Positions 1 through 64,000 of a DNA stretch of 64,000 nucleotides are shown piece by piece. The DNA is from an uncultured Bacteriovoracaceae bacterium. GTDB lineage: Bacteria; Bdellovibrionota; Bacteriovoracia; Bacteriovoracales; Bacteriovoracaceae. Under the pieces are notes generated by a model that was given only the letters and a program-made list of their open reading frames with translations, did no database searches and was not told where the DNA came from. Position 1 is the first letter of the stretch; the number at the start of each line of letters is the position of its first letter. The stretch covers positions 1 through 64,000 of the forward strand of contig CAKZUQ010000016.1 of assembly GCA_937923325.1 (NCBI GenBank). The letters run 5' to 3'. The position numbers and the translations under genes are program-made.

Positions 1-166
1 GACAAGCATCGAGAACTTAAGTGCTGCAAACTCTAGGATCAGAGATGTAGATTACGCTCAAGTATCTGCTGAAAATGCTAAAAATAATATTCTTAATCAA
101 GCTGGTACAGCCGTACTTAGTCAAGCTAATGCCGGTGGACAATCAGCATTAAGATTAATTGGATAA
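1..166 (+). CDS. fliC: Flagellin, C-terminal fragment (gene cut by left window edge)
   Basis: The last 54 codons of a flagellin gene, read in the frame starting at base 2 and ending in TAA at 164-166. The peptide carries the conserved flagellin D0/D1 C-terminal helix signature: IENLSAANSRIRDVDYA, then AENAKNNILNQAG, and the terminal SALRLIG. In the family this helix packs against the N-terminal helix to form the inner tube of the flagellar filament. A strong terminator follows 14 bases after the stop, so the gene is the last of its transcript. Which flagellin paralogue this is cannot be told from the fragment. Confidence 0.93.
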   Translation, partial: TSIENLSAANSRIRDVDYAQVSAENAKNNILNQAGTAVLSQANAGGQSALRLIG

Positions 167-180
167 TTAATACACTTCAG

Positions 181-211
181 GGAGCTAGCTTCAGTCTAGC
201 TCCTTTTTTTT
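181..211 (+). terminator. Rho-independent terminator of the flagellin gene
   Basis: GGAGCTAG at 181-188 pairs with CTAGCTCC at 196-203 around a 7-base loop. Eight T follow directly, which is a textbook intrinsic terminator. The T-run touches the last codon of the convergent methyltransferase gene. Confidence 0.9.
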
Positions 212-1349
212 ATTTATTTTTATGCTTGTTTAAATAGGGATCAATAGACCACTCGTTTATGAATTCTTTGTAGTCATTTAGAAATCTTTTATTAATTTCA
301 TCATTTCTTTGAACTTTTTGACACCTTAGCATTATGTTTTTTGGTGTATGTTCAGTTTCAATGAATTCCATAACTTGAACTTTATAGCCTTGAGCTTCTA
401 AATATTTAGCTCTGGAACTATCTGTTATAAGTGCACAGAGCTTATCTTTGTGAACACCATGTTCTAACAGAAGTTTACTTTTTTCATTCCTTAACTGCTT
501 ATTTAGTTCATGTTGACAGCATGGAACGAATATCATCTTTTTTGCATTGTATTTTAGGGAAAATAGTATGGCCTCATCTGTCGCTGTATCGCATGCATGT
601 AAGGTCATTACAAAGTCTATATCACTTTCTGACTTAAAGTCATGAATAAATCCATGGACAAAAGAGAGGCCTGAAAATTTTAACTTTTTTGCAATTAAGT
701 TACAGTTGTCAATAACTTCTTGTTTTAAATCAATACCTTTTATTGTGGTGTTGATCTTTTTGATATTTTTAAAATAATGATAGATAGCAAAAGTTAGATA
801 AGATTTTCCACTTCCAAAATCAATTGCATTTATTGATTCTAAATTTTCATTTTTATACATGTCGTCAACCATTTCTAAAAAACGATTTATTTGTTTGAAT
901 TTTTTGTAATAATTAGATTTAACTTTTCCATTCTTAGACATAACTCCAATTTCTATTAAAAAATCACAAGGAGTTCCATCTGGAATTAAATAATTCTTAC
1001 TTCTGTTATGTGTTTTATTTAGCTTTGTTTCTTTTTTATTTTCGATAATTTTTATCTTCATTTTTTTATTAATTAAAAATTGAAAGTCAGATGTTTTTGT
1101 TTTTAACAATGCCTGTTTAAATTCTTGGATATACTCATTTTGAAATTTAATTAAAAAGTTTTCTTTAGAGATATCTTTGATATCGTTGTGTTTTATGAAT
1201 CTAATTTCTATCTTAAATGAAGAATCACTCTTTTTTGTAACTAGTATATTTCTAATTTCTTTTGTTTTATCTCGTGGTCCAGAAAAAGAAATTGATTCAA
1301 ATGTTCCAGCATTTAGATGCTCTTCGACTAAATTATATGTTTTTTCCAT
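210..1349 (-). CDS. SAM-dependent methyltransferase (Methyltransf_32-like)
   Basis: A 379-residue class I methyltransferase. Residues 1-150 form a poorly conserved, lysine-rich N-terminal domain. The SAM-binding core begins near residue 173 with AIDFGSGKSYL (glycine-rich motif I), followed by an acidic strand end in GIDLKQEVIDNC. Then come MTLHACDTATDEA and, near residue 277, FVPCCQHEL. The LHACD and PCCQHEL motifs are characteristic of the PF13679 group (GSTCD-like), whose substrates are mostly unknown. RNA or protein methylation is possible but the sequence does not settle it. It stands alone, convergent to flagellin and divergent from the lipoprotein at 1539. The start has only a weak ribosome binding site. 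Confidence 0.8.
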   Translation of the reverse strand: MEKTYNLVEEHLNAGTFESISFSGPRDKTKEIRNILVTKKSDSSFKIEIRFIKHNDIKDISKENFLIKFQNEYIQEFKQALLKTKTSDFQFLINKKMKIKIIENKKETKLNKTHNRSKNYLIPDGTPCDFLIEIGVMSKNGKVKSNYYKKFKQINRFLEMVDDMYKNENLESINAIDFGSGKSYLTFAIYHYFKNIKKINTTIKGIDLKQEVIDNCNLIAKKLKFSGLSFVHGFIHDFKSESDIDFVMTLHACDTATDEAILFSLKYNAKKMIFVPCCQHELNKQLRNEKSKLLLEHGVHKDKLCALITDSSRAKYLEAQGYKVQVMEFIETEHTPKNIMLRCQKVQRNDEINKRFLNDYKEFINEWSIDPYLNKHKNK

Positions 1350-1538
1350 AACTAGTTAATAACACGTTGAAGCTTTCTTTTATATAAGATATATCTAAGA
1401 AGTATATAAATTACCCATGTTTAGTCTCTTTTTTTTACATTTTATCATTTCAATTTTGAATTTTATTACAAATTCTATCTAAATCTTAAGACTTTAAGGT
1501 TATATTTTAATAATTTTCTTTAAAACAAAGGAGAAAGT

Positions 1539-2912
1539 ATGAGTAAATTAGTATTATACCTAAGTCTGATTTTAAGTCTATTGTCGTGTGAAGATAAACC
1601 GGTTGTTAAAAAAGGGGAGTTTAACCAACCTAATGCAGATTTCGATCTCGATGGAAAAACTAATCAATCTGAATTAAATGATGGAGAAAATCCTTATATT
1701 AACAATGAGATTGCTAATAACTACCTTGGTGATTCAAAAACATCTCTTCATGTAAGACTAAAAACGCATAAAGAGATAAGAGAAGAGCTAGGCTTTTTAA
1801 ATTTAGAAGATAGTATTAAGTTTTTTAATGAAAAATCATTTATTATTCCAAGTCTTTTCAAAGATCAAGTTAGTAAAAACACCTCAAAAGATATCTATTT
1901 TAAAAATGTTCTGGCATGTATGTCTAGTGGACAGCTTAACTCTTTAGAGGTTAAATATCCAAAGTTCGAATTAGGTGATGTAGATATTATTTCTGAATTA
2001 AGTAGTCTAAGTCAAAACCTTGATACTCAATTCTATATCTATGATTTTAACACACTTGAGGATATATATTTCTTTAAAAATCAACAAAGAGAATCAGAAA
2101 ATTATAAATCCCATAGATTTAGCTTCGATTATTCAAAGCTATCAAAAGATTTTTGTATTCTATATGATAATCCTAGAACTAAAATAGATGGACTTGTCCC
2201 TGTTTTTAAGCTCCATGAAGATAAATTAGAAAAACAATTTGTAGTAAAGCGATATTCAAAAGGTTTAGCACTAAATCAATCTTTAGAACTTGGTTCATAT
2301 AAGAAGGCAGGCAATATTTATTATAATCCAAAAAATAAATTTTATTCTACATATAGTATTTTTGAAAAAAAGAATAGTACCCAAATTGGAAAAGAGGATC
2401 TTGAGCCTGGTATGCATGTTTCAATAAAACGTTATATCTCTTCAAAAATTAAATACAGAAAACAATTAGTCGGTACTTCTGGTTCAGATATTCGTTATAA
2501 TCCTAGACAAAGAGGAGCGAAACTTCCTACAGGTTGTAATCATTTCCATAAACCTCAAGTTAAAGATGTCTTTTCATTTAATGATCTTAAAAATATTCCT
2601 GTTGAGGATCTAGATTTAGAGTTTGCTAACACTAAGATTCGGCCTAAGTTTCTTAGTGGGTTTTATGTAGAGTATTCTTTTGAAGTTACTGATGAGATGC
2701 TTTTAAATGGAAAACTTGATTTTGAATATTTAAATGAAACAACGAAGAAATACAAGTTCAAGTCGTTTTACTATAGCGAAGGAGAGTTGCTTAAGCCTGA
2801 ACTTAGTAAATTTAGTTATGGAAGATCTCGAAGCTGTTTGAAGCCTTTTAGTATAAAAAGTATGTATGCAGACTTTAAAGATATGAATAGTATATTTTTC
2901 ATCTCTTATTGA
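1539..2912 (+). CDS. Lipoprotein with an EF-hand-like calcium loop, function unknown
   Basis: A 457-residue protein with a clear lipoprotein signal: a hydrophobic stretch ends in LSLLSC, so Cys17 would be lipidated after cleavage. The start is well placed behind AAAGGAGAA. Shortly after the Cys, residues 34-45 read D-x-D-x-D-G-x-x-N-x-x-E. This is the canonical spacing of an EF-hand or thrombospondin-type-3 calcium loop and suggests a Ca-binding linker close to the membrane. The remaining 400 residues match no family I recognise; they are mixed alpha/beta in character with scattered Cys (for example near residues 124, 210, 333 and 440). It is a single-gene unit, convergent with gcvP and sharing a bidirectional terminator. 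It probably sits on the periplasmic or outer face. Confidence 0.75.
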   Translation: MSKLVLYLSLILSLLSCEDKPVVKKGEFNQPNADFDLDGKTNQSELNDGENPYINNEIANNYLGDSKTSLHVRLKTHKEIREELGFLNLEDSIKFFNEKSFIIPSLFKDQVSKNTSKDIYFKNVLACMSSGQLNSLEVKYPKFELGDVDIISELSSLSQNLDTQFYIYDFNTLEDIYFFKNQQRESENYKSHRFSFDYSKLSKDFCILYDNPRTKIDGLVPVFKLHEDKLEKQFVVKRYSKGLALNQSLELGSYKKAGNIYYNPKNKFYSTYSIFEKKNSTQIGKEDLEPGMHVSIKRYISSKIKYRKQLVGTSGSDIRYNPRQRGAKLPTGCNHFHKPQVKDVFSFNDLKNIPVEDLDLEFANTKIRPKFLSGFYVEYSFEVTDEMLLNGKLDFEYLNETTKKYKFKSFYYSEGELLKPELSKFSYGRSRSCLKPFSIKSMYADFKDMNSIFFISY

Positions 2913-2923
2913 TAGTATGAGAT

Positions 2924-2954
2924 TAGCGATTAGAAAAATTATTTCTAATCGCTA
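2924..2954. terminator. Bidirectional terminator between the lipoprotein gene and gcvP
   Basis: A perfect 13-bp stem, TAGCGATTAGAAA at 2924-2936 with its complement at 2942-2954, around a 5-base loop. It lies between two convergent stop codons. A/T runs flank the stem within the sequence, so it can act on both strands. Confidence 0.8.
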
Positions 2955-2961
2955 AAACTTA

Positions 2962-5922
2962 TTATTTAGATATTTCGACTTTGTGAGCTTTTAGTATTTC
3001 TTGGATAATTTCTGTTTGGCCCATATTTCTTAATTTTGCAGCTGAGACTTTATCGTCTAAAATTTCTGCAAGCATATCGATCTTTTCCGACAGTACTACT
3101 TTTTTATTGGCCATAACTTCATCAACCTTTCTTACCGGTGTAAAGTGAGGAGTTGTTGTAAGTATCTCCGGATACTCATCAACCATTTTGTAAATAGTCT
3201 CTACTACGTCACAAAAACCATCTAGCTCTTTTTTAGAAAATGACTCTGTTGGCTCTATCATCAGTCCGTAAATTTCTGGAAATGCAACCGTTGGAGCGTG
3301 AAAACCAAAGTCTAAAAATAACTTTCCTACTCTTGCAATTAGATTTGATTTGTTCGTTCCAGCTTTATCAGCTTTCTCAAAAATAGATGGTGGAAGTGTT
3401 AGAATAAATTCATGCATTCTAGGTGTTTCATCACTATGAGCAGGAAGAATAGGATAGGTCTCTCTAAGCCTTTCATATAAGTATCTTGCACTTAATACCG
3501 ATACAGCACTCATTCTTTTGATACCATCTTTACCAAGGGCTTTTAGGTATGTAAGAGTTCTAACTTTATGGGCAAAGTTTCCATAATGTCTGTGAAATGA
3601 ACCAATGGATGCCAGAGGTTTCTGAGTTGTATATTTTTCTCCTTCTTTAATAACTTGTATTCCAGGGAGGTAGTCCATTAGCTTTTCACTCACAGCAACT
3701 ATGGCATCGCCTGGTCCACCGCCACCATGAGGTATTGACCAGGTTTTATGTAGATTATTGTGAACAGCATCTACTCCTAGCTTGTTCAGATCAATCCATC
3801 CAGCAATAGCATTCATATTGGCTCCATCCATGTAAACAAGTCCACCTACTTCATGGATAGCTTTACTCATTTTTGCGAAATTTGTTTCAAATATTCCTGC
3901 AGTATTTGGGTTTGTCACCATTACACCAGCAATTGATGTGCTATGTTCCTTGATGAGACTAAGCATTTGTTCAAAATCCATCTCTCCACTTTCTTTGGCC
4001 TCAATAGTGATGATACCCATCTTTTGGCCATTGATTGCTTTTGTCTCAAATCCTGCCATTGTTGCAGTCGCTGGATTTGTTCCATGAGCAGACTTAGGTA
4101 TTAAAACTATATTCCTTTGTTCACTTTCTTTATGATCTCTATGATAGTCTTGAAACATTTTTAGACCGACGAGTTCACCTTGAGCTCCAGCTACTGGTTG
4201 AGTTGTAACTCCGGGCAGACCAGTAATTTCTTTAAACCACTTTTGAATTTCAAATAATAGCTCTAAGTTTCCTTGAACATCATCAATTGGTGCTTGTGGG
4301 TGAGTGTCAGTAAAACCTTGAAGCCCAGCGGCCCAATCATTTATCTCTGGATTGTACTTCATTGTACAACTTCCTAGAGGGTATATCCCCTCATCAGGAG
4401 AAAGGTTCTGCTCTCCTAATTTTTTATAATAATCTGTCAGCTCTTCAGTAGAAAATTTTGGAAGAGTGTAGTTTTTTTGTCTTTTGTAATTATTAGGAAT
4501 CTCATTTACTGTTCCTGAAATTGATCCTTTTTTAAAGATAGATGCAAAAAAGTTTACCACTTCATTTAAAGATCTTTTATCTTGTCTATCTGTAAAAGAC
4601 ATCTTGAGTAGATTTAAAGAATCAACTCTCTTTGAGACATCAACACCAAGGTGTATTCCATTTTTAGAGGCTTTTTTTAATAGTGGTTCTATCTCGGTAT
4701 TAATTTTAAATGTTACTTCGTTGTAAAATGGCCCTGTAAAGGCAATATCTACACCTTCTAAGACACTTAATTCTTTTGCAATATATTTAGCATTCTCATG
4801 TGATTTATTAAAGATATCATCAAGTCCACTAGCTCCTCTGTTTAATAGAGCTGCTCCACAAGCTGATGCTATAAAAGACTGATTAGAACAAATATTACTC
4901 GTCGCTTTTTCTCTTCTAATATGCTGTTCTCTTGTCGATAGAATAATTGATTTGCAATCGATGCCATCTATATCTTTTGCCTTTCCAATATATCTACCGG
5001 CTGTGCTTCTTATTTGATTTTTATTTTTATCATTGTATCTAATCGCAAATATACCAAGTCCCGGACCACCGAAGTTTGGTCCAATTGTTAAGTGTTGCCC
5101 CTCTGCTACAATTATATCTGCACCATCTTCACCCCATGCAACGGGTTCTTTTAAACCTACATTTGAAATAGCAACTGGATCTATTAGACCTATAACTAAA
5201 ACACCATTGTCTTTACAAATTTTTGTTATTTCATCGAAGTCTTCTATTAAGCCTAAATTATTAACTTGAGCAAAAGAAAAAGATGCATACTCTTTAGTTG
5301 CAAGTGTATTTTTAAGTGTATCTAAATTAATTTTTCCTGTTGAGTTATCTATGTCCAGGTAATCAATTTGATGGTCAGTGTGCTTAACATAAGTATTGAT
5401 AACTTCTATATCACCTGGATAGATATTTCTTGATATAAGTGAGTTTGTTCTTTTCTTTTGAATTCTCTTGGCCGCACTTATTGCTTCAAATAAACAAGTC
5501 GATCTTTCGTAGAAAGAAGCATTAACAGCTTCAAATCCAGTGATTGAACTTATTGCACTTTGGTAAATCCAAAGTGTTTGGAGTGTTCCCTGGCTTCTCT
5601 CTGGTTGATATGGTGTGTAAGCAGTTGTTAGACCTCTTATATCGCAAACGATTGGAACAATAGGAGCAACAGAATAATCAAAAAGACCATCACCAATCAG
5701 ATTTAATTTTAACTTATTCTTTTTCGATAACTCAGTCATTGATGTTTTGATCGAATCTCGAGATTCAGACTCTGGTAAATTCATTTTTTCTAGTAAGTGA
5801 TCAGAGTCAATATGATTATATAAATCTTTTAATTCTTTTAAATCTAAATATTTTAGCATTTCTTGAATGTCTTGTTCACTAGTTCCAATGTAATGCTTTA
5901 AAAATTCTCTAGGGCTCGTCAT
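2962..5922 (-). CDS. gcvP: Glycine dehydrogenase (decarboxylating), P protein, PA-PB fusion
   Basis: 986 residues, pyridoxal-phosphate enzyme of the glycine cleavage system: it decarboxylates glycine and passes the aminomethyl group to the lipoyl arm of GcvH. The N-terminal half (to about residue 470) resembles GcvPA, with TAYTPYQPERSQG and an AEGQHL...FGGPG stretch. The C-terminal half resembles GcvPB, with PLGSCTMKYNPEIN, SAHGTNPATATMAGF and the PLP-binding HKTWSIPHGGGGPGD, where Lys726 should be the PLP lysine. The KYNP version of the PLGSCTMK motif is typical of the separate PB subunit, so the gene looks like a fusion of two-subunit-type halves. The start follows AAGGAAAAAAACAC. No gcvT, gcvH or lpd is nearby, and the 85-bp leader is too short for a glycine riboswitch. 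Confidence 0.95.
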   Translation of the reverse strand: MTSPREFLKHYIGTSEQDIQEMLKYLDLKELKDLYNHIDSDHLLEKMNLPESESRDSIKTSMTELSKKNKLKLNLIGDGLFDYSVAPIVPIVCDIRGLTTAYTPYQPERSQGTLQTLWIYQSAISSITGFEAVNASFYERSTCLFEAISAAKRIQKKRTNSLISRNIYPGDIEVINTYVKHTDHQIDYLDIDNSTGKINLDTLKNTLATKEYASFSFAQVNNLGLIEDFDEITKICKDNGVLVIGLIDPVAISNVGLKEPVAWGEDGADIIVAEGQHLTIGPNFGGPGLGIFAIRYNDKNKNQIRSTAGRYIGKAKDIDGIDCKSIILSTREQHIRREKATSNICSNQSFIASACGAALLNRGASGLDDIFNKSHENAKYIAKELSVLEGVDIAFTGPFYNEVTFKINTEIEPLLKKASKNGIHLGVDVSKRVDSLNLLKMSFTDRQDKRSLNEVVNFFASIFKKGSISGTVNEIPNNYKRQKNYTLPKFSTEELTDYYKKLGEQNLSPDEGIYPLGSCTMKYNPEINDWAAGLQGFTDTHPQAPIDDVQGNLELLFEIQKWFKEITGLPGVTTQPVAGAQGELVGLKMFQDYHRDHKESEQRNIVLIPKSAHGTNPATATMAGFETKAINGQKMGIITIEAKESGEMDFEQMLSLIKEHSTSIAGVMVTNPNTAGIFETNFAKMSKAIHEVGGLVYMDGANMNAIAGWIDLNKLGVDAVHNNLHKTWSIPHGGGGPGDAIVAVSEKLMDYLPGIQVIKEGEKYTTQKPLASIGSFHRHYGNFAHKVRTLTYLKALGKDGIKRMSAVSVLSARYLYERLRETYPILPAHSDETPRMHEFILTLPPSIFEKADKAGTNKSNLIARVGKLFLDFGFHAPTVAFPEIYGLMIEPTESFSKKELDGFCDVVETIYKMVDEYPEILTTTPHFTPVRKVDEVMANKKVVLSEKIDMLAEILDDKVSAAKLRNMGQTEIIQEILKAHKVEISK

Positions 5923-6007
5923 GTGTTTTTTTCCTTAAAAATGAATAATTTTGAAATATAACTAACATAAAGCTTTAATATTGTTAATCTTAGTTTAATA
6001 TACGTCT

Positions 6008-6703
6008 ATGAAATTATTTATTGATGCAAAACAAGTTGATCTAGAACAATTTACCGCGCAGCTTCCAAAAATTGGAAAAATTATATCTTGTATAGATAGT
6101 AATGTGGAGTTTCATGTTAGAAAGGGTCAATTAGTACTTAAAGAGTTTGAAGGACTTGAGTTAAAAATAAATGCCAAGAGTGAACTAGAGTATCATAAAA
6201 GATATTTCTTCAAAAACTCTCTACATAAAGAACTTTTAGCAAAGGCCATAGGTATTAAAAAGGGTAACGGTAAACCTCGCGTCTTAGATGCTACAGGTGG
6301 AACTCTTAAAGATTCTTTACTAATGTATGCTTTTGGCGTCGAGTTAATAGTTTGTGAAAGAAATCCCATAGCAGCAGCCTTGATACAAAACGCCATAGAG
6401 CAGAATGATTTATCTATTGAGTTTCACCATAAGGCCTGTGTAGCAGAAATCTTTGATGTAGATGTGGCCTATTATGATCCAATGTATTCACATGTGAATG
6501 AAAAGAGTTTACCAAAAAAGGAAATGCGTATATTCCGATCAGTGGTAGGTGAAGATCAAGACTCTGTTAATGTCGCAAATATTTTAAAGAAAAATTACAG
6601 TCGATTAGTGATAAAAAGATCTATAAAAGCTCCATTCTTAATAGATTCACCGTCAATGTCATTTAGTGGAAAATCAACTCGATATGATGTTTATTTGAGT
6701 TAG
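6008..6703 (+). CDS. rsmJ: 16S rRNA (guanine-1516-N2)-methyltransferase RsmJ
   Basis: 231 residues, close to the usual RsmJ length (about 250). After a short variable N-terminus it shows ELLAKAIGIKKG and the SAM-site motif LDATGGTLKDSLLM. Then come CERNPIAAALIQNAI, the catalytic-region motif YYDPMYSH, and KKEMRIFRSVVGEDQDS. These match the RsmJ/YhiQ family in order. In the family the enzyme methylates one guanine of small-subunit rRNA near the decoding site. It is divergent from gcvP and followed 53 bases later by the kinase gene. The start has no clear Shine-Dalgarno sequence. Confidence 0.88.
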   Translation: MKLFIDAKQVDLEQFTAQLPKIGKIISCIDSNVEFHVRKGQLVLKEFEGLELKINAKSELEYHKRYFFKNSLHKELLAKAIGIKKGNGKPRVLDATGGTLKDSLLMYAFGVELIVCERNPIAAALIQNAIEQNDLSIEFHHKACVAEIFDVDVAYYDPMYSHVNEKSLPKKEMRIFRSVVGEDQDSVNVANILKKNYSRLVIKRSIKAPFLIDSPSMSFSGKSTRYDVYLS

Positions 6704-6756
6704 CCTAAAGAAGGATTTTAAGATAAGATACCATGGTTTTAAAAAAAGGATAAAAT

Positions 6757-7758
6757 ATGAAATATGACGTTTATGCAATTGGTAACGCTCTTGTTGATAT
6801 GGAATTCAGTGTTGCACCTGAGTTTTTGACTGAAAATAATGTTGATAAAGGTTTAATGACTTTAATCGAAGAAGATAGGCAAGTAGAACTTATCAATAAA
6901 CTCAATACCCTTGGTAGTGATGAAGTAAAAAAACAATGTGGCGGTAGTGCTGCTAATACTGTAATTGCTGTTTCTCAGTTTGGTGGTAAATCTTTTTATT
7001 CTTGTAAGGTTGCAAATGATGAAACTGGAAAATTTTATCTTTCAGATTTAGGTTCAAATGGTGTTGATACTAAGTTAACAGCTGAAACTGCTGAGAGTGG
7101 AACAACTGGAACTTGTCTTGTTATGGTAACTCCAGATGCTGATAGAACGATGAATACATTTTTAGGAATAACTGGTTCTTACTCTGAAAATGAGATTGAT
7201 TTTACAGCTTTAAAAGAATCTAAATGGCTTTATGTTGAAGGGTATTTAGTTGCATCTCCAACCGGACAAGTTGCAGCTTTAAAAGCTCTGGAGTTTGCTA
7301 GAGAAAATAATATTAAAACTGCGATAACTATGAGTGACCCAAACATGGTTAAGTTTTTTAGAGATAACTTTAATGCACTTGTTGGTAGTGGTGTAGATTT
7401 ATTATTTTGTAACGAAGACGAAGCTCTTGAGTTTACAGGGACTAATAACTTTAAAGAAGCTAGAGAAGAACTTAAAAAAATTGCAAAATCTTTTGTTGTT
7501 ACACTTGGAAAAGAAGGTGCAACAGTTTGGGATAACAATAATTTTATAGATATTGAGGCTCATGTTGTTGATGCTATAGATTCTAATGGTGCTGGTGATA
7601 TGTTTGCTGGTGCTTATCTATATGGAATTACAAATGGTTTAAACCCTTCTAAAGCTGCTGATCTATCTAGTTTATCTTGCTCTAAAATTGTATCTCAGTT
7701 TGGTCCAAGATTAGAGTTGTCACAAGTTAACGAAGTTAAAAATCAAATACTAAAATAA
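6757..7758 (+). CDS. PfkB-family carbohydrate/adenosine kinase
   Basis: 333 residues of the ribokinase fold. The N-terminal signature region contains CGGSAANTVIAVSQFGG, with the substrate-proximal Gly-Gly. The C-terminal signature DSNGAGDMFAGAYLYG contains the catalytic base Asp281 in GAGD. The sequence is nearest in style to the bacterial adenosine kinase/sugar kinase group (opening YDVYAIGNALVDMEF), but the substrate cannot be fixed. It is followed 12 bases later by asnS and is likely co-transcribed with it. The start lies behind an AAAGGATAAA site. Confidence 0.88.
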   Translation: MKYDVYAIGNALVDMEFSVAPEFLTENNVDKGLMTLIEEDRQVELINKLNTLGSDEVKKQCGGSAANTVIAVSQFGGKSFYSCKVANDETGKFYLSDLGSNGVDTKLTAETAESGTTGTCLVMVTPDADRTMNTFLGITGSYSENEIDFTALKESKWLYVEGYLVASPTGQVAALKALEFARENNIKTAITMSDPNMVKFFRDNFNALVGSGVDLLFCNEDEALEFTGTNNFKEAREELKKIAKSFVVTLGKEGATVWDNNNFIDIEAHVVDAIDSNGAGDMFAGAYLYGITNGLNPSKAADLSSLSCSKIVSQFGPRLELSQVNEVKNQILK

Positions 7759-7770
7759 GGATTATAATTA

Positions 7771-9153
7771 GTGAAAGTTCAAGCAATTAAAGATATTTAT
7801 AAAGATAAACCAATAGGATCTAATTTTAAAATTGGTGGCTGGATAAAGTCATTAAGAAAAGCAAAGTCTTTTTCGTTTGTTGTTATTAACGATGGCTCTT
7901 GTCAAAAAGATCTTCAAGTTATTGTTGACGATAAATTTGAAAACTATGAAGAATTTGTTAAGTGTGGAACAGGTAGTTCTGTAATCTTTGATGCAAATAT
8001 CGTTGAGTCTCAAGGTAAGCAAGACTTTGAAGCACAAGCTACCAATATTGATTTCTTTCACCAAGCAGCTGAAGATTATCCTCTTCAGAAAAAAGGTACC
8101 TCTATGGAGTTCCTAAGAGAAGTATCTCACGTTAGAAATAGAACGAATACTTTTGGTGCTGTATTTAGAGTAAGACATGCTCTTACTATGGCCACTCATA
8201 ACTTTTTTAATGAAAGAGGTTATTTTAATATTCATACACCCATTTTAACAGCAATGGATGGCGAAGGTGCCGGAGAGATGTTTAGAGTTTCGACACTAGA
8301 TCCAAAGCAACTTCCACTAGATGATAAAGGTGATATTGATTGGTCTAAAGATTATTTCGGTAAGGAAGCTTTTTTAGCAGTTACAGGTCAACTTGAAGGT
8401 GAATCATTTGCTTGTGGTATGGGGAAAATCTATACATTTGGCCCAACTTTTAGATCTGAAAACTCTCATACAGCTAGGCATTTAAGTGAGTTTTGGATGA
8501 TTGAACCAGAGGTTTCTTTTGCTGACCTTGATGATGTTGCTGAACTTGGAGCAGATTATATCAAGTACATGATTGAATACGCAATGAAACATTGCCCAGA
8601 CGAATTATCATTCTTTAATAGATTTATTGATAAGGGTCTAATTGATCGATTAGAAAAAGTTGTAAGTACGCCTTTTACAAAAATCACCTATACTGAGGCT
8701 ATAGAGATTCTTAAAAACTGTTCTAAGAAATTTGAATTTAAAGTTGAGTGGGGAGTTGATCTTCAAACTGAGCATGAAAAGTTTTTAACAGATGAACATT
8801 TTGTTGGGCCTGTTATTGTTACAGATTATCCTAAAGATATAAAAGCATTTTATATGAAACAAAATGATGATGGAAAAACTGTTAGAGCAATGGATATTCT
8901 TGTTCCTGGTGTCGGTGAAATAATTGGTGGTTCTCAAAGAGAAGAAAATTATGACAAGCTTACTCAAAGAATGAGTGAGATGGATATGGAAGTTGATCTT
9001 TATAAGTGGTATTTAGATCTTAGAAGGTTTGGATCTGTTCCTCACTCTGGGTTTGGACTAGGTTTTGAAAGAGCAGTAATGTACATAACTGGTATGAGTA
9101 ACATTAGAGACGTTATACCATTTGCAAGAACACCTAAAAATCTAGAATTTTAA
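7771..9153 (+). CDS. asnS: Asparaginyl-tRNA synthetase
   Basis: 460 residues, near the usual 466. The N-terminal OB-fold anticodon-binding domain carries GGWIKSLRKAKSFSFVVINDGS. The class II catalytic core includes motif 2 (TFGPTFRSENSHTARHLSEFWMIEPE) and motif 3 (GFGLGFERAVMYITGMSNIRDVIPFAR). Both the FRSENS-TARHL pattern and the length separate it from AspRS and LysRS. It charges tRNA-Asn in the cytosol. The start is GTG at 7771, 12 bases after the kinase stop. A terminator follows the stop, closing the kinase-asnS unit. Confidence 0.96.
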   Translation: MKVQAIKDIYKDKPIGSNFKIGGWIKSLRKAKSFSFVVINDGSCQKDLQVIVDDKFENYEEFVKCGTGSSVIFDANIVESQGKQDFEAQATNIDFFHQAAEDYPLQKKGTSMEFLREVSHVRNRTNTFGAVFRVRHALTMATHNFFNERGYFNIHTPILTAMDGEGAGEMFRVSTLDPKQLPLDDKGDIDWSKDYFGKEAFLAVTGQLEGESFACGMGKIYTFGPTFRSENSHTARHLSEFWMIEPEVSFADLDDVAELGADYIKYMIEYAMKHCPDELSFFNRFIDKGLIDRLEKVVSTPFTKITYTEAIEILKNCSKKFEFKVEWGVDLQTEHEKFLTDEHFVGPVIVTDYPKDIKAFYMKQNDDGKTVRAMDILVPGVGEIIGGSQREENYDKLTQRMSEMDMEVDLYKWYLDLRRFGSVPHSGFGLGFERAVMYITGMSNIRDVIPFARTPKNLEF

Positions 9154-9158
9154 TATAC

Positions 9159-9195
9159 TTAGAGGTTGGAAATTTCGTTTTCAGCCTCTAAAAAT
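9159..9195 (+). terminator. Terminator after asnS
   Basis: TTAGAGGTTG at 9159-9168 pairs with CAGCCTCTAA at 9182-9191 with one G-T wobble. The T-rich tail is poor, so efficiency is uncertain. Confidence 0.55.
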
Positions 9196-9301
9196 TTATT
9201 CTGTTATTCTTAAAATAGTTGAGACATCATGTCTTCTTTTTGTGACTTTTTAGAACTCGCACCTCTTGAAGCTGCAAGTAAAATTTACCGATAAGCTATG
9301 T

Positions 9302-11128
9302 ATGAATAATTTCGTATATATAGTTACTCTACTACTTTCATTCAATACCCTTTCGCAACAATATATTCATGACAGCTGTAGTAGCTTATTTTTACCTTGG
9401 CATAAAAATAATGGTATAATGAAAGAAGTTAATGCATATCTTCTTCCTACAGCTAGTCCTATTTTAAAATTTGATGAGTATAAACACATAAAAACATTGA
9501 ATAAGAATGAAGTTTTGATATCTGAAGAGTTCTTTTTAGAAACTGGACTTGAAATACCAAAAGATGCAAAAAGAATAAAAATGGCAACGTATTCATATTA
9601 TCCAACTTCAGCTATTACAAAGAGATCAAGTCGAGGTTCTGGACGAGGACATATTTTAGTAGACCAACCAAATAAATTTACGACCATTGAATTTAAGGGA
9701 TCTGGTACAAATAAATATTATAGTTTTGCAAATTCATCACGTTTTGACCCTAGTGACTATAGACGAAATGGTCTTGCGGTAATCGATGAACTGACAACAG
9801 AAATTATTATGGGGCGAATTTTAGAAAAAAATGGTGTTCCCATATCAATGTCATTTGAAATGAAGTTAATGCCTGAAATAATTCAAAAAGTTTCTAGAGG
9901 TGAAAAAGGTTTTTCTAAATCTGCGGTTCAAGTAACTAGAGAAATGAATATGGGAAGAGAGTCTATGTATCCCGGTCTAAAAGCTTCACTTGACGAGAAA
10001 ATGAAGTTAATTGGAAGAATGTATTCGGTGAATGGACAATTAGGTGCGATTAATCCAGAGAATATGACTTTTGGAGCTAAGTTATTGGATCTTGGACACA
10101 CTAACATAGGTTACCCATTGGTTTCTGGAGCATATAGATGTACTTTGTGTAAAGGTATTCGTGGTAGTTCAATGGATAAAACACTTGTTGGCTTTTTTGA
10201 TCACTATTTTGATAATATTCCAAGTTTTAAGAAATTTAAGAACATTAAAAAGAAATGGTCTAAAAATATTGATATGTTAGATAGGGTCGAAGATCATGTT
10301 CACGGTCGAGGAAAAGAAATAAATTCTGTTTCATGGAAAAAAAGTTCAAAAAAATTAGACGTTGATATCACCTACGAGGATTATTTAGAGCTTCGAAAGG
10401 TACGTACTTTGCAATATGAATTTGATGATTTTTTATATCATAACGCAGAAAAACTGAAGTCTATATCTAAAGAAAAAGCTTATCAAGCTTTTATAGACCA
10501 AGGGTTTTATGTTAAAAATAGATCTCATAATTTTATATTAAAAAAAGATACAGCTGAAAAATTCATCGAGGAGTTGACCTCTCATCTTGGTAGAAGAGAG
10601 GCTATCAAAATAAATAAGGATGAGTTAGCTGCCATTAAATCTTTATTAAGAGAAGAAGTAAAAATAGATCTGCCATGGCAAAGTATAGTAAAGTATGGAG
10701 AAGGCTTAACTGGTATGAAGTTACCTAAAGATGTTGATCCAGATCAAATATCATTTTCTTTTAAAAGCTTGATGCAGTATGCAGGTCTAAAGTACACGCT
10801 TAATCCTGTGGAATATAAAGAGTTGAGAGACACGTTGTCATTAATTGTTTCTAAGGATTACTCCAAGAGATTAAATACAGCAATTGACATGTTTGAGAAG
10901 CATTTTAAATCTAAAAATTTAACTCAAAAAGATTTAAGTGTTCTGTACCGCGAATATCAACCTGCAAATGTTATTGAAGATAAGATTAGAGCTCGACTTG
11001 ATCGAGTAAGTTCAAGGAAAGATTTAATAAAGCAGACTAAGAATATTGTGGATGAACTTTCAGCTCCTCTTATTATTAATCCTAGAAAGTATTATAGAGA
11101 GACTTTAAAATTAGTACCTAAGTTCTAA
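9302..11128 (+). CDS. Exported divergent SelO-like (pseudokinase-fold AMPylator) protein
   Basis: 608 residues from the ATG at 9302. I chose this start over the in-frame upstream ATG at 9266 because it opens directly with a signal peptide (MNNFVYIVTLLLSFNTLSQ). No family member is obvious at first sight, but four motifs line up with SelO/YdiU. RGSGRG resembles GDGRA. EFKGSGTNKYYS (Lys132) resembles LKGAGKTPYSR. The stretch LAVIDELTTEIIMGRILEKN (Glu167) resembles the SelO helix, and is followed by GVPI. GAINPENMTF and LLDLGH resemble GVMNTDNMS and TIDYGP, with Glu253-Asn254 and Asp263 spaced exactly as SelO's Asp-Asn and metal Asp. SelO transfers AMP to hydroxyl residues. The C-terminal 300 residues are unrecognised. 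Its stop abuts the sbcC stop. The SelO link is my inference from motif order and spacing. Confidence 0.6.
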   Translation: MNNFVYIVTLLLSFNTLSQQYIHDSCSSLFLPWHKNNGIMKEVNAYLLPTASPILKFDEYKHIKTLNKNEVLISEEFFLETGLEIPKDAKRIKMATYSYYPTSAITKRSSRGSGRGHILVDQPNKFTTIEFKGSGTNKYYSFANSSRFDPSDYRRNGLAVIDELTTEIIMGRILEKNGVPISMSFEMKLMPEIIQKVSRGEKGFSKSAVQVTREMNMGRESMYPGLKASLDEKMKLIGRMYSVNGQLGAINPENMTFGAKLLDLGHTNIGYPLVSGAYRCTLCKGIRGSSMDKTLVGFFDHYFDNIPSFKKFKNIKKKWSKNIDMLDRVEDHVHGRGKEINSVSWKKSSKKLDVDITYEDYLELRKVRTLQYEFDDFLYHNAEKLKSISKEKAYQAFIDQGFYVKNRSHNFILKKDTAEKFIEELTSHLGRREAIKINKDELAAIKSLLREEVKIDLPWQSIVKYGEGLTGMKLPKDVDPDQISFSFKSLMQYAGLKYTLNPVEYKELRDTLSLIVSKDYSKRLNTAIDMFEKHFKSKNLTQKDLSVLYREYQPANVIEDKIRARLDRVSSRKDLIKQTKNIVDELSAPLIINPRKYYRETLKLVPKF

Positions 11129-14100
11129 CTATTGGAACACAGTCTTTATTATTGAGTTACCCGTCTCAGCCTTTTGAAGTTGAATATTTATAGGTATTCT
11201 AGACGTGATTTCTTTTATGTGTGAGATTAGAGTTATTGTCTTGCCTTGGGATTTAATCGTGTTCAGCATTTCTAGAACCTCATCTATAGATTCATGATCA
11301 AGCGTACCAAATCCTTCATCAATAAAAAAGTTATCAATAACATTTTCTCCTCTTGTTATATCAGATAAGGCCAAGGCCATTGCAAGAGATACCATAAATG
11401 TCTCTCCTCCAGATAAGGTCGATATCTTCCTTTGCATACTGAAGTTCAATTTATCGATAATATAATAGTCACTCGTTGAATTCACAGGATTAAGCTTCTG
11501 TTCTAGAATATATCTTCCTTGGCAAAGTTGATGTAATTGATGATTTGTTGATCTAATAAGGTTTTTTTCAACTATTGATAGAACATAGTTTCTAAATTCA
11601 TCTTTACCTAGAAGCTTGTAGAGCTGTTCGGCAGTAGATCTTTTTACAGTTAATGAGTTTATTTCATCTAGAGAGTCCGCTATCCGTGCTTCAGTTGTTA
11701 AGGCTTGATCTAGTAGCATTTTTTGATTTGATACTTTCTCTCTTAGATCAATGAATTCTTTTGTATAATTATTTTTCCTATTCTGAATCTCAGTTAAAGA
11801 TTCTTGAAAGAGTACTAAGTCTACATCATTGATTGACTTAAGGCTTAGAACTTTTTCTCTTAGCTTGCTTAATAAGTGATCATTAGAACTTTGGAGTCTT
11901 GATTTATTTGTGATGAACAGAGCTTCATATGCACAAACCTGCTCAACTAGCATGGAGTATCTAGATTGTTCTTGTGCCAGTTTAATTTCTTTGTCATTTA
12001 ATTCTTTTTTTATTCTATCAAGCTTATTGTGTTTACTTGCTAATTCATTATCAAGTAGTTTTAGCTGGACATCAATATCAATATCAAGATATTCTTTTTT
12101 TATTGAAGAGGTTAATGTTTTTTCTTGATTTTGAAAGTGTTGTTCTTGAGTTTTGTTTTTTTCTAATTGATTTATAATATTTTCTATCTCATCATTTAGG
12201 TTGTTGACTGCATTTAGACCATTTGAATACCTTATGTCTAAATTCTCTTTTTGTTTTAAAGTGTTTATTAAGTCTCTCATTTCATTAAGAGTGAACTCTT
12301 TGCCTTTTAGTAGAGCCTTTAATTTAGTCTGATTATCTTGAATTTTTCTTTGTGAAATTTGAATTGTGCTATTTATTTCTTTCAAAAGAACATTGGTGGT
12401 TTTTTCTTTTTCCGTTGTCTTTTTGAGTTTGTCTTTTTGTGCTTTTAGATTTTTTGAAATTTCTTCCTTTATTGCAATAGACTTGGTTTGCTCTTCAATC
12501 TCTTGTGATATTTGTTTTATCTTATTAAGTAAGTTGCTATTCTGGTTTTCATACTTACTCAAATCTTCAATTGTACTTAATGTCTCATCTTTAGTTTTTG
12601 TTAAGAGATCTATGCTTACTTTTAGTTCTAATTCGGATTTTTTAAGTTCGTTAAATTCTTCTTTCGCTTCATCTAGCTCTATTTTATAGAGGTTCTTTTT
12701 TGTTTTATTTGGGATCTTTAGGTTGCTAATATCTTGATTTTTACAAATTATGCATTCTTGTAACTCTATTGAAGTAGCAGTTAGTTCATTTATTTTTATT
12801 TGGAGCTCATCCGCTTTGATTGCATCTTCTATTATACTTAGTCTTAGCTTTGATGAATTAACTTTATCTGTAATCGAATCCATTAATTTTTTTGATTTTG
12901 ACAGATCTTCTTCTATTTTTAGAAGCTCACTTTTTTTGTTTTTTTGTTTCTGTATAGTTAAGTTGATTTGTTCTTTTTGTGAATTAAGATCATCTAATCT
13001 TCCCTTTAGAATATCTAAGCTTGACCCACTTATCGTTGATTCTAATTGATTTGTTAATGCAGAAACCGAACTCTCTAGTTCAGCTTTGTTTTGTCTTATG
13101 TCTGATAGTTCTTTTTCATTAGATGATTTTTTATTAATTGATAAGTCAAGGCCATGAGACAGTTCTGTTACTTCTAAGATTGATTGTTCTAAAAAGTCAA
13201 TTTGATCAATCTTTATATCCTCATCAATTGATAAGGCTTCTAGAGAGTTCTTTATTCTTATTAGTTCTAGTTCAAACTTCTTTTTAGTTTCTTTTTTAGA
13301 AGATATTTGCTCTTTTTGCGTCTCTTTTTGATCTCTTGCCTGTGTTTTTTGCTCTTTAATTTTTTTTAGTTCAACCTTTTGAACTTTCGTTTTGTTTAAC
13401 TCTTTAAGTTCTGATTTTATTCGGGTTTCAAGTTCCGAATAATGAACTTCTTCTTTATCTGATTCTACTAAGGTCTCATTGTATGATGTAGTGAGCTTCG
13501 ATATTTTTTCTTTACTTATATTTTTTTCTTGTTTTGAATTTTGATAATGTGTTATGTCCTTAGTAAGGTCTTCTAGAGTTTCTGAATAATCAGAAAATTG
13601 CTCTTTTAGACTTTGAACTTGTGTTAGTTTTGTATTTAAAGATTTTAGATTTGCTTGAATTTCATCTTTCGATAATGTTTGTTGACCTTTAAGTCCCTCT
13701 ACCTTTGACTCTATCAGATTAAGTTGATTTTCAATGTCTTTTAAGTTCCTTTTACTTTTTACACTTAAGTCAACTAAATCAAAATGAGATAATAAAGTTT
13801 CCAATATCTTTTTTCTGTCACTAAATGAACTCAAAAGAAACTCACTGAATTGCCCTTGATTAAGTATTATTGTCTTTGTGAATTGTTCGAAACTTAACCC
13901 GATTAATTTTTCAGGCATTATATCCAACTCAACTTCTTTTTCATCTGTTATGTGAATTAAGGATCTTGTGATATTTGGCTTTTTAAGTAATTCCTTGTTC
14001 TTTTTTCTGACTCTGCATTTCCATGTGGCCATATAATTGCTGTTTGCAAATTCAAAGTATAACCTAACTTCACCTTCTTCTTGACCAAGCGTTACTAAGT

Positions 14101-14305
14101 CAGTTTGAGAAAAATTATCTTTGTGTGACTTTCCAAATAATGCTATTGCAATTGAATTTAGTATACTTGATTTTCCAGAGCCTGTTTCACCAGTAATAGC
14201 TATTGTTTTTGAATGATCAGTTAATTCTTCAAAGTTTATACGATGATTACCTTTTAGAGAGGCAATGTTTCTAATATCAATTTGCTTAATCTTCATCTTG
14301 TCCAA
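11129..14305 (-). CDS. sbcC: Exonuclease SbcC, SMC-like ATPase subunit
   Basis: 1058 residues, matching SbcC size. The N-terminal Walker A GETGSGKS is at residues 39-46, then QGQFSEFLLSSFSDRKKILE. Two very long Glu/Lys/Gln-rich coiled coils flank a zinc hook CIIC near residue 515. The ABC signature LSGGETFM (about residue 965) and Walker B FFIDEGFGTLD close the ATPase head. With SbcD it forms the Mre11/Rad50-type nuclease that cleaves hairpins and blocked DNA ends. It overlaps the end of sbcD by 20 bases, indicating translational coupling. The coiled-coil arms are strongly diverged, as is normal in the family. Confidence 0.95.
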   Translation of the reverse strand: MDKMKIKQIDIRNIASLKGNHRINFEELTDHSKTIAITGETGSGKSSILNSIAIALFGKSHKDNFSQTDLVTLGQEEGEVRLYFEFANSNYMATWKCRVRKKNKELLKKPNITRSLIHITDEKEVELDIMPEKLIGLSFEQFTKTIILNQGQFSEFLLSSFSDRKKILETLLSHFDLVDLSVKSKRNLKDIENQLNLIESKVEGLKGQQTLSKDEIQANLKSLNTKLTQVQSLKEQFSDYSETLEDLTKDITHYQNSKQEKNISKEKISKLTTSYNETLVESDKEEVHYSELETRIKSELKELNKTKVQKVELKKIKEQKTQARDQKETQKEQISSKKETKKKFELELIRIKNSLEALSIDEDIKIDQIDFLEQSILEVTELSHGLDLSINKKSSNEKELSDIRQNKAELESSVSALTNQLESTISGSSLDILKGRLDDLNSQKEQINLTIQKQKNKKSELLKIEEDLSKSKKLMDSITDKVNSSKLRLSIIEDAIKADELQIKINELTATSIELQECIICKNQDISNLKIPNKTKKNLYKIELDEAKEEFNELKKSELELKVSIDLLTKTKDETLSTIEDLSKYENQNSNLLNKIKQISQEIEEQTKSIAIKEEISKNLKAQKDKLKKTTEKEKTTNVLLKEINSTIQISQRKIQDNQTKLKALLKGKEFTLNEMRDLINTLKQKENLDIRYSNGLNAVNNLNDEIENIINQLEKNKTQEQHFQNQEKTLTSSIKKEYLDIDIDVQLKLLDNELASKHNKLDRIKKELNDKEIKLAQEQSRYSMLVEQVCAYEALFITNKSRLQSSNDHLLSKLREKVLSLKSINDVDLVLFQESLTEIQNRKNNYTKEFIDLREKVSNQKMLLDQALTTEARIADSLDEINSLTVKRSTAEQLYKLLGKDEFRNYVLSIVEKNLIRSTNHQLHQLCQGRYILEQKLNPVNSTSDYYIIDKLNFSMQRKISTLSGGETFMVSLAMALALSDITRGENVIDNFFIDEGFGTLDHESIDEVLEMLNTIKSQGKTITLISHIKEITSRIPINIQLQKAETGNSIIKTVFQ

Positions 14306-15461
14306 TCTGTGTTAAAGACTTAAACTCACTTAATAACTCTTTTGGTACATCTTTAGAGTTTGGAAATTTTGACTTGTAGTATTTAATAAATACATCATCT
14401 AGGTTCAAGTCTAAGGCTTCCTGCTCATCACTTAGCTCTTCACTACTTTCTTTATATATAGGGTAATAGGATAGTAGCTCCATGTTTTTTGATATTAGTA
14501 TTGCCTTTATATTTGTGAGTAGCTTTGGTGCAGGTTCATCTAGTTGAACCTGGATCTCTATCCACGTTGTCAGTTTTTCTTCTTTATTTGGCAATAGCGA
14601 TTCTAATCTATCTAAAATCTGATCTTTATTACCTTTTAATTTAATTAAATCTCTAAAGGATGGGATCTTTATATCTGTGATCCCTTTTTCTGTATCTATT
14701 AATTTAACCCTCTTTGTCATTGTTTCGCTAAACCTTAATGGGATAGGTGAGCCAGAGTAGTAAATATTCTTTGTGGAACTCATTTTTTGTGGCTTGTGTA
14801 TGTGTCCTAAGGCTATATAGTCTGCAGTTTCTGCTATTGTTCCAATTGGAATTGACTCAAGTCCGGCTAAATTAAGTGTGTGCTCACTTTTTGATGCGCT
14901 AAATTCACCATATGCATGGTGGGAAACCAAAATCTTGTAACTTTCATTAGGTCCCCATTGATTAGAAACTTTTTTTATTAGTTTTAGGTATTCATGTTGC
15001 CCTATATCTTTTAGGTTTTCACTAAAGTTTGCATTTAAATCAAAGCTTCTAAAGTACGGTATGCATTTGATTTCTACTGTCTGCGAATCTTTCTTAAAGC
15101 AAAAAGTATTCTGGTCTTTTTCATTCGGAAAAGATGTATATATATGTATATTATGTCTATTAAGTATTTTAGAGGGAGCCTGTAGAAAAGAAGCACTGTC
15201 GTGATTTCCAGATATTATAAAGATATGTGTGTTGTTTATTTCTGAAACTCTTTTTAAGAATTTAAAGTAAAGTTCTACTGCCTTGTTTGGAGGTGATGGC
15301 ACATCAAATATGTCACCAGCTATGATTAATATATCTATTTTTTGATTGTCGATGGTATTATGTAGCCAATCTAAAAATTGTGACTGCTCTTCTATACGGT
15401 CTTTCTTAAAGAGCTTTTTACCCAAGTGCCAATCAGATGTATGGATTATCTTTACTGACAC
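14286..15461 (-). CDS. sbcD: Exonuclease SbcD, nuclease subunit
   Basis: 391 residues with all phosphoesterase motifs of Mre11/SbcD. These are TSDWHLGK near the N-terminus, IAGDIFD, ISGNHDSASF, LVSHHAY and ALGHIHKPQ. The Asp/His/Asn residues in them bind two Mn ions. The C-terminal region (from about residue 270) is the capping/DNA-binding domain and ends in an acidic tail. It sits 9 bases downstream of ricT and overlaps sbcC. It is the fourth gene of the minus-strand tmk-holB-ricT-sbcD-sbcC run. Confidence 0.95.
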   Translation of the reverse strand: MSVKIIHTSDWHLGKKLFKKDRIEEQSQFLDWLHNTIDNQKIDILIIAGDIFDVPSPPNKAVELYFKFLKRVSEINNTHIFIISGNHDSASFLQAPSKILNRHNIHIYTSFPNEKDQNTFCFKKDSQTVEIKCIPYFRSFDLNANFSENLKDIGQHEYLKLIKKVSNQWGPNESYKILVSHHAYGEFSASKSEHTLNLAGLESIPIGTIAETADYIALGHIHKPQKMSSTKNIYYSGSPIPLRFSETMTKRVKLIDTEKGITDIKIPSFRDLIKLKGNKDQILDRLESLLPNKEEKLTTWIEIQVQLDEPAPKLLTNIKAILISKNMELLSYYPIYKESSEELSDEQEALDLNLDDVFIKYYKSKFPNSKDVPKELLSEFKSLTQIGQDED

Positions 15462-15470
15462 AACGTTTTC

Positions 15471-16886
15471 CTATTTTGTTTTGTTTTTAGAACTTTTATC
15501 TTCGTCTTTTGTTTTTTGCTCCGATTTTGTATTTTTCATAGAGTTCTTATTTGCATTATGTTTTTTTTGTCCAGGTTTTTTATTGTCATGTCTTTTTCCA
15601 TGATCGTTTTTCTTGTTGCTCTCACTTCTTTTGTTATGAGTTTCACTTTTTCTTCTGCTGTTAGAAGAGTTGTTTGTATTGTTTCTTTTTGGCTGATTTG
15701 ACTCAGAGCTTTGATGTCTCTTTGTTATTGTTGGTGGTGTTATTGAGTCACTAGTTAAGTCTTCTTTGTATTTTGTATTGTATTCTTTTTTTATCGTTTC
15801 TGTCTCGCTATGAGTTGTGAACTGCTCGTGAGCGTAATCAATTGCTTCGTTGTACTGTTTTATTTGTTCATTCTCTAAATAGTCTTGTGTTCTAAGTTCA
15901 AGATCATTTAGCCCTATGATTGTTGATGTCTCATCAGATACATGAGGAAAAGTTCTTGGCATTGAAAATGACTTTGGAAGATATGCTTTGAATTGTTCGG
16001 CAACGAATCTCTTTATCTTTCCTTTTTCAGTCATTATATCAAATTGTTCACTTAGAATATTAAGTCTAAAGACTCTACCTTTATCACCATTTTTAGTTTC
16101 AATGAATGAGCCTTCATCTGGTAAGTATTTTCTTTTTTGCTCGTAAACTTCATCCTCGTACTGCAAGCAGCACTTAAGTTGTCCGCAGGCACCATTAAGT
16201 TTACTGTAGTTTAATGTTAAATTTTGATTCTTTGCCATCTTGATTGAAGCATTTCCATACTTTGATAAAAACGATGAACAGCATAGCTCTCTACCACATG
16301 GACCTAAAGCTCCCATAGATGCAGCTCTGTCCCTTAAAGATATTTGCCTTAATTCAATTCTTAAACGTAACTCTGAAACAAGGTCTTTTACTAGATTTCT
16401 AAAGTCTACTCTTGCAGGTGAAATAAAGTAAAATACTACTTTCTTTCCAAAGCCCGTGAACTCAACGTGAGTTAAGTTCATATCTAATTTATGTTTTTCT
16501 ATTAACCTTTGGCAAAGCGTTTCAGCATCTTTTTGTCTTTTGTAAACTTGCTTTTCTTCTTTAATATCTTCTTCTGTTGCTAGTTTATTGATATATCTTA
16601 AAGGAAGCATATTTTTTTTAAACTTCGCTTCGTATGTAAATGAGTTAATATAACCTAGGGCCATTCCTCTATCACTCATCGCCATAACTTTTTGACCATA
16701 CATCAACGTTCTTTTTCCAATAAGAAATGGGTAAGACTTTGCATGTCCTGGAAATCTAACTCTTACAAGCTTTAAAGTGTCTCCATCTTTAAACTTGCAA
16801 TTATCTTCCGTTACTTCCTTTGTGTTGAAGTTTGTTTGGTTTACTGGTGTTGATTGTATATTTTCTTCTATTGTTACGTTTGTCAT
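15471..16886 (-). CDS. ricT: PSP1-domain protein RicT (YaaT) with a long basic tail
   Basis: 471 residues. The core (about 35-350) is the PSP1/RicT domain: VRFPGHAKSYPF, LRIELRQISLRDRAASMGALGPCGRELCC and NGACGQLKCCLQYEDEVYE. The clustered Cys of GPCGRELCC and CGQLKCC are the known Fe-S ligands of the family. In Bacillus, RicT works with RicA and RicF in RNA maturation through RNase Y; neither partner is visible here. Residues about 385-471 form a low-complexity tail rich in Lys, Asn, Ser, Arg and His, likely disordered and possibly RNA-binding. Position directly after tmk-holB is the conserved context of ricT in many bacteria. Confidence 0.88.
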   Translation of the reverse strand: MTNVTIEENIQSTPVNQTNFNTKEVTEDNCKFKDGDTLKLVRVRFPGHAKSYPFLIGKRTLMYGQKVMAMSDRGMALGYINSFTYEAKFKKNMLPLRYINKLATEEDIKEEKQVYKRQKDAETLCQRLIEKHKLDMNLTHVEFTGFGKKVVFYFISPARVDFRNLVKDLVSELRLRIELRQISLRDRAASMGALGPCGRELCCSSFLSKYGNASIKMAKNQNLTLNYSKLNGACGQLKCCLQYEDEVYEQKRKYLPDEGSFIETKNGDKGRVFRLNILSEQFDIMTEKGKIKRFVAEQFKAYLPKSFSMPRTFPHVSDETSTIIGLNDLELRTQDYLENEQIKQYNEAIDYAHEQFTTHSETETIKKEYNTKYKEDLTSDSITPPTITKRHQSSESNQPKRNNTNNSSNSRRKSETHNKRSESNKKNDHGKRHDNKKPGQKKHNANKNSMKNTKSEQKTKDEDKSSKNKTK

Positions 16887-16949
16887 GATTATCCTAAATT
16901 AGACTATTATAGTCTTATCTTTTTCACTTATAGTCAATTTATAGGGTGG

Positions 16950-17666
16950 TTAAGCTATTGATTTTAAAAGATTGAAGAGTTTGAATATTCTACTATTAAT
17001 TGGATTGTTGTAGAGGCGGTCATTTTGAAACTCACCGAAGTATTCTTGCACTGCGTTTGTGAATTTGATATTTACATCTTTTTCTTCAATTTTAGTTAAG
17101 AGTATTTTTTGTAAGTCTTCTTCAATACTCGGATTCTTTTTGACCTTCTGAGTTAATTCCAAGTGATCATTAAATTCTGGTATGTTTAGCGAAGAGACCT
17201 CTTCTTTAGGGTTTTGAACTCTTATTTCAATTCCTCTTGAGACAATTGTTTCAAGTAGGCTTACTTTTTTATTATTCAGCATGATCATACAGACTTCAAT
17301 AGGTGGCTCTTCTAGCGTTTTAAGTAATTTGTTTGCTACTTTGATTGATAGAAGATGTGCATCTTTAATGATTATGTATTTTCGATTTAGAATATCTGCT
17401 TTGTGGTTTAAGAATCTAAAGAACTCTTCAAAATCCTTAAGAGAATAATTCTTACCTTCAGGACTTAGTGTTAAAATATCTATGTGGTTCTCTATTTGAG
17501 TTTCAGAGATATTTTTACCTTTGTTTAGGTATATGTTTTGGATCAGCTCAAAGCTCCACTTTACCAGGTCTTCTGATTCGCAGGCAAAGTTTGGCTCTAA
17601 TATATAGAAGTGAGAAAGCTTGTCTTTGAACTCTTTGTTAACTAGAATTTTTTGTATCTTATCCAT
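16950..17666 (-). CDS. holB: DNA polymerase III delta-prime-like subunit, short
   Basis: 238 residues against about 330 for typical delta-prime. The diagnostic centre is present: KYIIIKDAHLLSIKVANKLLKTLEEPP, followed by MIMLNNKKVSLLETIVSRGIEIRVQ. This corresponds to the AD(A)E-x-M-x-x-x-A-x-N-A-L-LKTLEEPP block and the SRC sensor of clamp-loader subunits; here the Cys of SRC is replaced in SRG. The N-terminus has no Walker A P-loop and no zinc-binding Cys cluster, and the C-terminal collar domain is shortened. It begins one base after the tmk stop, in the classical tmk-holB-ricT order, which supports the assignment. It would act as a structural clamp-loader subunit. Confidence 0.75.
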   Translation of the reverse strand: MDKIQKILVNKEFKDKLSHFYILEPNFACESEDLVKWSFELIQNIYLNKGKNISETQIENHIDILTLSPEGKNYSLKDFEEFFRFLNHKADILNRKYIIIKDAHLLSIKVANKLLKTLEEPPIEVCMIMLNNKKVSLLETIVSRGIEIRVQNPKEEVSSLNIPEFNDHLELTQKVKKNPSIEEDLQKILLTKIEEKDVNIKFTNAVQEYFGEFQNDRLYNNPINSRIFKLFNLLKSIA

Positions 17667-18308
17667 CTAACTTAGTTTCTCTTCGACTACTTTTAGTATA
17701 GAGCGTGTTACAACTTCTTGAGATTTTGAAGCGTCAATTAATTTTATTCTGTTTGGAAAGGCTTTGTGACATTCATCATATCCATTTATAAGACTTTCAT
17801 AAAAGGTTTTGTTCTCTTTTTCGAAATAGTCTTTCGTATTTCCCCTTGAATCTTGTCTTTGCATTGATGTTTCAAGGTCAATTTTTAGATAAAGAGTTAG
17901 GTTAGGGTAAAGGTTTAAAGGCTCACTTGAGTGGATCTCTTGTATCTTTTTCATACCAAGTCCTCTCGCAAATCCCTGATAAGCAATGCTACTGTCGATA
18001 TATCTATCGAGTATTACAATATTTTTATCGTCTCTAAGTTTTGGAATAATTATCTGGCTTAGAAGTTGGGCCCTCGAAGATGCAAATAATAACGCTTCAC
18101 TGATCGGGTGAAGAGGTGAGTCGCTTTCGAGAATTGCTTGTCTTAAGTTTTCACCAAATGTAGTTCCACCAGGTTCTCTTAAGCAGGTTACTGTGTAACC
18201 TTTATTTTCTAGATAATCTGAAAGAGATTTTATCTGAGTTGTCTTTCCCGACCCTTCGATACCTTCAAATGAAATAAAGAGTGAGGTGTTGCTAAGTTTA
18301 TGTTCCAT
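17667..18308 (-). CDS. tmk: Thymidylate kinase
   Basis: 213 residues, standard length. The P-loop FISFEGIEGSGKTTQ is followed by the dTMP-binding REPGGTTFGENLRQAIL. Also present are the ASRAQLLSQII segment, VILDRYIDSSIAYQGFARG (DRY motif) and the YLKIDLETSMQRQDSRG region near the lid. It phosphorylates dTMP to dTDP. It is the first gene of the minus-strand tmk-holB-ricT-sbcD-sbcC cluster and immediately abuts holB. The thyA gene that supplies dTMP is in this window at 60067. Confidence 0.96.
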   Translation of the reverse strand: MEHKLSNTSLFISFEGIEGSGKTTQIKSLSDYLENKGYTVTCLREPGGTTFGENLRQAILESDSPLHPISEALLFASSRAQLLSQIIIPKLRDDKNIVILDRYIDSSIAYQGFARGLGMKKIQEIHSSEPLNLYPNLTLYLKIDLETSMQRQDSRGNTKDYFEKENKTFYESLINGYDECHKAFPNRIKLIDASKSQEVVTRSILKVVEEKLS

Positions 18309-18370
18309 ATCCTTAAAAGATAGCTTGATTTAGAAGCTTTGAAAAGCTGAAGTGTGGATAGGTGATTTAA

Positions 18371-19516
18371 TTAGTAGTGTTGCTCTTCTCTTTCCAACCT
18401 TTCTGGATCACCTAACTCAATAGCCTCTATTTGTTCTTGAGTTAATTCGTCCTCAGGATAAAAGTTTGGTTTTGTAACAGACGCAGGTTCTCGTATATCT
18501 TGATCTCCTTCAAGCCTTTCATCAAACTCATCAGCAAAATGGGTGATTCTTTGCGGTTCTTTTTTTGGTATATACCTTTTAGGTTTTTTTCTTTCTATCT
18601 CTGTAATTTTTTTCTTTGCTTTTGAAGAACGAAACTTTGATGGGTTTGCCGTTCTTTTTTGCTCTTTAGCTCTGTTCGTAACTTTTTTATCAGATGCTGG
18701 TACTCGCTTAGCCTTTCTTGGTCGATTATCAATTTCTTTTTTCTCAGTTTCCACGAGTCTTGGGACGCCAGAAGAGCCGCGCTTTTCTTTCATTACTGTT
18801 GTAAAGCTTATTAATAAAGCAACAGCTAAGCTCGCAGCTATCTTGATATTAAATTTTCGTGATGGTTTCGTAGCCCTAACCCATGAGTTTGCTTTAAAAT
18901 TTTCTGCTTTTTTAGCATGCTCATGGCCGTGACTTAAAAAGGCGAGTCCTGCAAGTGCATCCTCTTCTTCTTTTTTCTTTTGAGCTTTTAATAGCGATTC
19001 TTTATTAGATTTAATAGTTTTTTGGTTTATTGTGTCATTTGGTGAAAATGGTAGTTCTGAAGCCTTTGCTCTAGAGCGTCTATCAAACTGATGATGTTCA
19101 TATATCTTAATCCAAGTTTGACCTTTATCCACACTCAGTAAGTCACCTAAAGACACATCTCTAGACTTAATTCTTGATTCAATGTCATTAAAGTCGAACG
19201 GTCCTTCTTTTTGACCATTTTTAAGAATATGAAAACTACTGTCTTTAACTAGACTAGACGATTGAACTAGAGATGGTTTTCTTCTTTGAAATTCAACGTT
19301 TTGGTAAAATAAAATAAAGTGTTCTTTTAAAAGATTAGTGGCTTCTATTGATTCAAAAAAATCATGGTTCTTTTCAGAATATTCTTTTAATTGTACCGTA
19401 TGAAAAGGTCCAATTTGCTGTTGTCCACATTTTAAAATCCAGAGACTTTCAAGCGTGTACTCTTCGTTAACGATTTCTTCTTCTGTTAAGCTTTGTAGTT
19501 TAATGTTGTCCAACAT
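18371..19516 (-). CDS. Membrane protein with two GYF_2 (DUF4339-type) domains
   Basis: 381 residues. Two GYF_2-like repeats are visible: LWILKCGQQQIGPFHTVQLKEY near residues 26-48 and FHILKNGQKEGPFDFNDIES near 90-110, the second ending in GQTWIKIYEH. A hydrophobic segment IKIAASLAVALLISF near residue 225 should span the inner membrane. It is followed by a strongly basic region (about 240-325, Arg/Lys/Pro/Ser) and an acidic C-terminal tail. GYF_2 domains are thought to bind proline-rich partners. The N-terminal repeats would be cytosolic if the positive-inside rule is led by the basic stretch before the helix. It is upstream of tmk with 62 bases between. Role unknown. Confidence 0.7.
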   Translation of the reverse strand: MLDNIKLQSLTEEEIVNEEYTLESLWILKCGQQQIGPFHTVQLKEYSEKNHDFFESIEATNLLKEHFILFYQNVEFQRRKPSLVQSSSLVKDSSFHILKNGQKEGPFDFNDIESRIKSRDVSLGDLLSVDKGQTWIKIYEHHQFDRRSRAKASELPFSPNDTINQKTIKSNKESLLKAQKKKEEEDALAGLAFLSHGHEHAKKAENFKANSWVRATKPSRKFNIKIAASLAVALLISFTTVMKEKRGSSGVPRLVETEKKEIDNRPRKAKRVPASDKKVTNRAKEQKRTANPSKFRSSKAKKKITEIERKKPKRYIPKKEPQRITHFADEFDERLEGDQDIREPASVTKPNFYPEDELTQEQIEAIELGDPERLEREEQHY

Positions 19517-19638
19517 AATCTAATCCTCAAATAACTATCTCTAAAACTCTTGTCGCCATGCGTTAGCATAAACTGTAGCTTTATATAGGATTCATGTAAA
19601 AAATATGCTAACTATCTAATATGTAAGGAGATAATTGC

Positions 19639-20082
19639 GTGGAAAGTGATCAGAGAATTCAAGATATTATAAATAAATTTAGTAAGATGGACTCTTGGGA
19701 AGATAGATACAAGTCTATAATTCAAGATGGTAAAAAAGGTGAGTCATTAGATCGGGAACTTCAGATCGATAAGTTTAAAGTTAATGGATGTCAGTCACAA
19801 GTCTGGCTTGTTCCTTCTTTAAAAAATGGAAAGGTCTTCTTTAGATCCGATAGTGATTCTTTTTTAGTAAAGGGAATTGCTCATCTTTTAGTAAGTGTTT
19901 ATTCTAACTTAATACCAGAAGACATTCTTGGTACTGGGCCAGAGTTTCTTAAAGAAATTGGAATTACAGAGCATTTATCAATGAATCGCTCAAACGGTTT
20001 GTCTTCAATGGTAAAGCAGATACACATGTATGCTATTGCTTATAAATCTTTAACAGATAAAGGTATTTTAAATGTTTCGTAA
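19639..20082 (+). CDS. sufE: SufE-family cysteine desulfurase sulfur acceptor
   Basis: 147 residues, the usual SufE size. The active-site motif VNGCQSQVW places the sulfur-accepting cysteine at position 51, the same number as in E. coli SufE. Other family features are WEDRYKSIIQ near the N-terminus and LLVSVYSNLIPEDIL in the middle. SufE takes persulfide from a SufS-type desulfurase for Fe-S assembly; no sufS or sufBCD is in the window. The start is GTG behind AAGGAG, and the end overlaps hemB by 11 bases. Confidence 0.93.
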   Translation: MESDQRIQDIINKFSKMDSWEDRYKSIIQDGKKGESLDRELQIDKFKVNGCQSQVWLVPSLKNGKVFFRSDSDSFLVKGIAHLLVSVYSNLIPEDILGTGPEFLKEIGITEHLSMNRSNGLSSMVKQIHMYAIAYKSLTDKGILNVS

Positions 20083-21052
20083 TTCTAGACCACGTAGAAA
20101 TAGAAGTAGTTCTGCTATTAGGCATCTCACTAGAGAAAACAATGTGAATGTTAATGATTTGATTGCACCACTTTTTGTTATGGATGGAGAGAACTCTAAA
20201 ATAGAAATAGACTCTATGCCAGGTCAATACAGGTTTACTTTAGACCTTTTGTTAGATCATATTCAAACTTTAGTTGGTCTGGGAATTAAGGCAATAGCGT
20301 TATTCCCTGTTGTTGATGAGGCCCTAAAAACTAAAGACGCAAAAGAAGCATATAACCCAACTAATTTAAATCAAAATACTATCAGGGCGATAAAAAATTC
20401 TTTTCCAGGTTTACTTGTAATGGGTGATATCGCTTTAGATCCATATTCATCCGATGGACATGATGGGTTAGTCGAAGACGGAGTAATATTAAATGATGAA
20501 ACATTAGATGTTTTAGCTAGAATGGCGATAGCTCAAGCTAAAGCTGGTGTAGATATTGTTGGGCCTAGCGATATGATGGACCATCGTATTTCATATATTA
20601 GGGATGCATTAGATTCTAATGGATTTGAAAATGTTCTTATAATGTCATACTGCGCAAAATACGCATCTGCATTCTATGGCCCATTTAGGGATGCTTTGGA
20701 TTCGGCACCAAAAAGTGGAGATAAAAAAACTTACCAAATGGATTTTTCTAATAAAAAAGAAGCATTAAGAGAGCTAAAGGCCGATGAGCTTGAAGGTGCT
20801 GATATTGTCATGGTTAAACCTGCTTTAAGCTATATGGACGTAATCTCTGATTTCAAAGCAAACACTAATCTTCCAGTGGCTGCATACAATGTAAGTGGTG
20901 AGTATGCAATGGTGATGGCTGCATCACAAAAAGGCTGGATTGATGAAGAAGCTATTATGATTGAGACACTTACTTCTTTTAAAAGAGCAGGTGCAGATAT
21001 AATTTTAACTTATTTTGCTGAGAAAATGGCCAAGTATCTAAAAAATAACTAA
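20072..21052 (+). CDS. hemB: Porphobilinogen synthase (delta-aminolevulinate dehydratase)
   Basis: 326 residues, full length. It condenses two 5-aminolevulinate molecules to porphobilinogen in tetrapyrrole synthesis. The Schiff-base lysine is Lys249 in IVMVKPALSYMDVI, and the second active-site lysine is in MSYCAKYASAFYGPFRDA. The metal/allosteric segment DIALDPYSSDGHDG lacks the zinc-binding cysteine triad of the animal enzyme, so it is likely a Mg-dependent form. GPSDMMDHRI is also conserved. It overlaps sufE and is followed 9 bases later by a glycosyltransferase gene. Confidence 0.96.
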   Translation: MFRNSRPRRNRSSSAIRHLTRENNVNVNDLIAPLFVMDGENSKIEIDSMPGQYRFTLDLLLDHIQTLVGLGIKAIALFPVVDEALKTKDAKEAYNPTNLNQNTIRAIKNSFPGLLVMGDIALDPYSSDGHDGLVEDGVILNDETLDVLARMAIAQAKAGVDIVGPSDMMDHRISYIRDALDSNGFENVLIMSYCAKYASAFYGPFRDALDSAPKSGDKKTYQMDFSNKKEALRELKADELEGADIVMVKPALSYMDVISDFKANTNLPVAAYNVSGEYAMVMAASQKGWIDEEAIMIETLTSFKRAGADIILTYFAEKMAKYLKNN

Positions 21053-21061
21053 GCTTGACGT

Positions 21062-22114
21062 ATGCATCTATTGTTACTTCGATTTTCAAGTTTAGGAGAT
21101 ATAGTCCTTCAAACCAGTTTCATTTCATGGTTAAAATATGTGAATCCAAAAATTAGAGTCTCATTTATAACAAGTGCTGGCTTTGAGTCATTAATTGAAA
21201 ACCATAAAGATGTAGATCAAGTCTATGGATATGAAAAATCTAAGGGTTTAAAAGATATTCTTAATTTAAGAAAATTTGTAAAAAAAATTGATAATGAATC
21301 GAAGATTGATTTTATAATTGACCTACATGGGACAACCAGAGCAAGCTATTTAAAGTTGATGACCCCATCAATACCATCGATTTCAATTGACAAAAGAAAA
21401 GTCGAAAGACATTTTCTTGTTCATTGTGGATTTAAATTAATGAACCAAACCAAAAGCATTCACTCTCGAAATATTCACGATTTGATAGGATTGTTTCCTT
21501 TCGAAACGAATTTAGATAAATTCATAACTCGAAACCAAGAGCATTTTAATAATCCTATGATCAAATTTTCAACACCATTAAATTCCTTGGAAATTAAAAA
21601 AACAAAGACAATCATTATAGCTCCAGTTGCATCTTTTAAGAATAAAAGGTGGAATATATTAAAATTCAAGGAACTTATTTTAAAACTACTTAGCAATAAA
21701 GATTTCATTGATTTTAATATTGTAAACTTAGCTGGGCCTAACGATGATTTTTGCCGTGAATTAGATAATATTTCAAACAAAAGATTTACTAATCTTCAAG
21801 GTAAAACATCTTTGAGCGAAACAATTAACTATATAAAAGACTCTTCTTTTTTAATAGGTAATGACTCTGGTTTAGGACATATTGCAGAAAGTTTTGGAGT
21901 TGGAGTCTTAGCTATATTCGGACCTACGCATGAAACTCTTGGCTTTAAACCTCATTTAGATCATTCTTTGACGGTTTCAAAAAAACTTTGGTGTAGGCCA
22001 TGTACTCCAACTGGTAAAGGACATTGCTTTAGAAGAAAAGTTCATTGCACTGATAAAATTTCTGTGGAAGAGGTTTATTCTGATTTTATAAAGGCTTTTA
22101 AAAATGCTATATAG
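21062..22114 (+). CDS. Glycosyltransferase family 9 (heptosyltransferase-like)
   Basis: 350 residues of the ADP-heptose:LPS heptosyltransferase family (GT9, GT-B fold). The N-terminus reads LLLRFSSLGDIVLQTSFISWL, the usual GDxxL/T opening. The C-terminal half has ITAPVA-like IIIAPVASFKNKRW, then NDSGLGHIAESFGVGVLAIFGPT, which is the signature nucleotide-sugar site. A Cys-rich end segment (LWCRPCTPTGKGHCF) is typical of the family. It probably adds a heptose or related sugar to the LPS inner core at the cytosolic face of the inner membrane. Its stop overlaps the following KDO-transferase start by 11 bases. Confidence 0.9.
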   Translation: MHLLLLRFSSLGDIVLQTSFISWLKYVNPKIRVSFITSAGFESLIENHKDVDQVYGYEKSKGLKDILNLRKFVKKIDNESKIDFIIDLHGTTRASYLKLMTPSIPSISIDKRKVERHFLVHCGFKLMNQTKSIHSRNIHDLIGLFPFETNLDKFITRNQEHFNNPMIKFSTPLNSLEIKKTKTIIIAPVASFKNKRWNILKFKELILKLLSNKDFIDFNIVNLAGPNDDFCRELDNISNKRFTNLQGKTSLSETINYIKDSSFLIGNDSGLGHIAESFGVGVLAIFGPTHETLGFKPHLDHSLTVSKKLWCRPCTPTGKGHCFRRKVHCTDKISVEEVYSDFIKAFKNAI

Positions 22115-23321
22115 GTTTATTAGAATCCTACTTTATCCCTTGATCCGTTTTATATTGCCATTTTTCTCTTTAAAGGCGAAGACTAGATTAGATTTCGAGT
22201 TGTCTAATGTTAATTCTAATGATGTTGATATTATTTTCCATGTTTCTAGTGAGGGTGAGTTAGAGCAGTGTTACCCATTATTACTAGATTATTTAAAAGA
22301 AAACAGAGTTTTGTTATTATTTACTTCTATAAGTGTATTGGGTAAGGCCAAAAGCCTTTCTAAGTCACATAAAGACCTTTTTATTGAAGCTAAAAGGGTA
22401 GTTAGTTATTTTCCATTTTTTAATAAAGGTATCTATAAGTACAAAAGTATTAAAAAATTTTTTATGGTTAGGTATGATTTCTTTCCGGAGTTAATCGATT
22501 ATTCTTATAAACATAACTCAACCTTATTAAACGGTTCTCTAATTAATAAAGAAAATTTAACTGGTATATCTAAGTATTTACTTCGAAGGTCTTTGTTGAG
22601 TTTTAACGAAATTATTTATGCATCTTCATTTGAAGAGTCTCGCTTTAAGAAAATGAATATCTCTGCGAGGTCGTTTTCTTTTGACTTAAGGTCGTTAAGA
22701 ATTTTAGAGAGAAAAGCGTCCGCCAAAAATGTTCTTGAGAAAACATTTAATAATTTTTTTGACTTTGAGGCGATTGGTTTTAAAAATATTGTTGTTTTGG
22801 GTAGTTATTGGAATTCCGAGTTTCTAATGCTTAAAAAAGCAATTTTAAACTCCATAGAAAATCATGATCTTATATTTATTGCTCCTCATTCTTTGAAGTT
22901 ATGCACAGATATTAAAGAAAGTTTTTTATCTAATGGTATTAATTGTGTTGTTGCTGATCAATCTACGGATTTTTCAACTTTATATAAAGAAGCCTTTGAG
23001 AATAAGCTCGTTGTTATTTTGAACGCAGCTGGCGTTCTTTGTGAGCTTTACTCAATTTGTAATCATGCTTATATTGCGGGTGGTTGGCATAAGTCTATTC
23101 ACAGTGTTCTTGAACCATTTTTAATGAATGAAAGGGTTTTCATATCTTGTGGACCCAATGTGTCTCGCTCTACAGAGTTTGAACTTGTTAGATCTATTGA
23201 TCCCAATCGAGTCTCATCCTTTGATAGCATTGATAAATTTGAATTTTTAGGAGAGAATTATAAAACGACAAGCTTTGATGTCGTCGATACTTATTCAAAA
23301 TTAAAAGACTTTATACGATGA
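22104..23321 (+). CDS. waaA: 3-deoxy-D-manno-octulosonic acid transferase-like (WaaA/KdtA)
   Basis: 405 residues. An N-terminal hydrophobic anchor (FIRILLYPLIRFILPFF) precedes the KDO-transferase core. FHVSSEGELEQCYPLL corresponds to the HaaSvGE motif with catalytic Glu. Then come LFTSISVLGKAKS, a VRYDFFPELI stretch where most WaaA have E-x-E-x-W-P, and the C-terminal YIAGGWHKSIHSVLEPF motif. It adds KDO to lipid A precursor. It is coupled by overlaps to the GT9 gene before and the unknown gene after. Several motif residues are diverged, so the number and kind of sugars added is uncertain. Confidence 0.82.
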   Translation: MLYRFIRILLYPLIRFILPFFSLKAKTRLDFELSNVNSNDVDIIFHVSSEGELEQCYPLLLDYLKENRVLLLFTSISVLGKAKSLSKSHKDLFIEAKRVVSYFPFFNKGIYKYKSIKKFFMVRYDFFPELIDYSYKHNSTLLNGSLINKENLTGISKYLLRRSLLSFNEIIYASSFEESRFKKMNISARSFSFDLRSLRILERKASAKNVLEKTFNNFFDFEAIGFKNIVVLGSYWNSEFLMLKKAILNSIENHDLIFIAPHSLKLCTDIKESFLSNGINCVVADQSTDFSTLYKEAFENKLVVILNAAGVLCELYSICNHAYIAGGWHKSIHSVLEPFLMNERVFISCGPNVSRSTEFELVRSIDPNRVSSFDSIDKFEFLGENYKTTSFDVVDTYSKLKDFIR

Positions 23322-24565
23322 AATCTAAACTAAATACTAAACTAATACACTTAACAAGCGACTTCACTGGGCTTTTGCATTCTTTAAAAAGTAATAAAGA
23401 TCATGTAACCATCCTTTTAGATGAAGATTCTCGGCTTGACTATTTTTTGTCTGAGATTGAATATAATGGTTTGTCAAAATTTTTAAAAAAATATGACATT
23501 TCTTTAGCTGATTATGTTGAACCTATTAACAGAATGTTGATAACTAATAATTTGAAGATATCCTTTAGTGGTTCTAGTTATTGTAATTTGTTAGAATTGT
23601 ATCGAAAGTTAGAGATTCCATCTGTAGATTTGAATACTATTTCAAGACTTGAGTTCCATGAAAATTTTAATCAATTAATTGAAGATATTGTTGACTTCCT
23701 TTCTCGTGGTGAATCCTTAAAGTATCAGCTTTGCGCAATTTTAAAAAGAAACTATTATGTATATAATTTGCTTATTCCTTTAATCGAAGCATTGAGCACT
23801 GAGTTTGATAAAAGAATTTCTTTTAGATATAGCTCTCAAGTATTGAGTTCAAACAGTTTTTCTAATAATGTTTCTGAAGTCGAGGTAATGTTTTTCATTA
23901 TATCTCTTATTTCTCAATCTTACCGACTAGATAATAAAAAAATGACGGAGCAGTTATACTTTGCTTTAAAGAATGGAAGTAAGGTCATTCATAAAACTAG
24001 TAGTTTAAAGCTAAGTTCAGAGACACTAATGACTAACGATAAACTTTTAAGCTTTAAACAATTGCATTTATTTAATCGTGTCGATGATATAAGCTTTGCT
24101 CTTGATGGTTTTCAGTCATATTCATCAGTCTTGTTAAGTGGAAAATTAGTAACGCCTGGTCATATTGAACATCTTGCTAGTTCAAGATTTTTTTATAGTG
24201 ATGAAAAGTATATTGGGTCGGATACAACACATGTCGAAATTTTTATTGATAATTCTTTAAGAGTCTTTTTTACTTATTATTATATTGAAATGAGTGCCGC
24301 AAAAGAGTCATTTTATATACAACAAGCAAAGACTAAGTTTATTGAGGTTGTAAATTCTTTGACAGTGGAAAATATAGATTTCGAAGCACTAGATGTTTTA
24401 AAAGGGCCTTTTCTTTATAGGTCATCTGTCGGTAGTGTTGATGATAGACTTAATCGAAATTGTTACTTTATAGATAAAAGCAAAGCATCTCGATATTCAA
24501 ATCATTCGATAAATTCAAACCTTTATATGGGAAAAACTCACTTTATTCAGTCTTTACTCAAATAG
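23318..24565 (+). CDS. Unrecognised protein coupled to the LPS-core genes
   Basis: 415 residues with no family I can name. The ATGA overlap with waaA shows translational coupling. There is no signal peptide or obvious membrane span. A middle segment (YRLDNKKMTEQLYFALKNG) and the terminal NLYMGKTHFIQSLL are faintly like amine-oxidase/phytoene-desaturase layouts, but the Rossmann GxGxxG motif needed for FAD is absent. I therefore treat this as a weak resemblance only. Context argues for a role in the cell envelope. Confidence 0.55.
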   Translation: MKSKLNTKLIHLTSDFTGLLHSLKSNKDHVTILLDEDSRLDYFLSEIEYNGLSKFLKKYDISLADYVEPINRMLITNNLKISFSGSSYCNLLELYRKLEIPSVDLNTISRLEFHENFNQLIEDIVDFLSRGESLKYQLCAILKRNYYVYNLLIPLIEALSTEFDKRISFRYSSQVLSSNSFSNNVSEVEVMFFIISLISQSYRLDNKKMTEQLYFALKNGSKVIHKTSSLKLSSETLMTNDKLLSFKQLHLFNRVDDISFALDGFQSYSSVLLSGKLVTPGHIEHLASSRFFYSDEKYIGSDTTHVEIFIDNSLRVFFTYYYIEMSAAKESFYIQQAKTKFIEVVNSLTVENIDFEALDVLKGPFLYRSSVGSVDDRLNRNCYFIDKSKASRYSNHSINSNLYMGKTHFIQSLLK

Positions 24566-24619
24566 GTGATATTCTTTCTTGGGCTTGAAAATTATCTAGA
24601 TATCCTGCATCATGTATAT

Positions 24620-24808
24620 ATGAATCAAAAAGGTCAAACATCCATTGAATACATCATGCTAATAGTAGTGGTTGTTAGTATTACTACTGGCCTGTTTAAG
24701 CAACTTGAAGAAAGGTTAGTTGGTAATAATGGACTAATGAATGGCTATCTTTCTTCTTTTGACGAATCATTTACATCTAATTATAAGGTCTTTACCCTTC
24801 GAAGGTAA
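24620..24808 (+). CDS. Small class III/type IV prepilin-like protein
   Basis: 62 residues from the ATG at 24620; the open frame extends upstream to 24566, but the downstream ATG gives a proper prepilin. The N-terminus MNQKGQTSIEYIMLIVVVV has a short basic leader, a Gly at the cleavage site, and Glu five residues after it, leading into a hydrophobic helix. This is the prepilin-peptidase signature found in type IV, Flp and TadE/archaellin-like pilins. The remainder is only about 40 residues. It is the last gene of the sufE-hemB-LPS run and has no pilus assembly genes nearby. Confidence 0.7.
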   Translation: MNQKGQTSIEYIMLIVVVVSITTGLFKQLEERLVGNNGLMNGYLSSFDESFTSNYKVFTLRR

Positions 24809-24810
24809 TT

Positions 24811-24836
24811 CTAAGTATCCGTTTTTACTTAGTTTT
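24811..24836 (+). terminator. Possible weak terminator after the prepilin-like gene
   Basis: CTAAGTA at 24811-24817 pairs with TACTTAG at 24826-24832 and is followed by TTTTG. The stem is A/T rich and short, so it is only a candidate. Confidence 0.35.
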
Positions 24837-24939
24837 GTACTCTTTTATGTAAAAAATACACTCTTTTTGTTTTTATGTCGCGATGCATAAGCTTTTCTTG
24901 TACTATGAATTTAAGTCAAAATTATCAGGAGAGAAAATT

Positions 24940-26046
24940 ATGAAAAGCAAAAGTAGCATCAGACATTCAGTATTTTTTTTAGCACTTGCTGCATGTTCTT
25001 TAACAGGCGCTTATGCAAATGATCAAATTTTAAACTCAGATCCAATCAATGTTTCTGGTTATGTCTCTGAGCCTCAAGCTACCGATCATGAGCTGGAAAA
25101 AGTTAAGCATGAGCTTCAAAAGCAAAGACAAGCTATTCAAGTGAATAAAGAAAAAGCTAAGGTTTACAATAAGCTTGGAAGGTCTACTGAGAAACTATCA
25201 GATGCTACTGAGCAAATGATTGACGAAAGAAGAGAGTCTCAAGCAACAATTGATAAGTATAATAAAAAGATAGCATGCCTTATGGAAGAAAACCCAGGTA
25301 GAGACTGTGACGAATACGTTAAAAGCAATAAAAACGATTCTGTGAGCATTGCTCAGGCTGCTCCAGTGAATAATAATATTGTTATGGTAAGTGAGAATGA
25401 GCCCTCTTTACTTACTGGAGATCTAAAAGTCCTTCCGTACTTAGGATATACAGCTCTTCAATCAGAAAACGAGAACTTAGAAGCTAGTATTTCAACAGGT
25501 ATTAGGGTTGAGGCAGATATAACTTCTAGATTAAGTATTGGTATGGGATTTAATTATACTTCTTTACAAACATTAGATGGTGGTAATCAGTTTAGTAATT
25601 TTTATAACCCGACATACTATGATACTTATGGATTTGGTGGACGTGAGATTGAGTATAAAAACTATAATTTTGATATCGCTGGAAAATTTTTCTTAACAAC
25701 TACGAATAGATTGAGGCCATACATTGGCGCTGGTCTTGGTTTTAACAGAACTAATATGAAGTATGCAGATACTACAAGCTATAGCTTTGGTAACTCTCAA
25801 TTTGGAAATGAAGAGCTGGTTACTAGTAGCTTAAATATGCAATTACTATTAGGGTCAGAGATTACAGTTACAAGTTCGATAGGTTTTAACTTAGAATTTG
25901 GTTACAAAAAAGGTTTTGGTCGAACATTTAATACTGATAGCTCAAATGCTGTGACAATAGATCAGCAAAGGCTCGTTAATCTAAATGATGAATTAGCAGA
26001 AGCAAACATATTTAGTGTAAATGCTGGAATGGTAGTTTATTTCTAG
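24940..26046 (+). CDS. Outer-membrane beta-barrel protein with a coiled-coil N-terminus
   Basis: 368 residues from the ATG at 24940, which has an AGGAGAG site and begins a signal peptide (hydrophobic FFLALAACSLTGAYA). A charged coiled-coil-like region of about 90 residues (Glu/Lys/Gln rich) includes two Cys in IACLMEENPGRDC. The C-terminal 220 residues alternate polar and hydrophobic residues in beta-strand fashion: GIRVEADITSRLSIGMGF, LRPYIGAGLGFN, GFNLEFGYKKGF. It ends in NAGMVVYF with the terminal Phe of outer-membrane barrels. It looks like an OmpA-like or opacity-type 8-strand barrel held away from the signal by a periplasmic helix. Function unknown; own terminator follows. Confidence 0.82.
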   Translation: MKSKSSIRHSVFFLALAACSLTGAYANDQILNSDPINVSGYVSEPQATDHELEKVKHELQKQRQAIQVNKEKAKVYNKLGRSTEKLSDATEQMIDERRESQATIDKYNKKIACLMEENPGRDCDEYVKSNKNDSVSIAQAAPVNNNIVMVSENEPSLLTGDLKVLPYLGYTALQSENENLEASISTGIRVEADITSRLSIGMGFNYTSLQTLDGGNQFSNFYNPTYYDTYGFGGREIEYKNYNFDIAGKFFLTTTNRLRPYIGAGLGFNRTNMKYADTTSYSFGNSQFGNEELVTSSLNMQLLLGSEITVTSSIGFNLEFGYKKGFGRTFNTDSSNAVTIDQQRLVNLNDELAEANIFSVNAGMVVYF

Positions 26047-26077
26047 AAAATAATTAAACAGTAAATCAGAATAAATT

Positions 26078-26107
26078 AAAGGGTACGTAGTGAGAGTGCC
26101 CTTTTTT
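26078..26107 (+). terminator. Terminator after the outer-membrane protein gene
   Basis: AAAGGGT at 26078-26084 pairs with GCCCTTT starting at 26098 around a 13-base loop, and a T-run follows. It is a typical short intrinsic terminator. Confidence 0.7.
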
Positions 26108-26224
26108 AATAGTTTAGAGTTTATTCTTAAAAATTCATCTAAGCTATAAGTTGAACAGAATCAGAAAAATTAAAAGTAAATGAAACAAAAGATGTATGTT
26201 GTATATGTCGTAAGGGGAATAAAT

Positions 26225-26491
26225 ATGAAAAAAATGTTACTTGTGTTATTAGCTCTAAGCAGTATTTCTGCTTTTGCTTCGGAGGTATGTACAGTTAAAA
26301 CTCAGGGAGCTAATAATCCTTTGGTTTCGTGTACGTCGAAGTCCGAATCGAATAATGGTCCTTTGGAATTAGAGGCTACTCAAAATACCGCCTCTACTCT
26401 TAAGATTCTTTTGAATAGAGGTTATGTCGTAAAGTCAGTAACGAGCTTGTCTGAGAATAATGATGTTCTATTTTTATTAATAAAGAATTAG
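26225..26491 (+). CDS. Small exported protein, function unknown
   Basis: 88 residues from the ATG at 26225 behind AAGGGGAA; an in-frame upstream ATG exists but lacks such a site. The signal peptide MKKMLLVLLALSSISAFASE has a clear AxA-type cleavage site. The mature part is about 68 residues with two Cys (VCTVKT and VSCTSK) that could form one disulfide. It belongs to no family I recognise. It is a single-gene unit bounded by terminators on both sides. Confidence 0.7.
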   Translation: MKKMLLVLLALSSISAFASEVCTVKTQGANNPLVSCTSKSESNNGPLELEATQNTASTLKILLNRGYVVKSVTSLSENNDVLFLLIKN

Positions 26492-26508
26492 ATTAGATAT
26501 TTAGCTTT

Positions 26509-26541
26509 AAAAAAGGGTGTCTTGTTAAGTACCCTTTTTTT
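26509..26541 (+). terminator. Terminator after the small exported protein gene
   Basis: AAAAAAGGGT at 26509-26518 pairs with ACCCTTTTTT at 26531-26540; an inner CTT/AAG pairing is also possible. The T-run is built into the stem's right arm, so it may act on both strands. Confidence 0.8.
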
Positions 26542-26568
26542 GTTTCTAAGTTCTGCTACACTATTAGT

Positions 26569-27051
26569 GTGAACAGTTTTTTTATTTTGAAACCTCTATT
26601 ATTAATATTTCTTTTTTCATTCTCTGTATTTGGTCATGATGATTATTTAAAAACTGTAAATAAAAAAAGAAACCATACTCTTTTAAAAAAAAATCTCGCT
26701 CTAGGTTCCAGTCTCTTGGCTAATTTACATATGTATAGAGTGTTTGATGATGTTAACTCTAGATCTGGACTTTATAGTGACAAAGATGGTCATTTTGCTG
26801 GTGGATTTTTAATTGGCAATTTATCATCAGCAGTTGCGCAAGTTCTATTACCTTCTGGTACTAAGAAAAAGCGACTAAAGTCTTTTTGGATTGGGGTTAG
26901 TCTTTCTACTCTTGCTGGTATAGTAAAAGAGATTAGGGATAGTACTGGCAAGGGGAATGTAGAGCTTGAGGATGCTATTGCAACTGGCTTAGGTGGTATT
27001 TCTGGAAGCATTGTTATTTCTTTCGCCGATTTGCAACGATTTTTTAAGTAG
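26569..27051 (+). CDS. YfiM/DUF2279-like exported protein
   Basis: 160 residues with GTG start and a signal peptide (hydrophobic LLLIFLFSFSVFG). The mature part carries a pattern close to the YfiM/DUF2279 group: DGHFAGGFLIGNL, a second small-residue hydrophobic helix WIGVSLSTLAGIVKEIRD, and a final ELEDAIATGLGGISGS. In that group a D-x-x-x-H-F, a G-x-x-K-E-x-x-D and a D-x-x-A-t-x-x-G motif recur, all of which can be seen here. The group's function is not known. No good ribosome binding site precedes the GTG, so the start is less certain. Confidence 0.6.
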   Translation: MNSFFILKPLLLIFLFSFSVFGHDDYLKTVNKKRNHTLLKKNLALGSSLLANLHMYRVFDDVNSRSGLYSDKDGHFAGGFLIGNLSSAVAQVLLPSGTKKKRLKSFWIGVSLSTLAGIVKEIRDSTGKGNVELEDAIATGLGGISGSIVISFADLQRFFK

Positions 27052-27078
27052 ACTCTTATGCTCAGTCTATTTTCTTTT
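27049..27078 (+). terminator. Possible terminator after the YfiM-like gene
   Basis: TAGACT at 27049-27054 (including the stop codon) pairs with AGTCTA at 27064-27069, and TTTTCTTTT follows. The stem is only 6 bp. Confidence 0.4.
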
Positions 27079-27147
27079 AACTTTTCTTTTGTTAAATCCC
27101 TAGATTCTTCGTATAATTAGTTTGCTTATTTTAAACACGGAGAGTTT

Positions 27148-28437
27148 ATGAAACCAGTATATCTAGTTAAAGGTGTTAGAACACCTCAAGTTAAAGCAGG
27201 AGCTGATTTAAAAGATATTCAGGCCCCATACCTTGGTCATTACTTAATTAAAAATTTAATTGATGGAACTTCTATTCCAAACGATGAAGTCGATGAGGTT
27301 ATTGTCGGAAATACTGGAACTCCAGCAAAGTATCCTAATATTGGAAGAGTTATCGCTCTTGAAGCTGGTCTTAATAAGCAAACAAGTGGATATAGTGTTC
27401 ATAGAAACTGTGCATCCGGAATGGAAGCTTTGGGGCAAGCATATGTTAAAATTGCCAGCGGTAGAAGTGATGTTATTTTTGCTGGTGGTGTTGAGAATAT
27501 GACTCTTATGCCACTTATATATGGAAAGAAAATGACTGATTTCTTTTTTAATATAATGAAGTCGAAAACGCCTCAAGATAAACTTAAAGTTTTAAGCTCT
27601 TTTAGACCATCTTTCTTAAAGCCAATTGTTGCTATTGAACAAGGTCTTACAGATCCTTTTTGTAACATGAATATGGGAATGACAGCAGAGGTCTTGGCCA
27701 GAGAGTTTAATATCTCAAGACAAGAGCAAGATGAGTTTGCTAATAGTTCGCACATGAAGGCTTTGGCAGCACAAAAAGAGGGAAAGTTTAAAGATGAGAT
27801 TGTTCCAATTACTGTTGGCGAAAATTTAGATAAAATTGTTGGCGATGACATTGGGCCTAGATCGACATCTACAGTTGAAAAGCTTGGAAAGCTTAAGCCT
27901 TACTTTGATAGAAAAACTGGTACTGTTACAGTTGGAAACGCTTGTCCATTAACTGATGGTGGAAGTATGTGGCTCATGTGTTCGGAAGAAGCTGTAAAGA
28001 AATACGATTTAAAGCCTATGGCCAGAATGGTTGATTTTCATTTTCATGGACTAGAGCCTGAGAGAATGGGACTAGGTCCTGTTTTAGCAATGGACGGTGT
28101 TTTAAAAAGAACTGGTATGAAGTTAGAAGATATGGACTTAATTGAAATTAATGAAGCCTTCGCTGCTCAAGTGCTTGCTTGCCTCAAAATGGCAAAAGAT
28201 CCAAGTATTGCTAAAAAATGGGATATTGATGCTATCGGAGAAATAGATAGAGACAAGCTAAACGTTAATGGAGGAGCAATTGCTCTAGGTCACCCAGTAG
28301 GATCTACTGGATCACGATTAGTTGTTACACTTGCACACGAATTAAAAAGACGAAACGGTAAGTTTGGTATTGCCTCATTATGTATTGGTGGTGGTCAAGG
28401 TGGAGCCGTTATCATTGAAAATTTAAGCGGAGAATAG
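27148..28437 (+). CDS. fadI: Acetyl-CoA C-acyltransferase (3-ketoacyl-CoA thiolase)
   Basis: 429 residues, the size of FadI rather than FadA. The catalytic nucleophile is Cys88 in HRNCASGMEAL. The conserved His/Gly block is INEAFAAQ, then NVNGGAIALGHPVGSTGSR, and the second active-site Cys is in SLCIGGGQGG. It performs the last step of fatty-acid beta-oxidation, splitting 3-ketoacyl-CoA to acetyl-CoA. It is followed two bases later by fadJ, so the two would be made together as the trifunctional-type complex. The Shine-Dalgarno is GGAG. Confidence 0.94.
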   Translation: MKPVYLVKGVRTPQVKAGADLKDIQAPYLGHYLIKNLIDGTSIPNDEVDEVIVGNTGTPAKYPNIGRVIALEAGLNKQTSGYSVHRNCASGMEALGQAYVKIASGRSDVIFAGGVENMTLMPLIYGKKMTDFFFNIMKSKTPQDKLKVLSSFRPSFLKPIVAIEQGLTDPFCNMNMGMTAEVLAREFNISRQEQDEFANSSHMKALAAQKEGKFKDEIVPITVGENLDKIVGDDIGPRSTSTVEKLGKLKPYFDRKTGTVTVGNACPLTDGGSMWLMCSEEAVKKYDLKPMARMVDFHFHGLEPERMGLGPVLAMDGVLKRTGMKLEDMDLIEINEAFAAQVLACLKMAKDPSIAKKWDIDAIGEIDRDKLNVNGGAIALGHPVGSTGSRLVVTLAHELKRRNGKFGIASLCIGGGQGGAVIIENLSGE

Positions 28438-28439
28438 TT

Positions 28440-30551
28440 TTGAGTTATACAAAAATTACATTAGAGAAAAAAGAGAATATATTTTATATTGGTTTTGGAA
28501 AGTTTGAAGAGAAGTCGATGAACGTTATTTATGAACAGACTTTAAAGGAGCTTGACGCTGCTTTAGATGAAGTTCATTTAGATAAAGAAGCTAAAGGTCT
28601 TGTTCTTTTTTCTCATAAAAAAGATTGTTTTTTTGCAGGTATGGATATTTCGGTTATCGAAGGTTTATCAAGTGAGTCTCAAGCAATTACAGGTTGTGAA
28701 AGTGGGCAAGGTATTTTTAATAAAATTGAAGATCTTAAAATTCCAACAGCATCTCTTGTTGATGGTACTTGTTTAGGCGGAGGTTTAGAAATGAGTCTCG
28801 CTTGTGACATCATCGTTGCAAGCTCAAATCCTAAGACAGCTTTGGGATTACCTGAGGTTATGATTGGAGTTTTACCTGGGTTTGGAGGGACTTATAGACT
28901 TCCTAAAAAGGTAGGTTTAACAAACTCTATGGATATGATGCTTACAGGTAAGCAAATCCGTGCTAAGAAAGCTTTGAAGATGGGGCTTATAGATTATCTT
29001 GTACCTAAAGAAAAACTTATGACTCTTGGAGTTCAGTATTTATTTAATAAAAAAATAGAAAAGAAAACGTTTAAAGAGTCGACAACTGATATGTTAATGA
29101 ATAATTTTTTTACAAAAAAAATTATCTTTCAAAAAGCAAGAGAGAAAGTATTAGGAATGACAAAAGGTTTTTACCCTGCTCCTTTAAAAATTCTAGATCA
29201 TTTAGAGTCTGCTTCAGGAGACAAGAGGTCTAGGTATTTAAGTAAAGAAGCTAAAGCTTTTGGTGAACTCTCTCAAACAACTCAAAGTAAAAATTTACAA
29301 CATGTATTTTTTTTACATGATAGATCGAAAAAACTTAATGATGATGCCGATATTTACTCTGTGAATAAGGGAGCTGTGTTAGGGGCTGGAACCATGGGCG
29401 GTGGAATTGCTTGGCTTTTTGCCAATAAGAATCAATCACCAATAATGAAGGATATTGCTGTCGAAGGTTTAGAACTTGGTTTGAAACAATCTGCAAGCGT
29501 TTTTAAAAAAGCATTGAAACGCAAGAAACTAAGTAGGGATGAGTTTGAGAGAAAACAAAGATCTATTTCTGCACAATTAGATTATAATGGGTTTAAAGCA
29601 GTTGATTTAACAATTGAGGCAATTGTTGAAAATATGAATGTCAAAAAATCGGTATTAGCTGAACTTGAAAGTGAGGTTGGTCCTCAAAGTTTAATTACTT
29701 CTAATACTTCATCTCTAAGTATTGAAGAAATGGCAAAGGCACTTAAAGATTCATCTCGTTTTGCAGGTTTACATTTTTTTAATCCTGTAAATAAAATGCC
29801 ACTTGTTGAAATTATAAAACATTCTAATATTTCTGATAAAACAATTAATTCATTATATAAATGGTGTTTGAAGGTTGGAAAGACACCTGTTATTGTGAAA
29901 GATTGCCCTGGTTTTTTAGTAAACAGAATTTTAGCACCTTTTTTAAATGAAGCAGCTTATCTTTTAGAAGAAGGTGTTTCTATAAAAGACCTTGATAGTG
30001 CAGCTTTAAATTTTGGTATGCCTATGGGGCCATGTCGTTTAATGGATGAAGTGGGCTTAGATGTATGCTCCCATGTTGGTGAAATAATGGAGGAGGGGCT
30101 GGGCGCTAGAGCTAAGGCCAATTCTCTATCTGAAAGAGCAATGAAAAGAGAACTTCTTGGTAAGAAAAATAAAAAAGGTTTTTACCTTTATGATAATAAT
30201 GACAAGCAGGGTGACGTTAACCCTGAGATGTTAGAACTTATAGGTTCATCAAAAATAAAAATGGACGATACAACCATTCAAAAAAGATTGTTCCTTCCTA
30301 TGATTAACGAGGCATCAATGATTTTAGATGAGAAAATTGTTGATGATGCTGGAACAGTTGACTTAGGTTTAATTTTTGGTCTCGGATTTCCTCCATTTAG
30401 AGGTGGTCTTTTAAGATATGCTGACTCTGAGGGTCTTTCTCGTATTTTAGGTGCTCTAAAGGATTTTGAATCTACAGTTAGTTCTGACAGGTATAAACCT
30501 AGTGTGTATCTAGAGAACCTTGTTAAAGACAATTCTAAGTTTTACAACTAA
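28440..30551 (+). CDS. fadJ: Enoyl-CoA hydratase / 3-hydroxyacyl-CoA dehydrogenase fusion
   Basis: 703 residues, full length for FadJ/FadB. The N-terminal crotonase domain shows GMDISVIEGL, DGTCLGGGLEMSLACDI and GLPEVMIGVLPGFGGTYRLP, with the two oxyanion-hole regions and the catalytic Glu in LPEV. A linker leads to the dehydrogenase: NAD site VLGAGTMGGGIAW near residue 320, then SNTSSLSIEEMA and the catalytic His in LHFFNPVNKMPLVEII. C-terminal 3HCDH domains follow. The start is the rare TTG at 28440, with GGAG of the fadI end as ribosome binding site. Its stop overlaps the permease start by one base. Confidence 0.94.
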   Translation: MSYTKITLEKKENIFYIGFGKFEEKSMNVIYEQTLKELDAALDEVHLDKEAKGLVLFSHKKDCFFAGMDISVIEGLSSESQAITGCESGQGIFNKIEDLKIPTASLVDGTCLGGGLEMSLACDIIVASSNPKTALGLPEVMIGVLPGFGGTYRLPKKVGLTNSMDMMLTGKQIRAKKALKMGLIDYLVPKEKLMTLGVQYLFNKKIEKKTFKESTTDMLMNNFFTKKIIFQKAREKVLGMTKGFYPAPLKILDHLESASGDKRSRYLSKEAKAFGELSQTTQSKNLQHVFFLHDRSKKLNDDADIYSVNKGAVLGAGTMGGGIAWLFANKNQSPIMKDIAVEGLELGLKQSASVFKKALKRKKLSRDEFERKQRSISAQLDYNGFKAVDLTIEAIVENMNVKKSVLAELESEVGPQSLITSNTSSLSIEEMAKALKDSSRFAGLHFFNPVNKMPLVEIIKHSNISDKTINSLYKWCLKVGKTPVIVKDCPGFLVNRILAPFLNEAAYLLEEGVSIKDLDSAALNFGMPMGPCRLMDEVGLDVCSHVGEIMEEGLGARAKANSLSERAMKRELLGKKNKKGFYLYDNNDKQGDVNPEMLELIGSSKIKMDDTTIQKRLFLPMINEASMILDEKIVDDAGTVDLGLIFGLGFPPFRGGLLRYADSEGLSRILGALKDFESTVSSDRYKPSVYLENLVKDNSKFYN

Positions 30552-31714
30552 TGAACCTTGCGTTTTTTAAATATTTTACGAGTTATATTCTTAAGAGTAG
30601 AACTCGTCAAAAACTATTAACTCTGGCTATTATAGGTCTTTTTCTTTCTAGTTTTTCTTTAATTATTCTCCAAGGGGTAATGGGAGGACTTCAAAAAGGT
30701 GTTGTAACTAGATCTAAGTCTGTCTCTGGAGCTGGTTATATTAGGGTTCCAGATAATTATAATTTATCCGACTTAAACTTTTTAAAAAGTAATTTAAATA
30801 AAGAGTCATTAAATTATGTTGTCGAGTATGAGATTGAGCTTTTAGCGAAAAATGGAGATGCATTAATGCCTGTAGTTCTTCATGGAGTTGACTTAAAAGG
30901 GAAATTACCAACTTTCTTAGAAGATAAAAACTTTGATGGTGTTGTTTTGGGTGCATCCTTGGCCAGCTCTCTTAAATCTTTTTTTGAAGATCAGATATTA
31001 TTTATTTCACCTTCCCATAGCGATTTTTTAATAACTGAGATTCCAAGACAATCAGCAATACCTTTTTCTGATATTTTAATATCTGATGTAGAGGAAGTTG
31101 ACAGTGCCCATGCATGGGTTTCAATCGAATTTTTACAAAATTTAACTAGATCAAAAACTGTTAATCGATTAATTTTTTTTGATGATGAGCAATTTGTGAA
31201 AGCTAAACTTCTTTTTGAAGATGCTCTAAATCTAGAGTTTATATCTTGGGAGTCAAAAAATAAATCTCTGGTTTGGGCTTTGAAGTTAGAGACAACTGTA
31301 ATGATTATTCTATTTATTGCTATGAGCTTGCTTGTTTCTTTATGTATAACTTCTGGGTTTATGATTTTCTTTTCCAAAGTAAGAATTGATTTATTGAGTT
31401 TTTGGGTTCTTGGGTTTTCTAGGAAAAGAGTTTTTAGATTATTGTTTTATTTTTCTCAAATACTTAGTTTGTTATTTATTGGGCTTGGTCTTTTTATGGG
31501 GATTGTCGCCTTATATATAATTGATTCAAAGAGTTTTGGGTTTGTCCCTGATATTTTCGTTGAACAAAATATACCTATTTCGGTATCCTTTCTTAATATT
31601 TTTATAGCATTTACTGTTCCTTATTTTATTTCTACTATTTTTTCTTTTTATTCCTTCCAAACTTTTAAATCTGAAAATAATTCATTTTTAAAGTTAATTA
31701 GGACAGTTAGCTAA
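30551..31714 (+). CDS. FtsX/LolC-type ABC transporter permease
   Basis: 387 residues. One N-terminal membrane helix (near 20-45, LLTLAIIGLFLSSFSLIIL), a periplasmic domain of about 200 residues, then three helices (about 245-275, 290-320, 345-370). This 1+3 arrangement is that of LolC/LolE and MacB permeases. The opening FFKYFTSYILKSRTRQKLL is also LolC-like. LolCDE extracts lipoproteins from the inner membrane. There is no ATPase partner here, and the gene starts inside the fadJ stop codon, so its assignment to LolC versus another FtsX-type export is open. Confidence 0.75.
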   Translation: MNLAFFKYFTSYILKSRTRQKLLTLAIIGLFLSSFSLIILQGVMGGLQKGVVTRSKSVSGAGYIRVPDNYNLSDLNFLKSNLNKESLNYVVEYEIELLAKNGDALMPVVLHGVDLKGKLPTFLEDKNFDGVVLGASLASSLKSFFEDQILFISPSHSDFLITEIPRQSAIPFSDILISDVEEVDSAHAWVSIEFLQNLTRSKTVNRLIFFDDEQFVKAKLLFEDALNLEFISWESKNKSLVWALKLETTVMIILFIAMSLLVSLCITSGFMIFFSKVRIDLLSFWVLGFSRKRVFRLLFYFSQILSLLFIGLGLFMGIVALYIIDSKSFGFVPDIFVEQNIPISVSFLNIFIAFTVPYFISTIFSFYSFQTFKSENNSFLKLIRTVS

Positions 31715-31767
31715 AGATTAGCTAAAGATTCTTCACTCAAATTCCGCTAAGTGTTTGTAGGAATTAT

Positions 31768-32562
31768 ATGTTTAATACTAAAAGAGTTAAAGAATATTTA
31801 AATGGCCCATCAGTTAATGAAATGGTCTACATAAACGATCAAGAAACTATATCGTTTCATTGGTCTAACCATAGAGTAACTAAAAAAATGGCGAGATTAA
31901 ACATTCTTGACAGTTATACTTTAGATAATGAAGTTCTATTTATTGAGTCTAACGATAGTATGATTAGTTTCTCAAAGCTAGATATTTTAAATCTGATAGT
32001 CACAAAGCCTGGTGATTTAACTGAGTTCTTGTTTGAGCCTAAGAAAGTTTTTAGAGACTTAACTTCTAGTGAGTATCAAGAAATTGAATTAATTAACCTT
32101 GTTACAAAAGATGATATAGATTATGCATATCGATCTATGCTACTTAAAAACAAAATACCACAACGTGGTTTAAGGTTGAACTCTAATCAAGAGATTTTAA
32201 TTTGTTTTTCAGGAAATTTTATAAAGGAAACTAAGGCGATTATTCATCAATTTAGTCATACAGGTATTCTTTTTAAGTCTTGTAATCTTAATTTTTTAGA
32301 AGATTTCGAAGCAAATGAAAACTTCAAGTTCTATATTGATTCGAAAAAATTTATTAATGGAGGTCAAGCATACTCCGAATCTGAAAATGATTCATTTATT
32401 CTTAATAAAAAATCTTTTCAATTTGCAAGCTCATTAAATAATAATAGTTCTGAGATATTCTTTTTTATAAGATATATTGATATAAAAAATCAGAAATTAA
32501 AAATTGATTTTTCTAATTATTTGAGTCATTTCGAAGAAAAATTTACAAAAAATATATCTTAG
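31768..32562 (+). CDS. Hypothetical protein, possibly a degenerate PilZ-domain protein
   Basis: 264 residues, cytosolic in appearance. The middle region has QRGLRLNSNQEILICF followed about 20 residues later by IHQFSHTGILFKS. This recalls the PilZ pattern of an R-x-x-x-R element and a D/N-x-S-x-x-G element that bind cyclic di-GMP, but spacing and residues are imperfect. The N-terminal 130 residues are unrecognised. It is convergent with the recombinase gene with only two bases between the stops. I give the PilZ reading low weight. Confidence 0.5.
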   Translation: MFNTKRVKEYLNGPSVNEMVYINDQETISFHWSNHRVTKKMARLNILDSYTLDNEVLFIESNDSMISFSKLDILNLIVTKPGDLTEFLFEPKKVFRDLTSSEYQEIELINLVTKDDIDYAYRSMLLKNKIPQRGLRLNSNQEILICFSGNFIKETKAIIHQFSHTGILFKSCNLNFLEDFEANENFKFYIDSKKFINGGQAYSESENDSFILNKKSFQFASSLNNNSSEIFFFIRYIDIKNQKLKIDFSNYLSHFEEKFTKNIS

Positions 32563-32564
32563 AG

Positions 32565-33557
32565 TTATTTTTTGTTTTCATAGTCAATATCATAGGCCGC
32601 TGAATTATCTAAAGAGTTTACTCTTTTGTCATATCTTTGGGTTGTCGTTATTTTTGAGTGTCCAGCAAATATGGCAACATCTCTAATTGGTGTCTTTTGT
32701 GTATCAAGCAAATGAGAGATTGCCGTTGCTCTACACGAATGTGGTGAAACTCTTTTTGTTATATTGCAGACCTTTGCATATTTTTCAATAATTCTGTATA
32801 TTGTTGATCCATTGGTCGGTTTTGTATTTTTACCTTTAAGTGAACTTTGGATTAAATAGTCATTAGGCTCAAAGTATATTCCAAAGTTTATCATTGACTC
32901 ACTATACTCTGATAAACATGCAATAATTGACTTTGAAAGAGGTAAGAGTCTCGTTTTATTTCCTTTACCATGAATCTCTAAAACATAATGGCCTCTTTCT
33001 TTGTAAATATCTTTAAATTTTATGTGAGTGAGCTCACTTCTTCTTAATCCTAGTGAAAAAAGCATAGTAAGAACAAGCTTATGCATTGCCCCTTTCTTTG
33101 TTTCAGTATCGACTGCATTAATCATATCAATAACTTCTTTATCATCAAAAGCAATTGTAGGCATTTCCGTTTGAACTTTCGGAAGCTTAACAATGTCTAA
33201 AGGGTTGTACTCTATAAGTCTTTGGGCCATAGACCACTTGATAAAACTACGGATAGATACAAGTTTTCGAGTTATTGTTGCGCTTGTTAGTTTTTTATCA
33301 ATTAACATATCTCTATAGAATTGAAAATGATGTCCTTTTATTTCATTTGGATGTAAAATGGTTACATCGCCTGATTTTAAAAAATGAAAAAAATCGTCTA
33401 AATCTTTAAGGTACGCTCTTTTTGTTTGTTCTGATAAGAACTGATTCAAAAAGTCTTTTATGAAGTCCTCAATGGATACTTTTCTTTTTGAAGCTTCTTT
33501 AAATTTTTTTGCAAGCTTGTGGTCTACAATAGATGTTAAATCCTTCATAGAATTCAT
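32565..33557 (-). CDS. Tyrosine recombinase, XerC/XerD family
   Basis: 330 residues. The N-terminal SAM-like core-binding domain is followed by the catalytic domain. The catalytic residues are visible: Arg in LGLRRSELTHI, the Lys of the beta-hairpin in HGKGNKTRLLPL, HSCR as the H-x-x-R box, His in FAGHSKITTTQ and the nucleophile Tyr309 in QRYDKR. These are the XerCD residues, which resolve chromosome dimers at dif. No dif site or attachment repeats are seen beside the gene. A single chromosomal XerH/XerD-like role is as likely as an element integrase. Confidence 0.88.
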   Translation of the reverse strand: MNSMKDLTSIVDHKLAKKFKEASKRKVSIEDFIKDFLNQFLSEQTKRAYLKDLDDFFHFLKSGDVTILHPNEIKGHHFQFYRDMLIDKKLTSATITRKLVSIRSFIKWSMAQRLIEYNPLDIVKLPKVQTEMPTIAFDDKEVIDMINAVDTETKKGAMHKLVLTMLFSLGLRRSELTHIKFKDIYKERGHYVLEIHGKGNKTRLLPLSKSIIACLSEYSESMINFGIYFEPNDYLIQSSLKGKNTKPTNGSTIYRIIEKYAKVCNITKRVSPHSCRATAISHLLDTQKTPIRDVAIFAGHSKITTTQRYDKRVNSLDNSAAYDIDYENKK

Positions 33558-33581
33558 TATATCATCTTATATATTAATTAG

Positions 33582-34940
33582 TTAAATAATTACGTTGTCA
33601 CTTAAAAGTTCAAATATGTCTTTGTCTTTGCTACCTGCTCTTGCAAATTCTTGCTTTATTAGTTCTCTTATTTCAATATCATCTGTAGATTCTTTCTCAT
33701 AAGTTTGCAATAGCTTAACCGAAAACTCAGATGCAATCCTGAACAAGGCTGATAGCTTAGAGCTTGAGAGCTTTGATTCAGGGAAGCCTACACCATTTTT
33801 CTGACCATGTTGCTCGAGAATTAATTCTTTGATTTCTTGCGGTAAAACTTTAGCCGATTCTAATTCTACAACAGCGTCTTTAGCGTGTGACATTACAACC
33901 TTTTGTTCCGTTGCTGTCATATCGTATAAAACTTCCTCATCTAGACACGAAATAAGTTTTTTATTACCTCTTAAAGTGTAGTCTTGAAAAAATGCTGCAT
34001 ATACGACTCTTGTTATCATAGTGTCACTTCCCCAACTAGCGTCTTTAATCATGTTTGATGCCAGTAAAGAGGTTAGTGCAACATGTTTTGCAGAGAAATT
34101 GTCCTCGGATTTCAAAGTTGAAAGTAGAAACTTATTTATACCTGTTTTACTACTTCCCGCTACTTGCTCTAGCTTTCTACCAAGAGAAACAAGGACATCA
34201 GTAACAACTTTATTACTTGTATTTTTCATGCCAATGTCTTCGAATAGAAAATTCACATAATCAAGGGAGTCCTTCATATTACTAAAAAACTGCTTATTTG
34301 TATCGGATTTACTAATATTTGAAACTTCTAAACTCTTTTGTACTTTTACTTTTTCTCTAAAGTAATTATTCAAATCTTCAATATCTTCTTTAGCGATATA
34401 TAGCTTTAGTACTGATTTTTTAGTGAAATTTTCTAAGTCTTCGATATCAATTTCTTCTTTTGAGTTAAATCTTTTCACAAAATTGGATCCATTTCCTATT
34501 TTTACATATAAATCACACGGTGGTGCCTTCATACCAATACAAGTAGATATTGGGATACATTTAAAATCACCTTCTTCACAGTCGTTAGGTTTAATATCTA
34601 ATGCTTTGTTAACAATGTGAACTACTTTATCTGGTGGTAGTTGCGGGTGAATATAAATAGCAGATTCAATTTTTTTTATAATATCATTGTTTCCAATTAG
34701 TTTACCATTTTGTTCTGATATGATTTGAGCAATATCATTGTTAAACTTCTCAATCATATCTCCTTGGTCAAAATCAAAACTATAAAAAATCAAATCTAGA
34801 GTAGGCTGAAAAGATAAGAATAAATTTGTGTCTACTGAGTTTTCAAATGAATTAACGTGTATATCTTCACTTGAGCCAAGTTTTTGTTCAAGATGATCTC
34901 TTGACGAATTACTCTCTTTTAAAAGCAGAATGTGTTTCAT
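33582..34940 (-). CDS. Regulator with degenerate receiver-like and HD-GYP-like domains
   Basis: 452 residues. The N-terminus (1-115) looks like a receiver fold (HILLLKESNSSRDHLEQKL, then LDLIFYSFDF) but the phospho-acceptor Asp environment is not convincing. The middle has a Cys-containing segment (CEEGDFKC...CIGMKAPPCDLYVKI). The C-terminal half is HD-GYP-like by layout: helices with ASLLASNMI, then MSHAKDAVVELE, and LILEQHGQKNGVGFPES where active enzymes have HHE-x-x-D-G-x-GYP. The metal-binding His residues are mostly replaced, so cyclic-di-GMP hydrolysis is unlikely. Bdellovibrionota have several such degenerate proteins used as signalling adaptors. Confidence 0.65.
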   Translation of the reverse strand: MKHILLLKESNSSRDHLEQKLGSSEDIHVNSFENSVDTNLFLSFQPTLDLIFYSFDFDQGDMIEKFNNDIAQIISEQNGKLIGNNDIIKKIESAIYIHPQLPPDKVVHIVNKALDIKPNDCEEGDFKCIPISTCIGMKAPPCDLYVKIGNGSNFVKRFNSKEEIDIEDLENFTKKSVLKLYIAKEDIEDLNNYFREKVKVQKSLEVSNISKSDTNKQFFSNMKDSLDYVNFLFEDIGMKNTSNKVVTDVLVSLGRKLEQVAGSSKTGINKFLLSTLKSEDNFSAKHVALTSLLASNMIKDASWGSDTMITRVVYAAFFQDYTLRGNKKLISCLDEEVLYDMTATEQKVVMSHAKDAVVELESAKVLPQEIKELILEQHGQKNGVGFPESKLSSSKLSALFRIASEFSVKLLQTYEKESTDDIEIRELIKQEFARAGSKDKDIFELLSDNVII

Positions 34941-35047
34941 TTATTCTCTCCATAATTAATCGATATACTTAACGGTAACTTAGTATATGAACTAAAATTC
35001 ATGTTAAAGAAATTTTAACAAATTTGTACTGATAAGCTAGATATCGA

Positions 35048-37345
35048 CTATTTTACCTTAAAACCTTTAAGTCCAGCAAAAGCGTTGTTTGTTATCTTGA
35101 TGTCTTTACTCTGCTTATTTTGTTTCTTAGAGAATGATGAGCTGCTCTTCCCAGATTCAACTTGCGAGTCTGTTTTGCATGACAAAGATATTCTTTTTCT
35201 ATCAATATCCAACTCGATAACTTTTACTTTTATTTGTTCACCAACAGTTAACTTATCTAAAGAATTTTCAACATATTCATTTGATATTTGAGAAATGTGT
35301 AATAATCCACTTTCTTTAACCCCTATATCAACAAAAGCCCCAAAATTTGTAATATTGTTAACTATACCAGTATACCATTCACCAGATACTAGATCGTTTA
35401 TTTTTCTAACATCTTTTCTGAATTCTACTGGTTTGAACTCACTTCTTGGATCTTGTTTTGGTGATTTTAATGATTTTATAATATCATCGAACGTCAGATC
35501 TCCAACTTCTTGCTTGAACTCTCTATCGTTGGCCAGCTTATTAATGATTTCTCTTTCATTTATTAAGTCTTTTAAGTGGACCTTATTATTCGTACACCAT
35601 TTTTGAATGACAGGGTATCTTTCTGGATGAATAAATGTTCCATCTAGAGGATTGTCTGAGTTATAAAGTCTTAAGAAACCTGCTGATTGTTCGAATACTT
35701 TTTGTGAAAATCTTGAAATTCCTAAAAGATCCTCTCTAGATTTGAAACCACCAGACTTTGTTCTTTGTTTTACAATATTCTTTGCAACACTAGGTCCTAT
35801 ACCAGAGATAAATGACAGTAGGTGAGAAGAGGCTGTGTTGAGATCGACACCAACATAGTTAACACAGTTTTCAACAACACCTTCCAGTGACTTCTTGAGT
35901 CTTACTTGATTTACATCGTGTTGATATTGACCAACTCCAATTGATTTTGGATCAATTTTTACAAATTCTGCTAAAGGGTCTTGAAATCTTCTTGCAATGC
36001 TGATTGCTCCTCTAACAGTAACATCTTTGTCAGGAAATTCTTCTCTTGCAATATCACTTGCTGAATAAATAGAGGCTCCATCTTCATTAATCATTGTTGC
36101 CTTTATTTTTCCATCCATAACAGGCTTTATATTGTCTTGAACAAACTCGAGAGTCTCTCTACCGTTTGTACCATTTCCTATAGCGATATATTCAATGCTG
36201 AACATTTCAATTAATTTTTCGAGAATCATTTTTGAATTTAGAGTATCAAATTTTGGAGCGAACGGGAAAATGACATGATCCCCAACAAAGCTTCCATTTT
36301 TATCTATAACGACAACTTTACAACCTGTTCTTATTCCTGGGTCTATACCAAGTACGGCCTTAGACCCTAGATATGGTTGAAGCATAAGATTTTTAAGGTT
36401 TACACTAAAAACATTGATTGCAGCTTCATCTGCAATCTTTTTTAACTCAGACTTTATCTCTAGATCTAGACTTGTAGAAATTGATGTATCAAATGCTTTC
36501 TTTGCTACTTTTTCAACTAAATCTTTATTGGCAGGGTTGTGTGATAGTTCGTTAGCAATGATAATATTGTGTGCAACTTCAGAATCAATTGCAATAGACA
36601 TCTTTAAGACCTTTAAGTTCATACCTCTTCTTATTGCTAGGTATCTGTGTGAACTCTTTGGGTCTTTAATTTTTGATACAGGTTCAGAGAATTCAAAGAA
36701 ATCTTTAAATTTATCGTAATCTGCGATTTTTTCAGCATCTTTTCTTTTTTCACTTTTTAAGACACCACTGTTCCAGTACTCATTTCTTAAAGCTTCTTTG
36801 GTTGGAAGGTTTTGTGCAAACCTTTCCATTAAAATATCACAAGCCCCATTTATTGCCTCGTTAATATCTTTTACTTTTCCTTCGCTGTTTGTAACGAACT
36901 GCTCTGTTAGAGTTTGAACTTCATTTACAAAAGTTTTATCTGATTCCATTAGGAAGTCGGCTAAAGGTTCAAGGCCTTTCTCAATAGCTAACATACCTTT
37001 AGTTTTTCTTTTTGTTTTGTAAGGAGCATAAATATCTTCAAGTTGAATTAAGTTTTCTGCTGCAAGTATTAAAGCCTTTAGTTTGGGTGTCATCTTTTCA
37101 GCTTTTGTAATAGTTTCTAAGATAAAGGCCCTTCTTTTCTCTATTTCTATATGCTCTTCGTATGCATCTTTAATATCTCTAATTTGAACTTCGTCTAAAT
37201 TTCCAGTAGCTTCTTTTCTGTATCTAGAAATAAATGGTATTGTTGAATCTTCAATAAAAAGAAGATTGCATGTTGAAATGATATTATTTAAAGCGATATT
37301 TGTTTTTGCAGCAGCATATGCCACTGCTGAGTTATCTAAAGACAT
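35048..37345 (-). CDS. tex: Tex-family RNA-binding transcription accessory protein
   Basis: 765 residues, the usual Tex length. Domain order: an N-terminal helical Tex_N region with IPFISRYRKEATGNLDEVQIRDI, the YqgF/RuvC-like domain with AVLGIDPGIRTGCKVVVID, helix-hairpin-helix motifs (LLSFISGIGPSVAKNIVKQR), and a C-terminal S1 RNA-binding domain (GEWYTGIVNNITNFGAFVDI, ending in LLHISQIS). It binds nucleic acids and affects transcription. It is monocistronic and divergent from the FAD-oxidoreductase-like gene. Confidence 0.95.
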   Translation of the reverse strand: MSLDNSAVAYAAAKTNIALNNIISTCNLLFIEDSTIPFISRYRKEATGNLDEVQIRDIKDAYEEHIEIEKRRAFILETITKAEKMTPKLKALILAAENLIQLEDIYAPYKTKRKTKGMLAIEKGLEPLADFLMESDKTFVNEVQTLTEQFVTNSEGKVKDINEAINGACDILMERFAQNLPTKEALRNEYWNSGVLKSEKRKDAEKIADYDKFKDFFEFSEPVSKIKDPKSSHRYLAIRRGMNLKVLKMSIAIDSEVAHNIIIANELSHNPANKDLVEKVAKKAFDTSISTSLDLEIKSELKKIADEAAINVFSVNLKNLMLQPYLGSKAVLGIDPGIRTGCKVVVIDKNGSFVGDHVIFPFAPKFDTLNSKMILEKLIEMFSIEYIAIGNGTNGRETLEFVQDNIKPVMDGKIKATMINEDGASIYSASDIAREEFPDKDVTVRGAISIARRFQDPLAEFVKIDPKSIGVGQYQHDVNQVRLKKSLEGVVENCVNYVGVDLNTASSHLLSFISGIGPSVAKNIVKQRTKSGGFKSREDLLGISRFSQKVFEQSAGFLRLYNSDNPLDGTFIHPERYPVIQKWCTNNKVHLKDLINEREIINKLANDREFKQEVGDLTFDDIIKSLKSPKQDPRSEFKPVEFRKDVRKINDLVSGEWYTGIVNNITNFGAFVDIGVKESGLLHISQISNEYVENSLDKLTVGEQIKVKVIELDIDRKRISLSCKTDSQVESGKSSSSFSKKQNKQSKDIKITNNAFAGLKGFKVK

Positions 37346-37427
37346 TTAGAATCCTTTTCTATATTATTAATCCGTATACGATAAAAAATATGCTCTTTTT
37401 TGACAAGAAATAGTAGAGGAAAAAGTG

Positions 37428-38471
37428 ATGAAATACGTTGAAAATATTGTTGTCGGCAATGGGATAATGGCTAAACAATTAATATTTGAACTTAAAAAGA
37501 AGTTTTCTGACATTCTTTGTATATCTTCTGTTGACTTTGCACCTCCTTGTTCTTTGAAATCCACTGCTATTAACTGTTTAAGGGGAACTGAGTACGGCGT
37601 ATCCAAACTGGGTAATTTGATTTATGATTCTCATAGTTGTTTCGAAAAATTTTATGAAAAGTTTCATCCTGCAGGAGTTGATAAGGCTATCGAAGTTCAA
37701 ACTTGGGTAGAGGATGGATCTACTCATGCAAAATGGTTAAGGCGCTATAAAGAATATAAATTAACTAACCGTGTTCCTTTTATTAGAAATCAGCTTGCTT
37801 CACCTCTAGCATTAGTTGAAGTTGAAGCCTATGTTTTAGATACAAATATCTTATTTGATTGGTATGAAAGTCAAAATAAAAGTATTTCTCACAGTGAAAA
37901 CTTTGTGAAAAGAGTTGAAAAAATTGAAGATGGGTATCGCGTTTTTTGTATCTCTGGCGACACCTTTGAATGTAAGCGCTTATATCTATGTACTTCTTAT
38001 ATGACTAATAATTTTGTAGAATTATGCCAGAGTGTCCAGCATCGAGAACATCTAAATAAGCATAAAAATGTTCATGGTAATTATTTGTATTTAAAAATTG
38101 ACTCTAGTGTCGATTATGGACTTTGCTTTAAAGAATCTTTTTCTTTGTCGTTTAACTTTTTAAGACTGATTTATCGTAAAGAGTCTGGAGAGTTATTACT
38201 CTCTGTTAATGATTCCAATAAAGACTCTTTTTTGTTTGATCAAGCCTCTATTGAAAAAATGTATAAAGATTTTATCGATAATTTATGTCTTTTTTCAATG
38301 CCCTCTATTCATGAATGGAAAATTTATACAGGAGTTAGGTCTAAAGGTTTTCGTAGACTTCCTTTTTGTGAAGAGGTCAATAAAAACCTTTATATGATTA
38401 CAGGTCTTTATAAAAATGCTTTTAGCTTTTCTTATTTCTTCTCAAATCAAATAGTATCAGTTAAGACCTGA
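37428..38471 (+). CDS. FAD-dependent oxidoreductase-like protein (DadA/ThiO type, diverged)
   Basis: 347 residues from the ATG at 37428; the GTG three bases earlier is too close to the AGAGGA site. The N-terminus VENIVVGNGIMAKQLIFEL fits a Rossmann G-x-G-x-x-A/G FAD site with its last Gly replaced. Near the C-terminus TGVRSKGFRRLPF and then LYMITGLYKNAFSFSY copy the G-x-R-x-x-x-x-x-x-P and glycine/histidine region of DadA-like amine or amino-acid oxidases. It is convergent with scoB. Substrate unknown. The altered FAD motif leaves catalytic activity uncertain. Confidence 0.6.
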   Translation: MKYVENIVVGNGIMAKQLIFELKKKFSDILCISSVDFAPPCSLKSTAINCLRGTEYGVSKLGNLIYDSHSCFEKFYEKFHPAGVDKAIEVQTWVEDGSTHAKWLRRYKEYKLTNRVPFIRNQLASPLALVEVEAYVLDTNILFDWYESQNKSISHSENFVKRVEKIEDGYRVFCISGDTFECKRLYLCTSYMTNNFVELCQSVQHREHLNKHKNVHGNYLYLKIDSSVDYGLCFKESFSLSFNFLRLIYRKESGELLLSVNDSNKDSFLFDQASIEKMYKDFIDNLCLFSMPSIHEWKIYTGVRSKGFRRLPFCEEVNKNLYMITGLYKNAFSFSYFFSNQIVSVKT

Positions 38472-38479
38472 TACCATTT

Positions 38480-39139
38480 CTAGGAAAACTTTAGTTCTTC
38501 TACATTGTTTGAAATAACTAACTCTGCATCTGTTTTTGATTGAATCTCTTCAATTGTTACACCTGGAGCTCTTTTAATGAGGTGAAACTTACCATCAATT
38601 AGTTCAAGTACTGCCAGATTTGTTACAATTTTTTTTACACAGTTTACCCCAGTAAGTGGTAAAGTACACTTTTTCAAAATCTTTGATTTGCCATGCTTAT
38701 TTGCATGAGTCATTGCTACGATAATATTCTCGGCTCCTGCAACCAGATCCATTGCGCCACCCATTCCTTTAACGAGCTTGCCAGGTATCATCCATGAAGC
38801 TAAGTTACCGGATTGATCAACTTCAAAAGCTCCAAGTACAGTTAGATCAACATGGCCGCCTCTAATCATTGCAAAACTCTGAGCACTATCAAACATTGCA
38901 GCACCATTAATTGCTGTTACAGTCTGTTTACCTGCATTTATTAAGTCTGCATCAATATTTTCTTCTGTTGGGAATTCTCCCATCCCTAGAAGTCCGTTTT
39001 CCGATTGAAGCATAATTTCAATTCCCTCAGGAACGTAGTTTGCTACTAGTGTTGGTATTCCAATTCCAAGATTTACGTAATATCCGTCTTTTAGTTCTTG
39101 TGCAATTGTTTGTGCTATTTGATTTTTTGTTAAGGCCAT
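38480..39139 (-). CDS. scoB: 3-oxoacid CoA-transferase, subunit B
   Basis: 219 residues. The nucleophilic glutamate is Glu47 in LQSENGLLGMG, preceded by YVNLGIGIPTLVANYVP. IRGGHVDLTVLGAFEVDQSGNLASWMIPG is highly conserved in this family. With ScoA it moves CoA from succinyl-CoA to acetoacetate (or the reverse), linking ketone bodies to the TCA cycle. The gene is one base downstream of scoA. Together with fadI-fadJ it points to use of fatty acids and ketone-body-type substrates. Confidence 0.95.
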   Translation of the reverse strand: MALTKNQIAQTIAQELKDGYYVNLGIGIPTLVANYVPEGIEIMLQSENGLLGMGEFPTEENIDADLINAGKQTVTAINGAAMFDSAQSFAMIRGGHVDLTVLGAFEVDQSGNLASWMIPGKLVKGMGGAMDLVAGAENIIVAMTHANKHGKSKILKKCTLPLTGVNCVKKIVTNLAVLELIDGKFHLIKRAPGVTIEEIQSKTDAELVISNNVEELKFS

Positions 39140-39140
39140 C

Positions 39141-39845
39141 TTATTCTTCCCTTACAGTTCTTTGTTCAATTCTTTTTTCAAATTTTCCTAAAATTACACG
39201 ATCAACAAATATACCTGGAGTGTGTATGAAATTCGGATCTAATTCTCCTGGTTCTACAATTTCTTCAACTTCAACAACTGTAATTTTTCCAGCTGTTGCA
39301 ATCATAGGATTAAAGTTTGCGGCAGTATTTTTAAAAATAAGGTTACCAAATTTATCTGCTTTCCAAGCTTTTACTAGTGCAAAGTCAGCTTTAGGGTAAG
39401 ATTCTTCCAAAATATACTTTTTACCATTGATAATTTTAGATTCTTTTCCTTCGGCGACTTGAGTACCAACTCCAGTTGCTGTGAAGAATGCAGGTATTCC
39501 AGCTCCAGTTGCTCGAATTTTTTCCGCTAAAGTCCCTTGAGGAGTTAACTCAACTTCCATTTCACCACTTAAAAAAAGTTCTTCAAATAACTTGTTTTCA
39601 CCAACATACGAACCAATCATTTTTTTTACTTGCCGTTTTTCCAAAAGTTTCCCTAGGCCAAAACCATCTACACCAGCGTTATTAGATATACAGGTTAAAC
39701 CTTTCGCTCCGTTATCTGCAACTTTTTGTATAAGCCCTTCTGGGATACCACAAAGTCCAAAACCACCAACCATAAGAAGCATATCATCACTTAAGCCTGC
39801 AAGGGCATCGTCATAGTTTTCAACAACTTTATTTAAGCCTTTCAT
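39141..39845 (-). CDS. scoA: 3-oxoacid CoA-transferase, subunit A
   Basis: 234 residues from the ATG at 39845, chosen because GGAGA lies 5 bases before it; the upstream ATG at 39857 overlaps that site. Family motifs are LMVGGFGLCGIPEGLI (CoA-binding glycine-rich), CISNNAGVDGFGLGKLL and GSYVGENKLFEELFLSGEME, with TPQGTLAEKIRATGAGIPAF following. It forms the active heterotetramer with ScoB. It is the first gene of the two-gene minus-strand unit. Confidence 0.95.
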   Translation of the reverse strand: MKGLNKVVENYDDALAGLSDDMLLMVGGFGLCGIPEGLIQKVADNGAKGLTCISNNAGVDGFGLGKLLEKRQVKKMIGSYVGENKLFEELFLSGEMEVELTPQGTLAEKIRATGAGIPAFFTATGVGTQVAEGKESKIINGKKYILEESYPKADFALVKAWKADKFGNLIFKNTAANFNPMIATAGKITVVEVEEIVEPGELDPNFIHTPGIFVDRVILGKFEKRIEQRTVREE

Positions 39846-39938
39846 TATATTCTCCATTTTTTATAATTTTATGTGAAATAATACTAATTGCCAATCTTTT
39901 GCATTGTCTTTTGCTGTGATTATTATAAAGATATATGC

Positions 39939-40688
39939 ATGGACACTTATATCTTTAGTACATATTTTTTACTTACTCTAAGTGTAGTGCTTATTATTAT
40001 TGTTTTTTACCTTCTTTTAAAAAGAAAAGTTAACGATGATATTGTTGTTGATACGAAGTTAATAAATGATGTTTTACAGTTACTGGTCAATTTCAAACTT
40101 AAAAATGATAAATATTCAAAAATTGTTTCTGATTACAGGCATCATGTTAATGGCGCTCTTCAAATAATAAACTTTGGAACTAGTATGCTTTCTCGAGAGT
40201 TAAGAAGCATTGAAAATAAGCATATTGAGGACTCTACGACCAAGATAAATAATTCTGTCAAAAAGATTATTTCTCTTTCTCGTAACCTTAAAGAAAAAGA
40301 AAAGAAAATTGGTTTGACCCAAATATCATTAAACTCTTTAATTTTGCAAAGTATAAACACTTATGGTTCTAGTAAGTTTCACAAACTCTTAAGTTATGAA
40401 GAAGATATCGTTTATTTGACTTACTCTGTGGAATTCTTACTCAGAGTTTTTTTTGCTTATTTTCTTAGTGATTTAAGTCATGGTGATTGCTCAAATGAGC
40501 CAGTCAGTATTAAATTTCATACTCAAGGTGGCTTTTTAAATGTATTTTTTATTTTTGAAAATAATGTAGACTTTAAAAACCTTAGGGATCTTTATGATAC
40601 ATATTCAGAATCCTTAGTTTTGTTCAACTTTACTTTCAAAATTTCTGATAAAAATAATACAGTAAGCATTATTATAGAAAATGTCTGA
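39939..40688 (+). CDS. Membrane protein with a degenerate histidine-kinase-like core
   Basis: 249 residues from ATG 39939; an upstream frame start at 39888 would place charged sequence before the membrane helix. One N-terminal membrane span (YFLLTLSVVLIIIVFYLLL) is followed by a cytosolic helical region with VSDYRHHVNGALQIINFG. His68-His69 sit where the H-box of a DHp domain would be, and a second helix follows. The C-terminal part has SVEFLLRVFFAYFLSDLSHG, faintly like an N-box helix, and beta-rich KFHTQGGFLNVFFIFENN, but no G-boxes. It looks like a kinase that has lost ATP binding, or a convergent scaffold. It is just upstream of the SelO-like gene on the same strand. Confidence 0.5.
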   Translation: MDTYIFSTYFLLTLSVVLIIIVFYLLLKRKVNDDIVVDTKLINDVLQLLVNFKLKNDKYSKIVSDYRHHVNGALQIINFGTSMLSRELRSIENKHIEDSTTKINNSVKKIISLSRNLKEKEKKIGLTQISLNSLILQSINTYGSSKFHKLLSYEEDIVYLTYSVEFLLRVFFAYFLSDLSHGDCSNEPVSIKFHTQGGFLNVFFIFENNVDFKNLRDLYDTYSESLVLFNFTFKISDKNNTVSIIIENV

Positions 40689-40759
40689 TCTTATGACTTG
40701 GGAGTTTCTTTTTATTAGCAACCTTTGTAAATATAGTTTTTATTTGTATAATCATTCAT

Positions 40760-42556
40760 ATGTCTGAATCTAAAAAAAATGAATATATTAACTTTGATAA
40801 GTTAGATGGATCCCATCCCTTTAAAGATGTTTGTTCGGATGGTTTTATCGATTATGAAGTCAGAAGAAGATCTAATGCAAAAATTAAGTATTTTAACTTT
40901 GCTCTGGCAAAAGAAATGGGACTCATCTCCGATGATCATTTATGTTGTTTAAATCAAAAGTTAGAAGAAAAGATTATATCAACTTTCTCTATTTTAATTA
41001 TTAACGAATTTGATATTGAAAATAACAAAAGCTACCCAAAAACGAAACTTCACAATAAAAGATTTATGGCAACTCGTTACTTGCAACTTCAACACACAGA
41101 CAAGCTTGGCTTAAACTCTGGAGATGGTCGCAGTATTTGGAATGGACAACTTAAATCTAAAAAAGGATTTTGGGATATTACAAGTTGTGGTACGGGTGGA
41201 ACTCGTTTGAGTCCTGCAACATCTAAATATAATAAATTCTTTGAAAGTGGTGATCCCTCAATTTCATATGGTTGCGGTTTTGCTGAGGTCGATGAAGGAG
41301 TTGCTCAAGCTTTATTTAGTGAGTTTTTTTACAAAAATAAAATACGAACAGAGCGAACTCTAGCTGTGCTTGAGTTTGAGAGTGGCTATGCTATTAACGT
41401 TAGAGCTCATAAAAGCTTACTTCGACCTAGTCATTTCTTTTTGCATCTAAAGCAATCCAATTATCAATCTTTAAAAGGACTTGTTGACTATTATATTGAA
41501 TCTCAAAAATCCTTAAAAGATTGGATTGATTGTCCAGTTGACTCTAAGAAGTATACGTATTTCTTAAAAAAGGTAACTGTTGACTTTGCTAAAATGGCAT
41601 CAATATTTGAGAGTGAATATATTTTTTGCTGGTTAGATTGGGATGGTGATAATATATTAATGGATGGCTCTATTATAGATTATGGTTCTATAAGGCAGTT
41701 TGGGATGTTTCACTCTGAGTATCGTTATGATGATGTCGATCGTTTTTCTACTACGATTCTTGAACAAAGAGATAAAGCTAAGTATATTGTCCAGTGCTTT
41801 ATCCAGCTTGTTGATTTTATAAAAAACAAGGAAAAGAGAAACTTAAAGACTTTTAAAGAAGATAAATTTCTTAAGTTATTTGATACTGAGTTTGAAAATC
41901 AAAAAAATAGGAATTTATTGCTCAAGCTTGGGCTTGATGAAAAAACAAGTATTATTCTTCTGGAGCAGAAGTCTCGTCTTGTAAAAGACTTTAGTAAAAT
42001 ATTTAATTATTTCGAAAGAGCCAAGTCTAAAAAAGGCTTAGTTAAGGTATCTGATGGTATATCTTGGAATGCAATATTCTGTATGAGAGATATTTTAAGA
42101 GAGCTTCCAAAGTTGATAATTGCCACTAAAAGTAAGGTTTCCGATTCAGACTTTATTAATATTTTGAAAAGTAATTATGCTGAAGAAGAAGATGTTGAAA
42201 TCTCTTCTTACCGATCAAAGATGATTAAAGGTTTCCAAGACAAATATTGGGATATCGTGACTGAAGCATCCTTAATTAATAAACAATCATTTGATAAACA
42301 AATCTTGTTATTATCATTGAATTCTGCAAAAAGGAATAAATTTGCTAGAGTTACCGGAGATTCAATTTCAATAATTGTTGAAAAGATTCTTAAACAAAAA
42401 AATAAGATTTCGTCAGATGACTTATATTCACTAATTGATGATTTTTCAAGAATACAATGTATCTACGATTATGTTAAAGAACCATCTGAACTAAAGAATA
42501 AAGATCTTTTGATGAGCTTTTTTGATATTGTTAAAGAGTATAGAGAGGGTCTATGA
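40760..42556 (+). CDS. Divergent SelO/YdiU-like protein, cytosolic
   Basis: 598 residues, no signal peptide. The order of SelO motifs is kept: GDGRSIW (GDGRA), ITSCGTGGTRLSPAT (LKGAGKTPYSR), a 24-residue helix alignable without gaps ending in RTERTL, and VRAHKSLLRPSHF. CWLDWDGDNILMDGSIIDYG follows, with Asp297-Asn298 and Asp307, again exactly 10 residues between the two Asp. The Lys of the glycine-rich loop appears to be Cys143, and the Glu that pairs with it Gln183, so AMP transfer may be lost or altered. The C-terminal half is helical and unrecognised. It is coupled to the S51 peptidase gene by an ATGA overlap. Family membership is inferred from motifs. Confidence 0.65.
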   Translation: MSESKKNEYINFDKLDGSHPFKDVCSDGFIDYEVRRRSNAKIKYFNFALAKEMGLISDDHLCCLNQKLEEKIISTFSILIINEFDIENNKSYPKTKLHNKRFMATRYLQLQHTDKLGLNSGDGRSIWNGQLKSKKGFWDITSCGTGGTRLSPATSKYNKFFESGDPSISYGCGFAEVDEGVAQALFSEFFYKNKIRTERTLAVLEFESGYAINVRAHKSLLRPSHFFLHLKQSNYQSLKGLVDYYIESQKSLKDWIDCPVDSKKYTYFLKKVTVDFAKMASIFESEYIFCWLDWDGDNILMDGSIIDYGSIRQFGMFHSEYRYDDVDRFSTTILEQRDKAKYIVQCFIQLVDFIKNKEKRNLKTFKEDKFLKLFDTEFENQKNRNLLLKLGLDEKTSIILLEQKSRLVKDFSKIFNYFERAKSKKGLVKVSDGISWNAIFCMRDILRELPKLIIATKSKVSDSDFINILKSNYAEEEDVEISSYRSKMIKGFQDKYWDIVTEASLINKQSFDKQILLLSLNSAKRNKFARVTGDSISIIVEKILKQKNKISSDDLYSLIDDFSRIQCIYDYVKEPSELKNKDLLMSFFDIVKEYREGL

Positions 42557-43215
42557 AACTCGTTCTTTATAGTGGTGGAGATGATCTTGATAATGTAGTT
42601 TTAGATAGAAATATGATAAAACTATCTGGAAAAAAGAATCCTACAATAACATTTGTACCTTCTAGTTCCTACTTTATTGAGTCAGAGTTTATTGAGTTTG
42701 CTGCTCAGTTTCAAAAATATCGAATTAATAAACTTATTAATTTTCCTGTTGATGTTGAGTTTAGTGACGTTCTACGTAATGAAGTTTTAAAGTCTGATAT
42801 TATTTACCTTGGTGGTGGTAATACTTATTATTTTTTGAAGCACCTTCGCAAGTCTGGTATTCTTAAAAATTTAAAATCCTTTGTTCAGCGCGGAGGTATA
42901 CTTGCTGGTCTCAGTGCAGGTGCAATTATTATGAGCCAAAATATTGATATGGCCGGTATTCCTGAATTTGATCGTGATGACAATGATGAAAATTTAAAGA
43001 ACTTAACCGGACTTGGCCTTAATAAATTTGATTTTTTTCCTCACTATAAAAACTCAAAAAGATATGATAATGCATTAAAAAATCATACAAAAAAAACTGG
43101 ACGAAAAATTTATGCATCTCCTGATGGTGCAGGTATTATTGTTGATGGAGAGAGTATGACTTTTATTGGAAAGACTTTCTTATTTTTTGATGGAAAAAAA
43201 ATTATTCTCAAGTAA
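42553..43215 (+). CDS. Peptidase S51 family protein (dipeptidase E / cyanophycinase-like)
   Basis: 220 residues, the size of E. coli PepE. The catalytic serine is Ser121 in AGLSAGAIIMS, inside the nucleophile elbow G-x-S-A-G. DIIYLGGGNTYYFLKHLR is the conserved upstream glycine-rich loop, and FFPHYKNSKR corresponds to the family's H-x-x (His) region. S51 enzymes cleave N-terminal Asp dipeptides or cyanophycin dipeptides. Here it is translated from an overlap with the SelO-like gene, and an aldehyde dehydrogenase follows 19 bases later. This peptidase could act on the SelO-like protein's product or target, but that is speculation. Confidence 0.85.
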   Translation: MKLVLYSGGDDLDNVVLDRNMIKLSGKKNPTITFVPSSSYFIESEFIEFAAQFQKYRINKLINFPVDVEFSDVLRNEVLKSDIIYLGGGNTYYFLKHLRKSGILKNLKSFVQRGGILAGLSAGAIIMSQNIDMAGIPEFDRDDNDENLKNLTGLGLNKFDFFPHYKNSKRYDNALKNHTKKTGRKIYASPDGAGIIVDGESMTFIGKTFLFFDGKKIILK

Positions 43216-43234
43216 TTTAAATTAAAAGGTCTTT

Positions 43235-44602
43235 ATGCAATCAATAAACCCATTTACTAATACTCTTATTTCTAGTTATACAGAATTTTCAAAGGAGAAG
43301 GTTTCATCTATCATTGAAGAATCTGATGATTTTTATCCAACTTGGCGATCTACAAGTTTCGCGAAACGGTCTAAGCTATTTTTGCGTCTTGCTGACGTTC
43401 TTTTGGAAAATAAGCTTGAGTATGCTCAAATTATAACTAAAGAAGTCGGTAAGCCTATTTCTCAAAGTCTTCAAGAAATCGAAAAGTGTTCGCTCGTTTG
43501 TCGTTATTACGCTAAAAACTCAGAGAGCTTTCTTAAGGATAAAGTTGTTCCTACTGATTATGTTTTAAGTAAGATTGTTTATCGGCCCTTAGGTGTTATT
43601 TTAGGAATTATGCCTTGGAATTTCCCATTTTGGCAGGTTTTCAGATTTGCTGTTCCTACTTTAATGGCTGGTAACACTGTAATACTTAAACATGCTAGTA
43701 ATGTATCAGGCTGCTCTTTAGTTATTGATGATGCTTTTAAAAGTGCTGGGTTTCATAAATCAGCTTTTAGTTCTCTTCTTACCTCCGGTACATCTGTAAA
43801 GAATGTAATTCAAGATGATAGGATTAAAGGTGTTTCCTTCACAGGTAGTACGGATGTTGGTAGGCAAGTTGCTATATTATCGGCTCAAAACTTAAAAAAA
43901 TGTTTATTGGAGTTAGGTGGTTCTGACCCTTATATAGTCTTAGAAGATGCCGATCTTCCTTATGCTGCTAAGCTATGTGTCGAAAGTCGTTTGCAGAACA
44001 ATGGACAAAGCTGTATCGGTGCAAAAAGGTTTATTGTCGCTGACTCTGTCTATGATGATTTTCTTAAATATATTAAGCAAGAGATTAATTTTTATCTCTC
44101 ACAACCCAATGACCCTTCAAATTTAAATTGTAAATTAGGGCCTATGTCTACTGTAGATTTTAGAAATGCTCTTTTGGAGCGTGTTAGATTATGTGAGGAT
44201 ATGGGGGCAAAGGTTACTTATAGTTCGAAACCTGAATCTGGTAGTGCATATCTTTCACCAGTCATAATTGAAAATATCACAACGTTAATGCCTGCTTATA
44301 AAGAGGAGTTTTTTGGACCTGTTATTTCGCTTTTTAGGTTCACCGATTTAGATCAAGCTGTAGATATAGCAAATGATACTACTTTTGGTCTTGGTAGTGG
44401 TGTTTTTGGTAAAAACTCTGCACAACTATTAGATTTAGCAGAAAATCGTCTTAATGCAGGAGCTTCTTTTGTCAATAGTTATGTTAAGTCCAACATTGAA
44501 CTTCCTTTTGGAGGTATTAAGGAGTCCGGCATGGGAAGAGAGCTTTCAAGAGAAGGGCTTTTAGAATTTGTAAATATTAAGACCATATGCGTTGCAGAAT
44601 AG
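43235..44602 (+). CDS. NAD(P)-dependent aldehyde dehydrogenase (succinate-semialdehyde type)
   Basis: 455 residues, ALDH superfamily. Conserved blocks: MPWNFPFWQVFRFAVP, VILKHASNVSGCSL, FTGSTDVGRQVA, LLELGGSDPYIVL with general base Glu226, NNGQSCIGAKRF with nucleophile Cys260, and EEFFGPVISLFRF. The short length and FPFWQ/GSDPYIV wording are those of GabD2/Sad-type succinate-semialdehyde dehydrogenases. The substrate is not proven. It follows the S51 peptidase on the same strand with AAAAGG as ribosome binding site, making a four-gene plus-strand run. Confidence 0.9.
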   Translation: MQSINPFTNTLISSYTEFSKEKVSSIIEESDDFYPTWRSTSFAKRSKLFLRLADVLLENKLEYAQIITKEVGKPISQSLQEIEKCSLVCRYYAKNSESFLKDKVVPTDYVLSKIVYRPLGVILGIMPWNFPFWQVFRFAVPTLMAGNTVILKHASNVSGCSLVIDDAFKSAGFHKSAFSSLLTSGTSVKNVIQDDRIKGVSFTGSTDVGRQVAILSAQNLKKCLLELGGSDPYIVLEDADLPYAAKLCVESRLQNNGQSCIGAKRFIVADSVYDDFLKYIKQEINFYLSQPNDPSNLNCKLGPMSTVDFRNALLERVRLCEDMGAKVTYSSKPESGSAYLSPVIIENITTLMPAYKEEFFGPVISLFRFTDLDQAVDIANDTTFGLGSGVFGKNSAQLLDLAENRLNAGASFVNSYVKSNIELPFGGIKESGMGRELSREGLLEFVNIKTICVAE

Positions 44603-44645
44603 TTTTCTGATCTTTTAAAAAACATAGGCTTAGCTCTATTTTTAA

Positions 44646-44674
44646 TTGACAGAGTTATTCAATAACTTTATCTT
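44646..44674 (+). promoter_or_regulatory. Sigma-70-type promoter of tRNA-Met
   Basis: A perfect TTGACA at 44646-44651, a 17-base spacer and TATCTT at 44669-44674. Transcription would begin about 10 bases before the tRNA. Confidence 0.6.
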
Positions 44675-44691
44675 ATTTTTACTTTAAATAT

Positions 44692-44768
44692 AGCGACGTA
44701 GCTCAGTTGGTTAGAGCATCGGATTCATATCCCGGGGGTCGGCAGTTCAACTCTGCCCGTCGCTACCA
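44692..44768 (+). tRNA. tRNA-Met (CAT anticodon), elongator type
   Basis: 77 bases with encoded CCA. The acceptor stem AGCGACG pairs with CGTCGCT; the D arm is GCTC/GAGC; the anticodon loop TTCATAT holds CAT at positions 34-36; the T arm is GGCAG/CTGCC with loop TTCAACT. Position 1 is paired, and the anticodon stem lacks three G-C pairs, so it is not the initiator. CAT could also be tRNA-Ile2 modified by TilS, but the body (GGATTCATA, then CGG and GGTCGGCAG) resembles elongator tRNA-Met. The closing pair at 31-39 is A-C, which is common in this type. Confidence 0.9.
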
Positions 44769-44772
44769 TTTC

Positions 44773-46056
44773 TTAGTTTAAGCCTTTTTGTTCAAAACTT
44801 CTATTAAGTACTTGTAATCCTAACCTCTTACTTTTACAGTTCTCTATACATTCATTAACTAGTGCTTTAGTTAAGTCTTCAAGAATAGTTGATTCTTCAT
44901 GAAGTTCAAAGTGAGCTTGATAAAGAATCTTGTCAAAGTTTGCTAAACTGTCTTTTTTCTTCTTTTTTCTAGATTCATTTACTTTGTTAAAGTTTAATCT
45001 CGTATTCCAAAGTAAACTTAATGTGAAGTCACTTGTTGCATTCCAAGACTGCTCAAGAGCTGGATGATAGAATGTTCTATTCTTTAATTTTTTTGTTTTG
45101 TTACTCGAAATATTTTTAATTTTTTTGTATATTTGCTTATCTTTTGTTTGTGATATCCTTGCTGCAAAATAATCTGCTACGCCTTCAATTACTGGAACAG
45201 AGTGTACTGTTTTCATTGTATCAGATAGAGCAATGTGCGAAAATTCATGATATATGATATCCGGAACTAATGCAGTATCAATAAAGTAATATTTCTCTGT
45301 AAATGGTTTATCTAGGTATTTACTAACTTCTACTAATCCATATAAACCTGCAATAACTGCTAATCTTTCGATTGATTTGTTTAAGTATGTAGTCCCAAAT
45401 GTTGGTGATGCAATTACACCTAGTCCTCCGTATAGCAACGCATTTCCTTGATAGTCAACAATTGGTTCTTTTAATAGTTTCAATCCTTGATGAACAGGAT
45501 TGTTTCCAATTGATTTAACATTCTTTCTTGTTTCAAATTTTTTCATTGGACTAAACCATATTTCTTGGCCCCAAGTCTTTTTTTCTTTTATAAATCTAGG
45601 AGTCTTTCCTTCTGGAGTTGACCATGCATTGTTGAAATTTTTCGTATGGTTTTCATGTTTGTAATGCCTTGTTTTTGAATATGAATTAGTTATATTTAAT
45701 CTGATCGTTAATTGCTCTAGATTTTTAACGTAATCATTTTCAAGTTCATTTACCCAGTAGTTTCTTGCTTGCGTTAAATGGTAATAAACATTGGCCGCTT
45801 TTTTCACAAGCTCAATATTGCCATCAAAACTTATTGGATCATTCGAAGTTCCCTGTACTACTTTAAAGAATTTTCCTTCAAATGTTTTTTCACAAAACAT
45901 ATCTTTTAGTTCTCTTGTTTGAAATGAGTAGTCTTTCTTACTTTTTACTAATACTTTAAAGTTATTTGTGCACACTTTTTGAGCAAATAAACTTGTATTC
46001 ATTATAGATAAAAATAATAACGCTTTATTAATTGATAAACGTGGCAGCATGGTCAT
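44773..46056 (-). CDS. Exported protein with HExxH zinc-metallopeptidase motif
   Basis: 427 residues with a signal peptide (ALLFLSIMNTSLFAQ, cleavage after FAQ). The motif YHEFSHIAL places H270-E271-x-x-H274, and Glu291 in IEGVADYFAAR follows 16 residues after the second His. This is a gluzincin-like arrangement of three zinc ligands. A small-residue hydrophobic helix (NALLYGGLGVIASPTFG) lies before it, and the N-terminal 200 residues and C-terminus are unrecognised. It overlaps the upstream gene by 29 bases and has its own AAGGAGA site. A periplasmic or secreted peptidase is likely; the family is not recognised. Confidence 0.72.
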   Translation of the reverse strand: MTMLPRLSINKALLFLSIMNTSLFAQKVCTNNFKVLVKSKKDYSFQTRELKDMFCEKTFEGKFFKVVQGTSNDPISFDGNIELVKKAANVYYHLTQARNYWVNELENDYVKNLEQLTIRLNITNSYSKTRHYKHENHTKNFNNAWSTPEGKTPRFIKEKKTWGQEIWFSPMKKFETRKNVKSIGNNPVHQGLKLLKEPIVDYQGNALLYGGLGVIASPTFGTTYLNKSIERLAVIAGLYGLVEVSKYLDKPFTEKYYFIDTALVPDIIYHEFSHIALSDTMKTVHSVPVIEGVADYFAARISQTKDKQIYKKIKNISSNKTKKLKNRTFYHPALEQSWNATSDFTLSLLWNTRLNFNKVNESRKKKKKDSLANFDKILYQAHFELHEESTILEDLTKALVNECIENCKSKRLGLQVLNRSFEQKGLN

Positions 46057-47458
46057 TATCTTCTCCTTTAATTGATAGCTTTTTTACTATTCCTTCTACT
46101 ATTGATAGGCCTATTGTAGCTGCCACATTAAATGGTGGAGGTACAAAGAATAAACTTAAGCCTGTGAATCTAAAAATGTAACCAGTAATTCTTTCAAATT
46201 TCGTTTTTGATGGATTCCACAAATCATCATATCGTACAACATAGTTAATATCTTCTATTGTTACATAACCAGTTTCGAATGCTGCCATTACAACTTCTTC
46301 GTAAAAAATTTTTTTCTCGATGAAAGTACTCATCATTTGAAGATCATGTATGTCTTTTCTCATTCTTTTTCTTGCTAAATTGTATTGACTTTGAGTATCT
46401 AGTTCAATTTTTTCAACATAGTTTTCTTTTGTTCCATCAGCATTATTTATAACAAAACTTTGAGTTATGACTGGTGCATTTGCTGTTACGTCCGGGTCAA
46501 CTCCCATTCTCCATGATGCCTTTTGTAAAACTTGGGCCATAAGTATAATTTGAGTTACATCATACTTTTGATATAGCTTGGTTCTTTGTGTTAACTTTTT
46601 GTACCACCTTAATTTATTTGTCGAAAACTCATCTTCTTCTAAGTTGATGTCTTCAACATTATAATTAGAATTTCTTGTTTTCATTTTATTTTTAGCACCA
46701 AATATTATGTCATAATAATCTCTTAGTCTGAGCTTTCTCTTTGTAATAAATGATTTTTTTCTTAAGTACTCAATCGATTGAAATGTTGTCTTTGTTATTA
46801 GTTTCTTCTTTAAAGCATCCAGATTAGTTACTTTAAGAGCTTTAAGTCTTTCCTTGTTATTTATTTTTTTATTTTTTGGTATTTTTACTGTGAATTTCAA
46901 TATGCTGAATCTTGAATATAAACATTGTATATCCTCTTCTGCATCTGTGAAGTTTTGATAAAGTTCTGTTGTTTTATTTGACTGTAAAACTTCTCTTGCG
47001 TATTTATTATTGAGGCCTCTTAACTTTATTTTTTTATTGGGGTTCAGAAGCTTTAAGGCATGATAATCATCATTTAAGTTTAAAGATGTATCAAGGTATA
47101 TGTCATCAATAAAATTTGATATTCTTAGTTGTTTTAAGTAATTATCGATACTCAACTTTGAGTTATCCAAGCTATAACTTTCTAAGTTTTCTTTAAATAA
47201 AGAAATTAAATTCAATTCGCATTTAGTTTTATTTCTTTCGATAAGCTTTCTTGTTGCCTGGAAAAAAGCATCTTTGTATTTACTGACAAGTTCAGTGTCT
47301 ATAATAATGTTTTTCTTTTCTTTTTTGCTAATAATTCTCGATATGACTTCTTTGTCATTTTTTAAAAGATCTAGATCTTTTTCGCTTTTATAGAATGTAC
47401 TCGCATGAGTTGTAAGGGTTCCAATTAATAGAATTGTAGTTATGTATATATGTTTCAT
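46028..47458 (-). CDS. Exported protein of unknown function, partner of the metallopeptidase gene
   Basis: 476 residues. The signal peptide is MKHIYITTILLIGTLTTHAS. The mature region is Lys-, Asn- and Leu-rich and mostly helical. Near the C-terminus a hydrophobic segment (YIFRFTGLSLFFVPPPFNVAATIGLSIVEGIV, listed here by start and end only as residues about 425-458) could insert in a membrane. No known family or motif is seen. It shares 29 bases with the following metallopeptidase gene, so the two are translated together and probably work together. Confidence 0.6.
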   Translation of the reverse strand: MKHIYITTILLIGTLTTHASTFYKSEKDLDLLKNDKEVISRIISKKEKKNIIIDTELVSKYKDAFFQATRKLIERNKTKCELNLISLFKENLESYSLDNSKLSIDNYLKQLRISNFIDDIYLDTSLNLNDDYHALKLLNPNKKIKLRGLNNKYAREVLQSNKTTELYQNFTDAEEDIQCLYSRFSILKFTVKIPKNKKINNKERLKALKVTNLDALKKKLITKTTFQSIEYLRKKSFITKRKLRLRDYYDIIFGAKNKMKTRNSNYNVEDINLEEDEFSTNKLRWYKKLTQRTKLYQKYDVTQIILMAQVLQKASWRMGVDPDVTANAPVITQSFVINNADGTKENYVEKIELDTQSQYNLARKRMRKDIHDLQMMSTFIEKKIFYEEVVMAAFETGYVTIEDINYVVRYDDLWNPSKTKFERITGYIFRFTGLSLFFVPPPFNVAATIGLSIVEGIVKKLSIKGEDNDHAATFIN

Positions 47459-48032
47459 TCTTGAGTAGTTGCATGTCGTGTGCCATTTAATTTATCATAA
47501 TTTCAAGCATTTAAAACTTCATGCTAATCATCAAGTGTTGATTTATTGAGGAAGTGACAATAGTTTCTACAAAATATACCTGTTTAGTTTTTATTTAGTA
47601 TCTAAAATCGTATTTACAAATTCTATTCTAAGTTATGTGTAAAGTTGTCTTATTAATAGTTAATATATTCTGTTGAGTGATTTATAGAGTTTTCAATTTC
47701 AGAGCGCTATTTCTATATAGTAGTTCTATAATAATTAGTTTTTAATAGATTTAATGCTTTTTTTTGTATGAAGTGGCGCAAAAAAAAAATGAATAGCTGT
47801 TTATATTTTAATTGGAATTAAATCGACGCTAAATAGAGAAAAACATGTAAAATGTTAATACAGTTTTAATAATCTAAGTATCTAAAATATTGACAAAATT
47901 TAAAAATAAAAAAATATATTTCATCAAATATAGACACTTTGCGTTGAAGTCGTTTGTGCTTCGTGTTACTCTTGATTGAATTAGTATATTTTATTGTATT
48001 TTTATTTATATAAAAACAAACAAAGGAAAAAA
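47459..48032. other. Non-coding divergent region before the collagen-like gene
   Basis: 574 bases of very A+T-rich DNA between a minus-strand gene start and a plus-strand gene start. No open frame of interest and no RNA gene were found. It holds a candidate promoter at 47890 and the collagen-like gene's Shine-Dalgarno AAAGGAAAA just before 48033. The length suggests room for regulatory sites that I cannot identify. Confidence 0.6.
47890..47920 (+). promoter_or_regulatory. Candidate promoter of the collagen-like gene
   Basis: TTGACA at 47890-47895 and TATATT at 47915-47920 with a 19-base spacer, which is longer than ideal. The leader to the start would be about 105 bases. Confidence 0.35.
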
Positions 48033-49445
48033 ATGAACTTCAAACCTATTAGTAAAGCTGTATTTACAGCAGTTTCATTTGCTCTTTTATCTAACTCTAC
48101 AGCGTTTGCATATTCAAACACTAGAGCAATGATTGAAGAGTCTTATGTTAAGACACAAAAATCAGTAAATCTTCAAGAGATTAATGATGTTCTGGATGAG
48201 TACCAGTATTACATGGATGGCTGGGATGGCCGTGATATTGGGTATAAGCAAGAGAATGAAACACGTTTGAGAAATGGTTTAAGAGCTCTTTTGAGTACTG
48301 GAACTTCAATAGCAGATGTTCAGACAGTTATGGAGTCAAGAATTTTAAACCCACAAAAGAGAGAAGACTATAGAAGATTAGTCAGTTCTTTGAAAGTTCA
48401 AAATTTATCTGAGGAGAGGATTGCACAGGTTACAATGAACTTTATGGAAGATACTGATCAGACAGGAGCTGCCTTTGAATCAAAAAGTTCTAAAACTACT
48501 TTTACAACAATTGCTATTATAGTTGGTGTTGCATTAGTGGCAACGGTTACTGTTTTAATGATTATAGAATTAAGAAAATTGAAGAATGGTGAATATGACG
48601 GACGAGATGGTGTTGACGGACGCGATGGTGTTGACGGTAGAGATGGTAAAGACGGTAGAGATGGTATTGATGGTAAAGATGGTATTGACGGTAAAGACGG
48701 AATTGACGGTAAAGACGGAATTGACGGAATTGACGGTAAAGACGGAATTGACGGAGTTGACGGAAAAGATGGTATAGACGGAGTTGACGGAGCCGATGGT
48801 AAAGACGGAATCGACGGAGTTGACGGAGTTGACGGAAAAGATGGTATAGACGGAGTTGACGGAGCCGATGGTAAAGACGGAATCGACGGAGCTGACGGAA
48901 AAGATGGTATAGACGGAGTTGACGGAGCTGATGGTAAAGACGGAATCGACGGAGTTGACGGTAAGGACGGAATCGACGGAGCTGACGGAGCCGATGGTAA
49001 AGACGGAATCGACGGAGCTGACGGAGCTGATGGTAAAGACGGAATCGACGGAGTTGACGGAGTTGACGGAAAAGATGGAGCTGACGGAAAAGACGGAGCT
49101 GACGGAAAAGATGGTCTAAACGGTGAAAATGGTATAGACGGAGTTGACGGAAAAGATGGTCTAAAGGGTGATAAAGGTCACGATGGTCAGCGCGGTGAAA
49201 AAGGTGAGAAAGGTGACAAGGGTGATAAAGGTCACAATGGTCAGCGCGGTGAAAAAGGTGAGAAAGGTGACAAAGGTGATAAAGGTCACGATGGTCAGCG
49301 CGGTGAAAGAGGATTTAGAGGTTATAAAGGTCATACTGGTATGAAAGGAGCCAAGGGTGATAAAGGTGATAAAGGTGATAAAGGTGATAGAGGTGAAGCT
49401 GGTATGAATGGATGCCATTGGAACCAAAGGCACTGTAATGACTAG
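48033..49445 (+). CDS. Collagen-like protein with 90 proline-free Gly-X-Y triplets
   Basis: 470 residues from the ATG at 48033; the frame can be extended upstream only to TTG 47994, which has no good site. Order of parts: signal peptide (VFTAVSFALLSNSTAFA), a helical domain of about 130 residues, and a strongly hydrophobic helix near 158-180 followed by ELRKLKNG. The Gly-X-Y region spans residues 190-459, 90 triplets without a break. The first about 60 triplets are G-x-D (GID, GVD, GAD, GKD), the last about 30 mainly GEK, GDK, GQR. The end, GMNGCHWNQRHCND, has two Cys that may crosslink chains. No proline occurs in the triplets. Its own terminator follows. A surface stalk or adhesin is the likeliest role. 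Confidence 0.85.
   Translation: MNFKPISKAVFTAVSFALLSNSTAFAYSNTRAMIEESYVKTQKSVNLQEINDVLDEYQYYMDGWDGRDIGYKQENETRLRNGLRALLSTGTSIADVQTVMESRILNPQKREDYRRLVSSLKVQNLSEERIAQVTMNFMEDTDQTGAAFESKSSKTTFTTIAIIVGVALVATVTVLMIIELRKLKNGEYDGRDGVDGRDGVDGRDGKDGRDGIDGKDGIDGKDGIDGKDGIDGIDGKDGIDGVDGKDGIDGVDGADGKDGIDGVDGVDGKDGIDGVDGADGKDGIDGADGKDGIDGVDGADGKDGIDGVDGKDGIDGADGADGKDGIDGADGADGKDGIDGVDGVDGKDGADGKDGADGKDGLNGENGIDGVDGKDGLKGDKGHDGQRGEKGEKGDKGDKGHNGQRGEKGEKGDKGDKGHDGQRGERGFRGYKGHTGMKGAKGDKGDKGDKGDRGEAGMNGCHWNQRHCND
48600..49409 (+). repeat. Internal collagen-type repeat DNA, including 54-bp tandem units
   Basis: A period-9 repeat runs across 810 bases. In the first part, 36-bp and 27-bp blocks of GGA-x-x-GAC type recur irregularly. 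At 49176-49309 a 54-bp unit starting GGTCACGATGGTCAGCGC is present at 49176, 49230 and (partly) 49284. Near-identical copies make length change by slippage or recombination likely. Confidence 0.9.
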
Positions 49446-49486
49446 TTTGATAAGCTTTAAACTATAAAAAAATACACATAGTTAAG

Positions 49487-49516
49487 AAGAGGGAGTTTTT
49501 ACTTCCTCTTTTTAAT
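49487..49516 (+). terminator. Terminator after the collagen-like gene
   Basis: AAGAGGGAG at 49487-49495 pairs with CTTCCTCTT at 49502-49510 with one G-T pair, and a T-run follows. Confidence 0.8.
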
Positions 49517-50146
49517 TTCATTTAAATGTCTGTTTTTCGTTCAAGCTTTATCTGTTTTTTTGCTTGTCAGTAATCATAGCCCAGACTTTAATCAAAAGCG
49601 GTATGGTAAGTTAAGAAAATTATGACCATAGCCAATGTTGATACAAGGCACTTTATTTTAACACTAACTACTCTGAGCAGGCTTATATAAATCAAGTATA
49701 TCAAATAATACAACTCTGTAGAAAAGATTTAGGGATTGAAGCTAAAAGTCTTAAATGAAATCTCGCTTATTCTTAACTAAAGCTAATGATTGTAAAACAG
49801 ATTAATTTTGGACTCAGGAAGAATATTGTTTTTGTATTATCCTATGGTTGTTTTTAACAACTTTAAATAACTTAAGTCATATTCGCTTATAAAGTCTTCA
49901 TGAAGATATCTTCTTATGTTTGAATAAAAAAAAATCAAAAGTATTATTATGATTAACAAGTATCTATCACTTTTGTTTATTAGCAAATAGTAAACGTGAA
50001 GGTCTAGTAAGAAGACGGTTGAGTTTAAACAGAGTAATTTAACAGAGCGTTATGTCTAAAAAAAGAGGACCCACGAGATACTTGAGATGTGAATAAGGTT
50101 CTAGTTTAATATACATTTTCGATAAATTTATCTATAATTTTACTAT
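49517..50146. other. Non-coding region before tilS with a possible gene remnant
   Basis: 630 bases with no full gene. On the plus strand 49642-49755 is a 38-codon open stretch with protein-like composition (for example QVYQIIQLCRKDLGIEAKSL), flanked by stop codons and with no start, which could be a decayed gene fragment. Two overlapping palindromes, TCTTCATGAAGA at 49895 and GAAGATATCTTC at 49902, and GATAAATTTATC at 50121, are present. These are possible protein-binding sites or chance in A+T-rich DNA. No tRNA or terminator other than that of the collagen-like gene was found. Confidence 0.45.
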
Positions 50147-51325
50147 ATGCCAAAAAAATTTCAGAACCACTTTCAAAATTTTATTGAAAAACATTCTTTA
50201 CTGAATAATGGAAAGAATATAGTTGTTTCTTTTTCTGGAGGAATAGATTCCGTTGTATTAGTTGATTTATTAATTAGTTGCGGATATTCCAAAAATCTAT
50301 TGATAATTCATTATAATCATTTAAATAGGAGAGGTAATGCAAAAGATGAAGAATTTGTAAGGTCATTTTGTAAAGAGCGAGATCTCGATTTTCAAATCAT
50401 TAGGCTTGAAGGTCTACCGCAGAGTAACTTTGAAAGTACTGCAAGAGACAGAAGGTATAAGAGTCTTAAAAGTATTGCAAAGGGATATCCTTTACTATTT
50501 GGCCATCATATTGATGATTCATTTGAATGGTCACTAATGCAACAGTTTAAATCATCATCACTTAGGAACTCTATTGGTATTCCCTTAGTCAATGAAAACA
50601 TTGTAAGACCACTTATGTGTTTCTCTAAAATCCAAATCCTTTATTATGCAAAGTTAAGAGATTTAGAATTCTCACAAGATCCAACAAACGCCTCTTTAAA
50701 TTATGAGCGAAATTATGTTAGAAATATTATTGTCCCAGCAATAAAGAAGAAGTACCCTTCTTATTTAAAGAACTATGTATCAAGGGCCAATCAACTCGCT
50801 TTAAAGTTTAATTTATCTTCTTTAAAGCAAAAAGAATTTACATGCTTTGAAGGAACTGACTACTCAGAGCTTTATTCCTTTGATCATACTGGTGAGTATG
50901 ATCGATTAGATGAGTTGATTAATACTCAAGTAAAGAGATTAAGTTCAAAAAAACGTGGTTCAACTAGACTTCAAATTGAAAAAGTTAAAAAAGCATTGAA
51001 AAATAATAGTTTAGGACCATTAAGCTTAGTTGATGGAATTAAAGTTTATGTATCCTATAATCACCTTTATATATCTAAACGTATGCCATGGAGCTCTTCT
51101 TCTAAGAATTATTCTAAAGTTGGAATAGAAGATTTTATTTGTTTGTTGCTTGATAGGAAAACTTTTTTTTGTAATTTCTGTAAAGTTAAAAACTATAAAT
51201 TGAACACCATTAATCGCTCTTATCCTTTTGATGTCAATACTAAAGGGAAGATTGCACCTCTAGATCTTTTGCGACAATGGAATAAACCTCAAAATAAAAA
51301 TAAACTTCTAGATCTTGTTTTTTAA
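50147..51325 (+). CDS. tilS: tRNA(Ile)-lysidine synthetase
   Basis: 392 residues. The PP-loop SFSGGIDSVVLVDLL near residues 29-42 binds ATP. Also present: IHYNHLNRRGNAKDEEFV, GHHIDDSFEWSLMQQF and RDLEFSQDPTNASLNYERNYVRNIIVP, the latter being the N-type tRNA-recognition block. TilS converts C34 of tRNA-Ile(CAU) to lysidine. The C-terminal half is diverged, as is common. It begins the tilS-ftsH-folP run, a conserved order in many bacteria. No clear Shine-Dalgarno is seen before the ATG. Confidence 0.92.
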   Translation: MPKKFQNHFQNFIEKHSLLNNGKNIVVSFSGGIDSVVLVDLLISCGYSKNLLIIHYNHLNRRGNAKDEEFVRSFCKERDLDFQIIRLEGLPQSNFESTARDRRYKSLKSIAKGYPLLFGHHIDDSFEWSLMQQFKSSSLRNSIGIPLVNENIVRPLMCFSKIQILYYAKLRDLEFSQDPTNASLNYERNYVRNIIVPAIKKKYPSYLKNYVSRANQLALKFNLSSLKQKEFTCFEGTDYSELYSFDHTGEYDRLDELINTQVKRLSSKKRGSTRLQIEKVKKALKNNSLGPLSLVDGIKVYVSYNHLYISKRMPWSSSSKNYSKVGIEDFICLLLDRKTFFCNFCKVKNYKLNTINRSYPFDVNTKGKIAPLDLLRQWNKPQNKNKLLDLVF

Positions 51326-51393
51326 GAACTTGCCACCATCTTTTAAGGGACTTACACTATAAGTGAAAAAACCGATCAAATATTAGGAAGAAG

Positions 51394-53283
51394 ATGAAAA
51401 AACAACAAAAAACTGTAGCATTATGGATTGTGCTTTTGCTCATTGTAGCTTTCGCTATGAAGCAATTAGACCAAAAGAACCCTGCTTTAAAGAACATTAG
51501 TTATTCTGAGTTCATTGACTCTGTTGATCAAGGACGAGTTAAGGATGTAGTATTTCAAGGACAAAATACTATAAGAGGAAAGTTTGTTGATGGATTTGAA
51601 GGTGGAAAACACTTTGAGTTAACTGGTAATACTGGTGATGCAACATTTAATATCCTCAGGTCAAAAGGCATTACTCCAAACTATAAACCTGAAGAGAAAC
51701 AAAGCTTTTTGTCTACTTTATTTATAAATTGGTTTCCAATGATACTTATATTCGTTGTCTTTATGTTCTTTTTAAAGCAACTCCAGTCCGGTGGTGGCAA
51801 GGCAATGAGTTTTGGAAAATCTAAGGCTAAAATGCTAAATGAATCGGCTAAAAAGGTTAACTTTACAGACGTAAGTGGCGTAGAAGAAGCAAAAGAGGAA
51901 CTTGTAGAAGTTGTCGACTTCTTAAAAGAGCCTAAGAAATATACTAAGCTTGGTGGTAAAATCCCAAAAGGCGTACTACTAATTGGTCCTCCTGGTACAG
52001 GTAAGACTTTATTGGCCAGAGCTGTTGCAGGAGAAGCAGGAGTTCCATTTTTTTCTATCTCTGGGTCTGATTTTGTAGAAATGTTTGTCGGAGTTGGTGC
52101 TTCTAGGGTGAGAGATTTATTTGAGCAAGGTAAAAAGAATGCCCCTTGTATCATTTTTATTGATGAAATTGATGCTGTTGGTAGACATAGAGGTGGTGGA
52201 ACTGGTGGTGGTCACGATGAGCGAGAGCAAACTCTAAACCAGATGCTTGTTGAGATGGATGGATTTGAGTCAAATGAAGGTGTAATCATAATGGCTGCGA
52301 CTAACAGAGTTGATGTTTTAGATCCTGCATTGTTAAGACCTGGTAGGTTTGATAGACGTGTAAATGTAGGAAGACCAGATGTAAGAGGAAGATTAGGAAT
52401 CTTAAAAGTACATACAAAGAAATCTCCATTGTCTGATGATGTGAATTTAGAAGTTATTGCAAAAGGAACACCAGGTTTTACAGGGGCTGATTTAGCAAAT
52501 CTTGTAAATGAAGCTGCCTTATTAGCAGCAAGAGAAAATAAAGATAAACTGCACAACATAGATTTTGAAAATGCTAAAGACAAAGTTCTTATGGGTGTAG
52601 AGAGAAAGTCTATGGTTATTTCTGATGAAGAAAAAAGAAATACTGCATTTCATGAAATTGGACATGCTCTTGTTGGATTAAAACTCCCTCATACAGATAG
52701 AATTCATAAAGTTTCTATCATACCGCGAGGTGGTGCACTTGGAGTAACTGTATCATTACCTAGCGAGGATAGATTAAGTATATCAAAAGCCCGTGCAAAT
52801 AATGAAATAGCTATGATGCTAGGTGGAAGGCTTGCTGAAGAATTAATATTTGAAGATTACACAGCAGGCGCTTCTAACGACATTGAAAGGGCAACAGATC
52901 TAGCTAAGAAAATGGTTTGTAACTGGGGAATGAGCGATAAGCTGGGAACCATTAACTTTACTCAGAATCCTAATACTCCATTCGGCTATGGGCCAGGCGC
53001 TGATAACTCAACTTACTCTGAAGAAACAGCAAGAGTTATTGATGAAGAGGTTTCAAAAATAATTAGACAGAATTACGATATAGCTAAAAAGATATTACAG
53101 GAAAATAAGGAAGAACTTAATCTTCTATCTGAGAAATTGATTCTTTGGGAAACCTTAGATGGACAGCAAATTGATGATTTACTTGAAGGTAAAGATATTG
53201 GTGTTCCAATGGCCAATGTTGCTCCAAAAGAAGAGGTTAAAACTAAATCAGATGATCTTGAAGAAAAAACTGAACAAGCGTAA
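51394..53283 (+). CDS. ftsH: ATP-dependent zinc metalloprotease FtsH
   Basis: 629 residues. Two membrane helices (about 8-25 and 107-128) bracket a periplasmic domain. The AAA+ module has Walker A GPPGTGKT (198-205), Walker [16 protein letters not shown], and the second region of homology with [20 protein letters not shown]. The peptidase zinc site is H420-E421-I-G-H424, with the third ligand in the downstream [12 protein letters not shown] region. FtsH degrades membrane and regulatory proteins. The gene follows tilS by 68 bases and has an AGGAAGAAG ribosome binding site. An acidic C-terminal tail is typical. Confidence 0.97.
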
Positions 53284-54106
53284 TTTAAAAACAATGGGAG
53301 TTGTGAATATAACTCCCAATTCATTTAGTGATGGTGGTAAAAATCATTGCATCAATAGTCTAAAAAGACTTTTAAGTGACTTCGATATACTCGATATTGG
53401 AGCTGAGAGCACTGCTCCTTTTAATAATGCAATCTCATCAATGGATGAACTCTCTAGGTTTGAGAATGACTTTTTTCCATACTTATTTGATGTGGCGGAT
53501 CCTTGTAAAGCAATTTCAATTGATACATATAAGCCGGAAGTCTTTTATGAAGTTGCACTTATGATTAATCGTTTTTGGCCAAAGACTAAGATAATATTTA
53601 ACGACATTTCTGGTAAGGTAGATTCTGAGTTGTTATATTTACTTAAAGATAGTCTTAAGTTTGACTATGTTCTTTGTCATAATCTTTGCCTCGATAGAAG
53701 TTTGGCCAATAACCATATGGAGTTTTTTTGTAGTGATATCGTCGAAAGTGTAAATCTCTTTTTTAAGGAACATTCAAGAATTCTTGACTTTAAAAGAAAT
53801 GTTTATGCAGACCCTTGTTTTGGTTTTTCCAAAAGTTATTTACAAAATCATAAACTTTTAAGAGAGCTTCATACTATTGATAGTTTGAAATTATACTCTG
53901 CTATTTTAGTTGGCATTTCAAAAAAATCATTTTTAAGAATGCCTAAGAACCTTGATTTAAAAAATAATATGCATGAAATTGAGCAAATTCACTCAAATAT
54001 TTTAACAAATCTATTTCAGAGGATAGAAACAGATATGATTATTAGATCTCATTCTGTAATTCCAATAATCAGCGCTCAAAAATCTTTGGATATTCTAGGG
54101 TGCTAA
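53252..54106 (+). CDS. folP: Dihydropteroate synthase
   Basis: 284 residues if started at ATG 53252, which overlaps ftsH by 32 bases. Starting at ATG 53294 would remove residues before the first barrel strand, so I prefer the earlier ATG; neither has a good ribosome binding site. Family motifs: MGVVNITPNSFSDGG (pABA/pterin loop), DIGAESTAPFNN (normally GGESTRPG), ISIDTYKPEVFYEVAL, IFNDISGKVDSELL, YADPCFGFSKSY, VGISKKSFLRM and a final IRSHSV. The enzyme joins pABA to dihydropterin pyrophosphate. GAESTAPF and SHSV are variant forms of usually invariant sites. It fits with thyA and dfrA in folate metabolism. Confidence 0.88.
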   Translation: MILKKKLNKRNLKTMGVVNITPNSFSDGGKNHCINSLKRLLSDFDILDIGAESTAPFNNAISSMDELSRFENDFFPYLFDVADPCKAISIDTYKPEVFYEVALMINRFWPKTKIIFNDISGKVDSELLYLLKDSLKFDYVLCHNLCLDRSLANNHMEFFCSDIVESVNLFFKEHSRILDFKRNVYADPCFGFSKSYLQNHKLLRELHTIDSLKLYSAILVGISKKSFLRMPKNLDLKNNMHEIEQIHSNILTNLFQRIETDMIIRSHSVIPIISAQKSLDILGC

Positions 54107-54414
54107 GTCTTGTTAAGTCTCAACTTTTTACCGCTGATCCTGAATTGACTGTCTCTTTGTTTACTTTTCTTTTTGAGCTTGAATTTCGCATATTAAATAA
54201 TGTTCCTGAGATTATATTGCATGATGGGAGTGTTATTACTATTAATAAAAAAGAGAATGTTAATAACTTCTTAATTTTAAAGCTAGCCTGCGAGGAAAAA
54301 AAATCGCTACAAGAAAAACTAGAACTATTCAATTATAAAAGCTCTCGTTCTGTTAGGCTTGATTCAGAAGGGAGGTTGATTGCCTGTGGTGCAATACTTT
54401 TTTCTATCATCTAA
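54100..54414 (+). CDS. Small protein of unknown function after folP
   Basis: 104 residues from the GTG at 54100, overlapping the folP stop by 7 bases. There is no signal peptide. The sequence is amphipathic, with a hydrophobic FTFLFELEFRI near the N-terminus and RSVRLDSEGRLIACGAILFSII at the end (given here as an N-to-C impression only). It does not match a family I know. In many bacteria cdaA or glmM follows folP; this is neither. The start depends on a weak AGGG that overlaps it, so the true start may be different. Confidence 0.45.
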   Translation: MLSLVKSQLFTADPELTVSLFTFLFELEFRILNNVPEIILHDGSVITINKKENVNNFLILKLACEEKKSLQEKLELFNYKSSRSVRLDSEGRLIACGAILFSII

Positions 54415-54479
54415 TATGTAAGAAGTTGTTAGTAGCTGATTTTCCTTTTTGACATATGATAATATTAAAGAAAATCACA

Positions 54480-54496
54480 GCACTCAAGAGGAGTGC
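54480..54496 (+). promoter_or_regulatory. Hairpin in the leader of the trypsin-like protease gene
   Basis: GCACTC and GAGTGC pair around AAGAG, 22 bases before the start codon and just above the ribosome binding site. It has no T-run. It may stabilise the leader or regulate translation, or be chance. Confidence 0.3.
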
Positions 54497-54517
54497 ATTT
54501 AAAAGAAAGGAATTCTA

Positions 54518-55390
54518 ATGAAAAAAGTCTTATCGCTAGCTTTAGCAGTATCGTCATTTGCAGTATTTGCTCAAAATAACAAAGTTGTTTATGGTGAGGA
54601 TAACAGAGTTGATGTTTTTGAATCAAAAAATAATCAATTTGTAAATTTATCAAGATCTACAGCAGCAATGATTAATAAGAGACAAATAAAAAACAAGTTT
54701 AATGGAGTTACAAAAATTTTAGGTACTTCTTTAGAAAATAACGGAATGTGTGCATCTGAAAGATTTTCTAAGCAAATGGTATCAGCTAGTTGCTCTGGTT
54801 CACTTGTTGGAAAAAATTTAATTGCTACTGCAGGACACTGTATTAAAAGTGATTATGACTGCTCAAAGTACAAGTGGGTGTTTGACTATAAAGTTGATTC
54901 TTCCGATCAATTTGAAGTCTCAGTACCCAAAACATCTGTTTACTCATGTAAGAAAATTATAGCTAGATCTCTTGGATACATTAATGGTTCACAAGATGAT
55001 TGGGCATTAATTGAATTAGATAGAGATGTTACTGATAGAGAATTTCTTGATGTAAGAGAAGAAGGACAACCTGAAGTAGGAACAGAATTGGTGGTTATTG
55101 GTCATCCAACTGGCCTTCCGACTAAGATTGCTGATGGTGCAACAGTTACACAATTAGATGGAAATTTCTTTTATGCAGATTTAGATACTTATGGGGGGAA
55201 CTCTGGTTCAGCTGTTTTTAATGCAAAAACTGGAACAATCGAAGGTATTTTAGTGAGAGGAGCAACTGATTATGTTTATGATTCTTCTCAAGGTTGTAGA
55301 GTCTCTAATGTATTATCTCAAGGTGTTAAAAAGTCAGAAGGTGTTTCGAATATTTCAAGATTATCAAAGTTAATCTTAGAAAATAGATAA
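54518..55390 (+). CDS. Exported trypsin-like serine protease (V8/S1B type)
   Basis: 290 residues with signal peptide MKKVLSLALAVSSFAVFAQ and a propeptide-like stretch to about residue 70. Catalytic triad by motif: His107 in TAGHCIKS, Asp161 in DDWALIEL, Ser229 in YGGNSGSAVF. CSGSLVGKNLIATAGHC and VIGHPTGLPTKIADGATV are typical of the glutamyl-endopeptidase-like S1B group. Six Cys could form disulfides (MCASE, CSGS, GHC, DCSK, SCKK, GCRV). Extracellular or periplasmic protein cleavage is expected. It is a single gene with its own terminator, followed by another protease. Confidence 0.9.
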   Translation: MKKVLSLALAVSSFAVFAQNNKVVYGEDNRVDVFESKNNQFVNLSRSTAAMINKRQIKNKFNGVTKILGTSLENNGMCASERFSKQMVSASCSGSLVGKNLIATAGHCIKSDYDCSKYKWVFDYKVDSSDQFEVSVPKTSVYSCKKIIARSLGYINGSQDDWALIELDRDVTDREFLDVREEGQPEVGTELVVIGHPTGLPTKIADGATVTQLDGNFFYADLDTYGGNSGSAVFNAKTGTIEGILVRGATDYVYDSSQGCRVSNVLSQGVKKSEGVSNISRLSKLILENR

Positions 55391-55415
55391 CTCTCTCATT
55401 TAGATTTAATATACG

Positions 55416-55439
55416 GCCTTCACTTCGTGAAGGCTTTTT
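55416..55439 (+). terminator. Terminator after the trypsin-like protease gene
   Basis: GCCTTCAC at 55416-55423 pairs perfectly with GTGAAGGC at 55427-55434 around TTC and is followed by TTTTT. This is a strong intrinsic terminator. Confidence 0.92.
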
Positions 55440-55536
55440 ACTTTCATTTTCTTTCATTTACTTCATATCGTTGACAGATTCGATTCATTTTTAGACCATA
55501 GTAAATCCTATAGTTACAATTTATCAAGGAGATGAT

Positions 55537-56898
55537 ATGAAATGTTTAATAGTGTTGGGAATGCTTTCGACTCTAAGTTTAAGTGCTGCAACAATTGCTG
55601 TTATCGATAGTGGTGTAGATGTTGAACATAGAGACCTTCTAAACAATATTTGGACAAATCCTCTTGATATTAATAACAACAACCGAGATGAGGATAGAAA
55701 TGGCTATCAAGATGATTTTTATGGTTGGAACTTTGCAGAAAATAATAATCTTGTAATAGATAGAAAGTATATAGGTACTTTCTCAGATGATCCAAAAAAG
55801 TTCTTTGAAATACAAGGTAGATCTTTTTTAGGTCAAGCTACTGAAAACGATAAAAAATGGTTAAATGAAAAAAGAGCAGATGAAGCTTTTAGAAAAGAGA
55901 TGGGAATATTTGGTAATTTTGTTCATGGTACGCATGTAGCTGGAATTACTCAACATAATAATCCTAATGCTAAGATCTTATCAGTGAAGTTGATACCTAC
56001 TGAAGTTAAGCCTTTCGGTAAAAAACAAGAAAGAGTTTCCTTTTTGAATAAAAATAAACCAGTTAGTTTTAGAATGAAACTTTTAAAGAAGGCGCTAAAA
56101 GCTCTTGGAAAAGCACAAGTTACACAACTTGAAGAGATTGCACATTATGTTGGGTCTCATAATGCAGACATTGCGAATGGATCTTTTGGTACTGGTTTTA
56201 ATCAAGCCAAGATGATTACCGATAATATTTTTAAGGTATTCTTTTTTAGAAAACCAACAGAAAAAGAGAGCAATGAAGCATCAAAGTTTTTCTTGAATGC
56301 TCTGATAGAAGCTGGTCAGGCTATCTCCAAAGCAGCTCCTAATACTTTATTTGTATTTGCAGCTGGTAACGATGGATCAAATAATGATATTTACCCAACT
56401 AGTCCAACTAATATAAAAGCAGATAATTTTATATCTGTTGCTGCTACTTATAAATACGAATTCATTGCACCATTTTCTAATTATGGTACTAAGATGGTAG
56501 ATTTAGCTGCACCTGGAATGCTGATTAATTCTCAAATTCCTGGAGATGATTATCTGCCGGTAAGTGGAACTTCTCAAGCTGCACCTTATGTTGCTAGAGT
56601 TGCTGCATTGATTAAAGATGAAAATACAAACTTAACACCGAAAGAAATAAAAGAAATATTAATGAAGACAGTTGATAAAAAGTCATTTCTTTCTTTAAAA
56701 GTGAAGTCATCTGGTATCGTAAATCTTAATAGAGCTGTTTATGCTGCAAAAATGTCTTTAGAGATGACTTTATCTGATGCAATTTCAGCTGCTAAAGATA
56801 AAGTACGAAATGTAAGGTCAAGAAACATACAAAAGTCTAAAGTAAGACTTAATGCTAAATCGGTGACTCCTATACCTTTAATGAGAATGTTCAAATAG
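55537..56898 (+). CDS. Exported subtilase (S8 serine protease) without a propeptide
   Basis: 453 residues behind a strong AAGGAGATGAT site. The signal peptide (MKCLIVLGMLSTLSLSAA) runs straight into the first catalytic strand TIAVIDSGVD, with Asp24. His130 is in FVHGTHVAGI and Ser346 in SGTSQAAPYVARVAAL (usual form GTSMAAP). ANGSFG carries the oxyanion-hole Asn region, and FVFAAGNDGSNND is the conserved A-x-G-N block. A long insert between the His and the oxyanion region (about 150-230) is Lys-rich and helical. Subtilases normally carry an inhibitor propeptide that helps folding; here there is no room for one. It is followed 23 bases later by a symporter gene. Confidence 0.9.
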   Translation: MKCLIVLGMLSTLSLSAATIAVIDSGVDVEHRDLLNNIWTNPLDINNNNRDEDRNGYQDDFYGWNFAENNNLVIDRKYIGTFSDDPKKFFEIQGRSFLGQATENDKKWLNEKRADEAFRKEMGIFGNFVHGTHVAGITQHNNPNAKILSVKLIPTEVKPFGKKQERVSFLNKNKPVSFRMKLLKKALKALGKAQVTQLEEIAHYVGSHNADIANGSFGTGFNQAKMITDNIFKVFFFRKPTEKESNEASKFFLNALIEAGQAISKAAPNTLFVFAAGNDGSNNDIYPTSPTNIKADNFISVAATYKYEFIAPFSNYGTKMVDLAAPGMLINSQIPGDDYLPVSGTSQAAPYVARVAALIKDENTNLTPKEIKEILMKTVDKKSFLSLKVKSSGIVNLNRAVYAAKMSLEMTLSDAISAAKDKVRNVRSRNIQKSKVRLNAKSVTPIPLMRMFK

Positions 56899-56921
56899 TA
56901 TTATAAATAAAAGGAATTAAA

Positions 56922-58292
56922 ATGAATTTAGAAGAAATCACTGGCGAAATCGTTGGTATGGTTTGGGGTGTTCCTCTAGTTGGTGCACTTGTTTTTACCG
57001 GTCTGATATTTACAGTTTACTTTGGTTTTCCTCAGTTAACAATGTTTAAGCATGCCATTGATATAGTTAGGGGAAAATATGACGATCCTAATGATCCAGG
57101 AGAGCTGACTCACTTTCAAGCATTAACTACAGCTTTGTCCGCCACAGTAGGGTTAGGAAATATTGCTGGTGTTGCTGTTGCTATCTCTATTGGTGGGCCT
57201 GGAGCTGTTTTCTGGTTATGGGTTGCTGGTTTTATCGGAATGACAACTAAATTTGTTGAAGTAACTCTTTCTTTGAAATATAGAGATGTTAGCACTGATG
57301 GTACCGTTCATGGTGGACCAATGTTTGTTATTAAAAATGCTCTTTCTAAAAAGTTCGCTTGGCTAGGTTGGGGATACGCTTTGTTTACAATTCTATCATC
57401 TTTTGGTGCAGGGAATATGTTTCAATCAAATCAAATGGCGTCAGTTTTAAACACGGCAACTGGTATGCCAGAATGGGTTGCTGGATTAATTTTTTCTGCA
57501 TTTGCCTTTTTAGTTTTAGTGGGTGGTATTAAAAGAATTGGGCAGGTTACTGAAAAACTTGTTCCTGCAATGGTCGTAATGTATTTAACTGGAGCATTGA
57601 TCACTATTTTTGGAAATATTGATAACTTAGGAGCTATGTTGAGTTCTATATTTGATGGAGCCTTCTTTGGTACTGCAGCCACTGGTGGATTTGCCGGAGT
57701 TGTTGTAAAAGAAGTTATTATTCAAGGTATTAGAAGAGCTTCTTTTTCTAGTGAAGCTGGGATGGGTTCGTCTGCAATGGCACACTCTGCGGCTAAGTCT
57801 ACACCAATTTCAGAAGGAACAGTTGCGTTATTGGAACCATTTGTTGATACAATTGTTGTTTGTTCAATCACAGCTCTTGCAATCCTTTCAACTGGTGTAT
57901 GGGCCGATGCATCTGTAAGTGCTACTGGTGCAGACTTAACTGCAGCTGCATTTGCTAGCGTTATGGGGCCTGCAGGTGCTTGGATTGTAACTATTGCTGT
58001 TACTATGTTTGCATTTTCGACAATCATTTCTTGGTCTTATTATGGAGAACAAGGAGTTACTTTTATTTTTGGAGAAAAGCATATTCCAAAGTATAGATAT
58101 GTATTTGTGGGATTTATTTTCTTAGGTTCAATTGCTAAACTATCAGTTGTCTTAAATATTTCTGATGCAGTTTATGGTCTATTGGCTGTTCCTAATATTA
58201 TTGCTTGCTTTATTTTAATGCCAAAAGTGAAATCAATGCTTATTGAATATAAGGCCAAATTAAAGTCTGGTGAAATTAAAGCATTTAAATAA
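56922..58292 (+). CDS. Sodium/alanine (glycine) symporter, AGCS family
   Basis: 456 residues with about 10-11 membrane helices. Family markers include GVPLVGALVFTGLIFTVYFGF near the start, ALTTALSATVGLGNIAGVAVAI, and GGPGAVFWLWVAGFIGMTTKFVEV, with a block near FSSEAGMGSSAMAHSAAK. It takes up alanine or glycine with Na+ or H+. It directly follows the subtilase gene and its start has AAAAGGAATTA, so co-transcription is likely. This would allow import of amino acids freed by the two exported proteases, an inference from position. A bidirectional terminator follows. Confidence 0.93.
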   Translation: MNLEEITGEIVGMVWGVPLVGALVFTGLIFTVYFGFPQLTMFKHAIDIVRGKYDDPNDPGELTHFQALTTALSATVGLGNIAGVAVAISIGGPGAVFWLWVAGFIGMTTKFVEVTLSLKYRDVSTDGTVHGGPMFVIKNALSKKFAWLGWGYALFTILSSFGAGNMFQSNQMASVLNTATGMPEWVAGLIFSAFAFLVLVGGIKRIGQVTEKLVPAMVVMYLTGALITIFGNIDNLGAMLSSIFDGAFFGTAATGGFAGVVVKEVIIQGIRRASFSSEAGMGSSAMAHSAAKSTPISEGTVALLEPFVDTIVVCSITALAILSTGVWADASVSATGADLTAAAFASVMGPAGAWIVTIAVTMFAFSTIISWSYYGEQGVTFIFGEKHIPKYRYVFVGFIFLGSIAKLSVVLNISDAVYGLLAVPNIIACFILMPKVKSMLIEYKAKLKSGEIKAFK

Positions 58293-58306
58293 ATTTAAGA
58301 TAACAT

Positions 58307-58335
58307 ATAAGAGTCAACATTTTGTTGGCTCTTAT
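58307..58335. terminator. Bidirectional terminator between the symporter and NamZ-like genes
   Basis: ATAAGAGTCAACA at 58307-58319 pairs with TGTTGGCTCTTAT at 58323-58335, 13 bp with one G-T wobble, and is followed by TTTTAT. It separates two convergent genes. Confidence 0.85.
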
Positions 58336-58352
58336 ATTTTATATTAAACCTC

Positions 58353-59537
58353 TTAATAAATTAATATCTTGGATCTTTTTTCAAGAAAATCTTTCATTTT
58401 CTCTTGTTCTATTTTATCTAAAAACTCATTTCTACCATTATCTTCATACCAAGCTCTTAATCTATCTGTACCATTTATCATATCAATAGGGTTGAATTTT
58501 GTTTCGTATTCGTAAGCTTCACTTTTATATGAAAAATTACTTTTAAGCACATTTTTAAACTCTTTGCATAAAATTTGATTTAACTTCCAAGGTCTAAATG
58601 TTTTTCTGTCTAAAATATGTATTTGAAATCCACCACAAGAATTATTTGCATGCTTTTGAAATGTTGGCATAAAGTTTATAGGCCTTAACTTATATTCTCC
58701 TAAGTCTTCATTTTTAAGTATCGACTCAATGTGTTCGTTAAATTCAAATGGTTTGATTCCTGGGTGCCCTAAGATTTCAAGTGACCTTGTTGTTCCACGA
58801 CCTTCTGATATGTTTGTTCCTTCAAATAAAACTGTTCCAACAAACGTGAAGCATCCTTCAACGGTAGGAAGATTTGGTGATGGCATTACCCAAGGGAGTT
58901 TAGTGTCTTCAAAAAACATATCTCTTGAAATACCTTTCATGGGAATAATAGAAAGATTAGCTTTTTCTTTTGCCCAATACTTTTGATGCATAAGTGCAAT
59001 CTCTGCCATTGTCATTGCATGCCTTACTGGAAGCTCATGCCTACCCACAAAACTTGCAAAATTTGTATCTAGTATGTTGCCCTCAATATGCTCAAGACCA
59101 ATTGGATTTGGTCTATCAAGGATAATAATCTCTATATTTTTATCAGCACATTTTTCTAAAATCAGTGTCATTGTATAAATATAAGTATAGATTCTTGTTC
59201 CAACGTCTTGTAGATCAATAAATAGGTGATCAATACCTTCAAGCATATCATCTGTTGGTATTCTTGTTTCTGAATATAATGAATATATTGGTAAATTGAA
59301 AAATGGGTGAGTGTAGTGATCGGTCTCTATCATGTTATCTTGTACGTCTGTTACAAACCCATGTTGTGGACCAAACACCTTTATCAACCTTTCTTTGAAT
59401 AACTCTTTGAACCTCATTAGTGAATGATTTAAGTTATTATCGACAGAAGCACTATGACATAATAATGCAACATTCCTTTTATATTTACTTTGTAGTTCTT
59501 TATTGTTTAATAGATTTTCTAAACCACTGATAACCAT
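58353..59537 (-). CDS. DUF1343/NamZ-family protein (exo-N-acetylmuramidase-like)
   Basis: 394 residues. NamZ family markers: VALLCHSASVDNNL, KVFGPQHGFVTDVQDN, LPIYSLYSETRIPTDDMLEGIDHLFIDLQDVGTRIYTY (only its first and last parts given as markers), ILDRPNPIGLEHIEG and FVGRHELPVRHAMTMAEIA. The Bacillus member releases N-acetylmuramic acid from peptidoglycan fragments. Here no signal peptide is present, so the protein is likely cytosolic and would serve recycling of wall fragments. The start lies behind AAAGGAAAAAGAA. It is divergent from the zinc-ribbon gene. Confidence 0.88.
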   Translation of the reverse strand: MVISGLENLLNNKELQSKYKRNVALLCHSASVDNNLNHSLMRFKELFKERLIKVFGPQHGFVTDVQDNMIETDHYTHPFFNLPIYSLYSETRIPTDDMLEGIDHLFIDLQDVGTRIYTYIYTMTLILEKCADKNIEIIILDRPNPIGLEHIEGNILDTNFASFVGRHELPVRHAMTMAEIALMHQKYWAKEKANLSIIPMKGISRDMFFEDTKLPWVMPSPNLPTVEGCFTFVGTVLFEGTNISEGRGTTRSLEILGHPGIKPFEFNEHIESILKNEDLGEYKLRPINFMPTFQKHANNSCGGFQIHILDRKTFRPWKLNQILCKEFKNVLKSNFSYKSEAYEYETKFNPIDMINGTDRLRAWYEDNGRNEFLDKIEQEKMKDFLEKRSKILIY

Positions 59538-59616
59538 TTCTTTTTCCTTTAACTTTTATTTAATTATCTCTTATTTTTTGATATATTCAATTGGTAATTT
59601 TGTATTAGGAGAAAGA

Positions 59617-60051
59617 ATGTCTAGTTTAAAAGATGCATTGTTAAAAGCTGGTTTAAAAACAACGAAAATAGAAAATGAAAGAAAGCATAAGTATAAAAAA
59701 GATGTTACTAAAACTGAGAAACATCAATACCGCAGAAATTTTTGTGAAAAGTGTAGTGGAACATATCCTGACGTTGAAAGGTTTAAGCACAACAATTACT
59801 CAATAGATGCAGAGTGGATGTGTGTTAACTGTGCTGACCTTGCTGAAATTCATGATGATTGTAGACAAACAAATCAATCAGAATTTTCAAAAACAAATAG
59901 ATATATAAGAAGGTATGGACCAACTAAAGTTTTTGAAGGACAAAAAGATTTAAGGAAAGCACCAAAAGGACCTCGAGCACCAAAAAAAGCTCCAAAGCCC
60001 AAAGCAAAATATGTCATCGATGATGATGGAGAGAAAAACTTTAATTGTTAA
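59617..60051 (+). CDS. Zinc-ribbon protein with a DUF2058-like N-terminus
   Basis: 144 residues from ATG 59617 behind AGGAGAAAG; the longer frame starting at 59503 overlaps the divergent gene and is unlikely. The opening MSSLKDALLKAGLKT resembles DUF2058/YaiL proteins, and a Lys/Arg-rich stretch follows. Four Cys in CEKCSG and CVNCAD form a likely zinc ribbon, with His and a further Cys in HDDCRQ. A basic, proline/alanine/lysine tail ends in DDDGEKNFNC. It looks like a nucleic-acid-binding small protein. It is 15 bases upstream of thyA. Confidence 0.7.
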   Translation: MSSLKDALLKAGLKTTKIENERKHKYKKDVTKTEKHQYRRNFCEKCSGTYPDVERFKHNNYSIDAEWMCVNCADLAEIHDDCRQTNQSEFSKTNRYIRRYGPTKVFEGQKDLRKAPKGPRAPKKAPKPKAKYVIDDDGEKNFNC

Positions 60052-60066
60052 ACAAGGCACACACAC

Positions 60067-60861
60067 ATGAGAGAATATTTAAACTTAATGAAAAGAGTTC
60101 TTGATGAAGGAACTAAAAAAGAGGATCGAACAAGTACTGGAATAACTTCTGTCTTCGGTCATCAAATGAGATTTGATTTATCTAAAGGTTTTCCTTTAGT
60201 CACGACTAAAAAATGTCATATGAAATCTATTGTTCATGAATTGTTATGGTTTCTGAAAGGAAGTGGTAATACAAACTACTTAACTGAAAATGGTGTTCGT
60301 ATTTGGAATGAATGGGCCGATGAAAATGGCGATCTTGGACCTGTATATGGTGTTCAGTGGAGAAGTTGGAAGGGAATTGACGGGAAAACACACGATCAAA
60401 TAAAAGATGTCATTGAACAAATCAAAAATAATCCAAACTCGAGACGACTCATTGTTAATGCATGGAATGTTGGAGAACTTGAACACATGGCCTTACCTCC
60501 TTGTCATATGTTTTTTCAATTCTATGTTGCTAATGGAAGGCTTTCCTGTCAGTTGTATCAAAGAAGCGCAGATATATTCTTAGGAGTACCATTTAATATT
60601 GCTAGCTATGCTTTGTTAACTCATATGATCGCACAAGTTTGTGGTCTTCAAGTTGGTGATTTTGTACATACTATAGGGGACGCTCATATTTATAGTAATC
60701 ATTTAGAGCAGGTTAACCTTCAACTAACTCGTGAGCCATTTCCTTCACCACAAATTAAAATTAATAAAGAAATAAAGAGTATAGATGATTTTAAATTTGA
60801 GGATTTTGAATTAATAAACTACAAAGCGCATCCTCACATAAAGGGAAAAGTGGCCATATGA
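60067..60861 (+). CDS. thyA: Thymidylate synthase
   Basis: 264 residues, identical in length to E. coli ThyA. The nucleophile is Cys146 in [12 protein letters not shown], matching the E. coli number. Other conserved sites: [69 protein letters not shown] (given as start and end of the family block) and [13 protein letters not shown]. It makes dTMP from dUMP using methylene-tetrahydrofolate. It is translationally coupled to the reductase gene by an ATGA overlap. Confidence 0.97.
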
Positions 60862-61343
60862 TCATCTCTTTAATGGTTGCCATTTCTAAAAATAATGTCA
60901 TTGGTAAAGACAATAAACTTCTTTGGCAGTTGAGTGACGATCTTAAAAACTTTAAAAAAGTTACTTTAAATAAACCCATTTTAATGGGACGTAAAACATA
61001 TGACTCTATAGGAAGACCTCTTCCTAAAAGAGACAATATTGTGCTGACGAAAAATCAAAATTTATCTATCGATGGTGCTTTTGTTTATACCTCACCAGCT
61101 GCTGCACTTGAGGCTTTTAAAGAGCATGATGAACTTGTTATTATTGGTGGTGGACATTTATACTCACAATTTATTAATAAAGTTGATAAAATGTATATCA
61201 CACATGTTGATTGTGAAATTGATGGCGATGCGTTTTTTCCTGATGTAGATCTATCGAAATTTAAGCTTACACATTCTTTTACTCATCCTAGTGATGAAAA
61301 AAACGAATATTCCTGGACTTTTTGTGAATACGAAAGACTTTAG
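60858..61343 (+). CDS. folA: Dihydrofolate reductase
   Basis: 161 residues, E. coli size. The core [20 protein letters not shown] leads to the acid residue Asp28 in SDDLKNFK, then [13 protein letters not shown] and [10 protein letters not shown]. The later [13 protein letters not shown] loop binds NADPH. It regenerates tetrahydrofolate used up by ThyA. The overlap with thyA shows they are made together. The last codons overlap the start of the glycosyltransferase gene. Confidence 0.97.
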
Positions 61344-61995
61344 AGTTATAATACCTATTTTAAATGAAGAGAACATTTTAAAATCAAATTCTTTTTCACA
61401 GTTTTTAAGCTCCATCCCTTTTGAAATTACATTTGTGGATTCATGCAGTGTAGACTCATCTGCTAAGATTATAAAGTCATATGGGTTTGAGCTACTCACC
61501 TATGAAGGTGAGAAAAGTATATATCAAGCGTGCAAGTCAGTAGCCGTTAAAACTCATGAGCCAAATGTTATTATTCTTCCAGTCGATTGCACTGTAAACT
61601 TTGATGAATTATTATCTCATTCGTCTCCATTTATTTGGGGAGGGTTCCTGAAGAAATATACTCAAACAAATGTGGGTATTAAAATTTATCTTTTTTTACA
61701 GAATTATATAAGAACAAAGTGGTTTGGAAATTTAGTTTGGACAAATGTAATTTTTTGTAAAACAAAAGAATTTATTTTAAATGGGAGTTTAGAAGGGTTC
61801 TTAGAGGATGTTATTTTATCTGATAATTTAAAAAGAGTTGAAAAACCAATTATTTTAAAAGGTCCTTGTGTTTGTAGTTTTAGAAAATATGAGTCTAATA
61901 TTCTTAGGCGACTCTTTATAAACCTTAAAGTTATGATTTATTATAGATTTAGAATAAAAAGTATTAAAGAGCTTAAAGACATTTATTCTAAGTAA
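61294..61995 (+). CDS. Family 2-like glycosyltransferase (TIGR04283-like)
   Basis: About 233 residues; the start is uncertain between ATG 61294 and GTG 61324, both inside the dfrA end and neither with a good ribosome binding site. [14 protein letters not shown] and ITFVDSCSVDSSAKII form the GT-A nucleotide-sugar site, where the usual D-x-G-S-x-D-x-T is altered to DSCSVDSS. VIILPVDCTVNFDELL may hold the metal-binding Asp. The layout, with IWGGF, a hydrophobic middle and FLEDVILSDNLKRV near the end, resembles the rSAM/selenodomain-associated transferase 2 group. Its tail overlaps the convergent lipoprotein gene by 13 bases. Confidence 0.65.
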   Translation: MKKTNIPGLFVNTKDFRVIIPILNEENILKSNSFSQFLSSIPFEITFVDSCSVDSSAKIIKSYGFELLTYEGEKSIYQACKSVAVKTHEPNVIILPVDCTVNFDELLSHSSPFIWGGFLKKYTQTNVGIKIYLFLQNYIRTKWFGNLVWTNVIFCKTKEFILNGSLEGFLEDVILSDNLKRVEKPIILKGPCVCSFRKYESNILRRLFINLKVMIYYRFRIKSIKELKDIYSK

Positions 61996-63167
61996 AGGCT
62001 GTTATTATACTTTATTAAGTATTTCGTTATTTCAGAGTCTTCATACCCCCATGTTCCAGGATATATACTCATAAAGTCCCAAGAGCCAACATTCCATAAA
62101 TATGCTCTCGTTAAGTTATACCTTTTTTTCTTTGAAAGATATTTTGCTAAAGTGTAATAATAAAAATATCGCGCTTTTTTGACTTCAAGGTTCGACCACG
62201 GATCTGTAGCTTTACTATATGCAGAATGAATACCGGAATATGGTGATCCTAAAGCTTCTTTATATGATGTAGCAGCAGTATGGCCATCATATTTTCGTGC
62301 TCCTCCTCCTATGCCTATCTCTGAAAAGTGTAGTTCTTTTGTCTTTGGAAATATAATTCCGAATGTTTTAAGTTCTTTTATGAAATCCCATACGGCGTCT
62401 TGAAATTGAATTTCATTTTTTCTAGGATTCACTGCCTTATAATTTGAGAACCCTAAAAAATCCAGCTCTTGAATTAACTTTTGTAAATCCGATAATTTAA
62501 TTTTGCTAGGTTTTGCTCCACCATTAATTTTATTGAAATTTAATCCAGCTCCAACTTTAAAGCTAGGGGCAACTTCTTTTATTTGATTTGCTATTCTTTT
62601 GTATTCTTTGGCATTCATAAATAATGTATTACCCATTTCTCCAACCATATTAAAATATACTTTGTTGGCATTTGCATTAGTTAAAGCGTTTAGGATTGGG
62701 TTAATTAAAATATCTGAATAGTTATAACCTTTAAGCTTTGTTGTTGGATTATAACTAATTTCATTTCTCCATTTCTCTCCATTTTTATCATCAATGTGGG
62801 GAAGTATTGTAATTTCAATGTCATTTTTAACTAATTGATCTATGCATTTAGTTAATTCTTTTTCAAAGTTTTTGATTATTTCATCATTAATATCAGAACA
62901 TGAATTATCTTTATACTTATAGCAATAGTTTTGAACTGTTTTGCTCTTGAGATTTACATATTGATTAATAACAATATTTACACCCTTTATATCATACTTA
63001 AGGAATTTATTAGCCTGTGCGGTGCACTCTTTGTAATCCTCATGATGAAATAGAGATATAGAAGGGTATAGGGGGGTTGCTTCATAAATGTTAGCACCAT
63101 TAATTAAGTCATCAAAGCTGCATGATGTTGTAATTATAATAAGTAGGTATGTAAAAAGTTTAATCAT
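61983..63167 (-). CDS. Lipoprotein resembling a clan GH-A glycoside hydrolase
   Basis: 394 residues from the ATG at 63167, behind AAGGAAATAAA; the longer frame would hide the lipoprotein signal. The N-terminus IKLFTYLLIIITTSC is a lipobox with Cys lipidation. TIM-barrel features follow: VYFNMVGEMGNTL with Glu177 as candidate acid/base, DFLGFSNYK, and ELHFSEIGIGGG with Glu283 as candidate nucleophile, about 106 residues later. That spacing and the motifs fit the clan of two-Glu barrel glycosidases (such as GH5/39/53/113). The glycan is unknown. It is likely an outer-face or periplasmic enzyme for polysaccharides. Confidence 0.6.
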   Translation of the reverse strand: MIKLFTYLLIIITTSCSFDDLINGANIYEATPLYPSISLFHHEDYKECTAQANKFLKYDIKGVNIVINQYVNLKSKTVQNYCYKYKDNSCSDINDEIIKNFEKELTKCIDQLVKNDIEITILPHIDDKNGEKWRNEISYNPTTKLKGYNYSDILINPILNALTNANANKVYFNMVGEMGNTLFMNAKEYKRIANQIKEVAPSFKVGAGLNFNKINGGAKPSKIKLSDLQKLIQELDFLGFSNYKAVNPRKNEIQFQDAVWDFIKELKTFGIIFPKTKELHFSEIGIGGGARKYDGHTAATSYKEALGSPYSGIHSAYSKATDPWSNLEVKKARYFYYYTLAKYLSKKKRYNLTRAYLWNVGSWDFMSIYPGTWGYEDSEITKYLIKYNNSLYLE

Positions 63168-63261
63168 TTTATTTCCTTGAAGTGTAACCTTTTTAACTAT
63201 GTTACGAATACTAATTATAATCAAGCAATGATGTATGTTTTATATGTTAAAAAGGAATTCT

Positions 63262-64000
63262 ATGAAAAATGTTACAAAAGTTTTATTTAGCCTTATGATC
63301 TTAGTTAGTTGTAATTACCAAGTCGACCCACTTTTGATCTCAGATAAGTCTCAAACCGCTATTAATGCAGAAGATCATGTTATTACAAACGATAATACTA
63401 TCGCTCAAAATATGAATCTTTTATTGGATAAGTATGTTGTTAGAGTTGATTGTACAATCTCTAATACTTCTACGTGTGATGAGTATGACACTCTTGTTGA
63501 TTATGATACGTTGTATGATGAGAGAGATGATGAAGCTTTAGAGCTTCGCTTAAACTTGTATAAGCAAATTAAGAATGTTGATACTTCCATTCTTTCAAAG
63601 GATGATTTAACAGCATTGTATTTAAACGCATATAATTTCTTTGCAATCGAAACTGTACTGTCAAATCTTTTTGATGCTTCTGGTTCTCGCCTTAAATCTA
63701 TTTCTGATATTTTAGGAGAAGGATCTTTTGCAGCTTTTACGCAGATTAATTATTTTATTGCTGGAGAAGCCGTAAATTTAGATAGTCTTGAGAAGGTATT
63801 ATTAAAGAATAATATTACTAATTCTGATGGAACATTAGATGCTAGGTATCATTTTGCTGCAATCTGTGCTGCAAAGGGTTGTCCTATTCTTGCAACAGAG
63901 GCTTATGAAGGTGATAAAATTGATTCACAATTAACAGATATTACGATAAAAGGTTTATCTTTAGTCCGAAATTATGAATTTGTTGAAGGAAAAACTAGAC
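63262..64000 (+). CDS. DUF547-domain lipoprotein, cut by the right window edge
   Basis: The first 246 codons are visible and the frame is open at the end of the window. The start ATG at 63262 has AAAAAGGAATTC before it. The signal peptide FSLMILVSC is a lipobox. The DUF547 core begins near residue 115: LTALYLNAYNFFAIETVLS, LGEGSFAAFTQINY, VNLDSLEKVLLKNN, DARYHFAAICAAKGCPIL and YEGDKIDSQLTDI. DUF547 proteins are exported and of unsolved function. Several Cys (DCTIS, CDEY, ICAAKGC) could pair. It is divergent from the glycosidase-like lipoprotein gene. Confidence 0.85.
   Translation, partial: MKNVTKVLFSLMILVSCNYQVDPLLISDKSQTAINAEDHVITNDNTIAQNMNLLLDKYVVRVDCTISNTSTCDEYDTLVDYDTLYDERDDEALELRLNLYKQIKNVDTSILSKDDLTALYLNAYNFFAIETVLSNLFDASGSRLKSISDILGEGSFAAFTQINYFIAGEAVNLDSLEKVLLKNNITNSDGTLDARYHFAAICAAKGCPILATEAYEGDKIDSQLTDITIKGLSLVRNYEFVEGKTR

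Follow-up and report, generated by a model that had tools for sequence, protein, structure and literature searches.

A divergent SelO-fold family encoded next to an S51 peptidase in Bdellovibrionota

Introduction

SelO shows that AMP can be transferred by a kinase fold. Its partners and erasers are under active study, and a report of 2025 describes an RNase Z deAMPylase (PMC12663964, sections consulted). In SelO, according to the sections consulted of PMC8097203, the gamma-phosphate is held by Lys113 and Glu136 with help from Arg176 and Arg183, and the metal is bound by Asp262 and Asn253. The lysine has been described as almost invariant in the fold, and SelO is without the HRD Asp, having an HGV motif instead (PMC3281104, in part). 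The same source, as far as its consulted sections go, places MchC/MceJ in a distant SELO branch acting in microcin maturation, where a peptide is modified together with a partner, and surveys the neighbourhoods of SELO genes without naming S51 as enriched there. As for the S51 family, its clade V member MccG cleaves processed microcin C-like isoaspartyl-nucleotides (PMC9239234, sections consulted).

Searches of the open-licence PMC literature turned up no SelO-fold enzyme with a peptidase as its partner, nor any paper that combines SelO with cyanophycinase or with Bacteriovorax, YdiU with Bdellovibrio, an S51 peptidase with a pseudokinase, or peptidase E with AMPylation and aspartyl; searching there for SelO with K113 and E136 also returned nothing. 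We describe here a divergent family of SelO-fold proteins whose gene is paired with one for an S51 peptidase.

Results

Gene organization in the window

The window, a stretch of 64,000 nucleotides from an uncultured Bacteriovoracaceae bacterium, carries the following features at the locus.

39939..40688, plus strand: upstream orphan ORF (249 aa), with an apparent N-terminal membrane segment by eye; outside the conserved unit
40725..40752, plus strand: promoter-like TTGTAA-16-TATAAT, a consensus match only, with its 3' end seven bases ahead of the SelO-like ATG
40760..42556, plus strand: SelO-like protein (598 aa) of a divergent SelO-fold family, with C143 at the Lys113 position and R215/R222, D293, N298 and D307 present
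42553..42556, plus strand: ATGA stop/start overlap of the SelO-like and S51 genes (translational coupling)
42553..43215, plus strand: S51 peptidase (220 aa) of PepE-like fold, with the triad S121-H164-D191
43235..44602, plus strand: aldehyde dehydrogenase (ALDH), succinate-semialdehyde-dehydrogenase-like, starting 19 nt after the S51 gene; outside the conserved unit
44692-44768: tRNA-Met, 3' of the ALDH gene

The four plus-strand ORFs, the ATGA overlap and the 19-base gap, which the initial annotation had read as one four-gene cluster, are all present where it had placed them. The terminator scan of the region gave matches at background level, with no terminator-like site in the gap between the S51 and ALDH genes and one background-level site inside the S51 gene (43113-43131); ALDH and S51 are perhaps co-transcribed in the window. 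Promoter-like sites across the region were likewise at background level, with 28 against 23.8 (sd 5.3) in shuffled sequences. The TATAAT lying seven bases before the SelO-like ATG would make a leaderless start possible. A TATAAT 7-12 bases before a possible start was also seen in four of 24 relatives (L005, L008, L020 and L036; by eye, with no background), and other relatives among the 24 have Shine-Dalgarno-like sequences, also by eye, before the SelO-like gene.

The upstream HK-like ORF, a kinase-like relic in the initial annotation, had no match in Pfam, PADLOC or PHROGs and a single NCBIfam match, below the cut-off. Its comparison with a set of 12 histidine-phosphotransferase-like neighbours gave an E-value of 0.15 (0.9 bits), the protein search found no relatives, and the ORF is left as an orphan.

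Conservation of the gene pair

The genome-contig scan for SelO-like loci gave 279 confirmed loci, of which the best 80, a set that leans to close relatives, were taken for a neighbour search (tblastn, E<=1e-4). The S51 gene adjoins the SelO-like gene in 70 of these best 80, one of the ten misses (L064) being cut by a contig end, and in L073 it lies upstream instead of downstream. The junction reads NTGA (N = A, G or T) in 59 of the 70 pairs, the window included. ALDH was adjacent to the pair in none of the 80 loci and matched in three, the nearest (L071) lying beyond two opposite-strand genes, and in 65 of the 68 loci where S51 lies downstream the sequence ran on for 1400 nt or more past it, enough to show an ALDH gene. 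The same search of the best 80 loci found the HK-like ORF in none, and none of scoAB, tex, the 37425 ORF or the two genes beyond the tRNA was found in any of the 80. The outer flanks vary, with the commonest upstream family present in 14 of 64 loci and the commonest downstream family in 17 of 66. The SelO-like and S51 genes form a conserved, translationally coupled module, and the ALDH gene and upstream ORF are local neighbours, not members of it. The gene coupling claimed in the initial annotation is real and reaches far beyond one genome, but it concerns two genes, not four, and the aldehyde oxidation it had placed after the first two steps finds no comparative support.

The class that holds Bacteriovorax sp. 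BSW11_IV (locus L007, genome G010) was surveyed in 129 genomes, counting as paired-type only S51 matches with E below about 1e-22 and leaving out weaker S51 matches, weak SelO matches (G073, and the canonical-SelO matches G049, G015, G079, G023, G026 and G012) and second SelO-like fragments (G052, G122 and G058). The SelO-like gene is present in 104 of these genomes and the paired-type S51 in 98, and in 97 the two are adjacent, mostly overlapping; conserved pairs of this kind are what the initial annotation had named as support for a system. No paired-type S51 without a SelO-like gene was found among the 129. Seven genomes depart from adjacency: in G030, G037 and G116 the SelO-like gene runs up to, or almost to, the end of its contig (an S51 of 37-39% lies on another contig of G030), and in G068, G069, G070 and G081 it stands alone in the inspected flanks. 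G024 has an additional stand-alone S51 copy. Since PF02696 is matched at 60 bits or more elsewhere in 83 of the 104 genomes, the SelO-like family is mostly an addition to canonical SelO and not its replacement.

The S51 gene tree was unsettled in its bootstrap values, with long branches meeting, and the paired copies did not form one group; as its ungrouped rows include copies that adjoin a SelO-like gene, a gap in bit scores was used instead. Seven S51 matches scored 327-373 bits against 17-109 bits for 12 others, and those seven are the copies adjoining a SelO-like gene, with L109 cut by a contig end.

Across 368 genomes of the phylum, the SelO-like gene (E<=1e-30) was found in 208 and S51 (E<=1e-20) in 119, with both in 116, the SelO-like gene only in 92, S51 only in three and neither in 157 (Fisher P 3e-33, uncorrected for shared ancestry). 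Outside the class, 21 genomes bear the S51 gene. The two genes are adjacent in five of them, co-directional in G277, G278 and G374 and head-to-head in G317 and G336; they are 2.5 kb apart and divergent in G337, and on different contigs in G254, G266, G311 and G312. The S51 gene is present with no SelO-like match at E<=1e-30 in G267, G270 and G359, and with no SelO-like gene seen in the inspected flanks in G236, G272 and G275; the remaining five (G232, G233, G247, G271 and G334) are without a listed SelO-like position. In one class the pair has come close to fixation; elsewhere its linkage is looser, and the SelO-like protein can work alone, since 92 of the 208 phylum genomes with its gene are without the paired-type S51. 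Beyond Bdellovibrionota, nine genomes with a SelO-like gene, at loci labelled Gammaproteobacteria (one Thiogranum included), Scalindua or Nitrospirae, gave no S51 match at E<=0.001, a search that did not take in L073, which has both genes.

In a SelO-like tree built by a quick method, the five rows nearest the window protein are labelled Bdellovibrionota and all 13 solo sequences lie to the same side of a branch with an SH-aLRT of 82; several end branches are long, and the support for this one-sided grouping is modest. A TTL-like ATP-grasp gene lies upstream of the solo SelO-like gene in six of eight inspected phylum genomes (three of the six proteins were scanned against Pfam, one scoring above the cut-off), which is weak evidence for a link because other neighbours are conserved there too.

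The SelO-like protein

The SelO fold is present over most of the length of the window protein, which has no Pfam match and scores 43.1 bits against the YdiU family NF000658 of NCBIfam, below the cut-off of 431. Among 37 aligned members, five match PF02696 at E<=0.1 and 35 match NF000658 at E<=0.01. The SelO residues were mapped onto the family through 6EAC and hhalign. The Lys113 column of 85 sequences holds C in 78, R in two, S in two and G, V and A in one each, never Lys, and in eight further phylum sequences it holds R (7) or S (1), so that the lysine used by SelO is replaced in 93 of 93. The Glu136 column of the 85 reads T in 54, A in 15, S in 14 and Q in two, and an acidic residue (E 76, D 9) occupies position 179, about one helix turn away. 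R215, R222, N298 and D307, the equivalents of Arg176, Arg183, Asn253 and Asp262, are each invariant across all 85 sequences. In the column of the HGV valine, within an ungapped hhalign stretch, D293 is D in 81, E in three and A in one, and the motif WLDWDGDN, with Asp at the HRD position, occurs in all eight further phylum sequences. The Arg, Asn and Asp residues persist in 13 of 13 solo copies, and an acidic HRD-position residue in 12 of 13. Of the residues usual in kinases, the family is thus missing one half and has the half that SelO is without.

We considered a WNK-like migration of the lysine and rejected it, as residues 95-299 contain no lysine kept in at least 80 of 85 sequences except K231 (82 K, 3 R); K115 is Lys in 74 of 85. 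Regarding a mobile origin, the protein had no match at E<=1e-5 among phages and plasmids. Its one weak PHROGs family, phrog_24437 (33 bits), is of unknown function.

The S51 peptidase

The S51 protein scores above the Pfam cut-off for PF03575, has the S51 fold and folds like PepE. Its triad S121, H164 and D191, the third residue being assigned by sequence alignment, is invariant in 35 of 35 S51 sequences, and the paired copies have a conserved FPxFDxDEN stretch. It falls below the NCBIfam cut-offs for dipeptidase PepE (NF003642; 45.6 bits, cut-off 156) and for cyanophycinase (TIGR02069; 39.6 bits, cut-off 126.6). A defence system was also considered and rejected, PADLOC giving no credible match (best 11.6 bits, E 0.03, for S51).

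Discussion

Proposed mechanism and alternatives

The SelO-like and S51 genes probably constitute a two-enzyme system. The reading that we prefer, at a probability of roughly 40%, is a module of an ATP-dependent SelO-fold transferase and a hydrolase of an Asp-linked product. The SelO-like protein would bind its nucleotide in the manner of SelO, with two Arg on the phosphates and Asn/Asp on the metal, and, having lost the Lys/Glu pair and with Asp at the HRD position, it might place AMP or phosphate on a protein, peptide or amino-acid target. The Ser-His-Asp hydrolase would then cut an aspartyl amide (Asp-X or isoAsp-X) made or exposed by that reaction, as an eraser, a trimming enzyme or a detoxifier. 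The retained Arg, Asn and Asp argue for nucleotide-dependent chemistry and the D293 column for a base; the reaction may be AMP transfer or phosphate transfer. A writer/hydrolase pair on an Asp-linked product seems reasonable by analogy, because S51 enzymes act on Asp-X amides and because MccG and MchC/MceJ offer precedents. That a small peptide or amino-acid polymer is modified and trimmed, as suggested in the initial annotation, can be carried as a hypothesis that would be compatible with the fold, the triad and these same precedents. In a narrower version, which we regard as rather improbable, a SelO-fold enzyme lacking the VAIK-type lysine and using an HRD-type Asp would attach an aspartyl-nucleotide, or some different aspartyl adduct, to a protein or peptide, and S51 would remove it. 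Speaking against the transferase/hydrolase reading, the SelO-like gene occurs without the paired-type S51 in all nine genomes searched outside Bdellovibrionota, in 92 of the 208 phylum genomes that have it and, contig ends aside, alone in four class genomes; the paired-type S51 is unlinked to it in other Bdellovibrionota and occurs in three genomes with no SelO-like match at E<=1e-30.

The lost Lys/Glu pair could also mean a non-catalytic pseudoenzyme. The SelO-like protein would then sense a nucleotide and bind or regulate S51 (or the reverse) with no transfer chemistry. In favour are the replacement of the SelO lysine in 93 of 93 and of the alpha-C Glu by T, A, S or Q in 85 of 85, and the stop/start overlap, which would suit a complex. 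However, both phosphate-binding Arg and the metal-binding Asn/Asp are invariant (85/85) and the HRD-Asp position is acidic in 84 of 85 (D 81, E 3), a pattern that looks like selection on catalysis, and the solo copies, as counted above, retain the same residues; we consider this explanation unlikely.

Equally, the two genes could be no more than expressed together: their products, a stress regulator of the SelO type and a general aspartyl dipeptidase, would come from one transcript and act on different substrates. The PepE-like fold of S51, the many genomes outside the class that have the SelO-like gene without the paired-type S51, and the stand-alone S51 copies of other Bdellovibrionota all fit this idea, but adjacency is kept although both flanks change, most pairs have the start/stop overlap, and rearrangements leave the two genes near each other, and we hold it to be doubtful. 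A four-gene metabolic operon ending in aldehyde oxidation, as first annotated, is highly improbable and we reject it: the ALDH gene does follow S51 on the same strand after 19 bases free of a terminator-like site, but neither an adjacent ALDH (even with 65 of 68 loci long enough to show one) nor the HK-like ORF, itself with no relative in the protein search, occurs in any of the 80 related loci (tblastn, E<=1e-4).

Comparison with known systems

If the writer/eraser pair were true, it would be the first peptidase partner of a SelO-fold enzyme, as far as the open-licence PMC literature goes. The S51 of the pair resembles MccG in being an S51 enzyme with a Ser-His-Asp triad, a likeness drawn from the third triad residue only and from the sections consulted on MccG. 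It differs from the aspartyl dipeptidase PepE (S51; PDB 1FY2, 6A4R) in that this third residue is Asp and not Glu, in the FPxFDxDEN stretch and in its score far under the PepE cut-off, and from cyanophycinase CphB in its similarly low score. The SelO-like family resembles MchC/MceJ, compared here by description from part of the source, in being a remote branch of the SelO fold that has its own dedicated partner gene; for MchC/MceJ, however, that partner is an HlyC-like acyltransferase, encoded with it in a microcin cluster (PMC3281104, sections consulted).

With the SelO/YdiU protein adenylyltransferase (PF02696; PDB 6EAC, 6K20, 6LNA), the family shares the fold over most of its length, the GDGR loop and the equivalents of R176/R183, N253 and D262. 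In contrast to SelO, the window protein lies below the Pfam and NCBIfam cut-offs, the Lys113 position is mostly C or R and the Glu136 column T, A, S or Q, the HRD position, part of the HGV motif in SelO, is occupied by Asp, and the gene has an S51 gene as its partner. Altered catalytic residues in a SelO-fold family, together with a hydrolase gene adjoining it in most genomes of a class, make a compact, testable system of two proteins, a single overlap and well-defined residues to mutate, and one that is relevant to the question of how much the SelO fold can shift without its near-invariant lysine.

Relatives of the SelO-like and S51 genes in other genomes

In the inspected genomes of the phylum Bdellovibrionota, synteny was generally conserved around the SelO-like genes that have no adjoining S51 gene. 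In six of the eight (loci L126-L129, L131 and L133), the solo gene has on its upstream side a gene for a TTL-like ATP-grasp protein; when three of these proteins were scanned for Pfam PF03133, that of L133 scored over the cut-off, that of L126 slightly below it and that of L129 gave no match. As for the S51 copies of the window type that lie away from a SelO-like gene, an ORF resembling leucyl/phenylalanyl-tRNA-protein transferase by eye was seen at most about 3 kb away at L135, L137 and L139.

A hydrophobic, signal-like N-terminal segment is carried by the SelO-like proteins of L086 (genome G049) and L096 (G073), the former of which retains the lysine at the SelO Lys113 position. These two point to another SelO branch in the class, one that may be exported. 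At L095 (1008-3029), a single 673-aa ORF joins SelO-like residues 9-501 to S51 residues 110-219, neither being complete, and we attribute it to a deletion or an assembly fault.

Other ORFs in the window

37425-38471 (+): 348-aa ORF resembling an FAD oxidoreductase by eye
44773-46056 (-): protein of secreted appearance, overlapping the neighbouring ORF 46028-47458
47994-49445 (+): long collagen-like GXX repeat with GKDGIDG units, start codon TTG

Searches of Pfam and NCBIfam with the 348-aa ORF gave no match at E<=0.1. The 44773-46056 protein has an HEFSH motif that by eye resembles that of zinc peptidases, and its top Pfam match, LcrV, stays below the cut-off (20 bits vs 25). The collagen-like ORF adjoins two opposite-strand proteins of secreted appearance.

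Possible start signal of the SelO-like gene

Upstream of the SelO-like start, TATAAT occurs at 40747-40752. By eye, and as a raw count, the hexamer stands 7-12 bases 5' of a possible start codon in the window and in 4 of the 24 relatives listed (L005, L008, L020 and L036), a spacing that resembles, again by eye, the arrangement of leaderless mRNAs.
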